Below, piece after piece: positions 1 through 63,876 of a stretch of 63,876 nt of DNA (the stretch's first letter is position 1; each line of letters opens with the position of its first letter). This stretch comes from Chloroflexota bacterium (GTDB lineage Bacteria > Chloroflexota > Dehalococcoidia > Lucifugimonadales > Lucifugimonadaceae), in NCBI GenBank assembly GCA_002714425.1, contig PAXI01000001.1, forward strand, positions 109,221 to 173,096, given 5' to 3'. The notes below the pieces were generated by a model. The model worked only from the letters and a program-made list of their open reading frames with translations. It was not told where the DNA came from and searched no databases. A program made the position numbers and the translations under genes.

Positions 1-347
1 GAGTTATAATCAATTTTTAATTTTTTTGATGTATCTATTCTGTTATTTGAAATTACGCCATCTATGTTTTTTATTAACTTTGATAGTATTTTTTTGCCTT
101 CTGTGGATTTTAGATTTATTGCCAAACTTTTTACGCCCCTATTAATTGATATAAACGATTTACTTTCATTTGGCTTAAATTCATTTGATTTTCTCCAAGG
201 GTCGCCAGATATAGGTTCAATTTTTATAACCGTTGCTCCCATGTCTGCCAAGAGCTGACCTGCCCATGGCCCAGCTACATAATTCCCAAATTCAATAATA
301 GTAAGACTAGATAAAGGTCCATTAGATATATTTAAATTTTGTTCCAT
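1..347 (-). CDS. CoA-transferase family III (CaiB/BaiF), N-terminal part
   Basis: The minus strand reads from an ATG at 347 off the left edge, giving about 115 residues. The N-terminus carries the family III CoA-transferase pattern: a beta strand ending IEFG near residue 20, then YVAGPWAGQLLADMGA, a VIKIE strand, GDPWR, and an INRGVKSLAINLKS segment. These enzymes move coenzyme A between carboxylic acids through an aspartyl-CoA intermediate. The catalytic Asp normally lies near residue 170, outside the window, so activity cannot be judged. The gene is divergent from the cytochrome at 405 across a 57-bp gap. The substrate cannot be inferred; family membership is secure from the N-terminal motif. 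Confidence 0.85.
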   Translation of the reverse strand, partial: MEQNLNISNGPLSSLTIIEFGNYVAGPWAGQLLADMGATVIKIEPISGDPWRKSNEFKPNESKSFISINRGVKSLAINLKSTEGKKILSKLIKNIDGVISNNRIDTSKKLKIDYN

Positions 348-404
348 TGAATTACTTTAATTACTTAAAATTTTTTATTATGATTTTATAATATATATAA
401 AACT

Positions 405-821
405 ATGAATATATCTAATAATAAATATATATCAAAAATCCGAATATTATCCGTAATTGTATTTTTATTTGTATTTTCATCATGTTCAGCTGCTAATGAA
501 AAATATGAAAATTATATAAAAAATAATCCAACTAAATACGAAGAAGTTAAATTTCAATACAATCAATATGATATTCATAATGGTGAAAAAAAATTTGTCT
601 CCTTAACATGTAGTAATTGTCATTCAAAAGACAATAATAAAATTATTGGGCCAGGATTAAAAAATATTTATAAAAAAGGTGATAATTATATATTAAGATC
701 TATACTTTATCCAGATGAATATATTCTTGAAGGGTATAAAAATTTGATGCCCAAGATTTATAAAAACGAAAGCAGAAAAGATATAGAAGACATCATAGCT
801 TATATAAAAACTTTCAAGTAA
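405..821 (+). CDS. small monohaem c-type cytochrome, probably membrane-anchored
   Basis: This is a 138-residue protein. Residues 14-26 form a hydrophobic export segment ending in VFSSC, a weak lipobox with Cys27 as possible lipid anchor; an uncleaved anchor or signal peptide is the alternative. One haem-binding motif, CSNCH, lies at residues 69-73, followed by an IGPGL segment typical of class I cytochromes. Met115 in NLMPK is the likely sixth iron ligand. It should act as a single-electron carrier outside the cytoplasmic membrane. The donor and acceptor are unknown because no oxidase or reductase genes lie beside it. The stop codon directly abuts the stop of the convergent trpB. Confidence 0.8.
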   Translation: MNISNNKYISKIRILSVIVFLFVFSSCSAANEKYENYIKNNPTKYEEVKFQYNQYDIHNGEKKFVSLTCSNCHSKDNNKIIGPGLKNIYKKGDNYILRSILYPDEYILEGYKNLMPKIYKNESRKDIEDIIAYIKTFK

Positions 822-2033
822 TTAAATCTTAAACCCAGAAGCTTCAGCTACTGTATTTAAATCTTTATCACCTCGACCACTTAGTAAAAATAAAATTTTG
901 TTGTCTTTTGAAACTTTTGGTATCCAATTTATCATATAACCTAAGGCGTGAGCAGGTTCTAGTGCAGGAATAATGCCCTCAGTCCTGCTGAGAAGCCTGA
1001 ATCCTTCAAGTGCTTCAGTATCAGTTGCAGAAACATATTGTGCTCGTTCAATATCCTTTAAGTAACTATGTTCTGGTCCAACTCCTGGATAGTCTAAGCC
1101 AGCAGAAATACTGTGAGCTTCTGTTACCTGACCATGTTCATCCTGTAACAAATAACTTAATGATCCATGTAATACACCTGGCCTACCTTTAGACATTGTG
1201 GCAGCATGCTTTTCATTCAAACCTTCTCCAGCTGCTTCTACTCCTATCAATCCTACATCTCTATCTTCAATAAAACCTGAGAAAATTCCCATTGCATTAG
1301 AGCCACCGCCAACACATGCAACCACATAATCAGGTAACGAACCTGTCATTTTTATAAATTGTTCACGTGCTTCACAGCCAATGATTGCTTGAAAATCTCG
1401 TACAATTTTTGGGTATGGATGAGGGCCAACAACACTACCTATAATATAGTGAGTTGTCTCTACATTACTTACCCAGTCTCGAATTGCTTCATTGATTGCA
1501 TCTTTTAATGTTCTACTTCCATTTTTTACTGATTCGATCTTTGCTCCTAATTCATTCATCCTGTACACATTTTGAGATTGGCGTTGAATATCTTCTTCCC
1601 CCATATATATTATGCATTCTAAATCCATTTGAGCACATACTGTTGCGGTTGCGACTCCATGTTGGCCGGCTCCAGTTTCAGCGATTATTCTTTTTTTACC
1701 CAATTTTTTTGCAAGTAAAGCTTGCCCAATAGCATTGTTAATTTTATGTGCACCAGTATGTGTTAAATCTTCCCGTTTAATATATATATCGGGGCCATTG
1801 AGTTTTTTTGAAAGATTTTTTGCAAAATATAATGGAGTCGGTCTTCCAACATAATTTGAAGAAAGTTCGTTAAATTCCATCCAAAAATCGTTACTTTTTG
1901 ACGCTTCTTCATATGCATTGTCAAGTTCTGATAAAGCAGACATTAATGTTTCTGGAACAAACTTTCCCCCATATTGACCATATCTTCCATTTACGTCAGG
2001 TTGATTATATTTTTTTGAATTTACATTAGACAT
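822..2033 (-). CDS. trpB: tryptophan synthase beta chain
   Basis: TrpB condenses indole with serine to make tryptophan, using pyridoxal phosphate, in a complex with TrpA. The 403-residue protein has the PLP lysine K97 in HTGAHKINN, the catalytic Glu119 in AETGAG and the phosphate-binding GGGSN loop at 242-246; length is normal. I start at the ATG at 2033 ([11 protein letters not shown]) because the upstream in-frame extension to 2165 is hydrophobic, lacks TrpB homology and would run into the divergent glpK. No trpA or other trp gene is in the window, so trpB is split from the usual trp operon here. Confidence 0.95.
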
Positions 2034-2079
2034 AAACAATTTAGATTTATTTTTATTATTAAGTATAATGAATAAAATA

Positions 2080-2098
2080 TAATATACAAAGTATATTA
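2080..2098. promoter_or_regulatory. inverted repeat between trpB and glpK
   Basis: Two perfect 8-bp arms (TAATATAC and GTATATTA) flank an AAA spacer in the 86-bp gap between the divergent trpB and glpK starts. It sits 22 bp before the glpK start codon. Its position suggests an operator or part of the overlapping promoters. The arms are almost entirely A/T, so chance occurrence in this genome is quite possible. Confidence 0.25.
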
Positions 2099-2119
2099 CT
2101 TTCAGAATAGTTACAAAGT

Positions 2120-3604
2120 ATGTCTCAAAATATTTTATCCATTGACCAAGGTACAACATCCACAAGAGTAATGATATTTGATTCTGCAGGAAAAATTTTG
2201 TCTAAAGTAAGTAAAAATTTAAGGCAAATATATACCCGGTCTGGATGGGTTGAGCAAGATCCCAATGAAATAATAAATTCAGTTATATCTTTATCTAAAG
2301 AGGCACTTCGAAAATCTAAGTTAGGTATTCAAGAAATAACATCTATAGGTATAGCTAATCAAAGAGAAACTACAATAATATGGGATAAAAATTCAGGTAA
2401 GCCTGTTTATAATGCTATAGTTTGGCAGGATAATAGAACTTCAGATTTATGCATAGATCTGTTCCAGAGAGGCCTATCAGATGACATTAAAAAAAGAACA
2501 GGATTGGTTATTGACCCGTATTTTAGTTCTACAAAAATAAGGTGGATTTTGGATCATATACCTGATGGTCAAAAGAAGGCAGAAAACGATGAACTGCTTT
2601 TTGGCACTGTTGATTCATGGATTATATGGAATATTTCATCCGTAAAAAATCATTATATTGATTCAACCAACGCTTCTAGAACTATGTTAATGAATATAAA
2701 TGATCTTAAGTGGGACGATTATTTATTAAAAAAACTTAATATTCCAATAAATATTTTACCTGAGATCAAACCATCTATTGGAGAATTTGGAGTAACTTCA
2801 AAAAACATTTTTACAAAAGAAATACCTATTACTGGTGTTGCAGGTGATCAAAGTGCTTCACTTTATGGCCAAGCCTGTTTTGAAAAAAGTCAAATTAAGT
2901 GTACCTATGGTACAGGCGCCTTTCTAATGGTAAATACTGGGAGTCGCATAATATCAAATAATCCTGGAGGACTATTAAGAACCTTAGCCTATAATTATTT
3001 TAGTAGTAAGAATTATGCTTTAGAAGGATCGATATTAAGTAGCGGATCTACTATGTCATGGCTTAGAGATAACTTAGGAATAATTAGTAATTTAGATATT
3101 TCTTCGGATATATCTAAATCTCTTGATTCTTTAGAGGAATTATATTTTATACCTTCTTTTGCAGGTTTAGGTGCTCCACATTGGAATACAAATGCAAAGG
3201 CAGTCATTTCAGGTATGAGTTTCTCAACACATTCCGATCATATAATTAGAGCAGCTCTTGAATCAACGGCATACCAAGTTAAGGATATAGTTGAAAGTTT
3301 AGATACCAGTATTAAGAGTTCTATAAAATCAATTAGAGTAGATGGAGGGCAAACATCCAATGACTTTCTTATGCAATTTCAAGCTGATATTTTAGGTTTT
3401 CCAGTTGAAGTTTCAAAAAATATTGAATCTACATCTCTTGGTGCTGCATTTATGTCAGGTATAGGAAGTAAAATTTGGAAAACAGAAAATCAACTACAGT
3501 CAATATATAATCATTCAAAGATATATGAACCAAAAATGAATAAATCCGAGGTAGATAATTTATATAGTGGATGGTTAAATGCAATAAATAAATTAAATAA
3601 CTAA
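2120..3604 (+). CDS. glpK: glycerol kinase (FGGY family)
   Basis: This 494-residue FGGY kinase has the ATP phosphate-1 motif DQGTTSTR at residues 9-16, the SGWVEQDP segment characteristic of glycerol kinases, an IVWQDNRT substrate-loop stretch and the C-terminal [10 protein letters not shown] signature. It phosphorylates glycerol to glycerol 3-phosphate in the cytoplasm. Length matches the roughly 500 residues of the family. It is followed 12 bp later by uxuA on the same strand, so the two are probably co-transcribed. No glpF or glpD lies nearby. Other FGGY sugar kinases are the alternative, but the motifs match GlpK best. Confidence 0.93.
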
Positions 3605-3616
3605 GGAGATTATTTT

Positions 3617-4615
3617 ATGTATTTAGGAACTCAAGTGCAGGCCAGAAATGATGATGATTTTAAACAATGGGCACAATTAGGCGTACTTAATATTTGTTCT
3701 GATCCTCCAGGAAACCCTCATTTATGGTCAGAAGATGACTTGTTATCGCATAAAGAAAAAGTTAATTCTTTTGGCATTGAATTAGATATGGTTCAAATAC
3801 CATTATCTTCTCAAGTCCTAGAAAAATCGGATTCTCCTAATATTATGCTTGGAAAAAGCCCTCAACGTGACACAGAAATTGAATCTATACAAAATATAAT
3901 AGAGATGTGCGGGAGAGTAGGGATTCCAGCAGTAAAATATAATATGAACATAATAGGTATACCTAGATCTGAAAGTGAATATGGCAGAGGTAATTCTAAA
4001 AATTCTACTTTCAGGTGGTCAAAAATTGATCACAATACACCACCAGGTATAGCTGGCGTTGTTATGGAAGAAGAAATATGGGAAAGAATCAATTACTTTC
4101 TAGAAAGAGTTATTCCAACAGCAGAATCTTCAGGTGTAAGAATGGCTTGCCATCCCCATGATCCATATACACCCGATGGATTTATGGGTATAAATAGAGT
4201 TTTAGGAACAACAGATGGTTTAAAAAAATTTATTAATTTACATGAAAATCCTTTTCATGGTCTAAATTTTTGCCAAGGTACGATAACTGAAATGCTTGAT
4301 GATCCAAAGAAAGAAATTATAGATATAATCCAATGGTTTGGAAAAAGAGAAAAAATTTTCAATGTTCATTTTAGAAATATAAGAGGGAAAAAACTAGATT
4401 TTATGGAAGTTTTTCCAGACGAAGGAAGTATAGATTTTGTTGAGGTAATAAAGATTTATCAAGAAATAGGTTATAAATATATGTTAATGCCTGATCATGT
4501 ACCGCAAATAAATGGTAAAGATCCTAATAATACAGCCTTTGCTTATTGTTATGGTTATATCACAGCATTATTGCAAACTATCAATGAACCAAGAAAACAA
4601 CCTTGGATAACCTAG
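3617..4615 (+). CDS. uxuA: mannonate dehydratase, UxuA-type TIM barrel
   Basis: UxuA dehydrates D-mannonate to 2-keto-3-deoxygluconate in hexuronate breakdown. The 332-residue protein shows the family landmarks in order: VKYNMN, MACHPHDP, LNFCQGT, VHFRNIRG and MPDHVP, which supply the metal-binding and active-site residues. It is a little shorter than the Escherichia coli enzyme (about 390). A strong ribosome site AAGGAGA at 3603-3609 fixes the start 7 bp downstream. It is the second gene after glpK and converges with the GH32-like gene, overlapping it by 4 bp. A structurally unrelated ManD-type dehydratase lies only 1.6 kb away. Confidence 0.87.
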   Translation: MYLGTQVQARNDDDFKQWAQLGVLNICSDPPGNPHLWSEDDLLSHKEKVNSFGIELDMVQIPLSSQVLEKSDSPNIMLGKSPQRDTEIESIQNIIEMCGRVGIPAVKYNMNIIGIPRSESEYGRGNSKNSTFRWSKIDHNTPPGIAGVVMEEEIWERINYFLERVIPTAESSGVRMACHPHDPYTPDGFMGINRVLGTTDGLKKFINLHENPFHGLNFCQGTITEMLDDPKKEIIDIIQWFGKREKIFNVHFRNIRGKKLDFMEVFPDEGSIDFVEVIKIYQEIGYKYMLMPDHVPQINGKDPNNTAFAYCYGYITALLQTINEPRKQPWIT

Positions 4616-6207
4616 TATATATTTTTCATTTTCCAGTTTTTAAGTTTTATAATTTTTGATGTTCCACCTTGAGATTTGAAAGATACACCCGTACTGTCTT
4701 TTCTTGAAGGATAAACTCTCATTGCAAGGGCTTGTTTTTTGTTTACAAAAACCTCTAAAACACTCTTATCTATAAAAACTCGTAACTCTAAATTTTCTTT
4801 TGGTTTCAAATATACTGGTGCAGATTCAGTTGGTCTTGAGAGCGTATTTGATGATAAAGATGATTGAGATGAGTCTATAGATATAATGCCGTCAGAAGCA
4901 TCAATTCGCTTTTGTTGATCCCATCTATCATATCTTTCCCAATTTCTATATCCTCTATTGGCAAAAAAGCAAATTCTGGTAAATTCTTCTTTATCAGGTG
5001 ATTTTAATACATTAAGTTCAATTATTGAGGAAGAATTAATATTAATTTCAGCTATAATTTCAATACTGTTTCCATTAATTTCATTAATACAAATTTCTTC
5101 ATTTGCGGGTAAAAAAATATCTTTTTTAGTAAATTCTTCATATCTAATTGACTCTATATCACCTGCAGGTTCTATTTTAATCATATCTTTTTCAATATTG
5201 TTTTTTCCTAGAATGTTTATCTTTCTTGGAAGAGTCATAATTTGATCCCAACCTTTGGTTTCTTTTGCAGGATTCATGTTGAAAATTGCAATAATTCCTC
5301 CATTCCCATCTGGTGTAGCAGAAGGGGCATGTAAACCTCCAGGGAAAGCAGACCCAAAGTTGAATTTATGATGAGATGTTACTAAAAACTTTTTTTTCTT
5401 TTTATCATAGTCTCCAATTAAGCTTTGTCCCCCGCTCATATGACTAAAAAAAAGAAGAATATATCTATTTCCTATTGGCCAAAAATATGGACAAGCACCA
5501 TCATCACCAATAATTGTGAAAATATCTCCTTCTATAAAAGGATGTAAATATTTCCATGATTTTAAGTCTCTCGATTCAAATAAAAAATTTGCCCTTGTTC
5601 TTCTTTTGGAATTTTTATGAGGTAAGGTTCCTCCTGAAAGTGCATAATAAGCATTATCCTCTTTCCATATACAGGGGTCAAATACCCTATATGGCCAAGA
5701 TGATCCATCAGGCTTATTTATTGGTATTACTGACTTCCCCGTAATTTTATCCCAATTAAGTAATAATGGATCATTTGAAGTAGCAATCATATTTCCTTCC
5801 TCTGTTCCATGATACATTGCTATTACTCTGTCTTCTTCAACAAGCGTTGATCCAGAGAAGCATGCTTTTTCAGGACTAGGATATATTGCATATGGTAAAT
5901 CTTCCCAGTGAATTAAATTTTTGCTAATAGCATGACCCCAGTGCTGCCTGGGATCTTCTGGAGGATATCCCTGATAAAATAAATGCCAAAGTCCATTCCA
6001 AAAACATAGTCCATTAGGGTCATTCATTGTACTTTCAGGACTAACATAATGATAATTTGGCCTGTATTTATCCTTAGAAAAATCTTTTCTTGATTTAGAA
6101 AAACGCTTAACTAATATATTGGATTTTAGTTGATTTTTTTGAGTTTCTAAATCTTGGGCAAAGGTAAACTTAGGTACCATTGAAACGTTATTTTTAGTTA
6201 GACCCAT
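4612..6207 (-). CDS. glycoside hydrolase family 32-like protein
   Basis: This 531-residue protein resembles GH32 enzymes, which hydrolyse fructosides such as sucrose, levan or inulin. A five-bladed propeller domain starts near residue 50 with MNDPNG (61-66, nucleophile D63) and is followed by a beta-sandwich with the C-terminal LRVFIDKSVLEVFVN signature. Two catalytic motifs differ from the family: the usual FRDP block reads VFDP (Asp177 kept), and the acid/base block ECP reads GACP at 237-240, preceded by two Asp residues. Activity may therefore differ from standard fructosidases. There is no signal peptide, so it is probably cytoplasmic. It lies 6 bp after the ManD-like gene. An internal ATG at 6180 is an alternative start. 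Confidence 0.8.
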   Translation of the reverse strand: MGLTKNNVSMVPKFTFAQDLETQKNQLKSNILVKRFSKSRKDFSKDKYRPNYHYVSPESTMNDPNGLCFWNGLWHLFYQGYPPEDPRQHWGHAISKNLIHWEDLPYAIYPSPEKACFSGSTLVEEDRVIAMYHGTEEGNMIATSNDPLLLNWDKITGKSVIPINKPDGSSWPYRVFDPCIWKEDNAYYALSGGTLPHKNSKRRTRANFLFESRDLKSWKYLHPFIEGDIFTIIGDDGACPYFWPIGNRYILLFFSHMSGGQSLIGDYDKKKKKFLVTSHHKFNFGSAFPGGLHAPSATPDGNGGIIAIFNMNPAKETKGWDQIMTLPRKINILGKNNIEKDMIKIEPAGDIESIRYEEFTKKDIFLPANEEICINEINGNSIEIIAEININSSSIIELNVLKSPDKEEFTRICFFANRGYRNWERYDRWDQQKRIDASDGIISIDSSQSSLSSNTLSRPTESAPVYLKPKENLELRVFIDKSVLEVFVNKKQALAMRVYPSRKDSTGVSFKSQGGTSKIIKLKNWKMKNIY

Positions 6208-6213
6208 AAAATT

Positions 6214-7521
6214 TTACGGTTTTACCATTGAACCATCAGCTCTTCTAACAGTGTCCCAGGCTCCACCAAATTCTCTTTCCTTAAATGGAAATTTTTTCGC
6301 CATTTCTTCATCTATATCAATGCCTAATCCTGGTTTCCCGTTTGGCCACATCATACCATTTTTTATTTCTGGAAAACCTGGAAACATTTCTTTTGTTTTT
6401 TCTCCAGGGATTGCAGCTTCTTGTATACCAAAATTATATGCATTTATGTCTAACATTAAGTTAGCCGCATGCCCCACTGGAGAAGTGTCGCCAGGACCAT
6501 GCCATGCTGTTCTAACATTAAATAATTCACCCATTGCAGTAATTTTTTTTGCTGGTGTTATTCCTCCAACCTGAGACATATGAATTCTTATAAAATCAAT
6601 TAATCTATCCTTAATCATCGGTATTATTTCATGTGGGCTATTCCAAAGTTCACCCATCGCAATAGGAGTTGATGTTTGATTTCTGACCATCTTGAAGTAC
6701 TCATTGTCTTCAGGGCTGAATAGATCTTCTAAGAAAAATAGTTGATACTTTTCAACTTCCTTTGCAAACCATACACCTAAAATTGGAGGGATTCTTTCAT
6801 GCACATCATGAAGAATTTCTAGGCCGTAACCAAATCGTTCTCTGATATATTCAAACAAACTAAGTGCAGATCTCATATATGGTTTGGGTTCAAAAATACC
6901 TCCTGGATGAGTGTATGTTTTTCCTTCCTTATATTCTCTTAAAAAACTTTCTGTAGGTATAGGACCTTCGAGTACATTTTTTTTATCAGGTGCTGCTTGT
7001 TCCGATTGAGGAATATTTGATTTACCATTACCATATGTTGCATAACCTGGTGTTGTCATTTGAATTCTTATGTGATGAAATCCTTTTTCAACGAAACTTT
7101 CAACACGGTCTCCAACCTCTTCTACAGAATTTCCTGATGCATGAACATAAACTGGGGCGGCCTCTCTTGCTCTACCACCAAGTAAGTCGTATACAGGCAT
7201 ATTTGCCATCTTGCCTTTGATATCCCATAATGCTTGATCTACACCTGATAATGCATTATTTAATACAGGCCCATTTCTCCAGTAGGAAGATACATAAGAT
7301 GATTGCCATATATCCTCAATATCAGCTACATTCTTACCTAATATAAATGGTTTTAGATAATCATCTATAGCAGCAGCAACTGCTGTTGGTCTTTGAGTAA
7401 AAGTCGCGCAGCCAACACCATATAATCCTGGTTCTGATGTTTCTATTTTTACTATAACTAGTCTTATATTATCTGGTTCAGTTAATATTGTTTTTACATT
7501 ATTTATTGTTACTGTTTTCAT
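6214..7521 (-). CDS. enolase-superfamily sugar-acid dehydratase, ManD/RspA type
   Basis: The 435-residue protein belongs to the ManD/RspA branch of the enolase superfamily, which dehydrates D-mannonate or D-gluconate using Mg2+. Visible elements are the capping domain with SGVDQALWDIKGK near residue 92, metal ligands D239 (LHDVHER), E265 (FLEDLF) and E291 (MGELW), and H341 in WHGPGD. I use the ATG at 7521, which has AAGGA 8 bases upstream, rather than a TTG at 7527. The C-terminal WPNGKPGLG segment is typical. It is probably transcribed with the GH32-like gene. Many RspA-type members have low or no mannonate activity, so the substrate is not settled. Confidence 0.83.
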   Translation of the reverse strand: MKTVTINNVKTILTEPDNIRLVIVKIETSEPGLYGVGCATFTQRPTAVAAAIDDYLKPFILGKNVADIEDIWQSSYVSSYWRNGPVLNNALSGVDQALWDIKGKMANMPVYDLLGGRAREAAPVYVHASGNSVEEVGDRVESFVEKGFHHIRIQMTTPGYATYGNGKSNIPQSEQAAPDKKNVLEGPIPTESFLREYKEGKTYTHPGGIFEPKPYMRSALSLFEYIRERFGYGLEILHDVHERIPPILGVWFAKEVEKYQLFFLEDLFSPEDNEYFKMVRNQTSTPIAMGELWNSPHEIIPMIKDRLIDFIRIHMSQVGGITPAKKITAMGELFNVRTAWHGPGDTSPVGHAANLMLDINAYNFGIQEAAIPGEKTKEMFPGFPEIKNGMMWPNGKPGLGIDIDEEMAKKFPFKEREFGGAWDTVRRADGSMVKP

Positions 7522-7561
7522 TTTCAAGATCCTTAATTTGTTAGATTTTACACCAAATTAT

Positions 7562-8581
7562 TTATATTATTATCCATTTTCTAAGTGAAATCATTTCTTT
7601 TTTTGGGTTTTGGTATTTTCCCCATTCAGTATAAGACACCTCAGCAATATATATACTTCCCATGCTGTCTATTGCAAGACTATGTGGCCATAAGAAACCA
7701 TCAGAATGTTCTCCAAATTTTTTTGAACCTATACGGTTAATCCTATTTCCGTATCGATCATAAATTCCAATTCTGTTTCCTACGTTTTCAACACCTCTTT
7801 GAGGTGATCCTGTTGTTGGGCCTTGTTCAGCTATAAATAACCTTGCATTTTCACCTGAACCAATAACTTCAACAGCCACTGCTTTATGAACAAACCATTG
7901 CCTTATATAATTTCCTTCAGTATCAAAAATTTGAATTCTATTACTTTCTCTGTCGCATACGATAACTTCTTTATCATCAATTAATGCTAAATTATGTGGT
8001 AAATTAAATTCACCTGGATCTGTTCCAGGTTTTCCCCAAGACTTAATGAGATTTCCATTTTTATCTAATTTATGAATCCTTGAATTTCCGTAACCATCAG
8101 AGATGAAAATTTCATTTGTAGTTTTTGATACAACTACATCAGTTGGCTGATTGAACATATTACCACTCTGAGCTGGCGCTTTTTTGCCATCACCTATTGT
8201 GAGTAAATTTTTCCCCTCTTTACTCATTTTATGTATTTGATTTCCGGAATCATCAACTAGCCAAATATTATTCTCGTGATCAATTGTAATTGAATGGGGT
8301 CTAGTAAACCAAGTTTTCCAAAATTGCATTGAATTACCATAAGAATCAGTTATTATTCTTATATTATTATCTAGATTATCGTTGCCCCACATATTAAGTA
8401 AATTTCCATTTGTATCAAAAATTAAAACTGGTTGATTTCCTCTGTTAAATACATAAACATTATCATCTTTATCAACAGCAACAGATGTTGCCTCTCTCAT
8501 CCATATACCATGGGGGATTTTAGCCCAATAATCTACAGGCTTGAATTTGGTGTTTTTAGTTATTGTTTTGATTGAACTCAA
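7562..8581 (-). CDS. NHL-repeat beta-propeller protein
   Basis: This 339-residue protein is built of NHL repeats, seen as recurring blocks such as NVYVFNRGNQPVLIFD, NIWLVDDSGNQIHKMS, EIFISDGYGNSRIHKLD and EVIVCDRESNRIQIFD, which predict a six-bladed propeller. Similar proteins are annotated as peptidyl-alpha-hydroxyglycine lyase-like, but I cannot assign an enzymatic role. No signal peptide is visible, so it is probably cytoplasmic or uses an atypical route. The start is a TTG overlapping the TGA stop of cobO, with AAGG about ten bases upstream. It lies between cobO and the ManD-like gene. The ligand is unknown. Confidence 0.8.
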   Translation of the reverse strand: MSSIKTITKNTKFKPVDYWAKIPHGIWMREATSVAVDKDDNVYVFNRGNQPVLIFDTNGNLLNMWGNDNLDNNIRIITDSYGNSMQFWKTWFTRPHSITIDHENNIWLVDDSGNQIHKMSKEGKNLLTIGDGKKAPAQSGNMFNQPTDVVVSKTTNEIFISDGYGNSRIHKLDKNGNLIKSWGKPGTDPGEFNLPHNLALIDDKEVIVCDRESNRIQIFDTEGNYIRQWFVHKAVAVEVIGSGENARLFIAEQGPTTGSPQRGVENVGNRIGIYDRYGNRINRIGSKKFGEHSDGFLWPHSLAIDSMGSIYIAEVSYTEWGKYQNPKKEMISLRKWIII

Positions 8582-9150
8582 AACTCAATACCTTTTTGTG
8601 CAATAATTCCCTGATCCGAATAAGGATGCTTGTGCTCCTTCATTTCACTCACTAGATCAGCGCAGTCTTGAATTCTTTTATCTGCATCTCTTCCAGTTAG
8701 TATTACATGTAGCATTTCAGGCTTTTTCTTTAGGGTGTCGAGTACGTCATTAATATCAATCCACCCATAATTTATTGGATATGTTATTTCATCTAAAAGT
8801 ATTACATCGTAGTCTCCAGAAAGAATTTTTTCTTTAGAAATGTTCCATCCTTTTTGAGCTAAATCTTCATCCTCGCTTAGGTCTTTCGATGTCCAAGTAA
8901 AACCTCTACCTGAAGTAATAAGCTCTATACCCAATTTTAAGACAGCAAGCTGTTCACCATACATTGATTTTTCATTTTTAATGAATTGGACTACCAGTGT
9001 TTTCATGTCTCTACCCCAGGCTCTTAGAATTACACCAAATCCTGCTGTAGTTTTTCCTTTACCGTTACCAGTATTTACTATAATGAGGCCTTTTTTATCT
9101 CGAGTAAGATTTGGAGGGGGAGTAAATGTTGTAGGTATTTTTTTCTTCAT
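8578..9150 (-). CDS. cobO: cob(I)yrinic acid a,c-diamide adenosyltransferase
   Basis: CobO/BtuR transfers the adenosyl group of ATP onto cob(I)alamin or its precursors to make adenosyl-corrinoids. The 190-residue protein has the P-loop GNGKGKTT at residues 28-35, a TLVVQFIKNE strand, DVILLDEITYPINYGW and the VILTGRDAD segment, all typical of the CobA/CobO/BtuR type rather than PduO or EutT. Length is normal. It is the first gene of the minus-strand run cobO-NHL-ManD-GH32 and overlaps the NHL gene by 4 bp. No other cobalamin gene is present, which suggests salvage or a pathway scattered elsewhere. Confidence 0.93.
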   Translation of the reverse strand: MKKKIPTTFTPPPNLTRDKKGLIIVNTGNGKGKTTAGFGVILRAWGRDMKTLVVQFIKNEKSMYGEQLAVLKLGIELITSGRGFTWTSKDLSEDEDLAQKGWNISKEKILSGDYDVILLDEITYPINYGWIDINDVLDTLKKKPEMLHVILTGRDADKRIQDCADLVSEMKEHKHPYSDQGIIAQKGIEF

Positions 9151-9191
9151 GATTATTGTTTAGCTTTTATAATTATAATATAGTAAAATTT

Positions 9192-10496
9192 TTATGAGGA
9201 AATTTCTACATTATTTGTACAAAGATAAGGTAGATTAATTGTTCCAAATATATTTTCTGTTTCTAGGCTTAGGTGATTTATTTTTGACAAAGCATCAAAA
9301 GCATTACCAGAAAGCATTGTATTTTTTATCCTGCCAATTAATTTGCCATTTTTTATTCTGTATCCTAATGAAATATTTGCGCTGAAGTCTCCAGATAATT
9401 CATTTCCTTGCCCGGCACCTAGTAAGCTATCGATTAATATTCCATCATCAATAGATTTTATTATATTGTCTAATTTATCTTTCCCTTTTTCCATGAAAAT
9501 ATTTGAGGTTGTCGGAGTAGGCTGGGAGTTGATTGAACGCCCTGCTGAACCTGTTGTTTGCCTTTTTGCTTCTTTAGATGATTTTAGATCATAATACCCT
9601 GAGATAAATTTCCCATTTTTTATAAGGTCGAATTTCTGAGATGGCACACCTTCATCATCGTAATTTTTTGATGCGGGACTATAATCTATAGATGGATCAT
9701 CATATATACAAATTTTTTCATCTAAAATTTTATTATTTTCTTTATTTGTAAGCTTTGATAGATTTTTTGCTATATTACTACCATTAAAAGAAACTAATAA
9801 CGGTGAAATTATCGATTGTAAAAGACCTGATGGAGTGAATACTACTGAACAACCACTTTTAGGAGGGTCAACGATTTTTTGCCCAAGTTTTAGATACTTA
9901 ATTATTTTTTCTGTAATAATTGTTATTTGATCTTTATTGATAATTAATGATGACGAAGAACCATCGTAAATATTAAGCATATCTTTATTATTAATAATCT
10001 GTACTGATACATAAAAGCCTGAGTAGGATTGCTTTGTCACTATTTCTAAACCGTTAGAATTTTCTAATTTGCTTTCTGATTCAATGAGATTAAATCCCGA
10101 ATCGCAAAGGGCATCTGGAAATAGTTTGAGTATTTTATCCCTTGATAATTTTATTTGATCAATTAAATAGTCATTTGGGAATTCATAAGTATCACTAGAA
10201 TATAGCTGAACTTGTATATCTTTTTTTGCTAGTTCAGGAAAATTAATTGGTGCAAATATTGGATAACCGGAGAGTTCTTCTATTACTTTTATAAAGTTAT
10301 CAGCCTTTGTGCTCGAAGTAGATGCAAAGGTTAGATCAGAATTTTTAATTCCTCTAATAGCTGTACCTTGAGACTGTTTAGACGAAATTTCTTTAAGCGA
10401 ATTTGACTCAAAAGATATACTCTTAGAGTTACTTTGAGAGCTATAAATTTCGTACTGATCAAACTTTCCAGATAAATAGTTTTTAATTTTTTCCAT
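9192..10496 (-). CDS. pmbA: TldE/PmbA-family metalloprotease subunit
   Basis: This 434-residue protein belongs to the TldD/TldE (PmbA) family, the partner subunit of a heterodimeric zinc protease that trims unfolded or modified peptides. Recognisable parts are the central EGVPSQKFDLIKNGKFISGY region, TTGSAGRSINSQPTPTTSN and a C-terminal GNELSGDFSANISLGYRIK stretch, the PmbA signature. It lacks an HExxxH site, as expected for TldE. It begins 4 bp after the end of tldD, so the two are co-expressed. The peptide substrate is unknown; no ribosomally made peptide cluster is visible here. Confidence 0.9.
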   Translation of the reverse strand: MEKIKNYLSGKFDQYEIYSSQSNSKSISFESNSLKEISSKQSQGTAIRGIKNSDLTFASTSSTKADNFIKVIEELSGYPIFAPINFPELAKKDIQVQLYSSDTYEFPNDYLIDQIKLSRDKILKLFPDALCDSGFNLIESESKLENSNGLEIVTKQSYSGFYVSVQIINNKDMLNIYDGSSSSLIINKDQITIITEKIIKYLKLGQKIVDPPKSGCSVVFTPSGLLQSIISPLLVSFNGSNIAKNLSKLTNKENNKILDEKICIYDDPSIDYSPASKNYDDEGVPSQKFDLIKNGKFISGYYDLKSSKEAKRQTTGSAGRSINSQPTPTTSNIFMEKGKDKLDNIIKSIDDGILIDSLLGAGQGNELSGDFSANISLGYRIKNGKLIGRIKNTMLSGNAFDALSKINHLSLETENIFGTINLPYLCTNNVEISS

Positions 10497-10500
10497 ATTT

Positions 10501-11871
10501 TTACCCGCTGGACACTAAACAATTATTAATTCGAATATGAGGAGAGCCATTTGATACAGGTAATGGCATTTGTCCACCTTTTCCACATCCTCCACCTTGG
10601 TTAATCATTAAGTCATCAGCAATTCCGTCTATATTTTTTAGAGTATTGAATAGATTTCCTGTAAGTTTTACTGGCCTAAAAGTTTCTTTGATTTCTCCAT
10701 TTTCTATTTTATATGTTTCGGCAGACGAAAAGGTAAACATCTCATGCTGAGTCATCCCACCATACCAATTCTTAACATATAGTCCATCTTTTGTATCTTT
10801 GAGTATATCTTTTATATTATTAGTACTATTTTCTATAATTGTATTAGTCATTCTTACAATTGGTGGATACGAATAAGATATAGCTCTGGCATTACCTGTG
10901 TTTTTTTCATTCATTTTTGACGCGGTTTCTTTAGAGTGTAATCTTCCAACTAATTCTCCATCTCGAATTAATGGAGTCTTTGTAGACGGAGTCCCCTCAT
11001 CATCATATTCATATGATCCTCGTAGGTCTGGAATTTTAGCACCATCAGTAATATTAAGGTCCTTGTTTCCAAATTTTGTACCAAGTTTCAGTATTTTTTT
11101 TAGTCTTTCATTTTCATATACGTTATCTGCCTCAGATAAATGCCCAAAAGCTTCATGGACGAAAACACCAGCTAAAATTTGATCTAAAATTACGGTTGAT
11201 TCCTTACCTTCTATTTTTTTTGCATTTATTAATTTTTGTGCCTTAGCTACACATTCATTTACCTCTTTATCTAAGTTTTCTACAATATTAAAGTCCCCTA
11301 ATGAGCCGATAGAAAATCCAGATTGGAGCATCTCATTCCCGTCAGTACTATTAGCAGAAATTCTAAGAATTACATGAATAAAACTTTGCTCAATTTCATT
11401 TCCTAGAGTATCACTAAAAATAACTTTTCTTTCAAGGTCTCCATAAGAAATTTCACAACCATTAATATTTTTTTTATTAACTATCAAATCTTTGTAATGC
11501 TCTAAAATATTAATTTTTTCGTTAAGAGAAATATTTTTTGGGTTTTTTATTGATCTTGCTGGTAATAAAACCTTACCCACTGAGTTTTTTTGAAAATCTA
11601 TTGACTTGCTACTGTTAAGTTTAGATAAAGAAATTGCTTCTGCCATTTTATTTTTTGACTGATATATATCATTAAAACTACTAAATCCCCACCCTCCATT
11701 TGAGTAAACTCTAGCACATCCCCCAATACCTGAATTGATTGAAATATTTTCCCTTGAATCACCTCTATAAGTTATCCTTGTAGAATTATTTTCTTCAATA
11801 CGAATTTCTCTATATTCTCCACCATTTATTTTTAGAGAATCTGAAATGATGTTTTTTATATCTTTTTCCAT
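10501..11871 (-). CDS. tldD: TldD metalloprotease catalytic subunit
   Basis: TldD carries the zinc site of the TldD/TldE protease. The 456-residue protein has HEAFGH (the HExxxH motif) at residues 239-244, followed by a SEADN segment, DDEGTPSTKTPLIRDG, and a glycine-rich C-terminus with GGCGKGGQMPLPVS; the latter is normal for TldD. Length is typical (about 480). It is immediately upstream of pmbA and starts 2 bp after recG on the same strand, so it probably belongs to the fakA-fakB-recG-tldD-pmbA run. The assignment is secure; its physiological target in this organism is not known. Confidence 0.93.
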   Translation of the reverse strand: MEKDIKNIISDSLKINGGEYREIRIEENNSTRITYRGDSRENISINSGIGGCARVYSNGGWGFSSFNDIYQSKNKMAEAISLSKLNSSKSIDFQKNSVGKVLLPARSIKNPKNISLNEKINILEHYKDLIVNKKNINGCEISYGDLERKVIFSDTLGNEIEQSFIHVILRISANSTDGNEMLQSGFSIGSLGDFNIVENLDKEVNECVAKAQKLINAKKIEGKESTVILDQILAGVFVHEAFGHLSEADNVYENERLKKILKLGTKFGNKDLNITDGAKIPDLRGSYEYDDEGTPSTKTPLIRDGELVGRLHSKETASKMNEKNTGNARAISYSYPPIVRMTNTIIENSTNNIKDILKDTKDGLYVKNWYGGMTQHEMFTFSSAETYKIENGEIKETFRPVKLTGNLFNTLKNIDGIADDLMINQGGGCGKGGQMPLPVSNGSPHIRINNCLVSSG

Positions 11872-11873
11872 TT

Positions 11874-14255
11874 TTAGTTATTAATTTTTATTTCTAGCGC
11901 TTTAATTTGTTTAATTAGTTCGTCATTCTTTATTATAAATTTTTTATTCTCAAAAAATAAATATTCTGCCTCTTTTTTTGATAATTTAATCAAGTTTTCA
12001 TCCTCAATATTTGCAAATTTTAGTTCATTCCATCCACTTTGAGTTGTACCTAAATATGCACCAGGCCCACGTAATTTCATATCTTCATAAGAAATTTTGA
12101 AACCGTCATTATTTTTGGTGATAACTTCAATCCTTTTTTTTGAATTTTCATTAGTATTTTTATAAAAAAGAAAGCAAAAACTTTTATTTTTCCCCCGACC
12201 TATTCTTCCTCTGATTTGATGTAACTGAGCAAGTCCAAATCTATTTGAACTCATGATCACCATGCAGGTTGCATTTGGAATATCCACTCCAATTTCAATC
12301 ACAGGCGTTGAAACAATTATATCTATTTCCTTATTTCTCATTTTTTTCATAATTTCTTGCTTTTCTGTAATGTTCATCTTCCCATGTAGTAACCCAATTT
12401 TATTTTTACTAAAAATGCCATTCTTTAAGACTTCGTAGGTTTCTATTGCTGAATCAGCGTCTATTGATTCAGATTTTTCGATCAAAGGACAAACTATAAA
12501 GGCTTGCCTACCATTTCTTACTTCTTCAATAATTTTATTGTGTGCGTATTGAATTTCAGATTCTTTTTCTGCGGTATATGTTTCTATTTTGGACCTGCCT
12601 TTAGGTAATGTTTTTAATGTGGATACGTTTAAATCTCCATATACTGTTAATGACAAAGTTCTAGGTATAGGAGTTGCAGACATAGCTAATAGATGGGGAC
12701 GAGGACTTCTTGATGTAAGTATTTTTCTTTGCTCAACTCCAAACTTATGCTGTTCATCTACAATTACTATTCCTAAATTAGATATATTAACTTTTTCTTG
12801 AATCAAAGAATGTGTACCAATTATTATATTATTTTTCCCATTATTTATTAATCTTATTATTTCTTTTTTAGTTTTATTCTTAATACTTCCTGTTAGTAAT
12901 ATTAGATTAAGATTTTTATTTTTTTCACCGGGTAAATAAATATCATAAACATAATTCTCATAAAGGTTATTTGTTTGCTTACCCCCTAATTCATTAATGA
13001 TATTAATAAAATGTTGTTCAGCTAAAACTTCTGTCGGAGCCATCATTAATGCTTGATATCCGCTTGAAACAGTTGCTAATAAAGCACAAATTGCAACTAT
13101 AGTTTTACCACTTCCTACTTCTCCTTGTAATAATCTTGACATTGGAGTTGTTGAATTAATATCATTCATTATTTCATTAATTGACAATATCTGATCATTA
13201 GTTAGTATAAATTTCACCGAATTTATGAATGAGGTTACCGTTTCTTGATTTGATATAGTTATACTATTTTCTGCTTTTTGCCATTGATATTTTCTTTTCA
13301 AACCAAGTAATTGGTATAAAAATAGTTCATTAAAAGCTAATCTTCTATTTGATTGATTTTGTTCCTCCAAATTTTCAGGAAAATGCATTTTTTCGAATGC
13401 TTTTTTTAATGGCAAAAAGTTATTTCTTTTTAAGATATCATCAGGTATAAAATCAACAATAAGCCTAGATTCATTACTAAGAGACTTTCTTATTGTATTT
13501 CTAATAGTTCTCTGAGGTATCCCGTCTAATAGTGGATATACTGGTAAAAAATTACCTGCATGAGTATATTTGCTCACTGAATCATTTTGTATTTGGTAGT
13601 CAGGATTATTAAATTGAATAAAATTATTATAATTCTTAACTTCACCACTAATTGTAATTAATAGCCCTTTTTTCATTTTTTCAAATAAGTATGGCTGTCT
13701 AAAAAAAGTGCAACTTGCTACTCCAGATTGATCTTTAACTAGTATTTTTGTGTATGAAAGGTTTGTACTTGTTTTACCTTTTTGAGATTTTATTATAATA
13801 CCTTGAATTGTGACAATTTCTTTATCTATGACCTGATTTATAGGAACATTTTTTGAGTAATCTATATGCCTATTTGGGAAAAAAGAAAATACATCTCCTA
13901 ATGTTTTTATTCGAGTATTTTGTAATTTTTTTCTAGTTGACCAGTGAAGAAACTTAAGGTCATTTATTTTGCTGCTTAGGTTAATATTTGTTGATTGTTT
14001 TTTTGATTGAATATTCTTAATTCTTTGTAAAACATTTTTGGCCCATCTTTGCCTTTCTCCTGGCATTAGGGCGCTATAACTCATCCCCGCTATTGGCTCA
14101 ATATTATAAAGCCAGGGTAAAATTTTTTCAGATTTTTTTAGTAAACTATCAAGTCCTCCTATAACTGAATTATCTAAAAATTTTAGTTTAGCTTCATGGT
14201 TTAGCACTTTTATTAATGAGTCTGTTATTTCTTGATTTTTGGAGACATTTTTCAT
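11874..14255 (-). CDS. recG: ATP-dependent DNA helicase RecG
   Basis: RecG reverses stalled replication forks and migrates branched DNA. The 793-residue protein has a wedge/OB domain (about 170-290) and two helicase lobes: Walker A GEVGSGKT, Walker B with DEQHKFG, SATPIPRT, and the second lobe with STPVIEIGVDIPNAT and QIRGRIGRG. An N-terminal extension of roughly 90 residues (VIGGLDSLL, PGERQRWAKN) resembles what I recall of Chloroflexota RecG. I prefer the ATG at 14255, 7 bp after the fakB stop; a TTG at 14285 would overlap fakB. The fakA-fakB-recG order is reminiscent of the rpmB-yloV-recG region of Firmicutes. Confidence 0.94.
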   Translation of the reverse strand: MKNVSKNQEITDSLIKVLNHEAKLKFLDNSVIGGLDSLLKKSEKILPWLYNIEPIAGMSYSALMPGERQRWAKNVLQRIKNIQSKKQSTNINLSSKINDLKFLHWSTRKKLQNTRIKTLGDVFSFFPNRHIDYSKNVPINQVIDKEIVTIQGIIIKSQKGKTSTNLSYTKILVKDQSGVASCTFFRQPYLFEKMKKGLLITISGEVKNYNNFIQFNNPDYQIQNDSVSKYTHAGNFLPVYPLLDGIPQRTIRNTIRKSLSNESRLIVDFIPDDILKRNNFLPLKKAFEKMHFPENLEEQNQSNRRLAFNELFLYQLLGLKRKYQWQKAENSITISNQETVTSFINSVKFILTNDQILSINEIMNDINSTTPMSRLLQGEVGSGKTIVAICALLATVSSGYQALMMAPTEVLAEQHFINIINELGGKQTNNLYENYVYDIYLPGEKNKNLNLILLTGSIKNKTKKEIIRLINNGKNNIIIGTHSLIQEKVNISNLGIVIVDEQHKFGVEQRKILTSRSPRPHLLAMSATPIPRTLSLTVYGDLNVSTLKTLPKGRSKIETYTAEKESEIQYAHNKIIEEVRNGRQAFIVCPLIEKSESIDADSAIETYEVLKNGIFSKNKIGLLHGKMNITEKQEIMKKMRNKEIDIIVSTPVIEIGVDIPNATCMVIMSSNRFGLAQLHQIRGRIGRGKNKSFCFLFYKNTNENSKKRIEVITKNNDGFKISYEDMKLRGPGAYLGTTQSGWNELKFANIEDENLIKLSKKEAEYLFFENKKFIIKNDELIKQIKALEIKINN

Positions 14256-14262
14256 TAGTGTA

Positions 14263-15120
14263 TTATGATGACTTAATATAACCAAGTCCTAATACATTGG
14301 GTCCTAAATGTGCTCCGATTACCGGACCTAGTTGAGCAATAACTGGGTCAATTTTTTTATCAAATAATTTTATATCTTCAGCAATTTCTTCTGCTTTATC
14401 TTTTTCAGTTGTATATAAAACGGAAATCTTTTCTAATGGTGCATTTTCTTGGGCTAATTCTTTAAGCTTGTTTATGCCTTTTTCTACACTTCTAACTCTA
14501 ACCAAAGGATGAGCTTCACCATCTTGCATTGTAAGTATAGGTTTGAATTTTAATAATGAACCTACAAAGCCTCTAGCCTTACCAATTCTTCCGCCTCTCA
14601 CTAAGTATTTTAATGAAGGGACCATACCTAAGAAGGTTGATCTTTTACTCAAATTTTTACTTAAATCTTTTGCTTGTTGAATATCTATATTTTTTTTATT
14701 AATCGTGTCTGAAACAATCATTGCAGTCAGCCCTAATGCCATTGAAGCGGTTTCTGAATTTACAACTTCAACTAATTTTTTCTTCTTATTAATTTCTTTT
14801 GCAGCATTTACAGCAGAGTCATGTGTCAAACTTAATTTTGATGAAATATGAATAGAAATAATCTGATCATATGACTTAAGTAAATTTTCATATACTTCTA
14901 TAAATGTTCCAGCAGATGGAGCAGAAGTAGTAGGTACGACATTCGAAGAAGGTAGCATTTCATACAATTCGTCTGACGAAATATCTATATTATCTAAATA
15001 TGTTTTGTTCTCTACATGTAAATTTAAGGGTACTACAGTTATTTTATTTTTTTTTGCGATATTTGCGGGAATATCAGACGTACTATCTGTAACTACTGCT
15101 ATGTTCATTTTTTTATCCAT
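14263..15120 (-). CDS. fakB: DegV family fatty-acid-binding protein (FakB-like)
   Basis: DegV/FakB proteins bind a single fatty acid and present it to the kinase FakA, which makes acyl-phosphate for phospholipid synthesis. The 285-residue protein opens with the family VVTDSTSDIP motif, followed by a TTSAPSAGTF segment, ISSKLSLTHDSA and the RGGRIGKARGF loop near residue 176. It lies directly after the FakA-like gene with no gap, which strongly supports a functional pair. Whether the preferred acid is saturated or unsaturated cannot be read from the sequence. The start ATG is at 15120; an in-frame ATG 12 bp further in is an alternative. Confidence 0.88.
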   Translation of the reverse strand: MDKKMNIAVVTDSTSDIPANIAKKNKITVVPLNLHVENKTYLDNIDISSDELYEMLPSSNVVPTTSAPSAGTFIEVYENLLKSYDQIISIHISSKLSLTHDSAVNAAKEINKKKKLVEVVNSETASMALGLTAMIVSDTINKKNIDIQQAKDLSKNLSKRSTFLGMVPSLKYLVRGGRIGKARGFVGSLLKFKPILTMQDGEAHPLVRVRSVEKGINKLKELAQENAPLEKISVLYTTEKDKAEEIAEDIKLFDKKIDPVIAQLGPVIGAHLGPNVLGLGYIKSS

Positions 15121-16764
15121 TCATTCTGCTGAAACCAAGAAATCTTGTAATAATTGTCCACCATATATAATTTCAATTTCATAATTATTTAACAAATCTT
15201 CAATTTTCTTAACTTCATCATTTTTAAGTTTATCTTTTGAAAAAATTGTAATAAATTTTTCTTCTTTTATGTTATCGTTTATCAAAGAATTTAGTACTTC
15301 TAATTTATTTTTTCCAGTATTATGCACTACTTTATCTAAAATTCCAAAGTACATATTCTTTTTTATCTCAGTATTATTCAAAGTTACATTTCTGCTAGAT
15401 TTTGCTACAAATCCAGTAGAAATGCTTAGGTAACTTTCTTTCATGAGTTTTGAATTTATATTTATATCATTGTCAGGATTAAATGCAAAAAGTGCAGAAA
15501 CTCCTTCTTGTTCATTTTTAGTTGGAATAATAGTAACTATTTTCTTTGTAAGGTCACTAATTTGATTTGTGGTTGCAATTAAATTCGGGTTATTGGTTAT
15601 AAGAATAATGCTTGCAGACTCACAATTATTAATAACTTCCAGTATCTCTGATATGGAGGGTAGTCCATTTTTATTTAATCTAATTATCTTAGTTATACCC
15701 CATCCAGCACTATCAATAAGTTCAGCTATTCCTTCTCCAGAAGCAAATGTGACTATTTCGTAATTATATTGTAATTCAGATTTTTTATTTTTCATGTTGA
15801 AAAATTGTTTATCCATATTTCCAATTTCTATATTTGAAACTTTTCCAAGTTTTTTTCCGTATGTTATTGCAGTATCAGAATTTTCAACATGCACGTGAAT
15901 TTTTATGATATTTTCCATAGCATCAACAGCTACAGATTTTCCTAAAAGTTCCAACTCTTTTTGTATAGATTTTAGATCGAATTTTTCTTCATTGGCTTCT
16001 ACTGAAAATGTTGTACAAAAACCCCATTCATCTAATTCATGTTCTGATAAAAATTCTTTGCTGATTTTTCCAGAAAAAGATTTAGAATCCGGCATTGGAA
16101 CTTCTAATTTTTTTAATGGAGATTTATCTTGGGTTATTAATTTCATTAATGCTGTAAGCATGACGGCAAATCCAAAACCTCCAGAATCAATCACATCTGC
16201 TTCATCCAAAACGGGTAATAGTTTGGGAGTATTCCTAACAGATTCAATGGATGTTTTTGTTACATTAGAAACTAATTCTGGTAAATCTGAATTTTTTTCT
16301 ATTTCTAATTTTGCTTGATCTGCACATTCACGAAACACTGTAATCATTGTTCCTTCTACAGGGTTGGGGAGTGAATCATATGCATTTTTAGTTGCATAAT
16401 CTAAGCACTTAGCAAAGCTTGTTGAGTCTAAAATATTTTTATTTTCTAAAGATTGAGATAGTCCCTTAAAAAATTGTGAAAGAATTAAACCAGAATTACC
16501 TCTAGCGCCTAGGAGACTTAATTTTGCTATATCTTTTGCAAGAGCATTTATTGATTTTTTGTTATCTTTTTCCTCTAAATTTTCTAAAATGTACTTAACT
16601 GATAGGTACATATTTGTACCAGTATCACCATCAGGAACTGGAAATACGTTTAAGGCATTAATAGTTTCAGTATTTAGATTAAGTGCAACTGAAAATGATT
16701 TAATAGCGCTGATTAATTTACTCGAATCTAGTGAGTTTAATTTAATATTGCCTTTTATTGCCAT
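15121..16764 (-). CDS. fakA: DAK/DegV-associated kinase (FakA-like fatty acid kinase)
   Basis: FakA phosphorylates FakB-bound fatty acids, feeding exogenous acyl chains to PlsX/PlsY. The 547-residue length equals that of characterised FakA proteins. The N-terminal DhaL ATP-binding domain has PVPDGDTGTNM at residues 42-52 with the Mg2+-binding Asp residues, and GARGNSGLILSQ near 93. A middle domain follows (EADVIDSGGFGF, WGFCTTFSVE, IHVHVE) and then a DegV-like C-terminal domain. It is first in the minus-strand operon and divergent from rpmB across 137 bp. The sequence family and the adjacent DegV gene make this the most likely role. Confidence 0.88.
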   Translation of the reverse strand: MAIKGNIKLNSLDSSKLISAIKSFSVALNLNTETINALNVFPVPDGDTGTNMYLSVKYILENLEEKDNKKSINALAKDIAKLSLLGARGNSGLILSQFFKGLSQSLENKNILDSTSFAKCLDYATKNAYDSLPNPVEGTMITVFRECADQAKLEIEKNSDLPELVSNVTKTSIESVRNTPKLLPVLDEADVIDSGGFGFAVMLTALMKLITQDKSPLKKLEVPMPDSKSFSGKISKEFLSEHELDEWGFCTTFSVEANEEKFDLKSIQKELELLGKSVAVDAMENIIKIHVHVENSDTAITYGKKLGKVSNIEIGNMDKQFFNMKNKKSELQYNYEIVTFASGEGIAELIDSAGWGITKIIRLNKNGLPSISEILEVINNCESASIILITNNPNLIATTNQISDLTKKIVTIIPTKNEQEGVSALFAFNPDNDININSKLMKESYLSISTGFVAKSSRNVTLNNTEIKKNMYFGILDKVVHNTGKNKLEVLNSLINDNIKEEKFITIFSKDKLKNDEVKKIEDLLNNYEIEIIYGGQLLQDFLVSAE

Positions 16765-16789
16765 GGAAAAAGTTTTATTTTACATATAA

Positions 16790-16807
16790 AATAGTAATAT
16801 TACTATT
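16790..16807. promoter_or_regulatory. 18-bp perfect palindrome in the fakA-rpmB gap
   Basis: AATAGTAATATTACTATT reads the same on both strands. It starts 26 bp upstream of the fakA start codon and lies in the region shared with the divergent rpmB promoter. The position fits a dimeric repressor site for the fatty acid kinase operon. In a sequence this AT-rich, one such palindrome per window is expected by chance, so only the location makes it noteworthy. Confidence 0.3.
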
Positions 16808-16852
16808 AATTTAACAAATACTTAACAAATTATTTGCTGAAAAAATTAGTTA

Positions 16853-16882
16853 TTTACAAAAATATTAAGAATAATTTATATA
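16853..16882 (+). promoter_or_regulatory. candidate sigma-70 promoter for rpmB
   Basis: TTTACA (16853-16858) and TATATA (16877-16882) are separated by 18 bp and end 19 bp before the rpmB start. AGGA at 16891-16894 is the likely ribosome site. This is a pattern match only. Confidence 0.35.
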
Positions 16883-16901
16883 TACATTTTAGGAATTTTT
16901 T

Positions 16902-17126
16902 ATGCCATCATCTGATCAATTGAGAGAAAAATTGGGATTAGGTCCCAAGCCAAAACCTTTATTTGGAAATAAACGTTCCCATGCACTTAATGCAACCAGA
17001 AAAATGTCAAAGCCTAATTTACAAAACAAGTGGGTAGTAATTAGTGGTAAAAAGTATAGAATTAAATTGACAGCACGAGAAATCAGAACTCTTGACAAAA
17101 AAGGGATTTCTCTCACTAGTGAATAA
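16902..17126 (+). CDS. rpmB: large ribosomal subunit protein bL28
   Basis: The 74-residue basic protein aligns with bL28 from residue 22 on: GNKRSHALNATRK, then KPNLQNKW and IKLTAREIRTLDKKGI match the conserved core. The first 21 residues are unlike the usual N-terminus; the CxxCGK zinc-ribbon half common in bL28 is replaced by LREKLGLGPKPKPLF, with no cysteine anywhere. Cysteine-free forms occur in several lineages. It is a single-gene unit between the divergent fakA and the convergent rpe, 4 bp away. Identification is good because core spacing and the C-terminal GI signature are kept. Confidence 0.87.
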   Translation: MPSSDQLREKLGLGPKPKPLFGNKRSHALNATRKMSKPNLQNKWVVISGKKYRIKLTAREIRTLDKKGISLTSE

Positions 17127-17130
17127 TTTA

Positions 17131-17793
17131 TTATCTATTAGTTTTTCTCAATTCTGAAATAGCAGACCTTACGCCTTTATCATATTTGAATATTCCGGTG
17201 CCTGAGATTAATACATTGGCTCCTGCACCTATGACTTTTTTGGAGTTTTCAACTTTAATGCCACCGTCAACAGCAATGTCTATGTTAATATTTTTTTCAA
17301 TCAAATAATTTTTTATTGTTGATATTTTTGTTACCATATTCTCATTAAAGGCCTGTCCTCCAAAACCAGGTTCTACTGTCATTATCAATACTCTATCAAC
17401 GCTTTCTAAATACGGAAGTATTAATTTTACATTTGTATTAGGTTTTATTGAAATACCAATTTCCATTCTACTCTTTTTTATTTTTCTTATAGAGTCTTCA
17501 ATATTTTTACATGCTTCATAATGAATAGTGAATATGTCTGCGCCACTCCTCTCGAATTCATTTATAAATCTTATAGGCTCTTCTACCATCATATGTACAT
17601 CTATTTTCAGATTTGTTATGGCTCTTATCGAATCTAATATAGGCAATCCAAAAGTTATATTAGGTACAAACATACCATCCATTACGTCATAATGTATCTC
17701 ATCAGCACCTGCATTTTCAATTTCTTTGATTGAGTCATATAAATTCAAGAAATCTGCAGATAAAACGGAAGGTGAAATTCTAATTTTTTTCAT
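17131..17793 (-). CDS. rpe: ribulose-phosphate 3-epimerase
   Basis: Rpe interconverts ribulose 5-phosphate and xylulose 5-phosphate in the pentose phosphate or Calvin pathways. The 220-residue TIM barrel has SPSVLSADF near the N-terminus, HYDVMDGMFVPNITFG (metal-binding His and Asp), HMMVEEP, MTVEPGFGGQAF and AVDGGIK, with all catalytic positions present. Length is standard. Its start overlaps the end of argH by 14 bp, so it is the last gene of the arginine operon although unrelated in pathway. This placement is unusual but the overlap leaves little doubt about co-transcription. Confidence 0.95.
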   Translation of the reverse strand: MKKIRISPSVLSADFLNLYDSIKEIENAGADEIHYDVMDGMFVPNITFGLPILDSIRAITNLKIDVHMMVEEPIRFINEFERSGADIFTIHYEACKNIEDSIRKIKKSRMEIGISIKPNTNVKLILPYLESVDRVLIMTVEPGFGGQAFNENMVTKISTIKNYLIEKNINIDIAVDGGIKVENSKKVIGAGANVLISGTGIFKYDKGVRSAISELRKTNR

Positions 17794-19186
17794 AGTGATC
17801 AGTAGCTATTTTAATTTCTTTTTTTGCCTTACTTAAGGCTTTTTCCACAATTGATTTTGCTGTTCCCCCAACAGAATTTCTTGATTGTATAGCTGTTTCC
17901 AGGCTCAGATTAAGGATATCTTCTTCAAAGTATTCAGAGCATTTTTTATAGTCATTTATGGTTAGTTCAGAAATCATTATATTTTTCTTAACTAATTCCT
18001 TTGTTAAGTTAGAAATAATCACATATGATTCTCTAAAAGGGATACCTTTTTTCACTAAATAATCAGCTATGTCAGTTGCTAAAATAAAACTATTCTTTGC
18101 TGAGGAAAGCATTATGTCTTTGTTGATTATTGTATTATTAATTATTCCATCAGCAATATTTATGCACTCAAGTGTTGTAGATGCAGTTTCAAAAAGATGT
18201 TTTTTGTCTTCTTGCAGATCTCTATTATATGTTAGTGGCAATCCTTTTAAGATTGTAAACATACCAACTAACGAACCAAAGACACTGCCTGTTTTACCTC
18301 TAATTAATTCGGCATAATCAGGATTTCTTTTTTGAGGCATCATACTAGATCCAGTTGAAAATTTATCTGAAATTTTTATGAATTGAAATTCTTCTGATGC
18401 CCAAATAATTATCTCTTCACTAAACCTAGATAAATGAGTCATAACTAGCGAGCAAGCATTTATGAACTCAACAATAAAATCTCTATCAGAAACTCCATCC
18501 ATAGAATTATTTGAAATATTTGAAAATTCTAACTCTTTTGCTAACCATTCTCTATCTACAGGATAATTAACGCCTGATAGCGCACCTGATCCTAGGATCA
18601 TTACATCTGCACTGCTATGAACTTGCTTGAAACGATTCAAATCTCTTTTAAGCATTTCGTAATATGCTAAAAAATGATGAGCCAATAAAATGGGTTGTCC
18701 TTTTTGCATATGTGTATATCCAGGAAGTATTGTATCAATATTTTTTTCTGCAATTTTGACAAATGAAGATTGCAATTCTGCAATCTTTGAAATTATTTGT
18801 ATACATGTTTTTTTAGTCCACATTCTTACATCGGTAGCAACTTGATCATTTCTTGACCTAGCTGTGTGCAACTTACCTGCTATTTCTCCAATATGATCGT
18901 AAAGTCTACTTTCTACATTCATATGTATATCTTCTAAGCCAGATTTCCATTCAAATGTGTTGTTTAATATTTCCTTTTTTATCGCCAAAAGGCCAGAAAT
19001 AATTTTTTCTTTATCGTTTTGTGTAATAATTTTTTGTTTAGCAAGCATTTTAGTGTGAGCAATTGACCCTCTAATATCTTCCTCATACATTTGCTTGTCA
19101 ATATCTATTGAAGATGTGAAATCGCCTTCTAAATTATTACCACTAATGCTGTTAGTAAAATTATTTTTTTTATTAGTTTTAGACAT
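17780..19186 (-). CDS. argH: argininosuccinate lyase
   Basis: ArgH splits argininosuccinate into arginine and fumarate, the last arginine step. The 468-residue protein of the fumarase/aspartase superfamily shows HTARSRNDQVATD around residue 105-117, the catalytic-loop signature GSSMMPQKRNPD near 275, and the GYTHMQKGQP segment. Length is as expected. It follows argG after 12 bp and overlaps rpe downstream. Together with argJ, B, D and G, it gives every step of arginine synthesis except those of ArgC and ArgF, which must be encoded elsewhere. Confidence 0.96.
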   Translation of the reverse strand: MSKTNKKNNFTNSISGNNLEGDFTSSIDIDKQMYEEDIRGSIAHTKMLAKQKIITQNDKEKIISGLLAIKKEILNNTFEWKSGLEDIHMNVESRLYDHIGEIAGKLHTARSRNDQVATDVRMWTKKTCIQIISKIAELQSSFVKIAEKNIDTILPGYTHMQKGQPILLAHHFLAYYEMLKRDLNRFKQVHSSADVMILGSGALSGVNYPVDREWLAKELEFSNISNNSMDGVSDRDFIVEFINACSLVMTHLSRFSEEIIIWASEEFQFIKISDKFSTGSSMMPQKRNPDYAELIRGKTGSVFGSLVGMFTILKGLPLTYNRDLQEDKKHLFETASTTLECINIADGIINNTIINKDIMLSSAKNSFILATDIADYLVKKGIPFRESYVIISNLTKELVKKNIMISELTINDYKKCSEYFEEDILNLSLETAIQSRNSVGGTAKSIVEKALSKAKKEIKIATDHYEKN

Positions 19187-19198
19187 AAAAAAATCCCA

Positions 19199-20422
19199 TC
19201 ATTTACTGTCATAAAAAGTTTGATTTTTTGCTTGAGTTTTACTAGGTAATGAAAATATATCAATAAACCCAGTAGCTGAAGTATGTTCAAAAATATCATC
19301 TGTTGAGTAAGTTGCTAAGTCAAAATCATAGAGGGAATATTCAGATCTCCTACCAGTGACAATGCAATTTCCTTTATGAAGCTTTACTCTTACTTCTCCG
19401 GTGGTAAATTTATGCATGTCATTCATCATTGCATCAATATTACTTCTCAATTCAGTAAACCATTTTCCATCATAGACCATGTCAGAATAGATCTGAGAAA
19501 TAGTATTTTTCATTCTTTGTTGATCTCTTGACAGAGTTAATGTTTCAAGTGCTTTAATTGATTTATGAAGAACTATTGCAGCAGGAGTTTCGTAAACTTC
19601 TCTAGATTTTATTCCTACCAGCCTATTTTCTGTATGGTCTATCCTTCCTACACCGTGTTCTCCAGCTAAATTATTAAGTTTTTCAATTAATTCTTTACCT
19701 GAAACTTTATTATTGTTTAGTGAAACAGGGATTCCTTTTTCGAAACCAATAATGATCTCAATTGGATTATCTGGAGTATTTTCTATTGATTTTGTCCAAG
19801 AAAAAGCATCTTCAGGAGGCTCAGCCCATGTATCTTCTAGGTCTTCGCCTTCTATTGCTTGCCCCCAAATATTTCTATCAATCGAGTATACTCTTTGATC
19901 ATTTCCTACCTCACGCAACTCTAATCCCGCCTTATTGGCATACATTTTTTCTTCATCTCTTGTCATGCCCCACTCTCTAGCTGGTGCTATGATTTTTAGA
20001 GGAGAACTATCAGCCATCAATGTTATTACTGAAGCATCGAATCTTACTTGATCATTCCCCTTTCCTGTACATCCGTGAGCCACAGCACTTGCTCCAACTT
20101 TTCTAGCAGCTTCAACTAATTTTTTAGCCATAAGAGGCCTCCCTAAAGCTGTTGATAACGCATATGAATCTTCATAAACAGCCCCTGCTTTGAGTCCAGG
20201 AAAAATATAATCAGTAACAAATTCATCTTTCACATCCCAAACTAATGATTCTATAGCTCCTGCTTTTTTTGATCTTTCTAAAACGCGTTCAATTTCAGGA
20301 CCTGCGCCTAAATCTACTGTTAATGTGACGACATCCATATTATAATTTTCTTGTATCCATACTGTGGAGATTGTAGAATCCATTCCTCCACTGTATGCAA
20401 GAACACATTTTTCTTTACTCAT
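19199..20422 (-). CDS. argG: argininosuccinate synthase
   Basis: ArgG joins citrulline and aspartate using ATP to give argininosuccinate. The 407-residue protein has the N-type ATP pyrophosphatase P-loop AYSGGMDST at residues 9-17, the GCTGKGNDQVRFD block, and IDRNIWGQAIEGEDLEDTW, all diagnostic. It lies between argD (22 bp upstream) and argH (12 bp downstream) on the same strand. Full length and all motifs intact. Confidence 0.97.
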   Translation of the reverse strand: MSKEKCVLAYSGGMDSTISTVWIQENYNMDVVTLTVDLGAGPEIERVLERSKKAGAIESLVWDVKDEFVTDYIFPGLKAGAVYEDSYALSTALGRPLMAKKLVEAARKVGASAVAHGCTGKGNDQVRFDASVITLMADSSPLKIIAPAREWGMTRDEEKMYANKAGLELREVGNDQRVYSIDRNIWGQAIEGEDLEDTWAEPPEDAFSWTKSIENTPDNPIEIIIGFEKGIPVSLNNNKVSGKELIEKLNNLAGEHGVGRIDHTENRLVGIKSREVYETPAAIVLHKSIKALETLTLSRDQQRMKNTISQIYSDMVYDGKWFTELRSNIDAMMNDMHKFTTGEVRVKLHKGNCIVTGRRSEYSLYDFDLATYSTDDIFEHTSATGFIDIFSLPSKTQAKNQTFYDSK

Positions 20423-20444
20423 CTAAACTATTCCTTGTATAATT

Positions 20445-21641
20445 TCACATTTCTTTTAATACTGAAATTAGTATTGAAATTGATTTATCTATTTCATTTT
20501 TTGTAACATTAAGTGGTGGCATAAACCTTATCATACTTGGTCTAACTGCATTAATTAGTAGTCCCTTATCCAAGCAACGAGAAACTATTTCAGGAGATAT
20601 ATCTTTTGACATTTCTAGGCCGATTAAGAGGCCTTTTCCTCTAACTTCGGTTATAAATGAAAATTCATTCATTAAGTTATTTAATTTTTCCATAAAATAG
20701 TTACCATTTTTTTTTGCCATTTCTGGAAGTTTTTCATCGAGTAATACTTGTGCTGCTGCTGCTCCTGCAGCCGTCGTAAGAGCATTTCCTCCGAAAGTTG
20801 AACCGTGATCCCCTGGCTCTAAAACCGAACAAAATTCTTTGGTCAAGAAAGCTCCTAATGGAGTTCCTGCTCCAAGTGCTTTTGCTAAGCTCATTACATC
20901 AGGCTCTACATTACTATATTTTTGGTACCCAAAAAATGTTCCTAACCTTCCCATACCTGTTTGAACTTCATCTAACATGAAGAGAATATTTTTTTCATGA
21001 CAAAAATTCATTACATCAAGCAGGTAATTTTCTGAAGGTATATTAACTCCTCCTTCACCTTGAACAGGTTCAAGTAGTACTGCACATGTTTTATCTTTGT
21101 CATATGCAGACTTTATTGCTTCCAAATTATTATACTCAACATTAACAAATCCAGGCATCAGTGGCTTCCAGTTATTTTGATAATGTGGCTGTCCTGTTGC
21201 TGCCATCATTGCTTGTGTTCTACCGTGAAAAGAATTCAACGTAGTGATAATTTCAAAGGCTCCATTTAATTTTTTCTTGCCCCATTTTCTTGCAACCTTA
21301 CAGGCTCCCTCATTGGCTTCTGCTCCAGAATTACAAAAAAACACTCTATCTAAGTCAGAGTTTTCAATTAAAATTTTTGCCAAGGGAAGCTGTGGTGTTG
21401 TATAAAATAAATTAGACATTTGCAATATTTTAGATGCTTGATCCTGAATCGCTTTAGTTACTTTTGGATGATTGTGACCTACATTTAACACTGCCCATCC
21501 TGCAGTGAAATCTAAATATGAATTGCCTTCATTGTCAAAAACTTCTGTACCTTTCCCACTAATAAGAACAGGTGGCATTCTATTTACAACTTGCATGTAA
21601 TATTTTTTTTCTAATTCTTTATATTCTTTACTTGATAACAT
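20445..21641 (-). CDS. argD: acetylornithine aminotransferase
   Basis: ArgD transaminates N-acetylglutamate semialdehyde to N-acetylornithine with PLP and glutamate. The 398-residue class III aminotransferase has FTAGWAVLNVGHNHP, FCNSGAEANEGACK, the PLP-binding FMLDEVQTGMGR and the Schiff-base Lys in SLAKALGAGTPLGA. Its place between argB and argG supports ArgD over related omega-aminotransferases; it may also serve lysine synthesis (succinyl-DAP), as in other bacteria. GGAG lies 8 bases before the ATG at 21641, a clear ribosome site. Confidence 0.94.
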   Translation of the reverse strand: MLSSKEYKELEKKYYMQVVNRMPPVLISGKGTEVFDNEGNSYLDFTAGWAVLNVGHNHPKVTKAIQDQASKILQMSNLFYTTPQLPLAKILIENSDLDRVFFCNSGAEANEGACKVARKWGKKKLNGAFEIITTLNSFHGRTQAMMAATGQPHYQNNWKPLMPGFVNVEYNNLEAIKSAYDKDKTCAVLLEPVQGEGGVNIPSENYLLDVMNFCHEKNILFMLDEVQTGMGRLGTFFGYQKYSNVEPDVMSLAKALGAGTPLGAFLTKEFCSVLEPGDHGSTFGGNALTTAAGAAAAQVLLDEKLPEMAKKNGNYFMEKLNNLMNEFSFITEVRGKGLLIGLEMSKDISPEIVSRCLDKGLLINAVRPSMIRFMPPLNVTKNEIDKSISILISVLKEM

Positions 21642-21665
21642 TTTTTTCTCCAGGTTAATTATTAA

Positions 21666-22454
21666 TTATATAATTTTTGTTCCAATAATTTTATTTTTAA
21701 TACATTGCAATAAAGCTCCAGAGTCTCTACCATCAATTATATGCGCAGTTCCACCATTTTGTATTCCGTTTAAACATGCTTCAACTTTTGGTATCATTCC
21801 TCCAGATATAATGCCTGATTTCAGTAATTCATTAGCTTGAGATTTGGTGATTTTTGATATCAGTCTTTTGTTATGATCAAGAATACCTTCCACATCAGTA
21901 AGAAAAATAATTTTTTCTGACTTCATTTTATTTGAAATAAAACTTGCTGCTGTATCAGCATTAATATTCAAAATGTTGTCCTCAGTTTTATCTGAATAAA
22001 TATTTAATCCTAATGGTGCTATTACAGGGATTGAATCACTATTAATTATTTTTTTTAAAATATCCGAATTAACTTTTATAATTTCACCTACATAACCTAA
22101 TTCTTTACTAAATAGTTTACATTCAAATAAAGAATTTGAAATACCTGATAATCCTGTAGCATTACCTCCTAAGTTTTGTATTTCTGAGACAATAGTGTTG
22201 TTGATTAGCCCTGATAAAACTGCTGCAGCAACATCCCTAGTATCTTTATCGGTTCTTCTTAGTCCATTTAGGAATTCAGGATGAATACCTTGTTTGGCAA
22301 TCCACTTGTTTATTTCTTTACCACCACCATGAACAATGATTGGAGAAATATTTTCTTTTGAAAATTTTATAATATCTGATAGCGAGCTATCACTTTCACC
22401 AAGAGTGCTTCCACCAATCTTAATAACTATAGTATTTTTTTTCCCGTTTTCCAA
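21666..22454 (-). CDS. argB: acetylglutamate kinase
   Basis: ArgB phosphorylates N-acetylglutamate. The 262-residue amino-acid kinase has IKIGGSTLG at the N-terminus, VHGGGKEINKW, GLRRTDKDT, and the C-terminal LKSGIISGGMIPKVEACLNG signature, plus NINADTAASF for the nucleotide site. The N-terminal helix involved in arginine feedback in the hexameric enzymes is absent, suggesting a non-inhibited dimer (inference). No ATG precedes the first strand; the start is a TTG at 22454 with AAGGA 11 bases before. It sits between argJ and argD. Confidence 0.95.
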   Translation of the reverse strand: MENGKKNTIVIKIGGSTLGESDSSLSDIIKFSKENISPIIVHGGGKEINKWIAKQGIHPEFLNGLRRTDKDTRDVAAAVLSGLINNTIVSEIQNLGGNATGLSGISNSLFECKLFSKELGYVGEIIKVNSDILKKIINSDSIPVIAPLGLNIYSDKTEDNILNINADTAASFISNKMKSEKIIFLTDVEGILDHNKRLISKITKSQANELLKSGIISGGMIPKVEACLNGIQNGGTAHIIDGRDSGALLQCIKNKIIGTKII

Positions 22455-22488
22455 AAGATCAAATTCCTTATTTAATTTTTCATATTAC

Positions 22489-23703
22489 TTAAGTTGTATA
22501 TGCAGAATTAAATATCACATATTCTTCTGTTAGGTCACAACTCCATGCTTGCCCAAACCCTATACCGAGGTTTAAATTAACTCTAATTCTTACCTCATCT
22601 TCGCCTAATGCGCTTACAACACTTAATGTGTTATACGAGATAGCTTTTCCATCTGCTACAATTTGTATGTCGTTTATGTATACATCAATTTTTGATTCTT
22701 CTAATTCTATTTCTGATTTTCCTATACCCATAAAAATTCTACCCCAATTTGGGTCTCTGCCATAAACTGCGGTTCTTACAAGTAATGAAGATGCACATTC
22801 TCTGGAAGCCAACAAGGCATCATTATCTGACTTAGCACCTTCTACAGTAACTTCGATTAATTTAGTTGCACCTTCCCCGTCTCTTGCTATTTCAGTGGCT
22901 AGATACTTACAGACTTGTAACAATGCATTGCAGAATTCATCAGCACCTAAGCTATTTTCATTAATTTCTTTACCTTTAGATTGTCCGTTAGCCATCAAAA
23001 AAACTGAATCATTTGTACTTTGGTCTCCATCCACATCAATTTGATTAAAAGTAAGACTTACGCATTCACGCAAAGCTTTTTTCATAAAATTTTTTTCTAT
23101 ATTAGCATCAGTAGTTATAAAAGCTAACATAGTTGCCATATTTGGATGAATCATTCCAGAACCTTTTGAAGATCCTCCAATTTTATAATTTTGATTCTTA
23201 TTTTTTACTTCTACAGCAATTTCTTTTTTTCTTTTATCAGTAGTTAATATAGAATTAGAAAAATCACCGCCTGCGCTTTTTGAAATTTTTATCTTTGGTA
23301 TAAATTTTTTCATTAAAGCAATTGGCAGTTCTACACCAATTACTCCAGTTGATGCTATTAGAGTGTGTTTATCTTCAATCCCTAAATGTTTGGATGCTAT
23401 TTTAGTTACTTCTTTAGCGTCTAATAAGCCTTGATCTCCAACAGCGCAGTTCGCGCACCCGCTGTTCACTACGATAGCCTGAGCTTCTCCATATTCTTCT
23501 ATTCGATTTTTAGAAACAATCACAGATGGCGAAACTATCGTATTTTTTGTAAATGTACCTGCAACCTTAGAAAGATTTTCTGTGTAGATGATTCCGATAT
23601 CTTTTTTATCCTTACCTGGACTTTTTAAACCTGCGAATACGGCTCCTGCAAGAAATCCTTTAGGAGATGTTACATTTCCATTTGATATAATTTTTGTACT
23701 CAT
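22489..23703 (-). CDS. argJ: bifunctional ornithine acetyltransferase / N-acetylglutamate synthase
   Basis: ArgJ recycles the acetyl group from N-acetylornithine to glutamate, so a separate ArgA and ArgE may not be needed. The 404-residue precursor has the self-cleavage site in KGSGMIHPNMATML, where the Thr after NMA becomes the nucleophile of the beta chain. ASTGVIGVELP, FNQIDVDGDQSTNDS and GRDPNWGRI are further landmarks. It is first in the arginine operon and divergent from the thioredoxin-reductase-like gene across 166 bp. Whether it also accepts acetyl-CoA (the bifunctional form) cannot be read from the sequence. Confidence 0.96.
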   Translation of the reverse strand: MSTKIISNGNVTSPKGFLAGAVFAGLKSPGKDKKDIGIIYTENLSKVAGTFTKNTIVSPSVIVSKNRIEEYGEAQAIVVNSGCANCAVGDQGLLDAKEVTKIASKHLGIEDKHTLIASTGVIGVELPIALMKKFIPKIKISKSAGGDFSNSILTTDKRKKEIAVEVKNKNQNYKIGGSSKGSGMIHPNMATMLAFITTDANIEKNFMKKALRECVSLTFNQIDVDGDQSTNDSVFLMANGQSKGKEINENSLGADEFCNALLQVCKYLATEIARDGEGATKLIEVTVEGAKSDNDALLASRECASSLLVRTAVYGRDPNWGRIFMGIGKSEIELEESKIDVYINDIQIVADGKAISYNTLSVVSALGEDEVRIRVNLNLGIGFGQAWSCDLTEEYVIFNSAYTT

Positions 23704-23869
23704 ATTATTTGTAATTATAAATTCTTTTTATTATTTTAAAATTATAACAGGCATAAAATAAATCTTATTTGTAAAATATATACATGTTTTCTAATAAATA
23801 AATTGTATAAACTGATGTATATAACTTTTTCAACAAATCTATTAGTTCGCTAGGACAAGAAAGAAAAAT

Positions 23870-24826
23870 ATGACAAAGAACTATAAAGTAGATGTATTAA
23901 TAGCTGGACAAGGCGCTGCATCTTTTGCAGCAGGACTTTATTCCTCTAGGTATCAGATGGCTACATTAATTGTAGGTGAGCATTTTGGAGGAGAAACTGC
24001 TATAGGAGGTCTAATAGAAAATTACCCTGGCCAGCCTGATATTGACGGTTTTGATCTTATGCTTAAATTCAAGGAGCAAATAGACAATCTAAATACACCT
24101 ATACATGCATCAAATCTAGTTGATGTTGAAAAAAAATCAGGAAAATTTTATTCTGTACTAGAGGATGGATCAAAGGTAGAGTCTATATCTCTGATTTTAT
24201 GTATTGGGCGCGAGAGAAGAAAATTAGGTTTAGAAAATGAAGAATCTTGGACAGGAAAGGGTATTTCATACTGTTCAACTTGTGATGCTCCGCTATATAA
24301 AAACAAATCATCTGTAGCTGTTGTTGGCGGTGGTAATGCGGCGGTTGAAGGGGCTTTATTATTATCCAAATACGCTGAAACAATTTATTTAATTTATAGG
24401 AAAAATAAATTTACTAGGCCTGAGCCACTTTTATTAAAAATTTTAGAGCAAACGGAAAATATTAAAGTATTATTTGATACAGAAATCAAAAGTTTAATAG
24501 GAGATGATTTAGCTGGATTAAGAACCATAGGAATTTCAAAACCTTGGGATGGAAATTCTGAGATTAATGTTGATGGTTTATTTATTGAAGCTGGAGCAGA
24601 TCCAAGAATTGAAATACCAAAAAAATTAGGACTAGAACTAAACTCTATCTCTAATGAAGTACATGTTGATATTGCACAAAAAACTTCAATTGAAGGAGTT
24701 TATGCTGCGGGAGATCTAACTGATGGTACAGACTTAAAACAAACTATCACGGCTGCATCTCAAGGTGCTATATCTGCACTTTCTGCATATCAATATGTAA
24801 GTGAGTTTAATTCATTAAGGCAGTAA
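23870..24826 (+). CDS. trxB: thioredoxin reductase-like flavoprotein
   Basis: The 318-residue protein has the thioredoxin reductase layout: N-terminal FAD domain, an NADPH domain with the redox pair CSTC in SYCSTCDAP (about 140), VVGGGNAAVEGA for NADPH, and a C-terminal YAAGDLTDGTDLKQTITAASQG. The first dinucleotide loop reads AGQGAASFAAG instead of the usual GGGPAG. It should pass electrons from NADPH to thioredoxin or a related disulfide protein. No thioredoxin gene is adjacent. It overlaps the convergent flavoprotein gene by 12 bp. A ferredoxin/thioredoxin variant or another disulfide reductase remains possible. Confidence 0.87.
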   Translation: MTKNYKVDVLIAGQGAASFAAGLYSSRYQMATLIVGEHFGGETAIGGLIENYPGQPDIDGFDLMLKFKEQIDNLNTPIHASNLVDVEKKSGKFYSVLEDGSKVESISLILCIGRERRKLGLENEESWTGKGISYCSTCDAPLYKNKSSVAVVGGGNAAVEGALLLSKYAETIYLIYRKNKFTRPEPLLLKILEQTENIKVLFDTEIKSLIGDDLAGLRTIGISKPWDGNSEINVDGLFIEAGADPRIEIPKKLGLELNSISNEVHVDIAQKTSIEGVYAAGDLTDGTDLKQTITAASQGAISALSAYQYVSEFNSLRQ

Positions 24827-26038
24827 ATTTAATTTTTTCAGTATATCCCCGGAAATTAAGAAACTGCCTGCATGAAAGCCTATAACACTTAGACCTGTGC
24901 CTTGTGCTAGGTATCCACAAGCATATAAATTTTCTACATTTATAGATTCAAAAGAATGTTGGTGAACTTTCATCTGAAGAAGTTGGAACCTATAATTGTC
25001 ATATTTTTCATGGAATTCTAAGTTTAAATTTTTAAGTAAATTATAATTTGGTAAACCTCCAATTTCAATAATTACATGATCTGATTTAATTGTTTGAGTT
25101 TTATAATTATTTTCATATGTAATTTGATTGTTTTTTAAAAATCTAATAACTTTTGATTCGTATAAAATGGTCATATTTCTTTCCTTATTTGAAATGATTT
25201 CATGCCATCTTTTATAATAGTTGAGAAATTGCGACTCGCGAATTAATCTTAAGTGGTTTTCTTTTTTTTGCCTCATTATATAAGTTATGTTTTTTTTGTT
25301 GTCAAAAAGTTCTTGAGCTGCCCAATCTGAAGATCGACCACCGCCAATAATTGTTATATTTTTTCCTGGAAAATCTTGAGGTTTAGTATAAGAATTATTT
25401 ATATAATCAAGATTTTCTCCTGGAACTCCTAATTGTCTTTTAATTGATTTTGGACCTAATGCAAATACTAAATATCTACATGAAAATTCTCTTTTTATAT
25501 TTTTAAATTTCGAATAGATTGTAAAATCTCCATTTTGTTTTTTCTGGATGGAAATTATTTTATGATTGTTATAAATATGATCATTTAATTTCAGTTTTGT
25601 TGAAAATTTTTTGTAATAGTTCAAGAGATTTTTTTTATTAATTATTTCCTTAAGATTGATGTCATTTTTATTATCGCAATTGTATTGTTTCATAGGGTAA
25701 TGTGATAGTTCCATCCAGTTTGCTGGACCTAGCGTTAATTGGTTTGCAGGTACATTATTCCAGAGTCCTCCAGCGGCATCATCGCTTAAAATTATCCAAT
25801 CTGCCCTTCTATTTTTTTTGAAATTAAATTTATTAGATCCGTATGGCGTATTGTCTTCTGGGTGATGTAATTCTCTAAAATGAGCTATTGGTCTAACTCC
25901 GTTATCAGATAAATGTTTTGTATTTATATTGAGGAGATTTTTTCCATTATTATCATACGGATGCCAGCCTTCTAAAGATGCAGCTACGCCCAATCCCGCA
26001 GGACCTGCTCCAAGAATAATTACCTCATGGTGGGACAA
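24815..26038 (-). CDS. FAD/NAD(P)-binding oxidoreductase
   Basis: This 407-residue flavoprotein starts with ILGAGPAGLGVAASL, an FAD-binding Rossmann fold, and has a second dinucleotide site, ITIIGGGRSSDWAAQEL, near residue 225, like flavin monooxygenases and related NAD(P)-binding oxidoreductases. The C-terminus has a NLYACGYLAQGTG block that closes the FAD domain. There is no CxxC pair, so it is not a disulfide reductase. The substrate is unknown. The start is TTG at 26038 with AAGGA 8 bases upstream. It follows the enolase-superfamily gene by 16 bp, so it may act on the same compound class. Confidence 0.75.
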   Translation of the reverse strand: MSHHEVIILGAGPAGLGVAASLEGWHPYDNNGKNLLNINTKHLSDNGVRPIAHFRELHHPEDNTPYGSNKFNFKKNRRADWIILSDDAAGGLWNNVPANQLTLGPANWMELSHYPMKQYNCDNKNDINLKEIINKKNLLNYYKKFSTKLKLNDHIYNNHKIISIQKKQNGDFTIYSKFKNIKREFSCRYLVFALGPKSIKRQLGVPGENLDYINNSYTKPQDFPGKNITIIGGGRSSDWAAQELFDNKKNITYIMRQKKENHLRLIRESQFLNYYKRWHEIISNKERNMTILYESKVIRFLKNNQITYENNYKTQTIKSDHVIIEIGGLPNYNLLKNLNLEFHEKYDNYRFQLLQMKVHQHSFESINVENLYACGYLAQGTGLSVIGFHAGSFLISGDILKKLNLLP

Positions 26039-26054
26039 AGTTTTATCCTTATAA

Positions 26055-27275
26055 TTATTTATCTACTATTCGATTTTTAACAACATCGTAATCTAATTCA
26101 ACACCCAAACCTGGACCTGTTGGGGGTATTACATAGCCCTTGTCTAGTTTTAAGGGTTCTTTGAATATTTTTTTATGCAATGGACCTTGGTTCATTTCCT
26201 GAATTAGAAAATTTGGAGAGCAAACATCAACCTGAATCGCAGCAGCTGAAGCTATAGGACCGCAATACATATGAGGGGCTATTACTGCATAATAAGATTC
26301 CGCCATACCTGCAACTTTTTTTGCCTCAAGTATTCCTCCAGCTTGTCCAACATCGATTTGAATAATCTGTGCTGCTTGTTTTCTAAGAAGTTCTGAAAAT
26401 TCATATTTGGTAACCAGTCTTTCACCAGAAGCTATAGGTATACTCGTGCTCCTTGCAACTCTAGCCATTTCATCAATATTTTCTGGGCTTACAGGCTCTT
26501 CAAACCAAAAAGGTTGGTATGGTTCAAGGGCTTTAGCAACTCTTATGGCGCTATAAGTTGTTAATTGTCCATGTGTACCTATCCCAACTTCAATTTTATT
26601 TCCAACAGTTTTTCTAATATTTTCGAATATTTTTTCTGCATAGGTTATTTGTTCTAAGGGTATATCTCTCACTCTAGGATTTTTAGCTAATGTTGAAAAT
26701 CCATTGTCTCCTGATTCTCTAGAAGAGTAAAGAACCTCTCCAAAAGGATCGATTTTACAAGCACTATTGCCTTCTTCAATAAGTTTTTCACATATTTCAC
26801 CTGCCTCTTCAGGTGAACTAGGATTAGGCATGTACGCATATGCTCTGAGTTTTTCCCAATATTTTCCTCCTAATAGATTATATATTGGTTGATTTGTCGC
26901 TTTTCCAACTATGTCCCAGCATGCCATCTCAATGCCTGCAAGAATTGAACCAAAGTGTAAACTAGGATGCCTGTAATCATGTCTATTTGCATACATTTTT
27001 TCCCAAATTCGCTCAATATCGAAAGGATTTTCGCCTATAACAAACGCCTCAGCAGTTTCATGAAGAAGAGAGATTTGAGAAGAAAATTGTTTCCAATCTG
27101 TATCATTGAAAGAGCTTCCAGTTACTTTTTCTCCTAATCCTATAATTCCCTCATCTGTATGAAGTTCTAGAAAAAGAAAATATTTTCCTCCAACATATGT
27201 TGCAGCAGGTTTATTATGATCTCTTTGGCCTAGTTCATTTTCAACTACGTAAGTTTTAATATCAGTTATTTTCAA
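26055..27275 (-). CDS. enolase-superfamily protein, mandelate racemase/galactonate dehydratase type
   Basis: The 406-residue protein has the capping domain and barrel of the mandelate racemase/muconate lactonizing group, closest in feel to galactonate dehydratases: ACKIDPFGE at 172-180, WFEEPVSPENI (E259/E260), SGERL (E285) and IAPHMYCGPIASA (H335). The first metal position, normally Asp in VDFHGR, is Gly233 in VGIGTHGQ, while His235 is retained. It presumably acts on a sugar acid or another alpha-hydroxy or carboxylic compound. TTG start at 27275 with AAGGA 8 bases before. It lies between a hydroxyacid dehydrogenase and a flavoprotein, all on one strand. Confidence 0.82.
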   Translation of the reverse strand: MKITDIKTYVVENELGQRDHNKPAATYVGGKYFLFLELHTDEGIIGLGEKVTGSSFNDTDWKQFSSQISLLHETAEAFVIGENPFDIERIWEKMYANRHDYRHPSLHFGSILAGIEMACWDIVGKATNQPIYNLLGGKYWEKLRAYAYMPNPSSPEEAGEICEKLIEEGNSACKIDPFGEVLYSSRESGDNGFSTLAKNPRVRDIPLEQITYAEKIFENIRKTVGNKIEVGIGTHGQLTTYSAIRVAKALEPYQPFWFEEPVSPENIDEMARVARSTSIPIASGERLVTKYEFSELLRKQAAQIIQIDVGQAGGILEAKKVAGMAESYYAVIAPHMYCGPIASAAAIQVDVCSPNFLIQEMNQGPLHKKIFKEPLKLDKGYVIPPTGPGLGVELDYDVVKNRIVDK

Positions 27276-27293
27276 TTTCTTATCCTTTTTAAA

Positions 27294-28307
27294 TTAAACA
27301 GGTTCTACTACCCATTCTGGTTCTTTATTATCAATTACTCTTGATGCATTAGCAAGTACATTATGCATAGCATTCACCTCAGATTGTTTTGCCCTAGTGG
27401 CTAGGTGAGGTGTGATAATTACATTACTTAACTTAAGTAATGGGTTATTTTCTTCTATAGGTTCTACTTCTGTGACATCGAGTCCTGCAGCTCGAATTTT
27501 TTTAGATTCAAGAGTTCTAATCAATGCATCTTCATCAACAACACCACCTCTGCATGTATTAATTAATATCGCTGATTTTTTCATCAAGTCAAACTCTTCT
27601 TGAGAAATAAGGTGCCTTGTTAAACGATCATATGGAACGTGAAGAGTTATTACGTCTGAATGTTCTAATAACTCAACTAGCGAGACTTTCTTAGCATTAC
27701 ATTCTTTTTCGTAATTTTTATCGAAAACTTGCGTGTCATGGTATATTATTTTACACTCCCAACCATAGAGCCTTTTTGCAACTCTTGAGCCAATTCTACC
27801 TAATCCAATAATTCCTACAGTTTTTCCTACTAAAGTCTGAAATTCATCTCGATCGCCTTCCACTCCATCCATCCATGTGCCATTTTTAGCGCTATCAATT
27901 TGAATATCTAATTTTCTATTTACTGCAAACATTAATCCAATTGCATGCTCAGCCACTGCAACAGCATTAGCTCCACCATTATTGGAGACTTTAATTCCCA
28001 TTTCTTTTAATTGGGGTTTGTCAATCCACTCAGTACCTGCACTAATAGTTTGGACGAGTTTAAGTGATTTTAATTCACTGCATAAATCCGTTAATAACTC
28101 ATATTTACCTTGCGCAATAATTACCTTTGCATCCTTACATTTTTCAACTATTTGTTGGAAGTCTTCTTGATTATTAACAAATCCAATTTTCAAATTATTA
28201 TGATTTTTTTTTGCTAAATCTAATATTTCTTGTGTCTGAAAGTCTTTTTGCAAAGAACTATTATCTGAATTTCCAAAATTACCAAGAATAATTATTTTAT
28301 TTGACAT
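27294..28307 (-). CDS. D-2-hydroxyacid dehydrogenase
   Basis: This 337-residue NAD(P)-dependent dehydrogenase has a Rossmann fold GIIGLGRIGSRVAKRL, the catalytic Arg in NTCRGGVVDED, Glu in VTEVEPIEENNPL and His in TPHLATR. The family oxidises or reduces 2-hydroxyacids such as phosphoglycerate, glycerate or glyoxylate; no ACT domain is present, so it is unlikely to be a regulated SerA. I choose the ATG at 28307 because AAAGGA lies 6-7 bases upstream, over a TTG at 28313. It heads the run with the enolase-superfamily and flavoprotein genes, which hints at catabolism of a hydroxy or sugar acid. Confidence 0.87.
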   Translation of the reverse strand: MSNKIIILGNFGNSDNSSLQKDFQTQEILDLAKKNHNNLKIGFVNNQEDFQQIVEKCKDAKVIIAQGKYELLTDLCSELKSLKLVQTISAGTEWIDKPQLKEMGIKVSNNGGANAVAVAEHAIGLMFAVNRKLDIQIDSAKNGTWMDGVEGDRDEFQTLVGKTVGIIGLGRIGSRVAKRLYGWECKIIYHDTQVFDKNYEKECNAKKVSLVELLEHSDVITLHVPYDRLTRHLISQEEFDLMKKSAILINTCRGGVVDEDALIRTLESKKIRAAGLDVTEVEPIEENNPLLKLSNVIITPHLATRAKQSEVNAMHNVLANASRVIDNKEPEWVVEPV

Positions 28308-28416
28308 AAACAATCCTTTTATTATTACCTAAAAATTTTATACCATATAGATATACTAGTTTTTGTATCAACGATTATACTTTAAATGTGTAATAAAAAA
28401 AATAATTAAATACCAA

Positions 28417-29325
28417 ATGAGTATAAATAAAAAAATATCAGTAATGGTTCCGGCAACAAGCGCCAATATGGGGTCAGGTTTTGACTCTATTGGTGTGGCA
28501 TTAGATTTATGGAATGAATTAACTGTTGTATCAGGTAATTTTTCCTTTAATATTCAAGGAGAAGGTGAACAGGAACTCCCAAAAGATGAATCTAATTTAG
28601 TTTATTTAGGAGTTAAGTCGGTTTATGACTTGATTGGAGAGTCTGTGCCATCTCTGACATTTTTGTGTAATAATAAGATACCCTTCTCTAGGGGAATGGG
28701 AAGTAGTTCTGCAGCAATAGTTTCAGGTTTAATGGCAGGAAATTATATTTCAAATTCAAAGCTAACAGATGAAAAAATTTTTGAATTAGCAGCTAATATT
28801 GAAGGTCATGCAGATAATGTTGCTCCAGCTATTTATGGTGGTTGTTCAATAGGTATTAATGATGAAAAAAACGGTTGGATAATTGACAAAGTTAAAATTA
28901 AATCAAAACTAAATGCAATAATATTTGTTCCTGATATGACATTGAATACAGATGAATCCCGCATGAGTTTACATTCAGAAATATCCAGAACAGATGCTGT
29001 ATTTAATATAGGACGAGCAGCTTTATTAGTTAATTCTTTAAGCTCCGGTAACTATGATTTATTAAGATTTGCGACTCAAGACAAATTGCATCAGAGACAA
29101 AGATCTAAAACATATAGGGCCATGCCTTACATAATTGAAGCTGCAATTAGAGGTGGTGCTTACTGTAGTTACTTATCGGGGTCTGGATCTTCAATTATTG
29201 CCTTGTCAGATAAAAGGGAATACACGATTGGATACGAAATGGCAGAGACAGCTAGAACTTTTGGGATAAATGGAAAAACTATGGTAGTTCCTATATCAGA
29301 TTCAGGAGCAAGGGTGAAAGTATGA
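28417..29325 (+). CDS. thrB: homoserine kinase
   Basis: ThrB phosphorylates homoserine for threonine synthesis. The 302-residue GHMP kinase starts with VMVPATSANMGSGFDSIGVAL and has the ATP loop FSRGMGSSSAAIVSG near residue 94, ADNVAPAIYGG, and YLSGSGSSIIAL at the C-terminus. I start at the ATG at 28417; the in-frame extension to a TTG at 28363 lacks homology. The stop overlaps the aspartokinase start (ATGA), so the first and fourth steps of the threonine branch are coupled. thrC and hom are not in the window. Confidence 0.95.
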   Translation: MSINKKISVMVPATSANMGSGFDSIGVALDLWNELTVVSGNFSFNIQGEGEQELPKDESNLVYLGVKSVYDLIGESVPSLTFLCNNKIPFSRGMGSSSAAIVSGLMAGNYISNSKLTDEKIFELAANIEGHADNVAPAIYGGCSIGINDEKNGWIIDKVKIKSKLNAIIFVPDMTLNTDESRMSLHSEISRTDAVFNIGRAALLVNSLSSGNYDLLRFATQDKLHQRQRSKTYRAMPYIIEAAIRGGAYCSYLSGSGSSIIALSDKREYTIGYEMAETARTFGINGKTMVVPISDSGARVKV

Positions 29326-30548
29326 CTAGAAAAAAATTAGTTGTACAAAAATATGGTGGTAGTTCTTTATCTTCTACTGACCAGATTAGTAATATTGCTG
29401 AAAAAATCATTTCAAAAACAAAACAAGGTTATATGGTAGTAGTTGTAGTTTCAGCAATGGGAGATTCTACTGATAACTTAATTAGTTTGGCGTCTCAGGT
29501 TAATTCTAATGCAAATAGTATAACCCGGGAAATGGATATTTTATTATCAACAGGAGAATTGGTTAGTTCTACTTTGATGACTTTGTCCCTTATTGCAAAA
29601 AATAAAAAAGCTATAAGTCTTTCAGGTGTTCAAGCTGGAATTATGACCGACTCTGTTCATGGTTCAGCAAGGATATCAGACATAAATATTAATAGAATTC
29701 AAGAAGAACTTAATAAAGATTCAATAGTGGTGGTTGCAGGTTTTCAGGGATTAAATAATTTAGGTGATGTTACTACACTTGGTAGAGGGGGGTCAGACAC
29801 AACTGCAGTGGCATTAGCTGTTGCCTTAAATGCAGAAAGATGTGAAATATATACTGATGTCGAGGGTATTTACACGACAGATCCAAGAATAACAAAAAAA
29901 GCAAGAAAATTAGATGAAATTAGTTTTGAAGAAATGCTAGAGATGGCTTCATTAGGTGCAAAAATGAATCCTAGATCTATAGAATTAGGTTTAGTTTATA
30001 ATATGCCTGTTTATGTGGCCTCATCTTTTTCTATAGAACAAGGTACATTAATACATAGGAGTTCAAATATGGAAATACGAAAAGCAGTTACTGGTATAGC
30101 TGTAGATAAAAATGTTGCAAAGATTACTGTTAAAGGTGTAATGGATCAACCAGGTATTGCAGCTGAGCTACTTAAACCTCTCTCAGATGAGGGAATAAGT
30201 ATTGATGTTATTGTACAAAACACCAGTTCAGACGGGACAACAGACTTTACATATACCGTATCTGAATCAAATCTCGAAAGAGCAGTTAGTTTGATGGGTT
30301 CCTTGGATGGAATAAATTATAAAAATATTGAGTCTGGTATAGATTTAGCAAAATTGAGTATAGTTGGCACGGGGATGGAAAATTCTCCTGGATACGCTTC
30401 TAAAATGTTTTCAGTGCTATCTAGCTTGAATGTAAATATTGATATGATTACTACTTCTGAAATAAGAATAACTACAATAATAAATAAAAATGATATTGAA
30501 AAATCTGTTGTAGCTCTGCATGATGCATTTGAATTAGAGGCACCCTAA
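29322..30548 (+). CDS. lysC: aspartate kinase
   Basis: LysC phosphorylates aspartate, opening the lysine, threonine and methionine pathways. The 408-residue protein has KYGGSSL at residues 9-15, a TLGRGGSDTTAVALA block near 155, YTDVEGIYTTDPR and two C-terminal ACT domains (from about residue 265 to the end) with VMDQPGIAAELLKPL and GTGMENSPGYASKMF. The ACT pair implies feedback control by lysine and/or threonine. It is translationally coupled to thrB. Length matches the monofunctional class. Confidence 0.96.
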   Translation: MTRKKLVVQKYGGSSLSSTDQISNIAEKIISKTKQGYMVVVVVSAMGDSTDNLISLASQVNSNANSITREMDILLSTGELVSSTLMTLSLIAKNKKAISLSGVQAGIMTDSVHGSARISDININRIQEELNKDSIVVVAGFQGLNNLGDVTTLGRGGSDTTAVALAVALNAERCEIYTDVEGIYTTDPRITKKARKLDEISFEEMLEMASLGAKMNPRSIELGLVYNMPVYVASSFSIEQGTLIHRSSNMEIRKAVTGIAVDKNVAKITVKGVMDQPGIAAELLKPLSDEGISIDVIVQNTSSDGTTDFTYTVSESNLERAVSLMGSLDGINYKNIESGIDLAKLSIVGTGMENSPGYASKMFSVLSSLNVNIDMITTSEIRITTIINKNDIEKSVVALHDAFELEAP

Positions 30549-30566
30549 ATTTATAAGGTGGATTTT

Positions 30567-31313
30567 TTGGAAAAAATATATTTAAGTATAGTTATTCCTG
30601 CTTATAACGAGGAACAAAGGATAGAAAAAACTATATCTAAGTTGATTAGTTATTTCTCAAAATGCTCTTATAAATGGGAGATTATTGTTGTTGATGATGG
30701 TTCAGTAGATTCTACATGTGAAATAGTATTAAATTTAATTAATGTTGATTCTAGGATTAAATTATTCAAATTAAATCACTTAGGAAAAGGTTCTGCTGTG
30801 AGAAAAGGAATGCAAAAATCTAATGGAGATTGGAAATTTTTATGTGATGCTGATTTATCAATGGATATAAATAATTTTTCTAGATTTTTATCAGATTCTT
30901 CTTCCCCTACTAATGATATTTGTATAGCCTCAAGAGAAGTTGAAGGTTCAAAAAGATTTAATGAACCAATTATCAGGCATGTCAAAGGTAGGTTATTCAA
31001 TTATGCGGTAAAAATTTTCACTTTTATGGATATACAAGATACTCAATGTGGCTTTAAGTTATTTTCTAGAGAATCATCTAAGATTTTGTTTTCAAATCAA
31101 AAATTTAATGGATGGGCTTTTGATGTAGAAATTTTGGTAATTGCTAAGCAATCAGGATTCACCATTAGGGAAATCCCAATTAATTGGTATTATAAAGAAG
31201 GCTCAAAAATGACTTTTATAAAAGGCTTTTCAGCTGTAGTTGACGTTGCGAAAATAGGATTAAATAGCTTGTTAGGAAAATATAAAAAACATGGCCGGGT
31301 CAAAAATGAGTAA
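30567..31313 (+). CDS. family 2 glycosyltransferase, dolichyl-phosphate glucosyltransferase-like
   Basis: This GT-A fold protein of about 248 residues has SIVIPAYNEEQRI, IIVVDDGSVDST and LCDADLSMD (the DxD-like metal site), then a DTQCGFKLFSRE stretch and a WAFDVEILVIA block, as in ALG5-type enzymes that put glucose on polyprenyl phosphate at the membrane. No membrane segment is visible. The start is uncertain: a TTG at 30567 with AAGGTGGA 5 bases before fits best, while GTG at 30558 lies inside that ribosome site. It overlaps the following glycosyltransferase, which suggests a joint role in lipid-linked sugar supply. Confidence 0.82.
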   Translation: MEKIYLSIVIPAYNEEQRIEKTISKLISYFSKCSYKWEIIVVDDGSVDSTCEIVLNLINVDSRIKLFKLNHLGKGSAVRKGMQKSNGDWKFLCDADLSMDINNFSRFLSDSSSPTNDICIASREVEGSKRFNEPIIRHVKGRLFNYAVKIFTFMDIQDTQCGFKLFSRESSKILFSNQKFNGWAFDVEILVIAKQSGFTIREIPINWYYKEGSKMTFIKGFSAVVDVAKIGLNSLLGKYKKHGRVKNE

Positions 31314-32034
31314 ATCTAATTATTATCCAGAAACTGTCATTGTTATTCCTACTTATAATGAAGCAGATAATTTACCTAAGATTGTAGAAGAAATATCAAG
31401 TTTAGGTATTAATAAAATTGGTTTTATTATCATTGATGATGGCTCTCCAGACGGGACTGGAATTATTGCTGATAAATTATCAGATAAATTTCAAGGCTTT
31501 TTTAAGGTTATTCATAGAAAAAGTAAAATGGGGTTAGGTACTGCCTATGTAGAAGGATTTATGTGTGCTTTAGAAAATAAAGCAAAAAAAATTATCCAAA
31601 TGGATGCAGATTTTTCTCACCCTCCGAAAGAATTATTAATTATGAATAATTTATTAGATACTAAAGATATTGTTGTAGGTTCTAGATATATATATGGTGC
31701 AGGAGTAGACCCAAATTGGAGCTTATTAAGAAAATCTATAAGTTTCTTTGGCAACTTTGGTATAAGATTATTAATGGGGTTAGAGGTTCGAGACGTTACT
31801 TCGGGTTTTAAGGGATATAATAGCCATGTATTTCAAAAAGTAATCTTGTCAAAACTAAAATTAAAAGGTTTTGGTTTTCAAGCCGAGGTTGCATATTGGT
31901 GTCAAAAAGAACATCTAATGATTACTGAGCACCCATACATATTTATTGATAGAAAAGCAGGTAATTCTAAGATGTCATTTGGAATTATACTAGAGGCTTT
32001 ACTTAAACTATTCTTGATTAGAATTAGAAGTTAA
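31306..32034 (+). CDS. polyprenol-phosphate mannosyltransferase-like glycosyltransferase
   Basis: The protein of about 242 residues matches DPM1-type enzymes: VIVIPTYNEADNLP, FIIIDDGSPDGTG, GLGTAYVEGF, QMDADFSHPP and the conserved RDVTSGFKGY segment. These transfer mannose from GDP-mannose to polyprenyl phosphate for later use in glycolipids or protein glycosylation. Like short DPM1, it lacks C-terminal membrane helices. The ATG at 31306 overlaps the upstream gene by 8 bp; an ATG at 31291 gives a slightly longer form. It converges with the sirtuin gene, overlapping it by 27 bp. Confidence 0.86.
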   Translation: MSKSNYYPETVIVIPTYNEADNLPKIVEEISSLGINKIGFIIIDDGSPDGTGIIADKLSDKFQGFFKVIHRKSKMGLGTAYVEGFMCALENKAKKIIQMDADFSHPPKELLIMNNLLDTKDIVVGSRYIYGAGVDPNWSLLRKSISFFGNFGIRLLMGLEVRDVTSGFKGYNSHVFQKVILSKLKLKGFGFQAEVAYWCQKEHLMITEHPYIFIDRKAGNSKMSFGIILEALLKLFLIRIRS

Positions 32035-32787
32035 TTCATCTTCAAGGCTTACGAAAAAAGACTTAGCTTTAGATTTAATATAATAATCTGAAATTGTTGT
32101 CAATTTAGTTTTTTCAATATTCACTTCGATAATTTTTGATCCTTGAGATTTAGCAATCCATAGTAACCCACTAGCTGGTCTTACTGTTGCGGATGTGCCT
32201 ACAGCAATGATTAGGTCAGATTTATCAATTTCCTGTCTTGAAATTTTCATGATATCTTTTGGAATAGGCTCTCCAAATAGTACTGTGTCAAATTTTACTG
32301 TTCCTCCACAAAACTTACATGGATCAGGAGCATAGATGGGGATATATTCTCCTAAATCTACTCTCATATTACAACCTAAGCACCTTAATCTTTTTCTATT
32401 TCCGTGTATTTCAATAACATTTTTTGATCCAGCCATTAAGTCAAGTCCATCAATATTTTGCGTTATAATACTTTTTATATATCTCGCTCTTTCAATTCTA
32501 GCAAGACTACGGTGCCCATCATGAGGCTTTGCTTTGGTAAGTGATTCTCTAAGCTCTATAATGTGCTTATCTATTGTTGAATTTCTTCTGTTATCCCACC
32601 ATTTTGTTGGATTTTTCTTAAAATCCGAAAAAGAATCTAATTTTGGATTACCGTATTTAGTCCATATTCCTGTAGTACCTCTAAAAGGAGGTATTCCGCT
32701 TTCTACAGACATACCTGCACCAGTCATAACTACTACATACTCAGATTTATGTACTAATTGTGCGATTTGCTTGATTTTTTTTTTCAA
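32008..32787 (-). CDS. Sir2-family NAD-dependent protein deacylase
   Basis: Sirtuins remove acyl groups from lysines using NAD. The 259-residue protein has the NAD site VVMTGAGMSVESGIPPFRG, the TQNIDGLD motif, catalytic His in IEIHGN, and a zinc site made by CLGC and CKFC. The late VGTSATVRPASGLL and IEVN segments complete the fold. Length is typical. The start is TTG at 32787, 2 bp after the recF stop, so it is coupled to recF. Whether it is a deacetylase or a desuccinylase cannot be read with certainty. Confidence 0.92.
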   Translation of the reverse strand: MKKKIKQIAQLVHKSEYVVVMTGAGMSVESGIPPFRGTTGIWTKYGNPKLDSFSDFKKNPTKWWDNRRNSTIDKHIIELRESLTKAKPHDGHRSLARIERARYIKSIITQNIDGLDLMAGSKNVIEIHGNRKRLRCLGCNMRVDLGEYIPIYAPDPCKFCGGTVKFDTVLFGEPIPKDIMKISRQEIDKSDLIIAVGTSATVRPASGLLWIAKSQGSKIIEVNIEKTKLTTISDYYIKSKAKSFFVSLEDELTSNSNQE

Positions 32788-32789
32788 AA

Positions 32790-33950
32790 TTAATTTTTCT
32801 CTACATTCCCTGATTTAATACTATAAAGATTAGATACTTTCTTAATTTTATCTGGAAGTAGCTCGGCCTCTGTAACTGTTAATATTACCTGCTGATAATT
32901 CTTAAACATATCTAATATGAGCATACGTCGGTTTGGATCAAGTTCTGATAATATATCATCTAAAATAATAACGGGAACTCTCCCTGTAGTATTTTCTACA
33001 AAAATAGCCTCTGATAACTTCAATGCAAATGCTATAGTTCTCGCTTGTCCTCTAGAAGCGTGTTTTCCTGCTATTCGATTGTTAAATAAAATGTCTATAT
33101 CGTCTCTATGTGGTCCATATATTGAAACACCTTGTCTTATTTCATTATCACTGTATTTAAGTAATGTATCTAAAAATTTTGATTCAATTTCCTGGTTTGA
33201 TAACGAATTAATTTCGATTTTTGGAGTTTCATTTGATGATAAAATTTTTGTTTTGTATTCTAACTCTATCTCCTCTCCTCCGCTTAGATCCATGTGATGG
33301 TCTATAGAATTTGAACTAAGTGAAGATATCGATTTCCTTCTAATATCTATTATTTTTGATCCCTCGTATGCTAACCGTTCATTCCAGAATATTAGTTCTT
33401 TTTTTTCTGACTTTTTTTCTCTAATCCTTCTTAGCAATTTGTTTTTTTGAGCTATAACTCTTTTGTATCTTTGAATATCCTTTAGATATGAAGGAATTGA
33501 TTGACCAATTAAAATGTCTAGATATCTTCTTCTTTTTCCTGGTCCCCCATAAATAATTTCAATGTCTTCAGCCTCAAAAAAAACGCTATTAATATTACCT
33601 ACAAAATCAAATGAATTACACTTAATCCCATTAATTCTGAGACTTTTTCTGAATGACAAATCTTTATTTGACGCATCTATGTCTATTTGAGCTTGTGTTG
33701 TAATATCCTCACTTCTCGAAATTCCTAAGATTTGCATATGACCATTTTCTTCAAGAGTATTCCAATTAATTAACTCTTTATCGCTTGAAGACTTGTGGGA
33801 TTTGGCAATCGAAAGCATATAAATGGCTTCAAGTAAACTACTTTTTCCATGGCCATTATTTCCATAAAATACATTTAGCCCTTCCGAAAGGTTGAGTTCT
33901 GTACTTTTATGGTTTCTAAATCCAGATATTTGTAATTTAGAGAGGTAAAT
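32790..33950 (-). CDS. recF: DNA replication and repair protein RecF, non-canonical start
   Basis: RecF is an SMC-like ATPase that loads RecA at gaps with RecO and RecR. The full reading frame gives 386 residues: YLSKLQISGFRNH at the N-terminus, Walker A GNNGHGKSS at 31-39, the FFEAEDIEIIYGGPGKRRR block, LSGGEE and Walker B with VIILDDILSELD. No ATG, GTG or TTG exists in frame between the upstream TAA (33957-33959) and Walker A; the first ATG, at 33818, would delete Walker A. Initiation at ATT (33950), 9 bases after AGGA, or at ATC (33956) is needed for a working protein. sir2 follows in the same operon. Confidence 0.9.
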   Translation of the reverse strand: MYLSKLQISGFRNHKSTELNLSEGLNVFYGNNGHGKSSLLEAIYMLSIAKSHKSSSDKELINWNTLEENGHMQILGISRSEDITTQAQIDIDASNKDLSFRKSLRINGIKCNSFDFVGNINSVFFEAEDIEIIYGGPGKRRRYLDILIGQSIPSYLKDIQRYKRVIAQKNKLLRRIREKKSEKKELIFWNERLAYEGSKIIDIRRKSISSLSSNSIDHHMDLSGGEEIELEYKTKILSSNETPKIEINSLSNQEIESKFLDTLLKYSDNEIRQGVSIYGPHRDDIDILFNNRIAGKHASRGQARTIAFALKLSEAIFVENTTGRVPVIILDDILSELDPNRRMLILDMFKNYQQVILTVTEAELLPDKIKKVSNLYSIKSGNVEKN

Positions 33951-33959
33951 TTCGATTTA

Positions 33960-33963
33960 TCCT
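33960..33963 (-). promoter_or_regulatory. ribosome binding site that supports an ATT start of recF
   Basis: On the minus strand AGGA is followed by 9 bases and then the ATT codon at 33950. The ATC codon at 33956 would be only 3 bases away, too close for normal initiation. This favours ATT. Confidence 0.5.
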
Positions 33964-34047
33964 AGTGCTTTTTACATATATATTTTAATATTAACAGAAT
34001 AAAAAAAATTAAAATTGCTTTTGTGATTTAGTTAGTTTGGAAATTTT

Positions 34048-34569
34048 ATGAATATAAAATCATATATTGCCGATATAATTGGTTTTCCTTCAGATGGAAT
34101 TATCTTTAGAGATATAAGTCCGCTAATAGGAAATTATGAGGCATTAAACTATGTTTTAGATAGTTTTGAAAAATATGCATTAAGTTTAGATTTTGATTGC
34201 ATTGCTGCTATTGACGCTAGAGGTTTTATTTTCGGATCTCCTTTAGCAAATAGACTAAAAGTCCCTTTTGTGCCAATTAGAAAATCTGGAAAATTACCTC
34301 CTCCTGTGAAAAGTATTAAATACGATTTAGAATACGGCAATTCAAGGTTGGAGTGTAAAGATGATGTATTTAATAGTACAAAAAAAGTAATCCTTGTAGA
34401 TGATTTGTTAGCAACAGGAGGTACTGTAAATGCAGCTATAGAACTTGTTTCAAATTCTGGTGCTATAGTAGTATCAGTTTTACTTGTGGCTGAGTTATTG
34501 TATCTTAATGGTAGAAATAATTTACCTAATAATATTGATATTAATTGTTTGGTATCTTATGAAAAATAA
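34048..34569 (+). CDS. apt: adenine phosphoribosyltransferase
   Basis: Apt salvages adenine to AMP with PRPP. The 173-residue protein has the adenine-binding FPSDGIIFRDISPL at the N-terminus, AIDARGFIFGSPLA, VPIRKSGKLPP and the PRPP motif VILVDDLLATGGT near residue 112-124. Length is normal. It overlaps the HAD gene downstream by 11 bp. No unusual features. Confidence 0.96.
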   Translation: MNIKSYIADIIGFPSDGIIFRDISPLIGNYEALNYVLDSFEKYALSLDFDCIAAIDARGFIFGSPLANRLKVPFVPIRKSGKLPPPVKSIKYDLEYGNSRLECKDDVFNSTKKVILVDDLLATGGTVNAAIELVSNSGAIVVSVLLVAELLYLNGRNNLPNNIDINCLVSYEK

Positions 34570-35311
34570 AAAAATAAGAACTTTGTCTTTTGACCTTTGG
34601 TTAACATTAATATATGAGTCAGACTTAACTGCTCATTCTGATATAAGAAGAAATATTAGAAGCGAAAAAATTAAGATAAAATTATCTAAACATAATATAG
34701 ATTTATCTGCAGAGAAAATAACATCTGTATTTAATGATATTTCTAGAACTATCAATTCTGGGCACGAAAAAGGATTGGATAAAAAATTTAATGAATGGGT
34801 ATTACAAGGTTTAAATAGTCTGGATATTGATAGAGAAAAAGTAACAAGCAAGTTAGTAAAAGAAATAGCGGATGTCATTGATGAAGCATTTTTAGAGCAT
34901 CCTCCTCAATTACTAAGTGGGGTCTTGGAAATGCTAACTTCACTTAGAAAAAAATATAATATAATTTTGATTTCAAATACAGGATTGACTAGCCCTGAAG
35001 CGTATATTAGGTGGTTTAAAAGAATTGAATTATTTGATAAGTTTGACGGTCTATTCTTTTCAAATGATCTTTCCATAGCGAAACCTTCAGAAAAAATATT
35101 TCATTTAGCTTTCGAATCAATAAATGCTTTACCCCAGGAAGTTTTACATATTGGAGATAATCTGAATACTGATGTTTGTGGTTCAAAGAATGTTGGGGCT
35201 AAAACTGTTTGGATTACCAATGGCGTTAATACAAAATTTTCTTGTAAACCAGATTTTGTAGCAGAGTCAGTGTTAGAAGTAAAAGATATAATACGGGATC
35301 ATAATATATAG
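34559..35311 (+). CDS. HAD-superfamily hydrolase, subfamily IA
   Basis: This 250-residue protein is a haloacid dehalogenase-type phosphatase. The nucleophile Asp is in LSFDLWLTLIY near residue 11, the Ser/Thr motif is ILISNTG, the Lys is in SIAKPSEKIF, and the acidic motif is HIGDNLNTDVCGSKNVG. A helical cap lies between the first two motifs, as in subfamily IA. In the first motif, the second Asp typical of phosphatases is replaced by Trp, as seen in some 2-haloacid dehalogenase-like members. The ATG at 34559 lies within the end of apt. The substrate is unknown. Confidence 0.85.
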   Translation: MKNKKIRTLSFDLWLTLIYESDLTAHSDIRRNIRSEKIKIKLSKHNIDLSAEKITSVFNDISRTINSGHEKGLDKKFNEWVLQGLNSLDIDREKVTSKLVKEIADVIDEAFLEHPPQLLSGVLEMLTSLRKKYNIILISNTGLTSPEAYIRWFKRIELFDKFDGLFFSNDLSIAKPSEKIFHLAFESINALPQEVLHIGDNLNTDVCGSKNVGAKTVWITNGVNTKFSCKPDFVAESVLEVKDIIRDHNI

Positions 35312-35995
35312 TTATATTTTTCTTAGAACTATCATATAAATTATAAACTCAATTATAGTAAGTACTCCTATAAAAATTGTTGTTTCGAGAAAAAATCTTT
35401 GTGGAAACATAGCAATTAAATAATCGGTGTTTGGATTTAATTGCCAAAGATCGTTGCTAAAACTTATGAAATGAAACTGTCTAAATAGCCAAGTGAAATT
35501 AATGGAGGCTAATAATCCAACAAAAGCTAAAAATCCAACAGTAGAGTATGCTGAAATTTTTGAAGATCTTCGTATTTGTTCAATACTTTTTCTTAGTGAT
35601 TTTGCCGTAAAAATAGTAACTAAATAATACGCTAGTATAAATAAGCCTGAGAAAATAATGGTATTTTGTGTTAACTTTATTAGGTGTTTTACGTCTTTCA
35701 TATGAAGTATTTCTTTTTCATTGTATAAAGAATATTTAATTCCATCTTCAATAATTATTAAATTTAAGTATTCTTCATCATTATTAAAATAAGACTTAAT
35801 TTGATCTGAACCGCTATTTAACTGATCAATGCTTAATCCTGTTGAATTCTCTATCTGATTTCTATTCCAGCCATATGAATAAAGCCAATTTGAATTAGTA
35901 ATATATATCACATTTACTGAGATAAAAAAAATAGGTAATAAAATAATATAGAATAGTGAAGAAAGTATTTGAATGTTTTTTGTTTGATAATGCAT
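35312..35995 (-). CDS. integral membrane protein, TIGR01906/DUF1461-like
   Basis: The 227-residue protein has four apparent membrane segments: about residues 10-30, 112-132, 150-170 and 200-222. The outer loop between the first two contains SLYNEKEILHMKDVKHL, the feature by which I recognise the DUF1461 family (lytic TIGR01906 membrane proteins). No function is established. It abuts the HAD gene end to end (35311/35312) and is divergent from mazG by 49 bp. Assignment rests on this loop pattern and topology, so it is moderate. Confidence 0.6.
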   Translation of the reverse strand: MHYQTKNIQILSSLFYIILLPIFFISVNVIYITNSNWLYSYGWNRNQIENSTGLSIDQLNSGSDQIKSYFNNDEEYLNLIIIEDGIKYSLYNEKEILHMKDVKHLIKLTQNTIIFSGLFILAYYLVTIFTAKSLRKSIEQIRRSSKISAYSTVGFLAFVGLLASINFTWLFRQFHFISFSNDLWQLNPNTDYLIAMFPQRFFLETTIFIGVLTIIEFIIYMIVLRKI

Positions 35996-36000
35996 AAACG

Positions 36001-36028
36001 TTTAAAATATAACTTATACTATTATAAT
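36001..36028 (+). promoter_or_regulatory. candidate promoter of mazG
   Basis: TATAAT at 36023-36028 lies 16 bp before the mazG ATG, with a weak -35-like TTTAAA at 36001-36006 (16-bp spacer). Only the -10 hexamer is strong. Confidence 0.35.
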
Positions 36029-36044
36029 TGAGAAAGAAAATAAA

Positions 36045-36806
36045 ATGGACAAAGATACTCAAGGTAAGACTAATCAAATTGAAAAAATTTTATCTTTGGT
36101 TGAATTAGTAGAGTACTTAAGAAGCCCTCATGGATGTAAATGGGACATGGAGCAAACTCATCAATCGCTTAGAAATAATTTAATAGAAGAAACATACGAA
36201 CTTCTAGATGCTATAGAAGAAAACAGCAGTGAAAAAATAAAAGAATAATTGGGAGATATTCTGATGCAGGTTTTATATCACTCTGATATTGCTAGTGATA
36301 ATTCTAAATTTGATTTTTTTGAACTATGTGAATATGTAAGATTCAAATTAATTAATAGACACCCGCATGTTTTTAAGAGTAAAAAAAATAAAATGACTTC
36401 TTCTGATGTTGTAGATAATTGGGAAGAGATAAAAAAAGACGAAAAATTAAAAAACAATAAAGATTATTCATTGGTATCAGACATACCAGATACATTGCCT
36501 TCACTTTCTTATGCAACATCCGTTATAAAAAAATCAAAAAAAGCTAAAATTCCTGTAAAATATGAAGAATTAGATTTTAATATTGATGCAAAAATCTTTG
36601 ATTCAGAAGAAAGATTAGGAAAAATTCTTTTTTCTTTAGTAAACTTATTTGCCTCAAAAAATATTAATCCAGAATTAGTACTAAGAAATTATACAAAGAA
36701 GATAAAAAAGAAAATATTAATAATGGAAAAATTATCTAAAGATAAATCTATATCTGAGTTAAGTCAAATTCAGAAAGAAAAAATGTGGAGTAGTATAAAT
36801 TGTTAA
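36045..36806 (+). pseudogene. mazG: MazG-family nucleotide pyrophosphohydrolase interrupted by TAA
   Basis: MazG hydrolyses (d)NTPs to monophosphates. Two adjacent in-frame pieces (67 and 185 residues) together cover one MazG-like protein of 253 codons: LRSPHGCKWDMEQTH, EETYELLDAIEEN, then LGDILMQVLYHSDIA, NRHPHVFKS and WEEIKKDEK. They are separated only by TAA at 36246-36248. The stop replaces exactly the Glu codon of the metal-binding ExxD motif (E-LGD), one G-to-T change from GAA. Either this is a broken or readthrough gene, or the base is a sequencing error. A restart at TTG 36249 or ATG 36264 (after GGGAGAT) would leave out EExxE. All the other sequence looks conserved. Confidence 0.78.
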
Positions 36807-36836
36807 GTAAATACTTTATAATAGGAGTTGTTTGTA

Positions 36837-38162
36837 ATGTCATTTAATGAATCTAAAATTTTACCTTTTTCATCTGAAGTAAGTTCTAGTGGTGTTTTAC
36901 AAATTAATGGTCATTCTGTTGATGATTTGGTTGAGAAATTTGGGAGCCCGCTATATATATATGATGAGGATACGATTAGAAAGATGTGCTCTAATTTTAA
37001 TGAGAGTTTCCAAAAGTTTTATAAAAATTCTCATATCGAATACTCTTGTAAGGCTTTTACAAATCCTTTTGTAAACAAAATTATAGATGAAGAAGGTTTG
37101 TACATGGATGTTGTTACAGGTGGTGAGTTAGCTATTGCTATAGCAAGTAACTTTCCTCCAAATAAGTTAAATTTTCATGGAAATAATAAGGGTAAAGAGG
37201 AACTAACTCAAGCTTTAATTTATGGCGTAGAACACATAACTATAGATTCTTTTGCTGAAATAAATTTGCTTAATGATATTGCAGTTAATTTAGGTAAGTT
37301 TCAAAAAGTTATGCTACGTTTGTCTCCAAGTATTGATCCTCATACTCATCTTTTAACTTCAACTGGTATTTTGGATTCAAAATTTGGCTTCTCTATTGAA
37401 ACAGGAGATGCTGAATTAGCAATAAAGCAAACCTTAGATAAATCTAACTTGATTTTGGAAGGTGTTCATTTTCATTTAGGTTCACCAATATTTGAATTAG
37501 AACCTTTTTCTGAAGCTATAGAATACGTATTAGGTTTTTGTTACGACATGAAAGAAAATTATTCGTTTATTCTAAAAAGATTTAGTCCTGGAGGTGGTTT
37601 TGCAATTGGATATCAAACTGATAAGAAACCACCAGAAATTTCCGAATATGCAAAAGTTATTTCCGACTCTATAAAACAATCATGCGATAAATATAATTTA
37701 GATTACCCAGAATTAATAGTGGAGCCAGGTAGATCGATTATTGGAAGGTCAGGGGTTGCAATATACACAGTAGGAGGAATAAAAAAAATTAAGAATGTAA
37801 GAACTTATGTAAGTGTTGATGGAGGTATGGGTGATAATATAAGGCCAGCGTTATATCAATCAGAATATTCAGTTGTTTCTGCGGCAAAAGTTAACCACAA
37901 ACGTGATAATTTAGTTACGATTGCTGGAAAATTTTGTGAATCTGGAGATATTTTAGCTAAAGATGTTTTTATACCTAATCCTCAAATAGGTGACCTTCTT
38001 GCTTTACCAGCTTCAGGAGCCTATAACCTTATGATGGCAAGTAATTATAATATGCAAACAAAACCTGCGGTAATTTTAATTAAGTCTGCATCAGAGTCTC
38101 CTATATTAATTAGTAGGAGGGAAACATACGATGATTTATTAAGGCTAAGTATTTTTGAATAA
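36837..38162 (+). CDS. lysA: diaminopimelate decarboxylase
   Basis: LysA decarboxylates meso-diaminopimelate to lysine. The 441-residue fold III PLP enzyme has the PLP Lys in EYSCKAFTNP, HFHLGSPIFE, the glycine loop SPGGGFAIGY, VEPGRSIIG and the C-terminal CESGDILAKD and PASGAYNLMMASNYN. The GAYNLMMASNYN end is typical. AGGAG at 36823-36827 is 9 bases before the chosen ATG; a TTG at 36828 touches it and is excluded. The stop overlaps the holB start by 8 bp. Monofunctional, without a fused aspartokinase. Confidence 0.95.
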   Translation: MSFNESKILPFSSEVSSSGVLQINGHSVDDLVEKFGSPLYIYDEDTIRKMCSNFNESFQKFYKNSHIEYSCKAFTNPFVNKIIDEEGLYMDVVTGGELAIAIASNFPPNKLNFHGNNKGKEELTQALIYGVEHITIDSFAEINLLNDIAVNLGKFQKVMLRLSPSIDPHTHLLTSTGILDSKFGFSIETGDAELAIKQTLDKSNLILEGVHFHLGSPIFELEPFSEAIEYVLGFCYDMKENYSFILKRFSPGGGFAIGYQTDKKPPEISEYAKVISDSIKQSCDKYNLDYPELIVEPGRSIIGRSGVAIYTVGGIKKIKNVRTYVSVDGGMGDNIRPALYQSEYSVVSAAKVNHKRDNLVTIAGKFCESGDILAKDVFIPNPQIGDLLALPASGAYNLMMASNYNMQTKPAVILIKSASESPILISRRETYDDLLRLSIFE

Positions 38163-39249
38163 AGAATTAAAAATTTTAGGCCTTAGGACTTTTGGTCATA
38201 ATAAAGCAATAGACTTTATAAATAAGTCTATTATTATGTCTAAAACATCTCATGCATATCTAATTACAGGGCCAGAAAATATAGGTAAAAAAACCTTAGC
38301 AGTAGATTTGGCTTCGATACTAAATGCAAAGCCAAATAAGGATATGTTTGATAACCAATATGTTATTGATATTAGTTCTTCAAAAGAAAGATCTAGAATA
38401 TTAAACGGAAATCATAGTGATATAAAAATCATAGATAAGGAATTTTCTGATCAAACAAATAGATCAAGTTTAGTTATTTCTATTGATCAAATTAGGCAAA
38501 TAATTAAGGATATTTACTTAAAGCCTTTCGAAGGTGAGAAAAAGATTTATATTATCAATCAAGCTCAAAATATGACAGAATCAGGATACAATTCCATGCT
38601 TAAGATTTTAGAAGAACCACCTCAGGAAGCAGCTATTATACTCACAGCTCCAAGTATAAAATCCTTGCCAAGTACGATTGTTTCTAGATGCCAGTTGATC
38701 AACCTTGACTACATACAAAAACAAGATATAGAAAATTTTATTTTAAGAAACTTTGATATAGATGAAAGTAAATCTGAATTCATTTCTAGGATTAGTAAAG
38801 GAAAGATTGGATTTGCGATAAATGCATGTAATGATCAAACCTTAATTGACGATTATTTCCAAACGATATTAAAGTTTGCTGAAATTTTATCTAGTGGTAT
38901 TGATAAAAGGTTTAATTATGCAAGAGATATTTCTAGTCTCTATAGAAAAAATAAAAATCAAGTATATAAAGAATTATCAATGTGGTTAGATTTTTGGAGA
39001 GATTTATTAGTATTAAAAAATGGACTAAATGAGCATATAGTAAATCAAGAATGGCGTGAAATGATATTGAAAATTTCTGAGGAAATAGAAATAAGAAAAA
39101 TTTTAGATGTAATGCAAGAGTTTAAAAAATCTATTAAATATCTAGAACAAAATGGATCGCCTCAATTGATTATTGAAGTTTTAATGATGGAATTGCCTTT
39201 TGTGAACATGGGAAAAATTTCAGATGTTAAACCTTCAATTATTTTTTAG
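38155..39249 (+). CDS. holB: DNA polymerase III delta' subunit
   Basis: The 364-residue AAA+ protein is part of the clamp loader. It shows HAYLITGPENIGKKTLA (a Walker A-like loop), IDQIRQIIKDIYLKPFEGEKKIYI split over the sensor region, NSMLKILEEPPQEAAIIL and STIVSRCQ. The HAYL start and the LEEPP motif separate it from DnaX. No zinc-binding cysteine cluster is present. The start is the TTG at 38155, inside the lysA stop region, with AAGG 10 bases before. It converges with cvpA, overlapping by 11 bp. HolB-like delta' is preferred over the tau subunit because of length and missing zinc site. Confidence 0.88.
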   Translation: MNKELKILGLRTFGHNKAIDFINKSIIMSKTSHAYLITGPENIGKKTLAVDLASILNAKPNKDMFDNQYVIDISSSKERSRILNGNHSDIKIIDKEFSDQTNRSSLVISIDQIRQIIKDIYLKPFEGEKKIYIINQAQNMTESGYNSMLKILEEPPQEAAIILTAPSIKSLPSTIVSRCQLINLDYIQKQDIENFILRNFDIDESKSEFISRISKGKIGFAINACNDQTLIDDYFQTILKFAEILSSGIDKRFNYARDISSLYRKNKNQVYKELSMWLDFWRDLLVLKNGLNEHIVNQEWREMILKISEEIEIRKILDVMQEFKKSIKYLEQNGSPQLIIEVLMMELPFVNMGKISDVKPSIIF

Positions 39250-39877
39250 GATATTTATTAATCCTTGAGTTTAGTATGTCTAAACCTATACCAAACTCTT
39301 CGGGTGCAAATTCTATGATTACTTTACGCTGATTCATAACATAGGGAACAAATTTTGAACTAACAAGTTTTTGATCTATAAAATCTTTTATACCTATTTC
39401 AAAAAATTCTTTTGAAATAGACTCTGTTATTTCTTCTATATTCTTACCTAAAGATTTTTCAGAAGAAATTTCCATGCTTGATGGTAAATATACATATCTT
39501 GCTGAAATTGTAATTATAGCTCCACATATCATTGAGCCTGCAACTATTCCTAAAATTATCCCACCTAATTTATCTAAAAGTCTTATAGTGGAAAAATTAA
39601 ATGTTTTTTTTATTAATGATATTAAAATTTTGCTTATCAAGATTATAATTATAAAGATTACAATATATCCAATAATCGTTGATAATGTTTTATTATTGAT
39701 GTCATTATGAAGACTATTCCAAACTATATTTAGTAGTCTACCAGCAAACAAACCGCTAAACAGAATGGCAATGTATATAGCTATAGTGTAAAAAACAGCA
39801 TTAATAATCCCAGTTTTGTAGCCCCATATAATAAAAAATAATATTATGGTAACTGTAATCCAATCAATAATATTCAT
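39239..39877 (-). CDS. CvpA family membrane protein
   Basis: The 212-residue protein has four hydrophobic segments (about 5-25, 28-48, 65-88 and 100-125) and the early IDWITVTIILFFIIWGYKTG pattern of the CvpA family, originally linked to colicin V production and envelope stress. A polar C-terminal region follows. Function is not known in this lineage. It is divergent from cmk by 32 bp and overlaps holB at its 3' end. Confidence 0.78.
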   Translation of the reverse strand: MNIIDWITVTIILFFIIWGYKTGIINAVFYTIAIYIAILFSGLFAGRLLNIVWNSLHNDINNKTLSTIIGYIVIFIIIILISKILISLIKKTFNFSTIRLLDKLGGIILGIVAGSMICGAIITISARYVYLPSSMEISSEKSLGKNIEEITESISKEFFEIGIKDFIDQKLVSSKFVPYVMNQRKVIIEFAPEEFGIGLDILNSRINKYPKK

Positions 39878-39909
39878 AAAAACCGCATGTATACTTAGTT
39901 AAATAATTT

Positions 39910-40596
39910 ATGTTTAATCAAATAAATTTTAACACAAAAATCGTTACGATTGATGGTCCTGCTGGATCAGGTAAGTCCACGGCAGGAGCATTTTTATCTA
40001 AAAAAATAAATTTTTCTTATTTAGATACTGGTTTAATGTATAGGGCAATAACTGCATATTTTATAGATAATAACATACTCCCTGAACAACTAAATAAGAT
40101 AAACAAACAACTAGAAAATATGAATTTTAACATTAAGTTTACTCAACGAAAAACTTCAACTATATTTGTTAATAATTATGATGCTATGAGTAAATTATTT
40201 ATACCGAAAATAGATTTATCAGTTTCAAAATTTTCATCAATATCTTCTATCAGAAAATTTTTAGTTTCAAAACAAAGGGACATTGCAAAAAATCAAAATA
40301 TTATAATGATTGGGAGAGATATAGGTACGGTTGTTTTGCCAAGTGCAAAACTTAAATTCTACTTAAATGCGTCATCAATTATAAGAGCTAAAAGAAGATA
40401 TGATCAGTTAAAAGATTCAAAAAAATCTATAATAGAGATTCAGAACTTAATAGAAAAAAGAGATAAAATTGATAAGACAAGAAAAGATTCTCCCCTTAAA
40501 CCTGCAAAAGACGCAATTATTATTAATACTGATAATCTTAGCTTAGAGGAAGTAGTAAATAAAATGTATGTCGAAGTTAAAAGAGAAAAATTATGA
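39910..40596 (+). CDS. cmk: cytidylate kinase
   Basis: Cmk phosphorylates CMP and dCMP. The 228-residue P-loop kinase has IDGPAGSGKSTAGAFL near residue 14-29, YLDTGLMYRA, the MIGRDIGTVVLP Walker-like block and KRRYDQLKD. Length is standard. The stop overlaps plsC by 4 bp (ATGA). The cmk-plsC pair is a widespread arrangement. Confidence 0.95.
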   Translation: MFNQINFNTKIVTIDGPAGSGKSTAGAFLSKKINFSYLDTGLMYRAITAYFIDNNILPEQLNKINKQLENMNFNIKFTQRKTSTIFVNNYDAMSKLFIPKIDLSVSKFSSISSIRKFLVSKQRDIAKNQNIIMIGRDIGTVVLPSAKLKFYLNASSIIRAKRRYDQLKDSKKSIIEIQNLIEKRDKIDKTRKDSPLKPAKDAIIINTDNLSLEEVVNKMYVEVKREKL

Positions 40597-41300
40597 AACA
40601 ATGGCTTTTCAAATCCTGCAATTTTGGCTTTAAGAAAACATTAAGATGGTTTTCTAATTTAGAAATAAATGGTTTAGAAAATTTGCCAAAAAATGGTCCA
40701 TATATTGTAGCTCCTAATCATATTTCTAATTTAGATCCTCCAATAGTTGCTTCAGTTTTACCCAAGCCGCCAGTTTTTCTTGCAAAAAAAGAATTATTTG
40801 CTTTTCCTCTCGTCTCTTTATTATTAAGAAGCTATGGTGCTTACCCTATTGATAGAAATCGAAAAGATAATAAGGCAATAAAATGGGTAACTGATAAATT
40901 AATTAAAGAAAATAAAATTGCAATTATGTTTCCTGAAGGTACAAGAAGTAAAAATGGAGGACTGATCAAAGGTCAGCCCGGAGTTGCAAAGTTATCTATA
41001 GATTATAATATACCTATTGTACCAATTGCTTTATCTGGAACAGAAAATTTGCAAAATCCCATAAAAGTTCTCAAGCCGACAGCAGATATAAAATTAAATA
41101 TTGGAAAACCATTTATTGTTACTAATAATAAAATCAAAAATTTATCACCTAGGGCTGCTATTTTTTTAGCAGCAAATGAAATTATGTTAAGAATCTCAAA
41201 AATGCTACCTCCAGAAAAGCAAGGTTACTATAAAAATTCATCTTCGGAACAATTTTCTATTACATCGGAAGTTGAATTAGAGGGAGATAAAAATGAGTGA
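40593..41300 (+). CDS. plsC: 1-acyl-sn-glycerol-3-phosphate acyltransferase
   Basis: PlsC adds the second acyl chain in phosphatidic acid synthesis at the membrane. The 235-residue protein has the catalytic NHISNLD block (HxxxxD) near residue 42 and FPEGTRSKNGGL near 108, plus GAYPIDRNRKD and VPIALSGTE. Together with FakA/FakB at 14263-16764 this gives two ends of phospholipid assembly. It is coupled to cmk by overlap and shares ATGAGTGA with the SIS gene. Confidence 0.93.
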   Translation: MKQWLFKSCNFGFKKTLRWFSNLEINGLENLPKNGPYIVAPNHISNLDPPIVASVLPKPPVFLAKKELFAFPLVSLLLRSYGAYPIDRNRKDNKAIKWVTDKLIKENKIAIMFPEGTRSKNGGLIKGQPGVAKLSIDYNIPIVPIALSGTENLQNPIKVLKPTADIKLNIGKPFIVTNNKIKNLSPRAAIFLAANEIMLRISKMLPPEKQGYYKNSSSEQFSITSEVELEGDKNE

Positions 41301-42393
41301 TAGTAAAAACAGATATTTTATGGAAACGGAGATATTTTCTCAACCTAACCTGATAGACAGTTCAATTAATAATAGAATAAGTTTTGATAATTCAACTTTA
41401 CTTTTTCCAGAAATTGAAAATTCTAAGCTAAATGTTTTATCTATTAGTAGAATAATTTTTACGGGTATGGGAACTTCATATAATGCAGCTTTATATGGCG
41501 CGAAAGTTATGGAAGAGATAGCTAAAATTCCATCAATTGCTCTTAATGCTTCCGAAATATCTTCTGATAATTTTTTTTCTAATGATGAAATTTTATTAGT
41601 TTCAATAACTCAATCTGGTGAATCATCAGACACAGTTGAAATGATGAAAAAGGCACGTTCTAATGGTGTTTTACAGATTCTAGTTTCTGAATCAAACAAA
41701 TCAAAAGCATGCAATATTTCGGATATTTATCTTCCTATTAATTCAGGTATTGAACATAGTATTGCTGCGACAAAAACATTTACTATGAGTTTACTGTTAT
41801 TGCTTCAATTATCAATATTTTTTGCTGAGAAAAAGTCTATTTTTATTTCACATTATATAAAAGAAATAAAGAAGATTCCTCTGGGGTTAGCAGATTTTAT
41901 TAATGATAAAAAAGTTATTAATAATATTAAGGAAATTTCAAAATATATATCTAACTATAATAATATATTTTATTTAGGTAGAGGAAAGTTATTTCCTGTA
42001 GTTCTTGAAGGATCTCTAAAATTAAAAGAGACTTCATATATACATTCAGAAGGATATATATCTGAAGAACTAAGGCATGGAACATTTGCATTATTAGATA
42101 AAAATATTCCAGTTATAATTTGTGCCACAGATGATGAAAACTATGAAAAAAATTTATCAATGATTAAAGATTTAGTATCTTTAAAGTCTCCCGTGATTGC
42201 TATATTAAATGAAGGAGAAAAAAAATTATCTAAGATGACAAATAAAACATTATTCATACCTAAATCATCAAATATTTCTATCCCATTTTTTTCTACTTTA
42301 GTTTTTCAACTTCTTGCGTATTATGTATCATTGAAATTAGGGAATAATCCAGATTTACCAAGAAATTTATCAAAAATTATAAAGAACTCGTAA
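41293..42393 (+). CDS. SIS-domain sugar isomerase, GlmS-like without glutaminase
   Basis: The 366-residue protein consists of two SIS domains. TGMGTSYNAALYGAKVMEE, SITQSGESSDTVEMMKKA and AATKTFTMSL match the isomerase half of glucosamine-6-phosphate synthase, and LEGSLKLKETSYIHSEGY with ELRHGTFALL the second SIS domain. The N-terminal glutaminase domain with its catalytic Cys is missing. It may deaminate or isomerise amino sugar phosphates, as AgaS- or FrlB-type proteins do, or make glucosamine 6-phosphate from free ammonia. It overlaps plsC by 8 bp with a good AGGGAG site before it. The exact substrate is unknown. Confidence 0.82.
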   Translation: MSDSKNRYFMETEIFSQPNLIDSSINNRISFDNSTLLFPEIENSKLNVLSISRIIFTGMGTSYNAALYGAKVMEEIAKIPSIALNASEISSDNFFSNDEILLVSITQSGESSDTVEMMKKARSNGVLQILVSESNKSKACNISDIYLPINSGIEHSIAATKTFTMSLLLLLQLSIFFAEKKSIFISHYIKEIKKIPLGLADFINDKKVINNIKEISKYISNYNNIFYLGRGKLFPVVLEGSLKLKETSYIHSEGYISEELRHGTFALLDKNIPVIICATDDENYEKNLSMIKDLVSLKSPVIAILNEGEKKLSKMTNKTLFIPKSSNISIPFFSTLVFQLLAYYVSLKLGNNPDLPRNLSKIIKNS

Positions 42394-42424
42394 ACAAATT
42401 TGAAATTATTTTGAAAGTTATCAC

Positions 42425-43642
42425 ATGCCATTAAAATCTACTAATGCTTTTAGTAACAAATTTTTTAGAATATATTTTATAGGTACGTTCTTTGGGCAAA
42501 ATGCATATAGGCTAGGGGTTGTTACTCAAATGATACTTATCTGGAAATTAGCAGGCACTGAATTATCTCTTGGGATTGGAGCAGCATCACTAGCATTGCC
42601 AATGATTGCTTTTAATTTATTCGGAGGAATACTGGCTGATCGATATGAATCAAGAATTTTATTGCTCGTTGTTTCTTCATTAGGGATAATATCGTTTACG
42701 TGTGTTTCCTTTTTAGATTTTTTTGATTATATAGAATTTTGGCATATAATTATTTTTTCAATATTTAGTGGTATAGTGTCCGGGATAGATCAAGTTTCTA
42801 GGTTTGCTTATTTCCCATCATTAGTATCAAAAGAGTCTATGAAAAGTGCAGTAACTTTTAATAATGCCAATTTTTCTATGTCTTCGATTATAGCTCCTGC
42901 AATAGGTGGATTTGTCATCTCATTATTTGATACTTATATAGGTTTTATGATTGCTTCAATAGGTTGGGGGATTATGGCTGTGTCTACATTTTTCCTACCA
43001 AATAGAGGTGTAGATTCTTATCAAAGGAGTATATTATTTGAATTAACTACTGGATTTAAGTTTATTTACTCTAAAAAGATAATATTAATATTAAATATAT
43101 TATTATTTACAAACATGCTAATGAATTTTGGTTGGATAACTATACTGCCATCATATGTACAAAGATTTGATGGAGGAGCAAAAGAGGTGGGCTACTTATT
43201 TTCTTCGTGCGGAGTAGGCGCAATTGCAGGTGTTTTGTTATCATCTAGATTTTCTTTCGGAAAATATTATGGATATGCAATATTATCTTCAGCTTTATTA
43301 TTTTCAAGTATGCTTTTTTTTATTTCCTTTTCAGAGAACTTATATTTGTCGATGGCCTTAGCATCACTAGCACACTTTGGAAATGGGAGTCTGTTTAATT
43401 CATCTTTTTATGCTGTACAGATAAGGTTGCCAGAACTCATAAGGGGTAGAGTAATGGGGATATTTATAATTACGGGTAGCGTAGGGATTATGGGGGGATT
43501 ATGGACAGGTTTTTGGTCATCTTTGACAGGAATAAGATATGGAATGATTATTGGCCCTACAGTTATTATTATTTTGGTTATATTTATATATATTACTCAA
43601 AAAAATATAAGAAATTTACATGAAAATCCGGAGTTCGATTAA
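42425..43642 (+). CDS. major facilitator superfamily transporter
   Basis: The 405-residue membrane protein has about twelve hydrophobic segments and the MFS loop motif GGILADRYESR after the second helix, near residue 66. The N-terminal FRIYFIGTFFGQNAYRLG and the middle FPSLVSKESMKSAVTFNNAN resemble the MFS_3 (enterobactin-exporter-like) subgroup, so drug or small-molecule export is likely. Substrate cannot be deduced. It lies 31 bp after the SIS gene and 3 bp before dgt. Confidence 0.87.
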   Translation: MPLKSTNAFSNKFFRIYFIGTFFGQNAYRLGVVTQMILIWKLAGTELSLGIGAASLALPMIAFNLFGGILADRYESRILLLVVSSLGIISFTCVSFLDFFDYIEFWHIIIFSIFSGIVSGIDQVSRFAYFPSLVSKESMKSAVTFNNANFSMSSIIAPAIGGFVISLFDTYIGFMIASIGWGIMAVSTFFLPNRGVDSYQRSILFELTTGFKFIYSKKIILILNILLFTNMLMNFGWITILPSYVQRFDGGAKEVGYLFSSCGVGAIAGVLLSSRFSFGKYYGYAILSSALLFSSMLFFISFSENLYLSMALASLAHFGNGSLFNSSFYAVQIRLPELIRGRVMGIFIITGSVGIMGGLWTGFWSSLTGIRYGMIIGPTVIIILVIFIYITQKNIRNLHENPEFD

Positions 43643-43645
43643 TTC

Positions 43646-44758
43646 ATGAAATATGAAAAATTAAATATCATCAGAAAACTGATGGAAGATAAAGAAGAAT
43701 TTCTTTCAAATTATGCAACCTTATCTAGGCATGCTGAGCGTAAAGTAAAAGAGCCGTTATCATCTATACGAAAAGAATTTCAAAGAGATAGAGATAGAAT
43801 CATTCATACAAATTCTTTTAGAAGATTAAAGCATAAAAGTCAGGTTTTTGTTGCTCCTGTAGGTGATCATTTTACTACAAGATTAACCCATGTTATTGAG
43901 GTTTCTCAGGTAGGAAGATCTATTGCTAGAGCGTTAAACCTTAATGAAGATTTGGTTGAAGCTATTGCTTTGGGGCATGATTTAGGGCATACCCCCTTTG
44001 GTCATATTGGAGAAAGCATGCTCAATAAGTTGCTTTCTAAAGGATTTCATCATAGTAAGCAATCAGTTAGGTTGGTTACTAAATTAGAAAAAAATGGTAA
44101 GGGTCTAAATCTTACTAATCAAGTAATTGATGGTATAAAAAATCATTCAAAGCCTGAGGGAGAATTTTTGAATTATGATTCAGTTAAGTATTTGTCTTTA
44201 GAAGCACAAATAGTACGTATATCTGATGCAATAGCATATTTAGCTCATGATATTTTAGATGCAATTAGATCAAAATTTTTAACTATTGATCAATTCCCAC
44301 TCAAGATAATAGAAAAATTAGGTGAAAGGCACTCTGAAAGAATTAATACTATGGTGATCGATGTAATAATAAATTCATTAGACTGTGCGGACAATGATTT
44401 AATTAAGGATCGAATAGGATGGGAAGGTAGTCTGTCAAATAGAGAGATGCCATGGATAAGAATGTCTAAAGACTTAAGTGAAATATTTACAGATCTAAGA
44501 AATTATATGTTCAAAAATTTTTACCACATTATTAGCGATTCAGAGATTGGAGTGACAGCGTCAAAAATTATAGAAGTTATATTTGAATATCTATCCAATA
44601 ATGACAACTTAATTCCAAAATGGATTAGAGATATATCTGATACTAAAGAAGTTGCTGTTTCGGATTACTTATGCGGTATGACTGATAATTTTGCTTTGTC
44701 ATTTGCAGAAAATATTTATCCTGGAATAGGTAAAGAGATTTTTCGAGGAAGAATTTAA
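43646..44758 (+). CDS. dgt: deoxyguanosinetriphosphate triphosphohydrolase-like HD protein
   Basis: The 370-residue HD-domain protein releases triphosphate from dNTPs. RDRDRIIHTNSFRRLKHKSQVF, split at the first HD helix, is a Dgt signature; RLTHVIEVSQVGRSIA and ALGHDLGHTPFGHIGE give the metal-binding His and Asp residues. It lies just ahead of dnaG and rpoD, a common gene order in several bacterial phyla. Length is typical of the short bacterial form. Confidence 0.92.
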   Translation: MKYEKLNIIRKLMEDKEEFLSNYATLSRHAERKVKEPLSSIRKEFQRDRDRIIHTNSFRRLKHKSQVFVAPVGDHFTTRLTHVIEVSQVGRSIARALNLNEDLVEAIALGHDLGHTPFGHIGESMLNKLLSKGFHHSKQSVRLVTKLEKNGKGLNLTNQVIDGIKNHSKPEGEFLNYDSVKYLSLEAQIVRISDAIAYLAHDILDAIRSKFLTIDQFPLKIIEKLGERHSERINTMVIDVIINSLDCADNDLIKDRIGWEGSLSNREMPWIRMSKDLSEIFTDLRNYMFKNFYHIISDSEIGVTASKIIEVIFEYLSNNDNLIPKWIRDISDTKEVAVSDYLCGMTDNFALSFAENIYPGIGKEIFRGRI

Positions 44759-44828
44759 CTATATATATAAGCAATTTATCCGTATTCGTGTAGAGATTAA
44801 ACGTCAATAATATTGTATTATTCTATAT

Positions 44829-46637
44829 ATGTTTTCAGTTGAAGAAATAAAGAATAATGCAGATATTATAGGTGTAATATCTGAATATGTTCCATTAAGT
44901 ATTGCTGGTAATAGAGCAAAAGCTGTTTGTCCATTTCATACAGAAAAAACACCCTCTTTTCATGTGAATTCTGAAAGAAAATCATGGAAGTGCTTTGGTT
45001 CATGTAATGAGGGGGGAGATATAATTTCTTTTATTCAAAAAATTGAAAATGTAGATTTTTCACAAGCACTTAAAATTTTAGGTGACAAGTTAGGAATACG
45101 AGAGACTAATTTTTCTAATAATAACTCAAGAAAAGATAAAGATGTAATATCTGAAATTCATAAAATAAATAAAATAGCATCGGAATACTTTAGAAATAAA
45201 TTGCTTTCTAAAGATGGAGTAAAAATAGTAGAATATTTAAATAATAGAGGTTACGAGAAAGACGATATAGAAAAAAGAGGGTTTGGTTTATCATTATCTG
45301 GTACAAACTCGTTGGCTGGATATCTAAAGATCAATAATGTTAGTTCTAAAATAGCAAAAGAGTCTGGATTAATTGTTCAAAAAAAAGATGGAACATGGGG
45401 TGATATGTTTTATGACAGATTGATGATTAATATTTATGATTCAGACGGTAATGTTATTGGTTTTGGAGGCAGAGAAATCCATGATAATAGTAATTCTCCT
45501 AAGTATATTAATACTAACGCTACGCCGGCTTTTGATAAATCAGCGAACCTATACGGTATAAATTGGTCAAAAGATAATATACGAAAAAAAAATCAAGCTA
45601 TTGTTGTTGAAGGATATATGGATGTAATAACTGCACATAAGCATGGATATAATAATGTAGTCGCTGCTATGGGGGTAGCAATAACTGGAAAGCAGATAAA
45701 TTTATTAATGAAATATTTTAATAATGATGAACCTGGAAAAATTATATTATGTTTAGATTCAGATAATGCTGGCATAGAAGCTACCAATAGAGTGCTTGAG
45801 GTCATTGTAGATTATATGTCTTCAAATAAAATCAAAGAAAATATAAATATTGAAATTGCTCAAATAGATATAAAAGATCCTTCAACAAAAAAAATGATAA
45901 AGGATCCAGATGAAGCAATTAAGGTATCTCCAATCGAATGGGAAAATTCACTAAAAAACACAAAAAATATTATTGATTACATTATAGATGTTAAGTATAT
46001 ACATTATAGTCTTGAAGAATCTCCCAAGAACACAGAAAAATTTGTTATTGATATATCAAAAATAATAAATCTAATTAATAAGGACGAATTACCTAATTTC
46101 ACTAAATCACTTGCCAAAAAACTTGATATTTCTCATAGAGAAATTACAAATTTACTGAATAAGGGCATACAAAAATATACTTCAAAAAATTATCATACCT
46201 TGAAAAATAAAATTAAAGCTATTGATGATAATCTAGATGTGTTAGATGAACATTTTTTATCACTACTCATTAAATATGATGATCTTAAAGAATATGGAAT
46301 AGCAATTCCAGAAAATTATATTAAGCAGAGTGATAATAGAATGATTTTTAGTCTATGGAAAAATAATTTTATTGAGAGTGGTATAGGGGTTGATCAAGAA
46401 GTAAAAGAAAAAATCGAATACTTAAGATTACGTGATATACCAGAATCAAACCTTACAAGAAAAGTTGAAGATATAAATCAAATAATAAAAAGATTAAAAG
46501 AAAGATTTTTGAGAGAATTAAAAGTACAAGAAATAGAAGATCTCAAAAGTAACCCTGAACTTAAAGACAAAATTGTAGAAAATTCATTAGATTCAAATGA
46601 AAACTTAAGAAAAGTATTTACTGGAAAAAATAATTAG
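44829..46637 (+). CDS. dnaG: DNA primase
   Basis: DnaG makes RNA primers at the replication fork. The 602-residue protein has the CHC2 zinc-binding domain with C34, H37 (CPFH) and CFGSC at 55-59, a spacing one residue longer than the usual CxxC. The TOPRIM core contains [15 protein letters not shown] and [12 protein letters not shown], with [18 protein letters not shown] before it. A helicase-binding C-terminal domain follows. It is 1 bp ahead of rpoD, forming the classic dnaG-rpoD pair. Confidence 0.95.
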
Positions 46638-46638
46638 T

Positions 46639-48048
46639 ATGAATAATTATTCTATAAATAATGATGATATAAATATAGATCAAGATAATATAGCTTTTAA
46701 TGCTAAATCTAGTGGAAAAAATATTAAGAATATAATTAGTAATAATAAACCTACAAATATTGCCAATTATAATTCAGAGTCAAATATAGAAATATTTGAT
46801 GACCCCGTTAAGTTTTATCTTAGTGAAATTGGAAATATACAGTTATTAAACTCTCTAGAAGAAAAAAATTTTTCAAGAAATATAGAAATAAGTAGTTATT
46901 TGAAGAATCTATCGGAAGATTTCTTAAGTAAATTTGGTAAAAATCCATCTCCATCATTTATAGCTGAAACTCTTGTTGAGAATTTATTTGATAGTTATGA
47001 ATATATTTCTACAATTTGCAGATACTTAAATATTAATATTTGTAGTCTAGGAGCATTGATTTCCTCTGATTTAATACGTAATTTATTGGATAATACCTAT
47101 GATGAAATACTAATAAATAAACTTATAGATACTCACTTAATTGAAGGTGATTATGCAAGATACATAATTCAGAAGATTTCTAATGAATTATTTTTATTAG
47201 ACACTAAGATAATATATGAAAATATAAAAGATATTGATTTGGAAAAAAAGAAATATAAAAATATATTTTACAATCTAGATGAGATTGACTTAAACTTTTA
47301 TTTTGAAGACCTACATCATAAATCAGATCTTTCAGAAAGAAAAATTTCAGAATCCAATCTGAGGCTTGTGGTATCTATTGCAAAAAAATATATTGCAAGA
47401 GGTATGCCTTTATTGGATCTTATTCAAGAGGGTAATCTAGGTTTATTAAAAGCTGTAAATAAGTTTGATTATAGAAGAGGATATAAGTTTAGTACATATG
47501 CTACATGGTGGATTCGACAATCCATAACTCGTTCTATTGCTGACCAATCTAGAACTATAAGAATACCTGTACACATGGTAGAAAATATAAATAAACTCAA
47601 CCAAACAATAAGAATTTTAGTTCAAGAAAATGGTAGGGAACCGTCGCATGCAGAAATAGGATTTATAATGAACATGAGTGAAGAAAAAGTTCAAGAAATG
47701 ATCAGAATTTCGCAACAAACTATTTCATTAGATACTCCACTAAACGACGAAGAAGACTCTTTTCTATCCGATATAATTCAAGACGACAAAACTATTTCAC
47801 CGTCTGACTATACCACTTATGAAATATTAAAAAATCATATAGAGCTCATTCTAGACACTTTATCTTATAGAGAAAAAAAAGTTATGCAGTTAAGATTTGG
47901 ACTTGAGGATGGAAGAAGCAGGACATTGGAAGAAGTAGGAGATAATTTTGGAGTTACAAGAGAAAGGATTAGACAGATAGAAGCTAAAGCCCTAAGAAAA
48001 TTACGACATCCATCAAGATCCACCACTCTAAGAGACTTCTTAAATTAG
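46639..48048 (+). CDS. rpoD: primary RNA polymerase sigma factor (sigma-70/RpoD)
   Basis: The 469-residue protein carries all sigma-70 regions: 1.2 ([16 protein letters not shown]), 2 ([40 protein letters not shown]), 3 ([11 protein letters not shown]) and 4 ([34 protein letters not shown]). The first 50 residues are rich in Asn and Ile and show no clear region 1.1. The region between 1.2 and 2 is about 140 residues. It directly follows dnaG with a 1-bp gap, making it the likely housekeeping sigma. Confidence 0.95.
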
Positions 48049-48066
48049 CAATTGTAAAGTAATTAC

Positions 48067-48094
48067 TTGATAATAACCCTGGTTTTGATATAAT
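48067..48094 (+). promoter_or_regulatory. sigma-70 type promoter ahead of the 48129 gene
   Basis: TTGATA (48067-48072) and TATAAT (48089-48094) are 16 bp apart, the best consensus promoter I see in the window. It lies in the 80-bp gap after rpoD and would drive the two small envelope genes. Confidence 0.55.
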
Positions 48095-48128
48095 AAAAAA
48101 TAATAATGCATATAATGGAATAAAATAT

Positions 48129-48416
48129 ATGGATCAAGAAACTATAACGCTTATAAGAGATTTGATAATTATTGTATTTGTGCTTTTCGCTTTCTTTTTA
48201 CTTATAATTTCTACATTTTTATGGGTGAAGATTTATAAAAAAATAAATAAAATATTTACTCATGCTGATAATGCAAAAAATGGCATTAATGATGTCGTTA
48301 AGTCTGTTAATAATAGTAAAAATTTATTTAAGGATTCATCTCCATATAAGTCTTTTGCAGGAGCTCTTGGATTCGGAGCTGTCTTAATAGGCTTTAGTAG
48401 ATTATTTAAAAAATAG
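48129..48416 (+). CDS. small membrane protein of unknown function
   Basis: This 95-residue protein has one strong membrane helix at residues 11-33, a charged amphipathic stretch (34-65), and a second short hydrophobic stretch, FAGALGFGAVLIGFSRLF, at the end. Its organisation resembles DUF948-type general stress proteins but I do not recognise the family. It sits 17 bp before the YtxH-like gene, with which such small proteins are often paired. Membrane localisation is likely; no activity can be proposed. Confidence 0.65.
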   Translation: MDQETITLIRDLIIIVFVLFAFFLLIISTFLWVKIYKKINKIFTHADNAKNGINDVVKSVNNSKNLFKDSSPYKSFAGALGFGAVLIGFSRLFKK

Positions 48417-48433
48417 TATGTATAGGTGTAATA

Positions 48434-48709
48434 ATGTCAGATAATAATAATGGTAGTGGATTTATATTTGGTTTATTTATGGGTACCATTGCAGGGGCTA
48501 TAGCAGGGGCTATGCTTTCGCCTAAATCTGGAGAAGAACTTAGATCTTTTGCTAAGGATTATAGTAAAGAATGGAAAGAAAAAATTATCGACATATCGGA
48601 TCTAGCAAAAGAAAAAGTCTCAAAAGCCTCTGAGGCTAGAAAAAATACTACAAAAAAGATGAGAGATGATAATTTTGATGATCTAGATCTAGATGATATA
48701 GATCTATAA
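48434..48709 (+). CDS. YtxH domain-containing protein
   Basis: The 91-residue protein begins with a glycine/alanine-rich membrane segment, FIFGLFMGTIAGAIAGAML, followed by SPKSGEELR, the hallmark of YtxH-like stress proteins. A long charged helix and an acidic tail of repeated Asp-Leu-Asp units (DDLDLDDIDL) end it. It is probably a membrane-anchored envelope or stress protein, of unknown mechanism. It is co-oriented with the preceding small membrane protein, and pheA converges 7 bp away. Confidence 0.78.
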   Translation: MSDNNNGSGFIFGLFMGTIAGAIAGAMLSPKSGEELRSFAKDYSKEWKEKIIDISDLAKEKVSKASEARKNTTKKMRDDNFDDLDLDDIDL

Positions 48710-48716
48710 TAATTTA

Positions 48717-49544
48717 TCAGAAGTTTGATAAATAGTTACCAAGAACCTTGAATATGGAGCAATTTTTACGTATTTCTCCCATACATTCTTTAACATTAGA
48801 ATCTAAAATATTTCCAGCAAAATCAATTAGAAAAATATACTTTCCAATTCCATCCCCAGTTGGTCTTGATTCTATCTTAGAAAGGTTGATATTTCTATCT
48901 GCAAAGGACTTAAATACTCCAAATAATAGTCCAGGTGCGTCTGTCTGATCAAATGCAAAAGCAATGGATACTTTATTATGGGAGTTTCTATTTATTTTTT
49001 CATTTGAAAGTGTTACAAATCTAGTTACATTGTTTTTTTTATCTTGAATATTCTGTTCTAAGATATTAAGATCAAAAATTTCAGCTGCTCTCTTAGGCCC
49101 AACTGCTACTATTGAATCGTTTTCATTTTTATTAATATCCATAATTGCTTGAGCTGTGCTTGTGGCAAAAATTTGCTTTGAATTTGGTATGTTAGTAGAT
49201 ATAAATTTCCTGCATTGTGATAATGCTTCTTCTTTTGAAGTTATAAATTTTATTTGATTGTAATTAATAACCTTTTTACCTATTAGACATAAATTTATAT
49301 TCATATATTGTTCGTGTATTATTTGCGCTTTCTTTGATGATATCAAATAGTCAATAATTTCTATTACTGTTCCATGCAATGAATTTTCTATGGGTACTAC
49401 TATCTCGTCTACACAATGATTTTCTAATGCTTCAGTTAAGTTTGAAAATGAAGAATATTCAATCCTGTTTTCATTCTTTGCATATTTATATGCTGCCTCA
49501 TCAGTAAATGTACCTTTTGGCCCTAGATAACCTATATTTTTCAT
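48717..49544 (-). CDS. pheA: prephenate dehydratase
   Basis: PheA converts prephenate to phenylpyruvate. The 275-residue protein has IGYLGPKGTFTDEAA at the N-terminus, VVPIENSLHGTVIEIIDYL, and the conserved TRFVTLS (Thr-Arg-Phe) catalytic region, then a C-terminal ACT domain with GLLFGVFKSFADRNINLSKI and ESRPTG that mediates Phe inhibition. It lacks a chorismate mutase domain. It lies 1 bp after an RCK gene as the last member of that cluster, a surprising neighbour for aromatic synthesis. GAGGT is just ahead of the ATG. Confidence 0.95.
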   Translation of the reverse strand: MKNIGYLGPKGTFTDEAAYKYAKNENRIEYSSFSNLTEALENHCVDEIVVPIENSLHGTVIEIIDYLISSKKAQIIHEQYMNINLCLIGKKVINYNQIKFITSKEEALSQCRKFISTNIPNSKQIFATSTAQAIMDINKNENDSIVAVGPKRAAEIFDLNILEQNIQDKKNNVTRFVTLSNEKINRNSHNKVSIAFAFDQTDAPGLLFGVFKSFADRNINLSKIESRPTGDGIGKYIFLIDFAGNILDSNVKECMGEIRKNCSIFKVLGNYLSNF

Positions 49545-49545
49545 A

Positions 49546-50220
49546 TTACCTCAATTCGGTCAATAAATTCCATACTTCATTTATAGCATTTAAATTTACT
49601 ATTAATATAACTTCATCTCCAGAAATAATTTTTGTTGTATCGGTGATTTCTTTATTTTTTCCATCAATATCTATAATTAATACAATACTTGAACCATATG
49701 GTAATATTATTTCTGAAATTAATTTATTATTTATTACGCCCGAAGTTGGAATTTTAACACAAATTAATTCCTGGCTATTAGGTAATGGCATTAATCTTAA
49801 TATCGGATGAGATGGTATAGCATTAGCAATATAAGAAACTAATAAATCAACCTGATTCGCCACAATATCTATTTCATTTAGTTCGAATAAATAATGGTTT
49901 TTTGGTTCATTTACTACAGCAATACACTTAAAGTTCATATTTTCAACCATTATACTTTTTGCTAACTGACATACAGTTAAATTTATAGCGTCGGAAGCTG
50001 AAACAGCTATTAATCTTTCTGCTCTTTCAATGCCAATTTCAATTAAGGAGTCTTTACTAGTTGTATCAATATATTGTCCTATAGATAAACCCTGTTCTTC
50101 TTGTAAATTTTTAATTTTTTCTAAGTCATTATCTATCACAAAAACTTCATGACCCTGGCTATTTAATGAGTAAGATAATTCTGCAGTAATATTCTCAACT
50201 CCAACTATAATTATGTACAT
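49546..50220 (-). CDS. TrkA/RCK-family regulator, second copy
   Basis: The 224-residue protein has the layout of a TrkA/KtrA subunit: an RCK_N domain (1-125) and an RCK_C domain (about 140-224) ending with GDEVILIVNLNAINEVWNLL. The nucleotide loop, usually GxGxxG, reads IVGVENITAELSYSL, so NAD(H)/ATP binding may be reduced, though the acidic VIDNDLEKI strand is present. It presumably regulates a potassium or other cation channel, but none is encoded here. AGGAG is 8 bases before the ATG. Located between the 135-residue ORF and pheA. Confidence 0.75.
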   Translation of the reverse strand: MYIIIVGVENITAELSYSLNSQGHEVFVIDNDLEKIKNLQEEQGLSIGQYIDTTSKDSLIEIGIERAERLIAVSASDAINLTVCQLAKSIMVENMNFKCIAVVNEPKNHYLFELNEIDIVANQVDLLVSYIANAIPSHPILRLMPLPNSQELICVKIPTSGVINNKLISEIILPYGSSIVLIIDIDGKNKEITDTTKIISGDEVILIVNLNAINEVWNLLTELR

Positions 50221-50221
50221 A

Positions 50222-50629
50222 TTATTGCTCCTGTGAAATTGTCTTAATTAGTAAATTGTTGATTACTTTATTAATATTTATAACGGTTATATTTTCAGTA
50301 TTTTTATAAAGATCTAATAGTGAATCATCAGAAACTAATAAATAAACCTTAACATTTTTTTCACCAGCTAAAATACTCTGGGCAACAATATTATTTTCAT
50401 AATTATTATCAAAGTTACATATTATAATGTCTGGATTAATATCTGAATTAATTATTGTTGAGATAATATCATTTTTTATATTCAGTACTTTTATATTATT
50501 TTTTAAATTTTTATGTAAGTATTCTTTTTTATCAGAAATTAAAATGACCTCATTTTTTTCTGATTCATTAGATAAAAAATTTGCTAAATCTAAAGTCAGT
50601 TTATTAATATTTGTAATAATTATTTTCAT
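50222..50629 (-). CDS. degenerate RCK_N-like protein
   Basis: The 135-residue protein shows an alternating strand-helix pattern of a Rossmann domain: KIIITNINKLTLDLANFL, then VILISDKKEYL, NIKVLNIK, DIIICNFDNN and VKVYLLVSDDSLLDL, matching the order in an RCK_N domain. The glycine loop is missing and there is no RCK_C domain. I infer a TrkA_N relative on this basis and its place between a universal stress protein (ATGA overlap) and an RCK gene. It might pair with either neighbour in a mixed ring. No function can be stated. Confidence 0.55.
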   Translation of the reverse strand: MKIIITNINKLTLDLANFLSNESEKNEVILISDKKEYLHKNLKNNIKVLNIKNDIISTIINSDINPDIIICNFDNNYENNIVAQSILAGEKNVKVYLLVSDDSLLDLYKNTENITVININKVINNLLIKTISQEQ

Positions 50630-51045
50630 GTATTTTTATTATAAAAGAAGACTACATCACATTTTGCATTTTCAAAGATATACTTTATATCTTCATCCAA
50701 CAAAAATTTTTCATTATCATAATTTTTACTTTGTCCCAGGTAAATTATATCTGGATTAATCAAATTTGATTCATATATTATAGCCGGCCCTATATTTCTA
50801 GCTTGTAGAAGTTGGGTTTCAATGCTATTCCTAGGTAATTTTGCTGTTTGGGTTGCCTCATCTAAATAATTTTCTCCTTCTTCGACTAAATTTTCTACTT
50901 CAGCATCAATAGAAACTCCCATTTTCATCTTTATTACGTATATTAAGTGTAGTACACCTCCATGCGTTTTTATTATTTCTGATGCATTTTTAATCATTAT
51001 ATTGGTTTCATGAAATTTACTAACTAATAAAATTATCTTAGACAT
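50626..51045 (-). CDS. universal stress protein (UspA) family
   Basis: The 139-residue protein has the Usp fold pattern: an N-terminal KIILLVSKFHET strand, a helix (MIKNASEIIKTHG), VLHLIYVIKMKMGV, a second helix and the C-terminal PDIIYLG and CDVVFFY strands. The ATP-binding signature GxxGxxxxxxxxxGS is absent (GQSKNYDNEKFLLDED there), so it is likely a non-ATP-binding Usp. It lies between the canonical RCK gene (2 bp) and the degenerate RCK_N gene (overlap). Usp domains often accompany cation transport regulators. Confidence 0.72.
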   Translation of the reverse strand: MSKIILLVSKFHETNIMIKNASEIIKTHGGVLHLIYVIKMKMGVSIDAEVENLVEEGENYLDEATQTAKLPRNSIETQLLQARNIGPAIIYESNLINPDIIYLGQSKNYDNEKFLLDEDIKYIFENAKCDVVFFYNKNT

Positions 51046-51047
51046 AA

Positions 51048-51713
51048 TTAATCGATTAATTTTGAAATATGTTCATCTAATCCAGAGACAATAATTTCGT
51101 CTCCTTCTTTTATCTCTTCACCCGAATCTGGACTTAATATTATATTATCTCCTCTTTTAAGCACAATTATTGTTACACCATATTTATCCCTAATATTACT
51201 AAAACCAGCCTCTTTTAGATTCATACCTACAAATCTTTCAGGCACAGAAAGTTTATTTATTCCATAGGTGGGAGCTATTTGCATATATTCTTCTACGTCT
51301 GGATTAAATAAATTATGAGCAAGTTGTACACCCATTTCTTCTTCCGCATAAATAACTCTATCGCAACCAATTAACTCTAAGGCACTTCCATGAAGTCTTG
51401 TACTAGCTCTTGAAACAACAGTATCTATTTTCATAGTTTCTTTTAATAAAACACTAACCATAATACTTGATTCTATATTTGTTCCAATTCCAACAACACC
51501 TATATTGAAATTCTGCACTCCTAATTCACGCAATACTGACTCTTCTGTAGCATCTCCCGTAACAGGATAAGTTACTTCACCCATCATTGATTGAACTCTT
51601 ATTTCCTCCTTATCAATTGCTAATACATCATGACCTAGTTGATATAATGTCCTAGCAACATTACTACCAAACCTACCAAGTCCTACTACAATTATTTGAG
51701 AATTTTCTTTCAT
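51048..51713 (-). CDS. TrkA/KtrA potassium-uptake regulator
   Basis: The 221-residue protein is a standard RCK subunit. RCK_N has VVGLGRFGSNVARTLYQLG near residue 10, VLAIDKEEI, TGDATEESVL and IGTNIESSIMVSVLLKE; RCK_C starts near residue 140 (FVGMNLKEAGF) and ends GDEIIVSGLDEHISKL. It binds nucleotides and c-di-AMP-like ligands in the family and opens KtrB/TrkH channels. No channel gene is near. It is first in a minus-strand run with usp, an RCK_N-like gene, a second RCK gene and pheA, and its upstream gap carries spaced direct repeats. Confidence 0.9.
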   Translation of the reverse strand: MKENSQIIVVGLGRFGSNVARTLYQLGHDVLAIDKEEIRVQSMMGEVTYPVTGDATEESVLRELGVQNFNIGVVGIGTNIESSIMVSVLLKETMKIDTVVSRASTRLHGSALELIGCDRVIYAEEEMGVQLAHNLFNPDVEEYMQIAPTYGINKLSVPERFVGMNLKEAGFSNIRDKYGVTIIVLKRGDNIILSPDSGEEIKEGDEIIVSGLDEHISKLID

Positions 51714-51725
51714 ATTATTTTTAAA

Positions 51726-51758
51726 TTACACGGTATCGTTGATAATTTTACACGGTAT
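51726..51758. promoter_or_regulatory. two direct TTACACGGTAT repeats, 22 bp apart
   Basis: Identical 11-bp copies at 51726-51736 and 51748-51758, start to start 22 bp (about two helical turns), lie 13 bp upstream of the TrkA/KtrA start, in a gap shared with the divergent metF-like gene. The G/C content in the copies exceeds that of the surroundings, which makes chance less likely. They look like tandem operator half-sites. Confidence 0.5.
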
Positions 51759-51797
51759 AGTAACTTTTATTGTGTATTTTGAGATTAAAAGTTATAG

Positions 51798-51808
51798 ATA
51801 CGCTGTAA
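51798..51808. repeat. inverted near-copy of the 11-bp repeat
   Basis: ATACGCTGTAA differs at two positions from the reverse complement of the TTACACGGTAT repeats upstream of the TrkA/KtrA gene. It lies 40 bp beyond the second direct copy, in the same gap, and could be a third binding site. Confidence 0.3.
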
Positions 51809-51911
51809 AAAAGACAATTTTATATTTATTTATTCGTTTAAGTGTATTTTTACCACATTTTAAATATAAACTATATCTATTACCCATAAATAATTTTGAT
51901 TTTAATTATAA

Positions 51912-52685
51912 ATGTTAAACACTCTTGAAATAATTCCTAAGCAGTATGAAAGAATCTTTTCATTGCCAAAAAATATGTTTGGAGATATATATGTTGCATC
52001 TATTCCTGGAGATCCAGTAGATAACATTATTTCATCTTGTAAAAAATTAGTAAATAAAGGCTTTAATGTGATTCCTCATTTACCTGCAAGAAATATTAAG
52101 GATGAAAAAGAACTAGAATATTATTTATTCCAATTAGATAAATTAAATATAAAAAAAATTTTAGCTATCGGTGGAAGTTCTACTGAAAAAGATCCAACTT
52201 TTTCTTCAACATATGAAATTTTTAAAACAGGTATTTTTGAAAACTTTGATTTTGATCAAATTAATATTGCTGGGCACCCTGAAGGAAATCCTTTTGACGA
52301 GAAGTCTGATGAAAATTTAAAAGAAAAATTAAATTGGTTAGTAAATAAAGATTATAAATGCAATATAGTAACTCAGTGGACTTTTGATCCAAAGCAAACT
52401 AACATTTGGTTAGAAAAAATAAATAAAGATATATCAGATATTTCGAATAATACAGAGATTCATATAGGAATTGCTGGACCTGCAAAATTCACAACGCTCT
52501 TAAGATATGCAAAGGTTTGCGGAGTCTCTGCTTCTGCTATTATTGCTAAAAATAAGGGTTTGGGTTTAACAAAGTTACTTAAACATAATCCTAAAGAGAT
52601 TATCAATTCCATAGTAGGTTATGATAATCTGCATTTTTTCCCATTTGGTGGGATTAATGAATTAGTTGATTGGAAAAAAATATAG
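51912..52685 (+). CDS. methylenetetrahydrofolate reductase-type protein
   Basis: The 257-residue TIM-barrel protein resembles MetF: LEIIPKQYER at the N-terminus, ASIPGDPVDNIISSCKKL, VIPHLPARN (the VxHL motif), LAIGGSS and AGHPEGNP (the FAD/folate contact AGYPE). It lacks some typical parts of E. coli MetF (296 residues), so it may be a divergent or partner-dependent reductase. It is directly followed, 2 bp later, by a pterin-binding methyltransferase, implying transfer of a folate-bound methyl group. No corrinoid protein or MetH lies nearby. The substrate direction is unknown. Confidence 0.78.
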   Translation: MLNTLEIIPKQYERIFSLPKNMFGDIYVASIPGDPVDNIISSCKKLVNKGFNVIPHLPARNIKDEKELEYYLFQLDKLNIKKILAIGGSSTEKDPTFSSTYEIFKTGIFENFDFDQINIAGHPEGNPFDEKSDENLKEKLNWLVNKDYKCNIVTQWTFDPKQTNIWLEKINKDISDISNNTEIHIGIAGPAKFTTLLRYAKVCGVSASAIIAKNKGLGLTKLLKHNPKEIINSIVGYDNLHFFPFGGINELVDWKKI

Positions 52686-52687
52686 CA

Positions 52688-53701
52688 ATGAATTTTATAA
52701 TAATTGGAGAAAATATACACACTACTAGAGTTGTAAAAAGGAAAGGTATAAAGTCGCATGTTTTTGATGATGGGACAGAGGCAATAAAATATAAAAATAA
52801 AAATGAAATAAAATATGTGATTGTACCTGAGTATTTTTACAAAACTCAACCATTTGAGCAGGGCAACTTAAAGCATTTCTTAATAGCTTTGTGGAAATGC
52901 TTAAATGAGCCATCAGGTTTTGATCAAGGTGCTGATTATATACTTTATGAAGTAAATAGGCAGATAAACCATGGTGCTAATTATCTTGATATAAATGTGG
53001 ACGAATTTTCATATAAACTTGATGAGCAAAAAAAAGCAATGGCTTGGATTGTAAAATTTATTGAAAGGCACTCTACCAAACCACTATGTATAGACTCTTC
53101 GAATCCTGAGATCATTGATGCTGGTCTAAGAAATTATTCAGGTAAGTGTGGTGATGCTATGTTAAACTCTATTGCTCTTGAACGACCTGAAACTATTGAT
53201 TTAGCTAAAAAATATAGCACCAAGGTTATAGTTTCCGCTGCAAGTGAATCTGGAATGCCTGAGGATGAATCTCAGAGAATGGAAAATATAGTAAAAATTG
53301 TTGATATGTGCATAAAAAAAGGACTAAATTTAGAAGAAATTTTTATTGATCCATTAATTTTTCCAGTTTCAGTTAATTCAATATATCCTAGCCATATCCT
53401 TAAGACAATTAAGTTAATCAGGATTGAATATGGTAAAAAAATTCATATAACTGGCGGTATAAGTAATGTATCTTTTGGAATCCCTAAGAGAAAATTAATC
53501 AATCATGTTTTTTTAAGCCTGTGTATAGATGTGGGCCTTGATTCAGGAATTATTGATCCAATTAGTACCTCTATTGAATCGGCAATAAAAATTAATAGAA
53601 AAGATCAATCCGTAATTTTAGCTTTAGATTTATTAACTGGTAATGATGAATTTGCTATGAATTATATTAGAAATTTTAGGTCTGGCAAACTTGAATTTTG
53701 A
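52688..53701 (+). CDS. pterin-binding methyltransferase (MetH/AcsE domain type)
   Basis: This 337-residue protein has a pterin-binding TIM barrel as in dihydropteroate synthase, MetH and methyltetrahydrofolate:corrinoid methyltransferases: IIGENIHTTR at the start, GANYLDINVDEF, LCIDSSNPEIID, NSIALERPE and ITGGISNVSFGIPKR with a following GLDSGIIDP. The last block is typical of the methyltransferase class rather than FolP. It should move a methyl group between tetrahydrofolate and a corrinoid or other acceptor, not seen here. It starts 2 bp after the reductase stop; the ATG at 52688 avoids an overlap. The acceptor is unknown. Confidence 0.82.
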   Translation: MNFIIIGENIHTTRVVKRKGIKSHVFDDGTEAIKYKNKNEIKYVIVPEYFYKTQPFEQGNLKHFLIALWKCLNEPSGFDQGADYILYEVNRQINHGANYLDINVDEFSYKLDEQKKAMAWIVKFIERHSTKPLCIDSSNPEIIDAGLRNYSGKCGDAMLNSIALERPETIDLAKKYSTKVIVSAASESGMPEDESQRMENIVKIVDMCIKKGLNLEEIFIDPLIFPVSVNSIYPSHILKTIKLIRIEYGKKIHITGGISNVSFGIPKRKLINHVFLSLCIDVGLDSGIIDPISTSIESAIKINRKDQSVILALDLLTGNDEFAMNYIRNFRSGKLEF

Positions 53702-53734
53702 AGTATAGATGCTATAAATGATAAAATAGTATTA

Positions 53735-54667
53735 ATGTTTTTATTTATTTTAAAAATACTTAAGTTTGTTATTAGTGTTATAAACGAATTTTTACATAAA
53801 AATGGTGCTTCCTTATCAGCATCAATTTCATTTTATACTTTTTTTTCTCTTTTCCCACTTTTACTTGGTTTGATAGCTGTATTTTCTCTAGTCGGTCCAG
53901 GAATTGATGGGATGGAAGAAAAATTAATCGAGGCCTTAAGGGAGCAGATACCAGTTCTTGCTGAGGCTGATGACGAATTTTTGGGTAACTTTTTTGAAAG
54001 TATTTCCAAAGGTAGAGGAGTGGGTAGTGTTATTGCAATCATAGGTCTATTTTGGGTTTCTCAACAAGTTTTTAGTTCTATAAGAAAAAATATAAATATA
54101 ATTTGGGGTATTGATAAAACAAGGCCTTTCTTTAAGGAAAGAATTATAGATTTAGCTTTGATGTTTGGTGCATCAACTCTTTTACTAGTCTCTGTTTTTA
54201 TATCTGGATTTTTAGTTTTTATTGAAGACCTTACAAAAATTATACTTCCAGAGACTCCTGATATCATACCTGTGTTATGGAAACAATTAGCTCTATTTCT
54301 TCCTTGGATATTTACTTTTATTGTCTTTTTAGTGCTTTATTGGTGGTTGCCGAACGTAAAGGTAAAGTTTAAAGAAGTATGGTTAACTTCATTGCTAGGC
54401 GCAATTGCATTTGAAATATCAAAATTTGTTTTCATTTTTTATCTTAGAAATATGAGTGGGATGGCTTCCAATATCTATGGCGGTGTAAGCACGATAATTG
54501 TATTGATGATTTTTATATATGTTTCATCAATAATTTTATTAGTTGGTGCTATGTTAACTATGAGATATTCTTACTATCTGTCAAATTTAGAACAGAGAAA
54601 TCAAAACAATAAATTGTCTAAAAATTTACAAAGAATTCGCTCTGTTCCATCCTTAATTGATTTCTAG
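53735..54667 (+). CDS. YihY/BrkB family membrane protein
   Basis: The 310-residue protein has five to six membrane helices and the YihY signature: GASLSASISFYTFFSLFPLLLG near residue 24 (split by length), GVGSVIAIIGLFWVSQQVF, WWLPNVKVKFKEVWLTSL and IYGGVSTIIVLMIFIYVSS. Once named RNase BN, the family is now treated as membrane proteins of unknown function, possibly lipid transport. Its stop overlaps that of ileS by 4 bp (convergent). Assignment to the family is secure. Confidence 0.9.
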   Translation: MFLFILKILKFVISVINEFLHKNGASLSASISFYTFFSLFPLLLGLIAVFSLVGPGIDGMEEKLIEALREQIPVLAEADDEFLGNFFESISKGRGVGSVIAIIGLFWVSQQVFSSIRKNINIIWGIDKTRPFFKERIIDLALMFGASTLLLVSVFISGFLVFIEDLTKIILPETPDIIPVLWKQLALFLPWIFTFIVFLVLYWWLPNVKVKFKEVWLTSLLGAIAFEISKFVFIFYLRNMSGMASNIYGGVSTIIVLMIFIYVSSIILLVGAMLTMRYSYYLSNLEQRNQNNKLSKNLQRIRSVPSLIDF

Positions 54668-57600
54668 GGTATTGTATTTATATCTAATCTGATATGTAAG
54701 TTATTAGAAATCAGTATTTTTTCATTAGATTCAACTTCTTCAAAAATTAATTTATCAGAGAGGGAATTATCTTTTATGTAATTTTCATGAATCTGAATAG
54801 CTTCTTTAATTTGATTATTTCCGCTAATTTTACAAATAATTTTATCCGAAACATCAAAGTTTTTTTCTTTTCTTGTATTTTGAATAGCTCGTAAAATATC
54901 CCTAGCTATTCCTTCAATTTCTAAATCTTTATTAATATTTAGGTTAAGAGATACTATAATATTTCCATTATTTATTTCTCTATTATCAGTTCCAAATTTT
55001 GACTCTTTCTCTAGTATGTATTCGTCCACATCTAAAGTCATATCTAATATTGACAAAGTTTTATCTTTATTAATAATCCAATTATCATTTTTAGCTGCTA
55101 TTATATAATCATTAATTTTTTTGCCCAACTTCGGTCCCATTTTTCTCAAATTAATTTTAACTTTCAGATTGAATAACGAGCCTGTATCTTTGTCAAGTAT
55201 GATCTTTTTAGCGTTTATTTCGTCTAAAATATAATTTTCATATTCCTTAATCCATTCAATATTTTCTCCTGCAATAGTAATTTCACCTAAAGGTTGTCTT
55301 ACTCTTATATTATTTGACTTTCTAATTCCAAGACCAGCTGATGATATTTCTCTAGTTATATCCATTTTTTCTAAAAAGTCTCTATCTTTAGGAAAATTAT
55401 TAACATTTGGCCAATCTTCTAGATGAACACTTTCTAAGTTTGTTAATTTAGTAAAAATTTCTTCGCTAACAAATGGTAATAATGGTGCTAATGCTTTTGT
55501 AGCATTAAGTAATACTGTAAATAGAGTATCATAGGCATTTTTTGAATCGTTATCATCTGCATGCTTCCAAAACCTTGGCCTACTTCTTCTTATGTACCAA
55601 TTATTTATTGAATCAATAAAATTAGGGACCAATTGGCAAGCACCTGCAATATCATAATTATCTAGGTTGTTTTGTAAATTTTCGATTAGTTCTCGAGTTT
55701 TTAGTAAAGCATATTTATCTAAGGAATTATCAGATTTGTAATTTTCTTTTGCTTTTATATTTTCAGCATTAGCATAGAGGCAAAAGAAATAAAAAGCATT
55801 CCATAACGGTGTTATTATAAGTCTTTGAGCATCAGAAATCCCTCCCCCGTCCATGTCAATTTGAAGATTTCCGCCTTTAAGTATATTAGATGAACAAAAG
55901 AACCACCTTAAGGAATCTGCTCCAAATTTATTCCAAATAATATCAGGTTCTGGGTAATTTCTTAATTTTTTTGACAACTTTAAACCATTAGTATCTAGTA
56001 CTATTCCATGACATATACAGTTTTTGAAAGGAGGTTTATCAAAAATAGCAGTGCTTAGCACCATCATAGTATAGAACCAACCCCTAGTTTGGCCAATGTA
56101 TTCAACAATAAAATCTGCAGGAAAGTGTGAATCAAACCATTGTTTATTCTCAAATGGATAATGAACTTGAGCAAAAGGCATAGAGCCAGACTCAAACCAA
56201 CAGTCAAAAACCTCTGGAACTCTTATCATTTTACTCTTTCCTGAAGGGTCGTCAGGATTTGCTCTTGTTATTTTATCTATATTTGGCCTATGAAGATTGT
56301 CTGGTCTTACTCCAAAATCTTTTTCTATTTCATCTAGACTCCCATAAACATCAATTCTAGGATAATTAGGATTATCCGATTTCCAAACAGGAATTGGACA
56401 ACCCCAAAATCTATTTCTACTTATTGACCAGTCTCTTGCACCTTCGAGCCATTTACCAAAAGAACCATTTTTAATATGATTAGGTATCCAATTTATTTCC
56501 TCATTTAACTCAACCATTCTATTTTTAAATGATGACACATTTACATACCATGAATTTACAGATTTATATATTAACGGCTGGTCTGTTCTCCAACAATGAG
56601 GATAATTATGAGTATAAATTTCCTTTTTTAGTAGTTGTTTTTTATTTTTTATTTTATCTATTATCTTTTCGTTGGAATCAAATACATTCATTCCTTCATA
56701 ATCTGATACTTCTTTAGTGAAGTTTCCTTGCTCATCCACAGGGCAAACTAGTTCAATATTATTTTTTTCACATACATTTTGATCGTCTTCACCAAAACCG
56801 GGCGCCATATGTACAATCCCTGTGCCCTCGTCAGTATTAACAAAGTCAGCTGATAAAACTCTAAAAGCATTTTTTCTGTTTTCAAAATAAGGAAATAAAG
56901 GTTTATAAGTTGAGTCGACTAACTCCTTACCCATTATTTCTTTAATTATGGAAAATTCCGATAGTTCGTTTTCATATTTTTTTAAAATATTAGAAGCTAA
57001 TATGTAGTTTTCTTTACCATTTGATAAAAGTGTATATTGTATATCTTTCCCTACGGCACATGCCAGATTAGAAGGTAATGTCCACGGAGTTGTCGTCCAA
57101 GCTAAAAGATACCATTTACTTTTATTGTCAATAATTTTTGATGATGTTATTTCAAACTTAACCGTTACTGCAGCATCTTTTCTTTCTCTATATGCATCAT
57201 CAAGTCTTGTTTCAAAATTAGATAGCGGTGTCTCGGCTTTCCATGAATATGGCATAACCCTATCTTTTTCGTAAATTAAATTTTTATCCCAAAGTTGCTT
57301 AAATGCCCATATCACTGACTCCATATAGTCGATATCCATAGTTTTATAGTCATTTTCAAAATCTACCCATCTTGCCTGTCTCTCTACAGTACCTTCCCAG
57401 ACTTTTGTAAACTTCATAACAGATTCTTTACAGTGATCATTAAAATTTTTTACACCATAATCTGTAATCTGTTTCCGGCCAGAAATACCTAGTTCTTTTT
57501 CGGATTCCATTTCTGCTGGTAATCCGTGACAGTCCCAACCAAATCTTCTTTCAACTTTTTTTCCCTGCATAGTTTGAAACCTAGGAATAATGTCTTTCAC

Positions 57601-57813
57601 AAATCCTGTGAGGAGATGACCGTAATGTGGAAGGCCATTTGCAAAAGGAGGTCCATCATAAAAAACGAACTCATTAGCATCATCCCGATTTGAAATGGAC
57701 TTTTCAAATGTTAATTCTTTTTCCCATTTTTTTAAGATATTTTCTTCAATATGAGGAAATGAAGCTGATGATTGAATGATTGGATAAGGTGTTTCTGATT
57801 TTTCAGATTTCAT
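54664..57813 (-). CDS. ileS: isoleucyl-tRNA synthetase (type 2, eukaryote-like)
   Basis: IleRS charges tRNA-Ile. The 1049-residue protein is a class I enzyme with HIGH as HYGH at 63-66 in PPFANGLPHYGHLL and KMSKS as KLSKK in LKLSKKLRNYPEPD. That NYPEP context and the absence of a C-terminal zinc finger are those of the type 2 class shared with eukaryotes, which is naturally resistant to mupirocin. Editing (CP1) lies between the motifs with its WTTTPWTLPSN segment. The final domain is helical with a KMGPKLGKKINDY stretch. Gap 57814-58000 upstream shows no T-box motif. Confidence 0.95.
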   Translation of the reverse strand: MKSEKSETPYPIIQSSASFPHIEENILKKWEKELTFEKSISNRDDANEFVFYDGPPFANGLPHYGHLLTGFVKDIIPRFQTMQGKKVERRFGWDCHGLPAEMESEKELGISGRKQITDYGVKNFNDHCKESVMKFTKVWEGTVERQARWVDFENDYKTMDIDYMESVIWAFKQLWDKNLIYEKDRVMPYSWKAETPLSNFETRLDDAYRERKDAAVTVKFEITSSKIIDNKSKWYLLAWTTTPWTLPSNLACAVGKDIQYTLLSNGKENYILASNILKKYENELSEFSIIKEIMGKELVDSTYKPLFPYFENRKNAFRVLSADFVNTDEGTGIVHMAPGFGEDDQNVCEKNNIELVCPVDEQGNFTKEVSDYEGMNVFDSNEKIIDKIKNKKQLLKKEIYTHNYPHCWRTDQPLIYKSVNSWYVNVSSFKNRMVELNEEINWIPNHIKNGSFGKWLEGARDWSISRNRFWGCPIPVWKSDNPNYPRIDVYGSLDEIEKDFGVRPDNLHRPNIDKITRANPDDPSGKSKMIRVPEVFDCWFESGSMPFAQVHYPFENKQWFDSHFPADFIVEYIGQTRGWFYTMMVLSTAIFDKPPFKNCICHGIVLDTNGLKLSKKLRNYPEPDIIWNKFGADSLRWFFCSSNILKGGNLQIDMDGGGISDAQRLIITPLWNAFYFFCLYANAENIKAKENYKSDNSLDKYALLKTRELIENLQNNLDNYDIAGACQLVPNFIDSINNWYIRRSRPRFWKHADDNDSKNAYDTLFTVLLNATKALAPLLPFVSEEIFTKLTNLESVHLEDWPNVNNFPKDRDFLEKMDITREISSAGLGIRKSNNIRVRQPLGEITIAGENIEWIKEYENYILDEINAKKIILDKDTGSLFNLKVKINLRKMGPKLGKKINDYIIAAKNDNWIINKDKTLSILDMTLDVDEYILEKESKFGTDNREINNGNIIVSLNLNINKDLEIEGIARDILRAIQNTRKEKNFDVSDKIICKISGNNQIKEAIQIHENYIKDNSLSDKLIFEEVESNEKILISNNLHIRLDINTIP

Positions 57814-58000
57814 TATTTATTTAACTTTTCAAAAATTTTAGTAGTATAAGTATTATATTATATATGTACTTTTAATAATTTTTATTATATTTATAAAAAA
57901 TTCACATAATTCTGAATTAAAATTCTTGCTTATAAAATTAAACTGAAGAAAAATATAAATAATAGTATTGGTATCTAATAATAAAATTTGGAGAAAAATC

Positions 58001-58993
58001 ATGACTTTGATATTGAATCGAACTGATGTAGGAAAAATTTTAACGATGGAAAAAGCTATAGAAGTTCTTGAATCTGCTTTTTCTGAATTGAGTGATAAAA
58101 CAGCAGAAATGCCACCTAGGACAGTTATTTTAGATAATGAAAAAAATGGCTGGCTAGGTTATATGCCTGCTTATTTACATTCAAAGGGCCAGTTAGGTAT
58201 AAAAGCAGTTTCTGTTTATAAAGACAATGCTAGAAAATTCGGTTTGCCAACAACTATAGGTACGATTTTAGTTCAGGATAATAACACAGGTGAGGTTGTA
58301 TCTATAATGGATGGAGGATTGTTAACAGGTATTAGGACTGGTGCATCAGCAGGTGTAGCAACTAAATATTTGGCTAGAAAAAACTCCAAAGTAGGCGGTA
58401 TCCTAGGTACTGGTGTTATGGCTAGGAATCAAATTATTGCAATGAATTCTTCGTCAGAGGTTGAAACAATCTTAGTGTACTCAAAAAATAATATTGACCA
58501 AAGAAATAAATTTGTCTCAGAGTTCAATGAGTTGCTTAATAAAGAAGTAATAGTTGCTTCTTCTACGGAAGATTTAGTTAAGAACTCGGACATAGTTACA
58601 CTCATAACATCATCAGTTGAGCCAGTAGTAAATTATAAATGGTGGAAAAGAGGGGTTCATATCAATGCTATTGGTTCTCATGCGCCTAGTGTGCGAGAAT
58701 TAGATTCTGATACTGTAATCAATTCTAAATTAGTATGTGATGATATTGATTCTTGCTTAAACGAAGCAGGCGATATTCAAATACCTATAGAAGAAGGTAA
58801 ATTTTCCTCAAAAAAAATATATGGTGACATAGGATCGATTATTTCTGGTAAATTGAAAGGCAGAGAAAACGATGAGGAAATCACACTCTTTAAAAGTGTT
58901 GGTTTAGCAATACAGGATATTTCATGCGCTTCTTTTGTTTACGAATCAGCCAAAAAAAATAATCTTGGTGAAGAAGTTAATTTTTCAGACTAA
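58001..58993 (+). CDS. ornithine cyclodeaminase/mu-crystallin family protein
   Basis: The 330-residue protein has the family NAD(P) fold: PPRTVI near residue 43, an LGIKAVSVYKDN substrate block, the GIRTGASAGVATKYLAR stretch near 105 and GGILGTGVMARNQI for nucleotide binding. Members convert ornithine to proline, form or reduce imines, or act on alanine. GGAG at 57990-57993 lies 7 bases before the ATG at 58001, which I take as start over a TTG at 57968. proB and proA, 2 kb away, give the main proline route, so ornithine use is only one option. Confidence 0.85.
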   Translation: MTLILNRTDVGKILTMEKAIEVLESAFSELSDKTAEMPPRTVILDNEKNGWLGYMPAYLHSKGQLGIKAVSVYKDNARKFGLPTTIGTILVQDNNTGEVVSIMDGGLLTGIRTGASAGVATKYLARKNSKVGGILGTGVMARNQIIAMNSSSEVETILVYSKNNIDQRNKFVSEFNELLNKEVIVASSTEDLVKNSDIVTLITSSVEPVVNYKWWKRGVHINAIGSHAPSVRELDSDTVINSKLVCDDIDSCLNEAGDIQIPIEEGKFSSKKIYGDIGSIISGKLKGRENDEEITLFKSVGLAIQDISCASFVYESAKKNNLGEEVNFSD

Positions 58994-59847
58994 TTCAACA
59001 ATTTACTAATATTTTTATGAAAAACATCTTCTTTTTCAGTGTCAGATAAATTTGTTGAAAGTATATCTTGAATTATTCTATTTTGAGAAATAACTGGAAA
59101 ATCAGATGAAAAAATTATTTTATCTACTCCTATAATATCCTTAATTATTTCAATAATTTTTTTGTCATAAATATATGAAAAAGCTGCTGTGTCAAAATAG
59201 GAATTAATAAATGGATTAGAAAATTCTTTCATCAAAGCAAAAAAAGGAACTCCTCCACCTAAGTGGCTAAAAATAAACTTATTATTAGGGAAAAATTCTA
59301 TTAATTCTAATATATATTTAGATGTAAATGTGCCTTTTCCTGGATAATATTTTCCAATAGGTTCAGATGCATGTACTACTACAGGTAAGTTTTTATTTTC
59401 ACAATAGTTAAAAAATTTTCTTAATTCACTAAGTTGACAATTAATAATTCCTTGATAATCAGGATGAAGTTCTCCTACCCCCTTTATTCCCATTTCAAAA
59501 CACCTCTCAATCTCATCAATTCCTTCATCTCCCCATAAAGGATTAATACTGCAAAATGGAATAATTTTGGTAGGATTTTTTATATAAGATTGTATTATGT
59601 AGTCGTTGGATAATTTTGCTAACTTTTTATTTGTCCAACCAAATCCGCAACAGATTGCTTTCTCAATATTATTTTTTTCCATTGAATTAAGTAATTCATC
59701 AATATTTGATATTTTGGAATTAGGATTTTGAAATAATTCACCAAAAGTTAGGTCTATTTTCAAGAATTTTTCTCTATGAGTTATAAATTCTTCAGGTAAG
59801 ATGTGAACCATGCTATCGATAATTTTATTTTTGTAGTTATTTGACAT
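58990..59847 (-). CDS. amidohydrolase-2 family metal-dependent hydrolase
   Basis: The 285-residue TIM barrel belongs to the amidohydrolase-2 (decarboxylase-like) family: IDSMVHILPEEF near the start (the first His of DxHxH is replaced by Met), PFCSINPLWG, GELHPDYQG, VVHASEP with the metal His, FIFSHLGGGVPFF and IIFSSDFPVIS (the catalytic Asp). One metal ligand less at the N-terminus suggests altered metal binding. The substrate is unknown. It converges with the ornithine cyclodeaminase-type gene, overlapping it by 4 bp. Confidence 0.8.
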   Translation of the reverse strand: MSNNYKNKIIDSMVHILPEEFITHREKFLKIDLTFGELFQNPNSKISNIDELLNSMEKNNIEKAICCGFGWTNKKLAKLSNDYIIQSYIKNPTKIIPFCSINPLWGDEGIDEIERCFEMGIKGVGELHPDYQGIINCQLSELRKFFNYCENKNLPVVVHASEPIGKYYPGKGTFTSKYILELIEFFPNNKFIFSHLGGGVPFFALMKEFSNPFINSYFDTAAFSYIYDKKIIEIIKDIIGVDKIIFSSDFPVISQNRIIQDILSTNLSDTEKEDVFHKNISKLLN

Positions 59848-59928
59848 AAATTTTCTTCGGTTAATTATATTAAATTAAAGTATTATTATATTTATATAAT
59901 AAATTATAAAAATCTATAAGTTTATATT

Positions 59929-61065
59929 TTGCTAAAAAATTCGAAAATCATATCAAAGCCAGATATCGACCAGGCATCTCCTGCTATGGGTAAAGTAGCA
60001 GTTATTAACACCAAGCCTGAGAGTGTAATTGATGACTATGCTCGATTATTAGACTTAGCAAATTATAAAGATGCGTTAATTTCAAAGAACAAAACTTTAT
60101 TAAAAGTTAATATCTCTTGGCAGCATTATTATCCAGCTTGTTCTACAGCTCCATGGCAAATACATGGAGTTGGAGAAAAAATAATTAAGGATGGATATCA
60201 AGAAATTACCGCTGCTCATAATGGTACTGTTGTAGTTGATCCTGAAGAAGGAAGATACAATAATAAACATAAATTTGTTGAGGAAAATTTGGGCCTTAAG
60301 CATGTTGTATTAGATCAACCTCCAACGAAGTGGATAAAATATAAACCTAAGGCTGAATTACTTGTATTAGACAAAGTATACGAAGATGATCTACAAATTC
60401 CAGAAGTGTTACTCAATACTAATATCATTCATCTGCCCACGGTAAAAACACATGTTTTTACAACCATGACTGGAGCTCTCAAAAATGCCTTTGGAGGTTT
60501 ACTGCACAGAAACAGACATTGGACTCATTCAGTAATTCATGAAACTTTAGTAGATTTACTGCAAATTCAGAAAGAAATTCATTCAGGAATCTTTGCTGTT
60601 ATGGATGGGACCTTTGCTGGAGACGGTCCTGGTCCTAGGGCCATGAGAATTCATATCCCTGGTATAATTCTTGCATCTGCAGATCAAGTTGCTATAGATG
60701 CGATTGCAGCAAAATTGATGGGTTTAGATCCTATGGAAATTCCCATGATAAGATTATCTCATGAAAAGGGTTTGGGAATAGGAAACCCAAAAGATATAGA
60801 AATTGTGGGTGATGATATATCCCAAGTAAACTTGAAATTTAAGTCTAAGGAAAATACTCTAGCTTCTAGAGGGCAAAAATTAATATATCATGGTCCGCTT
60901 AAACCTATAGAAAAAATTCTCCTAAGATCATTTATTGCTCCATGGGCATTTCTTGCATCAAATATATATCATAATAAATTCTGGCTGCCATTTATTGGAA
61001 AAAAAAGAATAAAAAAAGCTATGAAAACTTCATGGGGTAAATTGTTTAAAACCTATAAATATTAG
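59929..61065 (+). CDS. DUF362 domain protein
   Basis: The 378-residue protein matches DUF362: KVAVINTKP, TLLKVNISWQHYYPACSTAPW, IHLPTVKTHVFTTMTGALKN and AFGGLLHRNRH, then VMDGTFAGDGPGPR and a DQVAIDAIAAKLMGLDP region. There is no ferredoxin-like cysteine cluster. The tail (315-378) is basic and weakly hydrophobic, maybe membrane-associated. The function of the family is not known, though the pattern resembles metal-cluster or cofactor proteins. The start codon is a TTG at 59929; an ATG at 59986 is an alternative. Five bases separate it from proA (convergent). Confidence 0.8.
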   Translation: MLKNSKIISKPDIDQASPAMGKVAVINTKPESVIDDYARLLDLANYKDALISKNKTLLKVNISWQHYYPACSTAPWQIHGVGEKIIKDGYQEITAAHNGTVVVDPEEGRYNNKHKFVEENLGLKHVVLDQPPTKWIKYKPKAELLVLDKVYEDDLQIPEVLLNTNIIHLPTVKTHVFTTMTGALKNAFGGLLHRNRHWTHSVIHETLVDLLQIQKEIHSGIFAVMDGTFAGDGPGPRAMRIHIPGIILASADQVAIDAIAAKLMGLDPMEIPMIRLSHEKGLGIGNPKDIEIVGDDISQVNLKFKSKENTLASRGQKLIYHGPLKPIEKILLRSFIAPWAFLASNIYHNKFWLPFIGKKRIKKAMKTSWGKLFKTYKY

Positions 61066-61070
61066 GAACT

Positions 61071-62354
61071 TTATATCCTGATTTGACCGTTACCAACAAC
61101 TTTCCATTTGTATGACGTAATAGACTCTAAACCCATTGGGCCTCTAGCATGTAACTTACTTGTTGAAACTGCTACTTCAGCACCAAGACCAAATTCAAAT
61201 CCGTCATTAAACCTTGTAGAAGTATTTGCGAATACAGCTGATGCGTCTACAACATTTAGGAATTTTTCTAAGTTATCAATATTTTCAGAAATAATTGCTT
61301 CTGAATGTTGGGATCCATAATTATCTATATGACTTATTGAATCATCAAGATTTTTAACTATTTTTATAGATAAAATTAGATCTAAAAATTCTTTACCAAA
61401 ATCATCTTTAGATGCTTTAATAAGATTATTTTTAAAGTCCATAGACTGGATTAGTTCAAAACTTTTTTCATCTGCTCTTATTTCGACAGAATGTTTTTCT
61501 AGTAATGGTACAAGTTTAAATAAGAATTTTTTAGCAATTTTTTCATGAATCAGTAGAGTGTCCATTGCATTACAAACCGTATACCTTTGTGTTTTTGCAT
61601 TTATTACTACATCGATACCTGTTTGTATATTTGCAAACTCATCAACATACGTATGGCAAACTCCAACTCCTCCAGTTACTGCTGGCATTTTGGCATTTTC
61701 TGAAACAAATTTTACAAGATCTCCACTTCCTCTAGGAATCATATAATCTATAAAATTTTCTAATGACAGCATTTCTTTTACCAGAGACCTGTCAGTTGAT
61801 TGAATTAATTGGACATAGTTTTTATCAAATCCTAAAATTTCGATAGAATCTTGTATGATCTTATGTAGGAAAATATTAGTATTTATGCATTCTTTCCCTC
61901 CTCTTAGTATCGTTGAGTTCCCAGATTTTATACATAGTGAAGCTATGTCTATAGTTACGTTTGGCCTACTCTCATAAATTACACCTATAACACCGAGTGG
62001 AACTCTAACTCTTTTTAAACTTAATCCATTAGGTAATGTTTTTTCTTCTATTGTTTTTCCAATGGGATTCTCTAAACTAACAATATTATTTATGCCATTT
62101 ATCATATCTTTGATTCGATCAGAATCAAGGGTCATTCTTTCTATAGTATGGAATTCCATACCATTACTTTTGGCAATAGATATGTCTTTTTGGTTTTCTA
62201 ATAGTATTTCATTCGTATAATTATTAAGATTTTCTGAAATTTTTAAAAGTATTGAGTTTTTTTCATTAGTCGATAAATTTGCTAGACTTTTTGCAGAGAT
62301 TTTAGCAAGTTTTGCCTGAGATATTAGATCGTATTTTTTCGTTGTATCCGTCAT
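61071..62354 (-). CDS. proA: gamma-glutamyl phosphate reductase
   Basis: ProA reduces glutamyl 5-phosphate to the semialdehyde for proline. The 427-residue aldehyde dehydrogenase-like protein has IGVIYESRPNVTIDIASL, the GNSTILRGGKE block, MIPRGSGDLVKF, the catalytic Cys in YTVCNAMDTLL near residue 262 and VNASTRFNDGFEFGLGAEV as NASTRFNDG. All expected motifs are visible, with normal length. It overlaps proB by 4 bp. Confidence 0.96.
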   Translation of the reverse strand: MTDTTKKYDLISQAKLAKISAKSLANLSTNEKNSILLKISENLNNYTNEILLENQKDISIAKSNGMEFHTIERMTLDSDRIKDMINGINNIVSLENPIGKTIEEKTLPNGLSLKRVRVPLGVIGVIYESRPNVTIDIASLCIKSGNSTILRGGKECINTNIFLHKIIQDSIEILGFDKNYVQLIQSTDRSLVKEMLSLENFIDYMIPRGSGDLVKFVSENAKMPAVTGGVGVCHTYVDEFANIQTGIDVVINAKTQRYTVCNAMDTLLIHEKIAKKFLFKLVPLLEKHSVEIRADEKSFELIQSMDFKNNLIKASKDDFGKEFLDLILSIKIVKNLDDSISHIDNYGSQHSEAIISENIDNLEKFLNVVDASAVFANTSTRFNDGFEFGLGAEVAVSTSKLHARGPMGLESITSYKWKVVGNGQIRI

Positions 62355-63472
62355 GCAATTACCATATTGTTTCTATGAATAATTTCCTCACCATAAAAAT
62401 CACTTAAGAGCTTGTGTATTTCCGATGATTGTTTTCCTTTAATAATCATTATATCTTTAGAACTATATGAAGTAATCCCCCATCCTAGAATATGTTCATT
62501 TTTATTTATTTCAACTATATCACCACGATAAAAATCTCCTATAATATTTTGAATTCCAGCAGGCAAGAGGCTATTTCCACCATTTTTTACTGCTTCATAC
62601 GCACCATCGTCAATGAATAGTTTCCCTTTTTTTTCACTTCGTCCAGTTAATATCCATCTTTTTCTACTTTCAACTCTACTAACCTTGGGCTTGAAAATTG
62701 TTCCTATATTTTTATTTTCAATAACTATTTTTTGTAAACTATCATTATTTCCAGATGCTATTATCATCGGTATTCCTGCATCCATGGATATTTTAGCAGC
62801 AGCAAGTTTGCTAATCATTCCTCCTCTACCAAGAGAATTATGAGATGCATGAGCTAAGTTTTCAATATTTTTATCTATACTTTCCACATAAGGAATTAGC
62901 TTGGCATCGTGATTTATATGTGGATCTGATGTATATAATCCATTCGTATCGCCAAGCAAAATTAATAAATCAGCATCAATCGAGTTTGCAACCATAGCAG
63001 ATAATCTATCATTGTCACCAAAAAATTCTCCTGATAATTCGTCAACTGCCACTACATCGTTTTCATTAACTATAGGAATAGCATTTACTGAGAATAATTT
63101 TTCTAAAGTTGTTCTTAGGTTTAGATACCTAGATCTGTTGTTTAAGTCCGATCTAGATAATAAAGCTTGTGCTACTACTAGGTTATTTTCTTTAAAGCAC
63201 TCTTCAAAGGTTAACATTAATTTTGGTTGACCAATTGCAGCAAGCATTTGTCTATAAGCAACATTATTTTTAGTTACTGTATGTGATGTGTTCTTAATTG
63301 CTCCTCTACCAGAAGCTACCGCTCCTGAACTAACCAAAATTATTTGAATACCTTTTGATTTTATTTCAGAAATTTGTTTGCATAAAGATTTAATTACACT
63401 TAAATCTAAATATTCTTTACCTGATGTTAGTAAATTTGTTCCAAGCTTTATGACAATTCTTTTATAAGTCAT
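62351..63472 (-). CDS. proB: glutamate 5-kinase
   Basis: ProB phosphorylates glutamate, the first and feedback-controlled proline step. The 373-residue protein has an amino acid kinase domain (VIKLGTNLLT, LVSSGAVASGRG, NENDVVAVDE, LLGDTNGLYTSDP, GRGGMISKLAAAKI) and a C-terminal PUA domain (about 275-373) with KGKLFIDDGAYEAV and FYRGDIVEI. It heads the proB-proA operon and is divergent from mfd across 129 bp. Confidence 0.96.
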   Translation of the reverse strand: MTYKRIVIKLGTNLLTSGKEYLDLSVIKSLCKQISEIKSKGIQIILVSSGAVASGRGAIKNTSHTVTKNNVAYRQMLAAIGQPKLMLTFEECFKENNLVVAQALLSRSDLNNRSRYLNLRTTLEKLFSVNAIPIVNENDVVAVDELSGEFFGDNDRLSAMVANSIDADLLILLGDTNGLYTSDPHINHDAKLIPYVESIDKNIENLAHASHNSLGRGGMISKLAAAKISMDAGIPMIIASGNNDSLQKIVIENKNIGTIFKPKVSRVESRKRWILTGRSEKKGKLFIDDGAYEAVKNGGNSLLPAGIQNIIGDFYRGDIVEINKNEHILGWGITSYSSKDIMIIKGKQSSEIHKLLSDFYGEEIIHRNNMVIA

Positions 63473-63551
63473 ATTTTTATATTTCTTCCATAATATTAAT
63501 TTATTTTATATATACTTTATTATATTTTCATATTATTCACATGATAAATAG

Positions 63552-63580
63552 TTTCACGTATTTTTAAAATTTTCTATAAT
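63552..63580 (+). promoter_or_regulatory. candidate promoter for mfd
   Basis: TTTCAC (63552-63557) and TATAAT (63575-63580) are 17 bp apart and end 21 bp before the mfd start codon. The -10 is perfect, the -35 only partial. Confidence 0.4.
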
Positions 63581-63601
63581 AAATGTTTTGATAGTAATTA
63601 A

Positions 63602-63876
63602 ATGTCAATATCCAATATACTACCGATACTAGAACGCAACAATAAATTCAAATCGATAGTAAAGAAGATAAATTCTTCTAAAAACTTTGATATGAGTTTA
63701 TTTACACCTGCTAAAGATTTTTTTTTAGCAGCATTTCTGCGTGATCAAAAAAAACCATACGTCATAATAGCTGAGAGTGCATCCGCGGCTAATGACTTAT
63801 ATGAGAGACTAATTTATTATCTTGGTGATGATTATAAAATATTAATTTTTCCAGAGTCTGATGATATATATTATGA
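63602..63876 (+). CDS. mfd: transcription-repair coupling factor, N-terminal part
   Basis: The frame from the ATG at 63602 runs off the right edge after about 91 residues. It contains a LPILERNNKFKSIV opening, a FFLAAFLRDQKKPYVIIAES strand (20 residues), then ASAANDLYERLIYYLG and LIFPESDDIYY, the UvrB-like domain 1 layout found at the start of Mfd. Mfd removes stalled RNA polymerase and recruits UvrA. UvrB begins differently (a P-loop soon after the start), so Mfd is preferred. The helicase and RNAP-binding domains are outside the window. Confidence 0.75.
   Translation, partial: MSISNILPILERNNKFKSIVKKINSSKNFDMSLFTPAKDFFLAAFLRDQKKPYVIIAESASAANDLYERLIYYLGDDYKILIFPESDDIYY

Follow-up and report, generated by a model that had tools for sequence, protein, structure and literature searches.

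To our knowledge, few bacterial genes start outside ATG, GTG and TTG. Among the described cases, the non-canonical GTC start of Streptomyces sigR was proven to be repressed by initiation factor IF3 (PMC5472188), and in Staphylococcus aureus, reporters with the AUU start of cvfC1 or the AUA start of ccpN yielded less than those with AUG (PMC13009471).

An earlier note on a stretch of 63,876 nt of Chloroflexota DNA, called the window below, proposed that its recF gene could be intact only if it started at ATT or ATC. Having compared this locus with relatives, we consider it highly likely that recF is intact and is translated from ATT with fMet at a low, probably IF3-sensitive output. The gene was identified as recF by a match to TIGR00611 (E=1.3e-85, 287.5 bits against a cut-off of 172), in which residues 5-361 of the protein corresponded to positions 1-338 of the 339 in the profile. 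The parts of the locus are listed here in coordinates of the window, where ATH denotes ATC, ATT or ATA.

32790..33950, minus strand: recF coding sequence read from ATT, 386 codons plus stop, residue 1 presumably fMet (TIGR00611 match and alignment with a solved RecF)
33948..33950, minus strand: putative non-canonical start codon ATT of recF, opposite ATG or TTG in 37 Firmicutes recF and opposite ATH, ATG, GTG or TTG class-wide
33960..33963, minus strand: Shine-Dalgarno (SD) core AGGA, 9 nt 5ʹ of the ATT, common to all four genus members
33957..33959, minus strand: in-frame TAA, which closes the recF frame two codons 5ʹ of the ATT
33840..33863, minus strand: Walker A motif GNNGHGKS of recF, from direct reading and the alignment of relatives
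33816..33818, minus strand: first canonical in-frame start of recF, ATG, 3ʹ of Walker A; its product would be an ATPase without a P-loop
32008..32787, minus strand: cobB-like sirtuin deacylase gene, 2 nt 3ʹ of recF
34048..34569, plus strand: apt (adenine phosphoribosyltransferase), divergent from recF

On the minus strand, the 5ʹ end reads AGGA, TAA, then ATC GAA ATT TAC CTC TCT AAA TTA CAA ATA TCT GGA TTT AGA AAC CAT. Direct reading confirmed that no ATG, GTG or TTG lies between the TAA (33959-33957) and Walker A, as the earlier note had claimed, and that all three remain absent in this frame until 33818. The claims that the first ATG (33816-33818) lies 3ʹ of Walker A (33863-33840) and that 9 bases separate AGGA from ATT were correct as well. 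Walker A falls inside the recF product only when translation starts 5ʹ of 33863. The SD of this recF is modest (AGGA, spacing 9). Since apt is divergent, there is no same-strand gene upstream of recF for translational coupling. On its 3ʹ side, recF is probably cotranscribed with the cobB-like sirtuin gene. This sirtuin neighbour is retained in many relatives of the order, and recF is distant from dnaN.

The position of the start was determined by homology. When the protein was aligned with the solved RecF 5z67, the ATT (33950-33948) was residue 1 and stood opposite its Met. The recF initiator lies 10 codons before the F of FRN (the -10 codon), and FRN lies 19 residues before Walker A. All 37 Firmicutes recF with the motif start at exactly this codon (ATG in 36, TTG in 1). 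Both comparisons agreed with the earlier claim that the homologous N-terminus begins at the ATT. The spacing of 19 between FRN and Walker A was found in nearly every recF of the Chloroflexota class, with ATG, GTG, TTG or ATH as the start codon. The exceptions in register were family f41, with a TTG one codon further upstream, and family f91, which was mis-registered by the motif and showed ATT there by eye.

The relatives carried ATH at the same codon. The recF start was ATA, ATT and ATT in three genus mates, and in the GTDB family of the host ATH was present in 69 of the 70 recF examined, the remaining gene (L070) having ATG TAT at that codon. The nearest named records were those of uncultured Dehalococcoidia/Chloroflexi genomes (PBVQ01, PASL01 and PAOV01). 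Within the class, ATH recF were found in 23 families, namely 19 in the same order plus f52, f55, f59 and f82, and f91 was an additional case by eye. The other families of the order have ATG, GTG or TTG at the recF start, and f52, f55, f59 and f82 sit among mostly canonical starts elsewhere in the class. In the wider phylum, L365 was off register with an ATG nearby; a further 26 recF loci could be read, including two from the class, and all of these had ATG, GTG or TTG at the codon. These comparisons indicate that the feature is wider than this genome, being conserved over an order and turning up repeatedly within the class.

This distribution also bears on a simple artefact, a sequencing or assembly error at a codon that is truly ATG, for which the earlier note had proposed a check on relatives. 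A single base turns ATT into ATG and metagenome-assembled genomes contain errors, but the independent assemblies of the genus and the 23 families carry ATH. Such an error is thus refuted, and we give it practically no weight.

The choice of codon was restricted. All 101 recF without a canonical codon at the start position carried an Ile codon there (ATC in 50, ATT in 32, ATA in 19); GTH, CTN and TTH never occurred at this codon in those 101 genes, and the hydrophobic positions -8, -5 and -3 used 9-12 codons. An upstream in-frame canonical start was absent in 68 of the 101, a canonical start was wholly absent before Walker A in 26, and a stop lay 0-1 codon before the ATH in 8. The frame of 33 contained a canonical codon somewhere upstream or was not closed in the fetched DNA, and for these 33 an N-terminal extension is formally still allowed.

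Ribosome binding was analyzed by scoring an SD as a match of at least 4 bases to AAGGAGGTGA located 3-11 nt before the ATH. An SD was present in 80 of 96 ATH recF (83%), most often at 7 nt, compared with 8-15% in displaced windows and a mean of 20/96 after shuffling. When counted by family, 21 of 22 ATH families passed, while 4 passed in the displaced control. The proportion meeting the same criterion among canonical-start recF was 56%. The stronger SDs at the ATH starts match those of the conserved AUU/AUA starts of S. aureus (PMC13009471).

In codons 2-50 of recF, most of which lie 5ʹ of the first ATG, synonymous differences exceeded non-synonymous ones in every genus pair (e.g. 12 vs 5), indicating translation of the stretch that precedes this ATG. 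The first canonical start at 33818 would suit a recF that is a pseudogene, or one translated only from that ATG into a RecF lacking the P-loop. The genus and the family, however, conserve the protein sequence encoded 5ʹ of 33818, with both FRNH and Walker A, and nearly every family has a strong SD ahead of the ATH, so that we regard a pseudogene or truncated product as very improbable.

Somewhat less improbable, but still unlikely, is a start at another non-canonical codon or upstream via a frameshift, with the conserved Ile as an ordinary internal residue. ATC at 33956, which the earlier note had kept beside ATT, is common to the four genus members, and prfB in this genome illustrates that frameshift starts do occur. 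ATC 33956 is nevertheless a poor candidate because it sits only 3 nt from AGGA; of the two proposed codons, ATT was upheld by the homology register. No frameshift from an upstream start, which the note had named as a possible refutation, was found, and several relatives have an in-frame stop directly or almost directly before the -10 codon (e.g. TAA-ATT in L033, TAA-ATC in L044). SD spacing across families peaks at 7 nt to the -10 codon, relatives have ATG, GTG or TTG at the identical codon, and no conserved upstream ORF was seen, the upstream flanks of recF being unlike across genera.

Several other candidate features of the 5ʹ end gave negative results. The recF leader had no Rfam match and its folding was no better than that of shuffles (z 0.27), operon context had no clear link with the ATH start in the relatives, and no anomalous tRNA was found among 30 tRNA loci scanned, where Met-CAU occurred in three distinct genes, along with Ile-GAT.

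We also asked how unusual the open 5ʹ end is by surveying 396 ORFs in the window and 20 stretches of 20 kb from the same genome (~400 kb; ~464 kb together). Among the 57 ORFs of the window recF was the extreme, with 46 codons before a canonical start and the runner-up having 22. In the survey, 6 of 396 ORFs (window plus ~400 kb) stayed open for at least 40 codons ahead of their first canonical start, several of them for trivial reasons. A missing canonical start is by itself only mildly unusual and compatible with chance. The strong argument for the ATT start is the comparative one, as it is the homology of this N-terminus that goes beyond chance. For the other long open 5ʹ ends in the window, homology started 3ʹ of the first canonical start where family models could test it. 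In the survey of the genome, the long open 5ʹ ends other than that of recF were prfB, stretches containing N, genes with homology after the ATG, one MFS gene, and ORFs without a family match. recF was the only clear ATH start with a supporting SD among the 57 window ORFs and the ~396 surveyed.

Three of the other genes in this genome deserve a description. The frame of prfB (release factor 2; L382:18-1055) lacks an upstream canonical start, presumably owing to its well-known programmed frameshift. In an MFS transporter gene of the lactate/oxalate-formate type (L376:17168-18436), homology begins ~38 codons 5ʹ of any canonical start, and the beginning of the frame has ATA/ATT codons without a clear SD; this is possibly another non-canonical start or a 5ʹ truncation. 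A mazG-like gene (36045-36806, plus strand) has an in-frame TAA at 36246-36248 just 5ʹ of a LGDILMQVLYHSDI motif. Since this frame is intact in the genus mates L099 and L100, the TAA either arose recently as a nonsense change or reflects an error in the sequence.

The history of the start was examined by building a tree from 111 RecF proteins with the start residue omitted. Most ATH recF fell into groups of their own family and own order, and those of f52, f55, f59 and f82 were placed among canonical recF; close sisters in f59 start with TTG and ATA. The distribution of ATH and canonical starts required at least 8 switches (shuffled mean 37), 3 of which were forced by starred branches, and the exact number is uncertain because the tree was made quickly, left many forks unresolved and contained some long branches.

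These results can be set against the idea that the ATH start is real but neutral, start codons drifting without regulatory meaning. The canonical recF starts of the class are also mostly weak (ATG 20, GTG 17, TTG 15) and the ATH recF belong mostly to one large clade, as drift would have it. Drift does not sit easily, however, with the repeated switches on the tree, with SDs stronger at ATH than at canonical recF starts, or with the rest of the genome, where no general shift of start codons to ATH was seen (57 window ORFs, ~396 surveyed). We consider neutrality rather doubtful, though far more plausible than the errors and alternative starts above.

Other genes of the same genomes gave a positive control. 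In the host family infC, which encodes IF3 and was present in 29 of 31 genomes, had ATC or ATA at its fixed initiator codon in 26 of 28 cases, indicating that AUH initiation is in use there. recO, recR and dnaN start at ATG, leaving recF as the only one of recF, recO, recR and dnaN with ATH.

We therefore return to translation of an intact recF from its ATT, for which the following mechanism is proposed. The AGGA would position the ribosome at the AUU, and the ordinary initiator tRNA (CAU) would read this codon with a third-base mismatch, so that RecF would begin with fMet; both fMet at the N-terminus and initiation at ATT itself are thus presumed. From the precedents in E. coli, Streptomyces and S. 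aureus, AUH initiation is expected to be inefficient and of the kind rejected by IF3, and would act as a throttle that keeps RecF low, partly offset by a strong SD. By analogy, recF may be under IF3 control.

E. coli RecF is present at ~50 molecules per cell, and ~14-fold more caused a 1-log loss of survival that depended on its ATPase (PMC10287930). The excess acts through destabilisation of the replisome, and RecO is harmless (PMC10287930). A throttled start of recF makes sense because E. coli RecF is scarce and toxic in excess, and the toxicity of RecF but not RecO is a likely selective reason for such a start. The throttle would not be essential in the class, since canonical-start relatives also do well. 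We think that, in a large group of Chloroflexota, most of them uncultured, the ATH start probably keeps the amount of RecF low.

More tentatively, recF and infC might form one IF3-sensitive set, in which RecF output would increase as IF3 activity drops. A drop of IF3 in slow growth, shortage or ribosome imbalance would then raise RecF and adjust gap repair or fork handling, and selection for limiting the toxicity of RecF would have led to the repeated gain of the start. This extension is possible but not favoured; if true, it would couple the stringency of translation initiation to the action of RecF at replisomes.

The finding has a practical side as well, because gene-prediction programs that accept only canonical starts would place the start of recF wrongly in these genomes, so that the predicted protein would either lack the P-loop or gain a spurious N-terminus. 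No paper on a non-canonical recF start was found in the openly licensed literature, a search whose coverage makes this weak evidence of absence. The mechanism is already known, and judging by the literature searched, recF is a new entry in a short list that holds infC, pcnB, sigR, cvfC1 and ccpN.

Among these systems, infC of E. coli, Streptomyces and S. aureus resembles recF in its AUH start and good SD, and its start is conserved over phyla. The earlier note's comparison with infC held as to likeness, with infC itself at ATC/ATA in this family, but not as to autoregulation: infC is regulated by its own product, whereas recF would, at the most, be one of the genes on which IF3 acts. In E. coli pcnB, as proposed here for recF, an AUU start limits the expression of a low-abundance enzyme (Binns and Masters 2002, as cited in PMC13009471). 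Streptomyces sigR shares with recF a conserved non-canonical start and a strong ribosome binding site and, as expected for recF, has a dose-sensitive protein that is kept low and is misannotated in genomes, but its start is GTC/GTT instead of ATH, is confined to one genus and was shown experimentally (PMC5472188). The AUU of S. aureus cvfC1 and the AUA of ccpN are likewise conserved starts with an extended SD (PMC13009471), in unrelated genes and in the narrower group of the Staphylococci. The breadth and recurrence of the ATH start of recF are unusual beside these cases, and a start kept over ~20 families and repeatedly gained, in a gene whose product is toxic in excess, offers a natural experiment for asking what keeps such starts in place.
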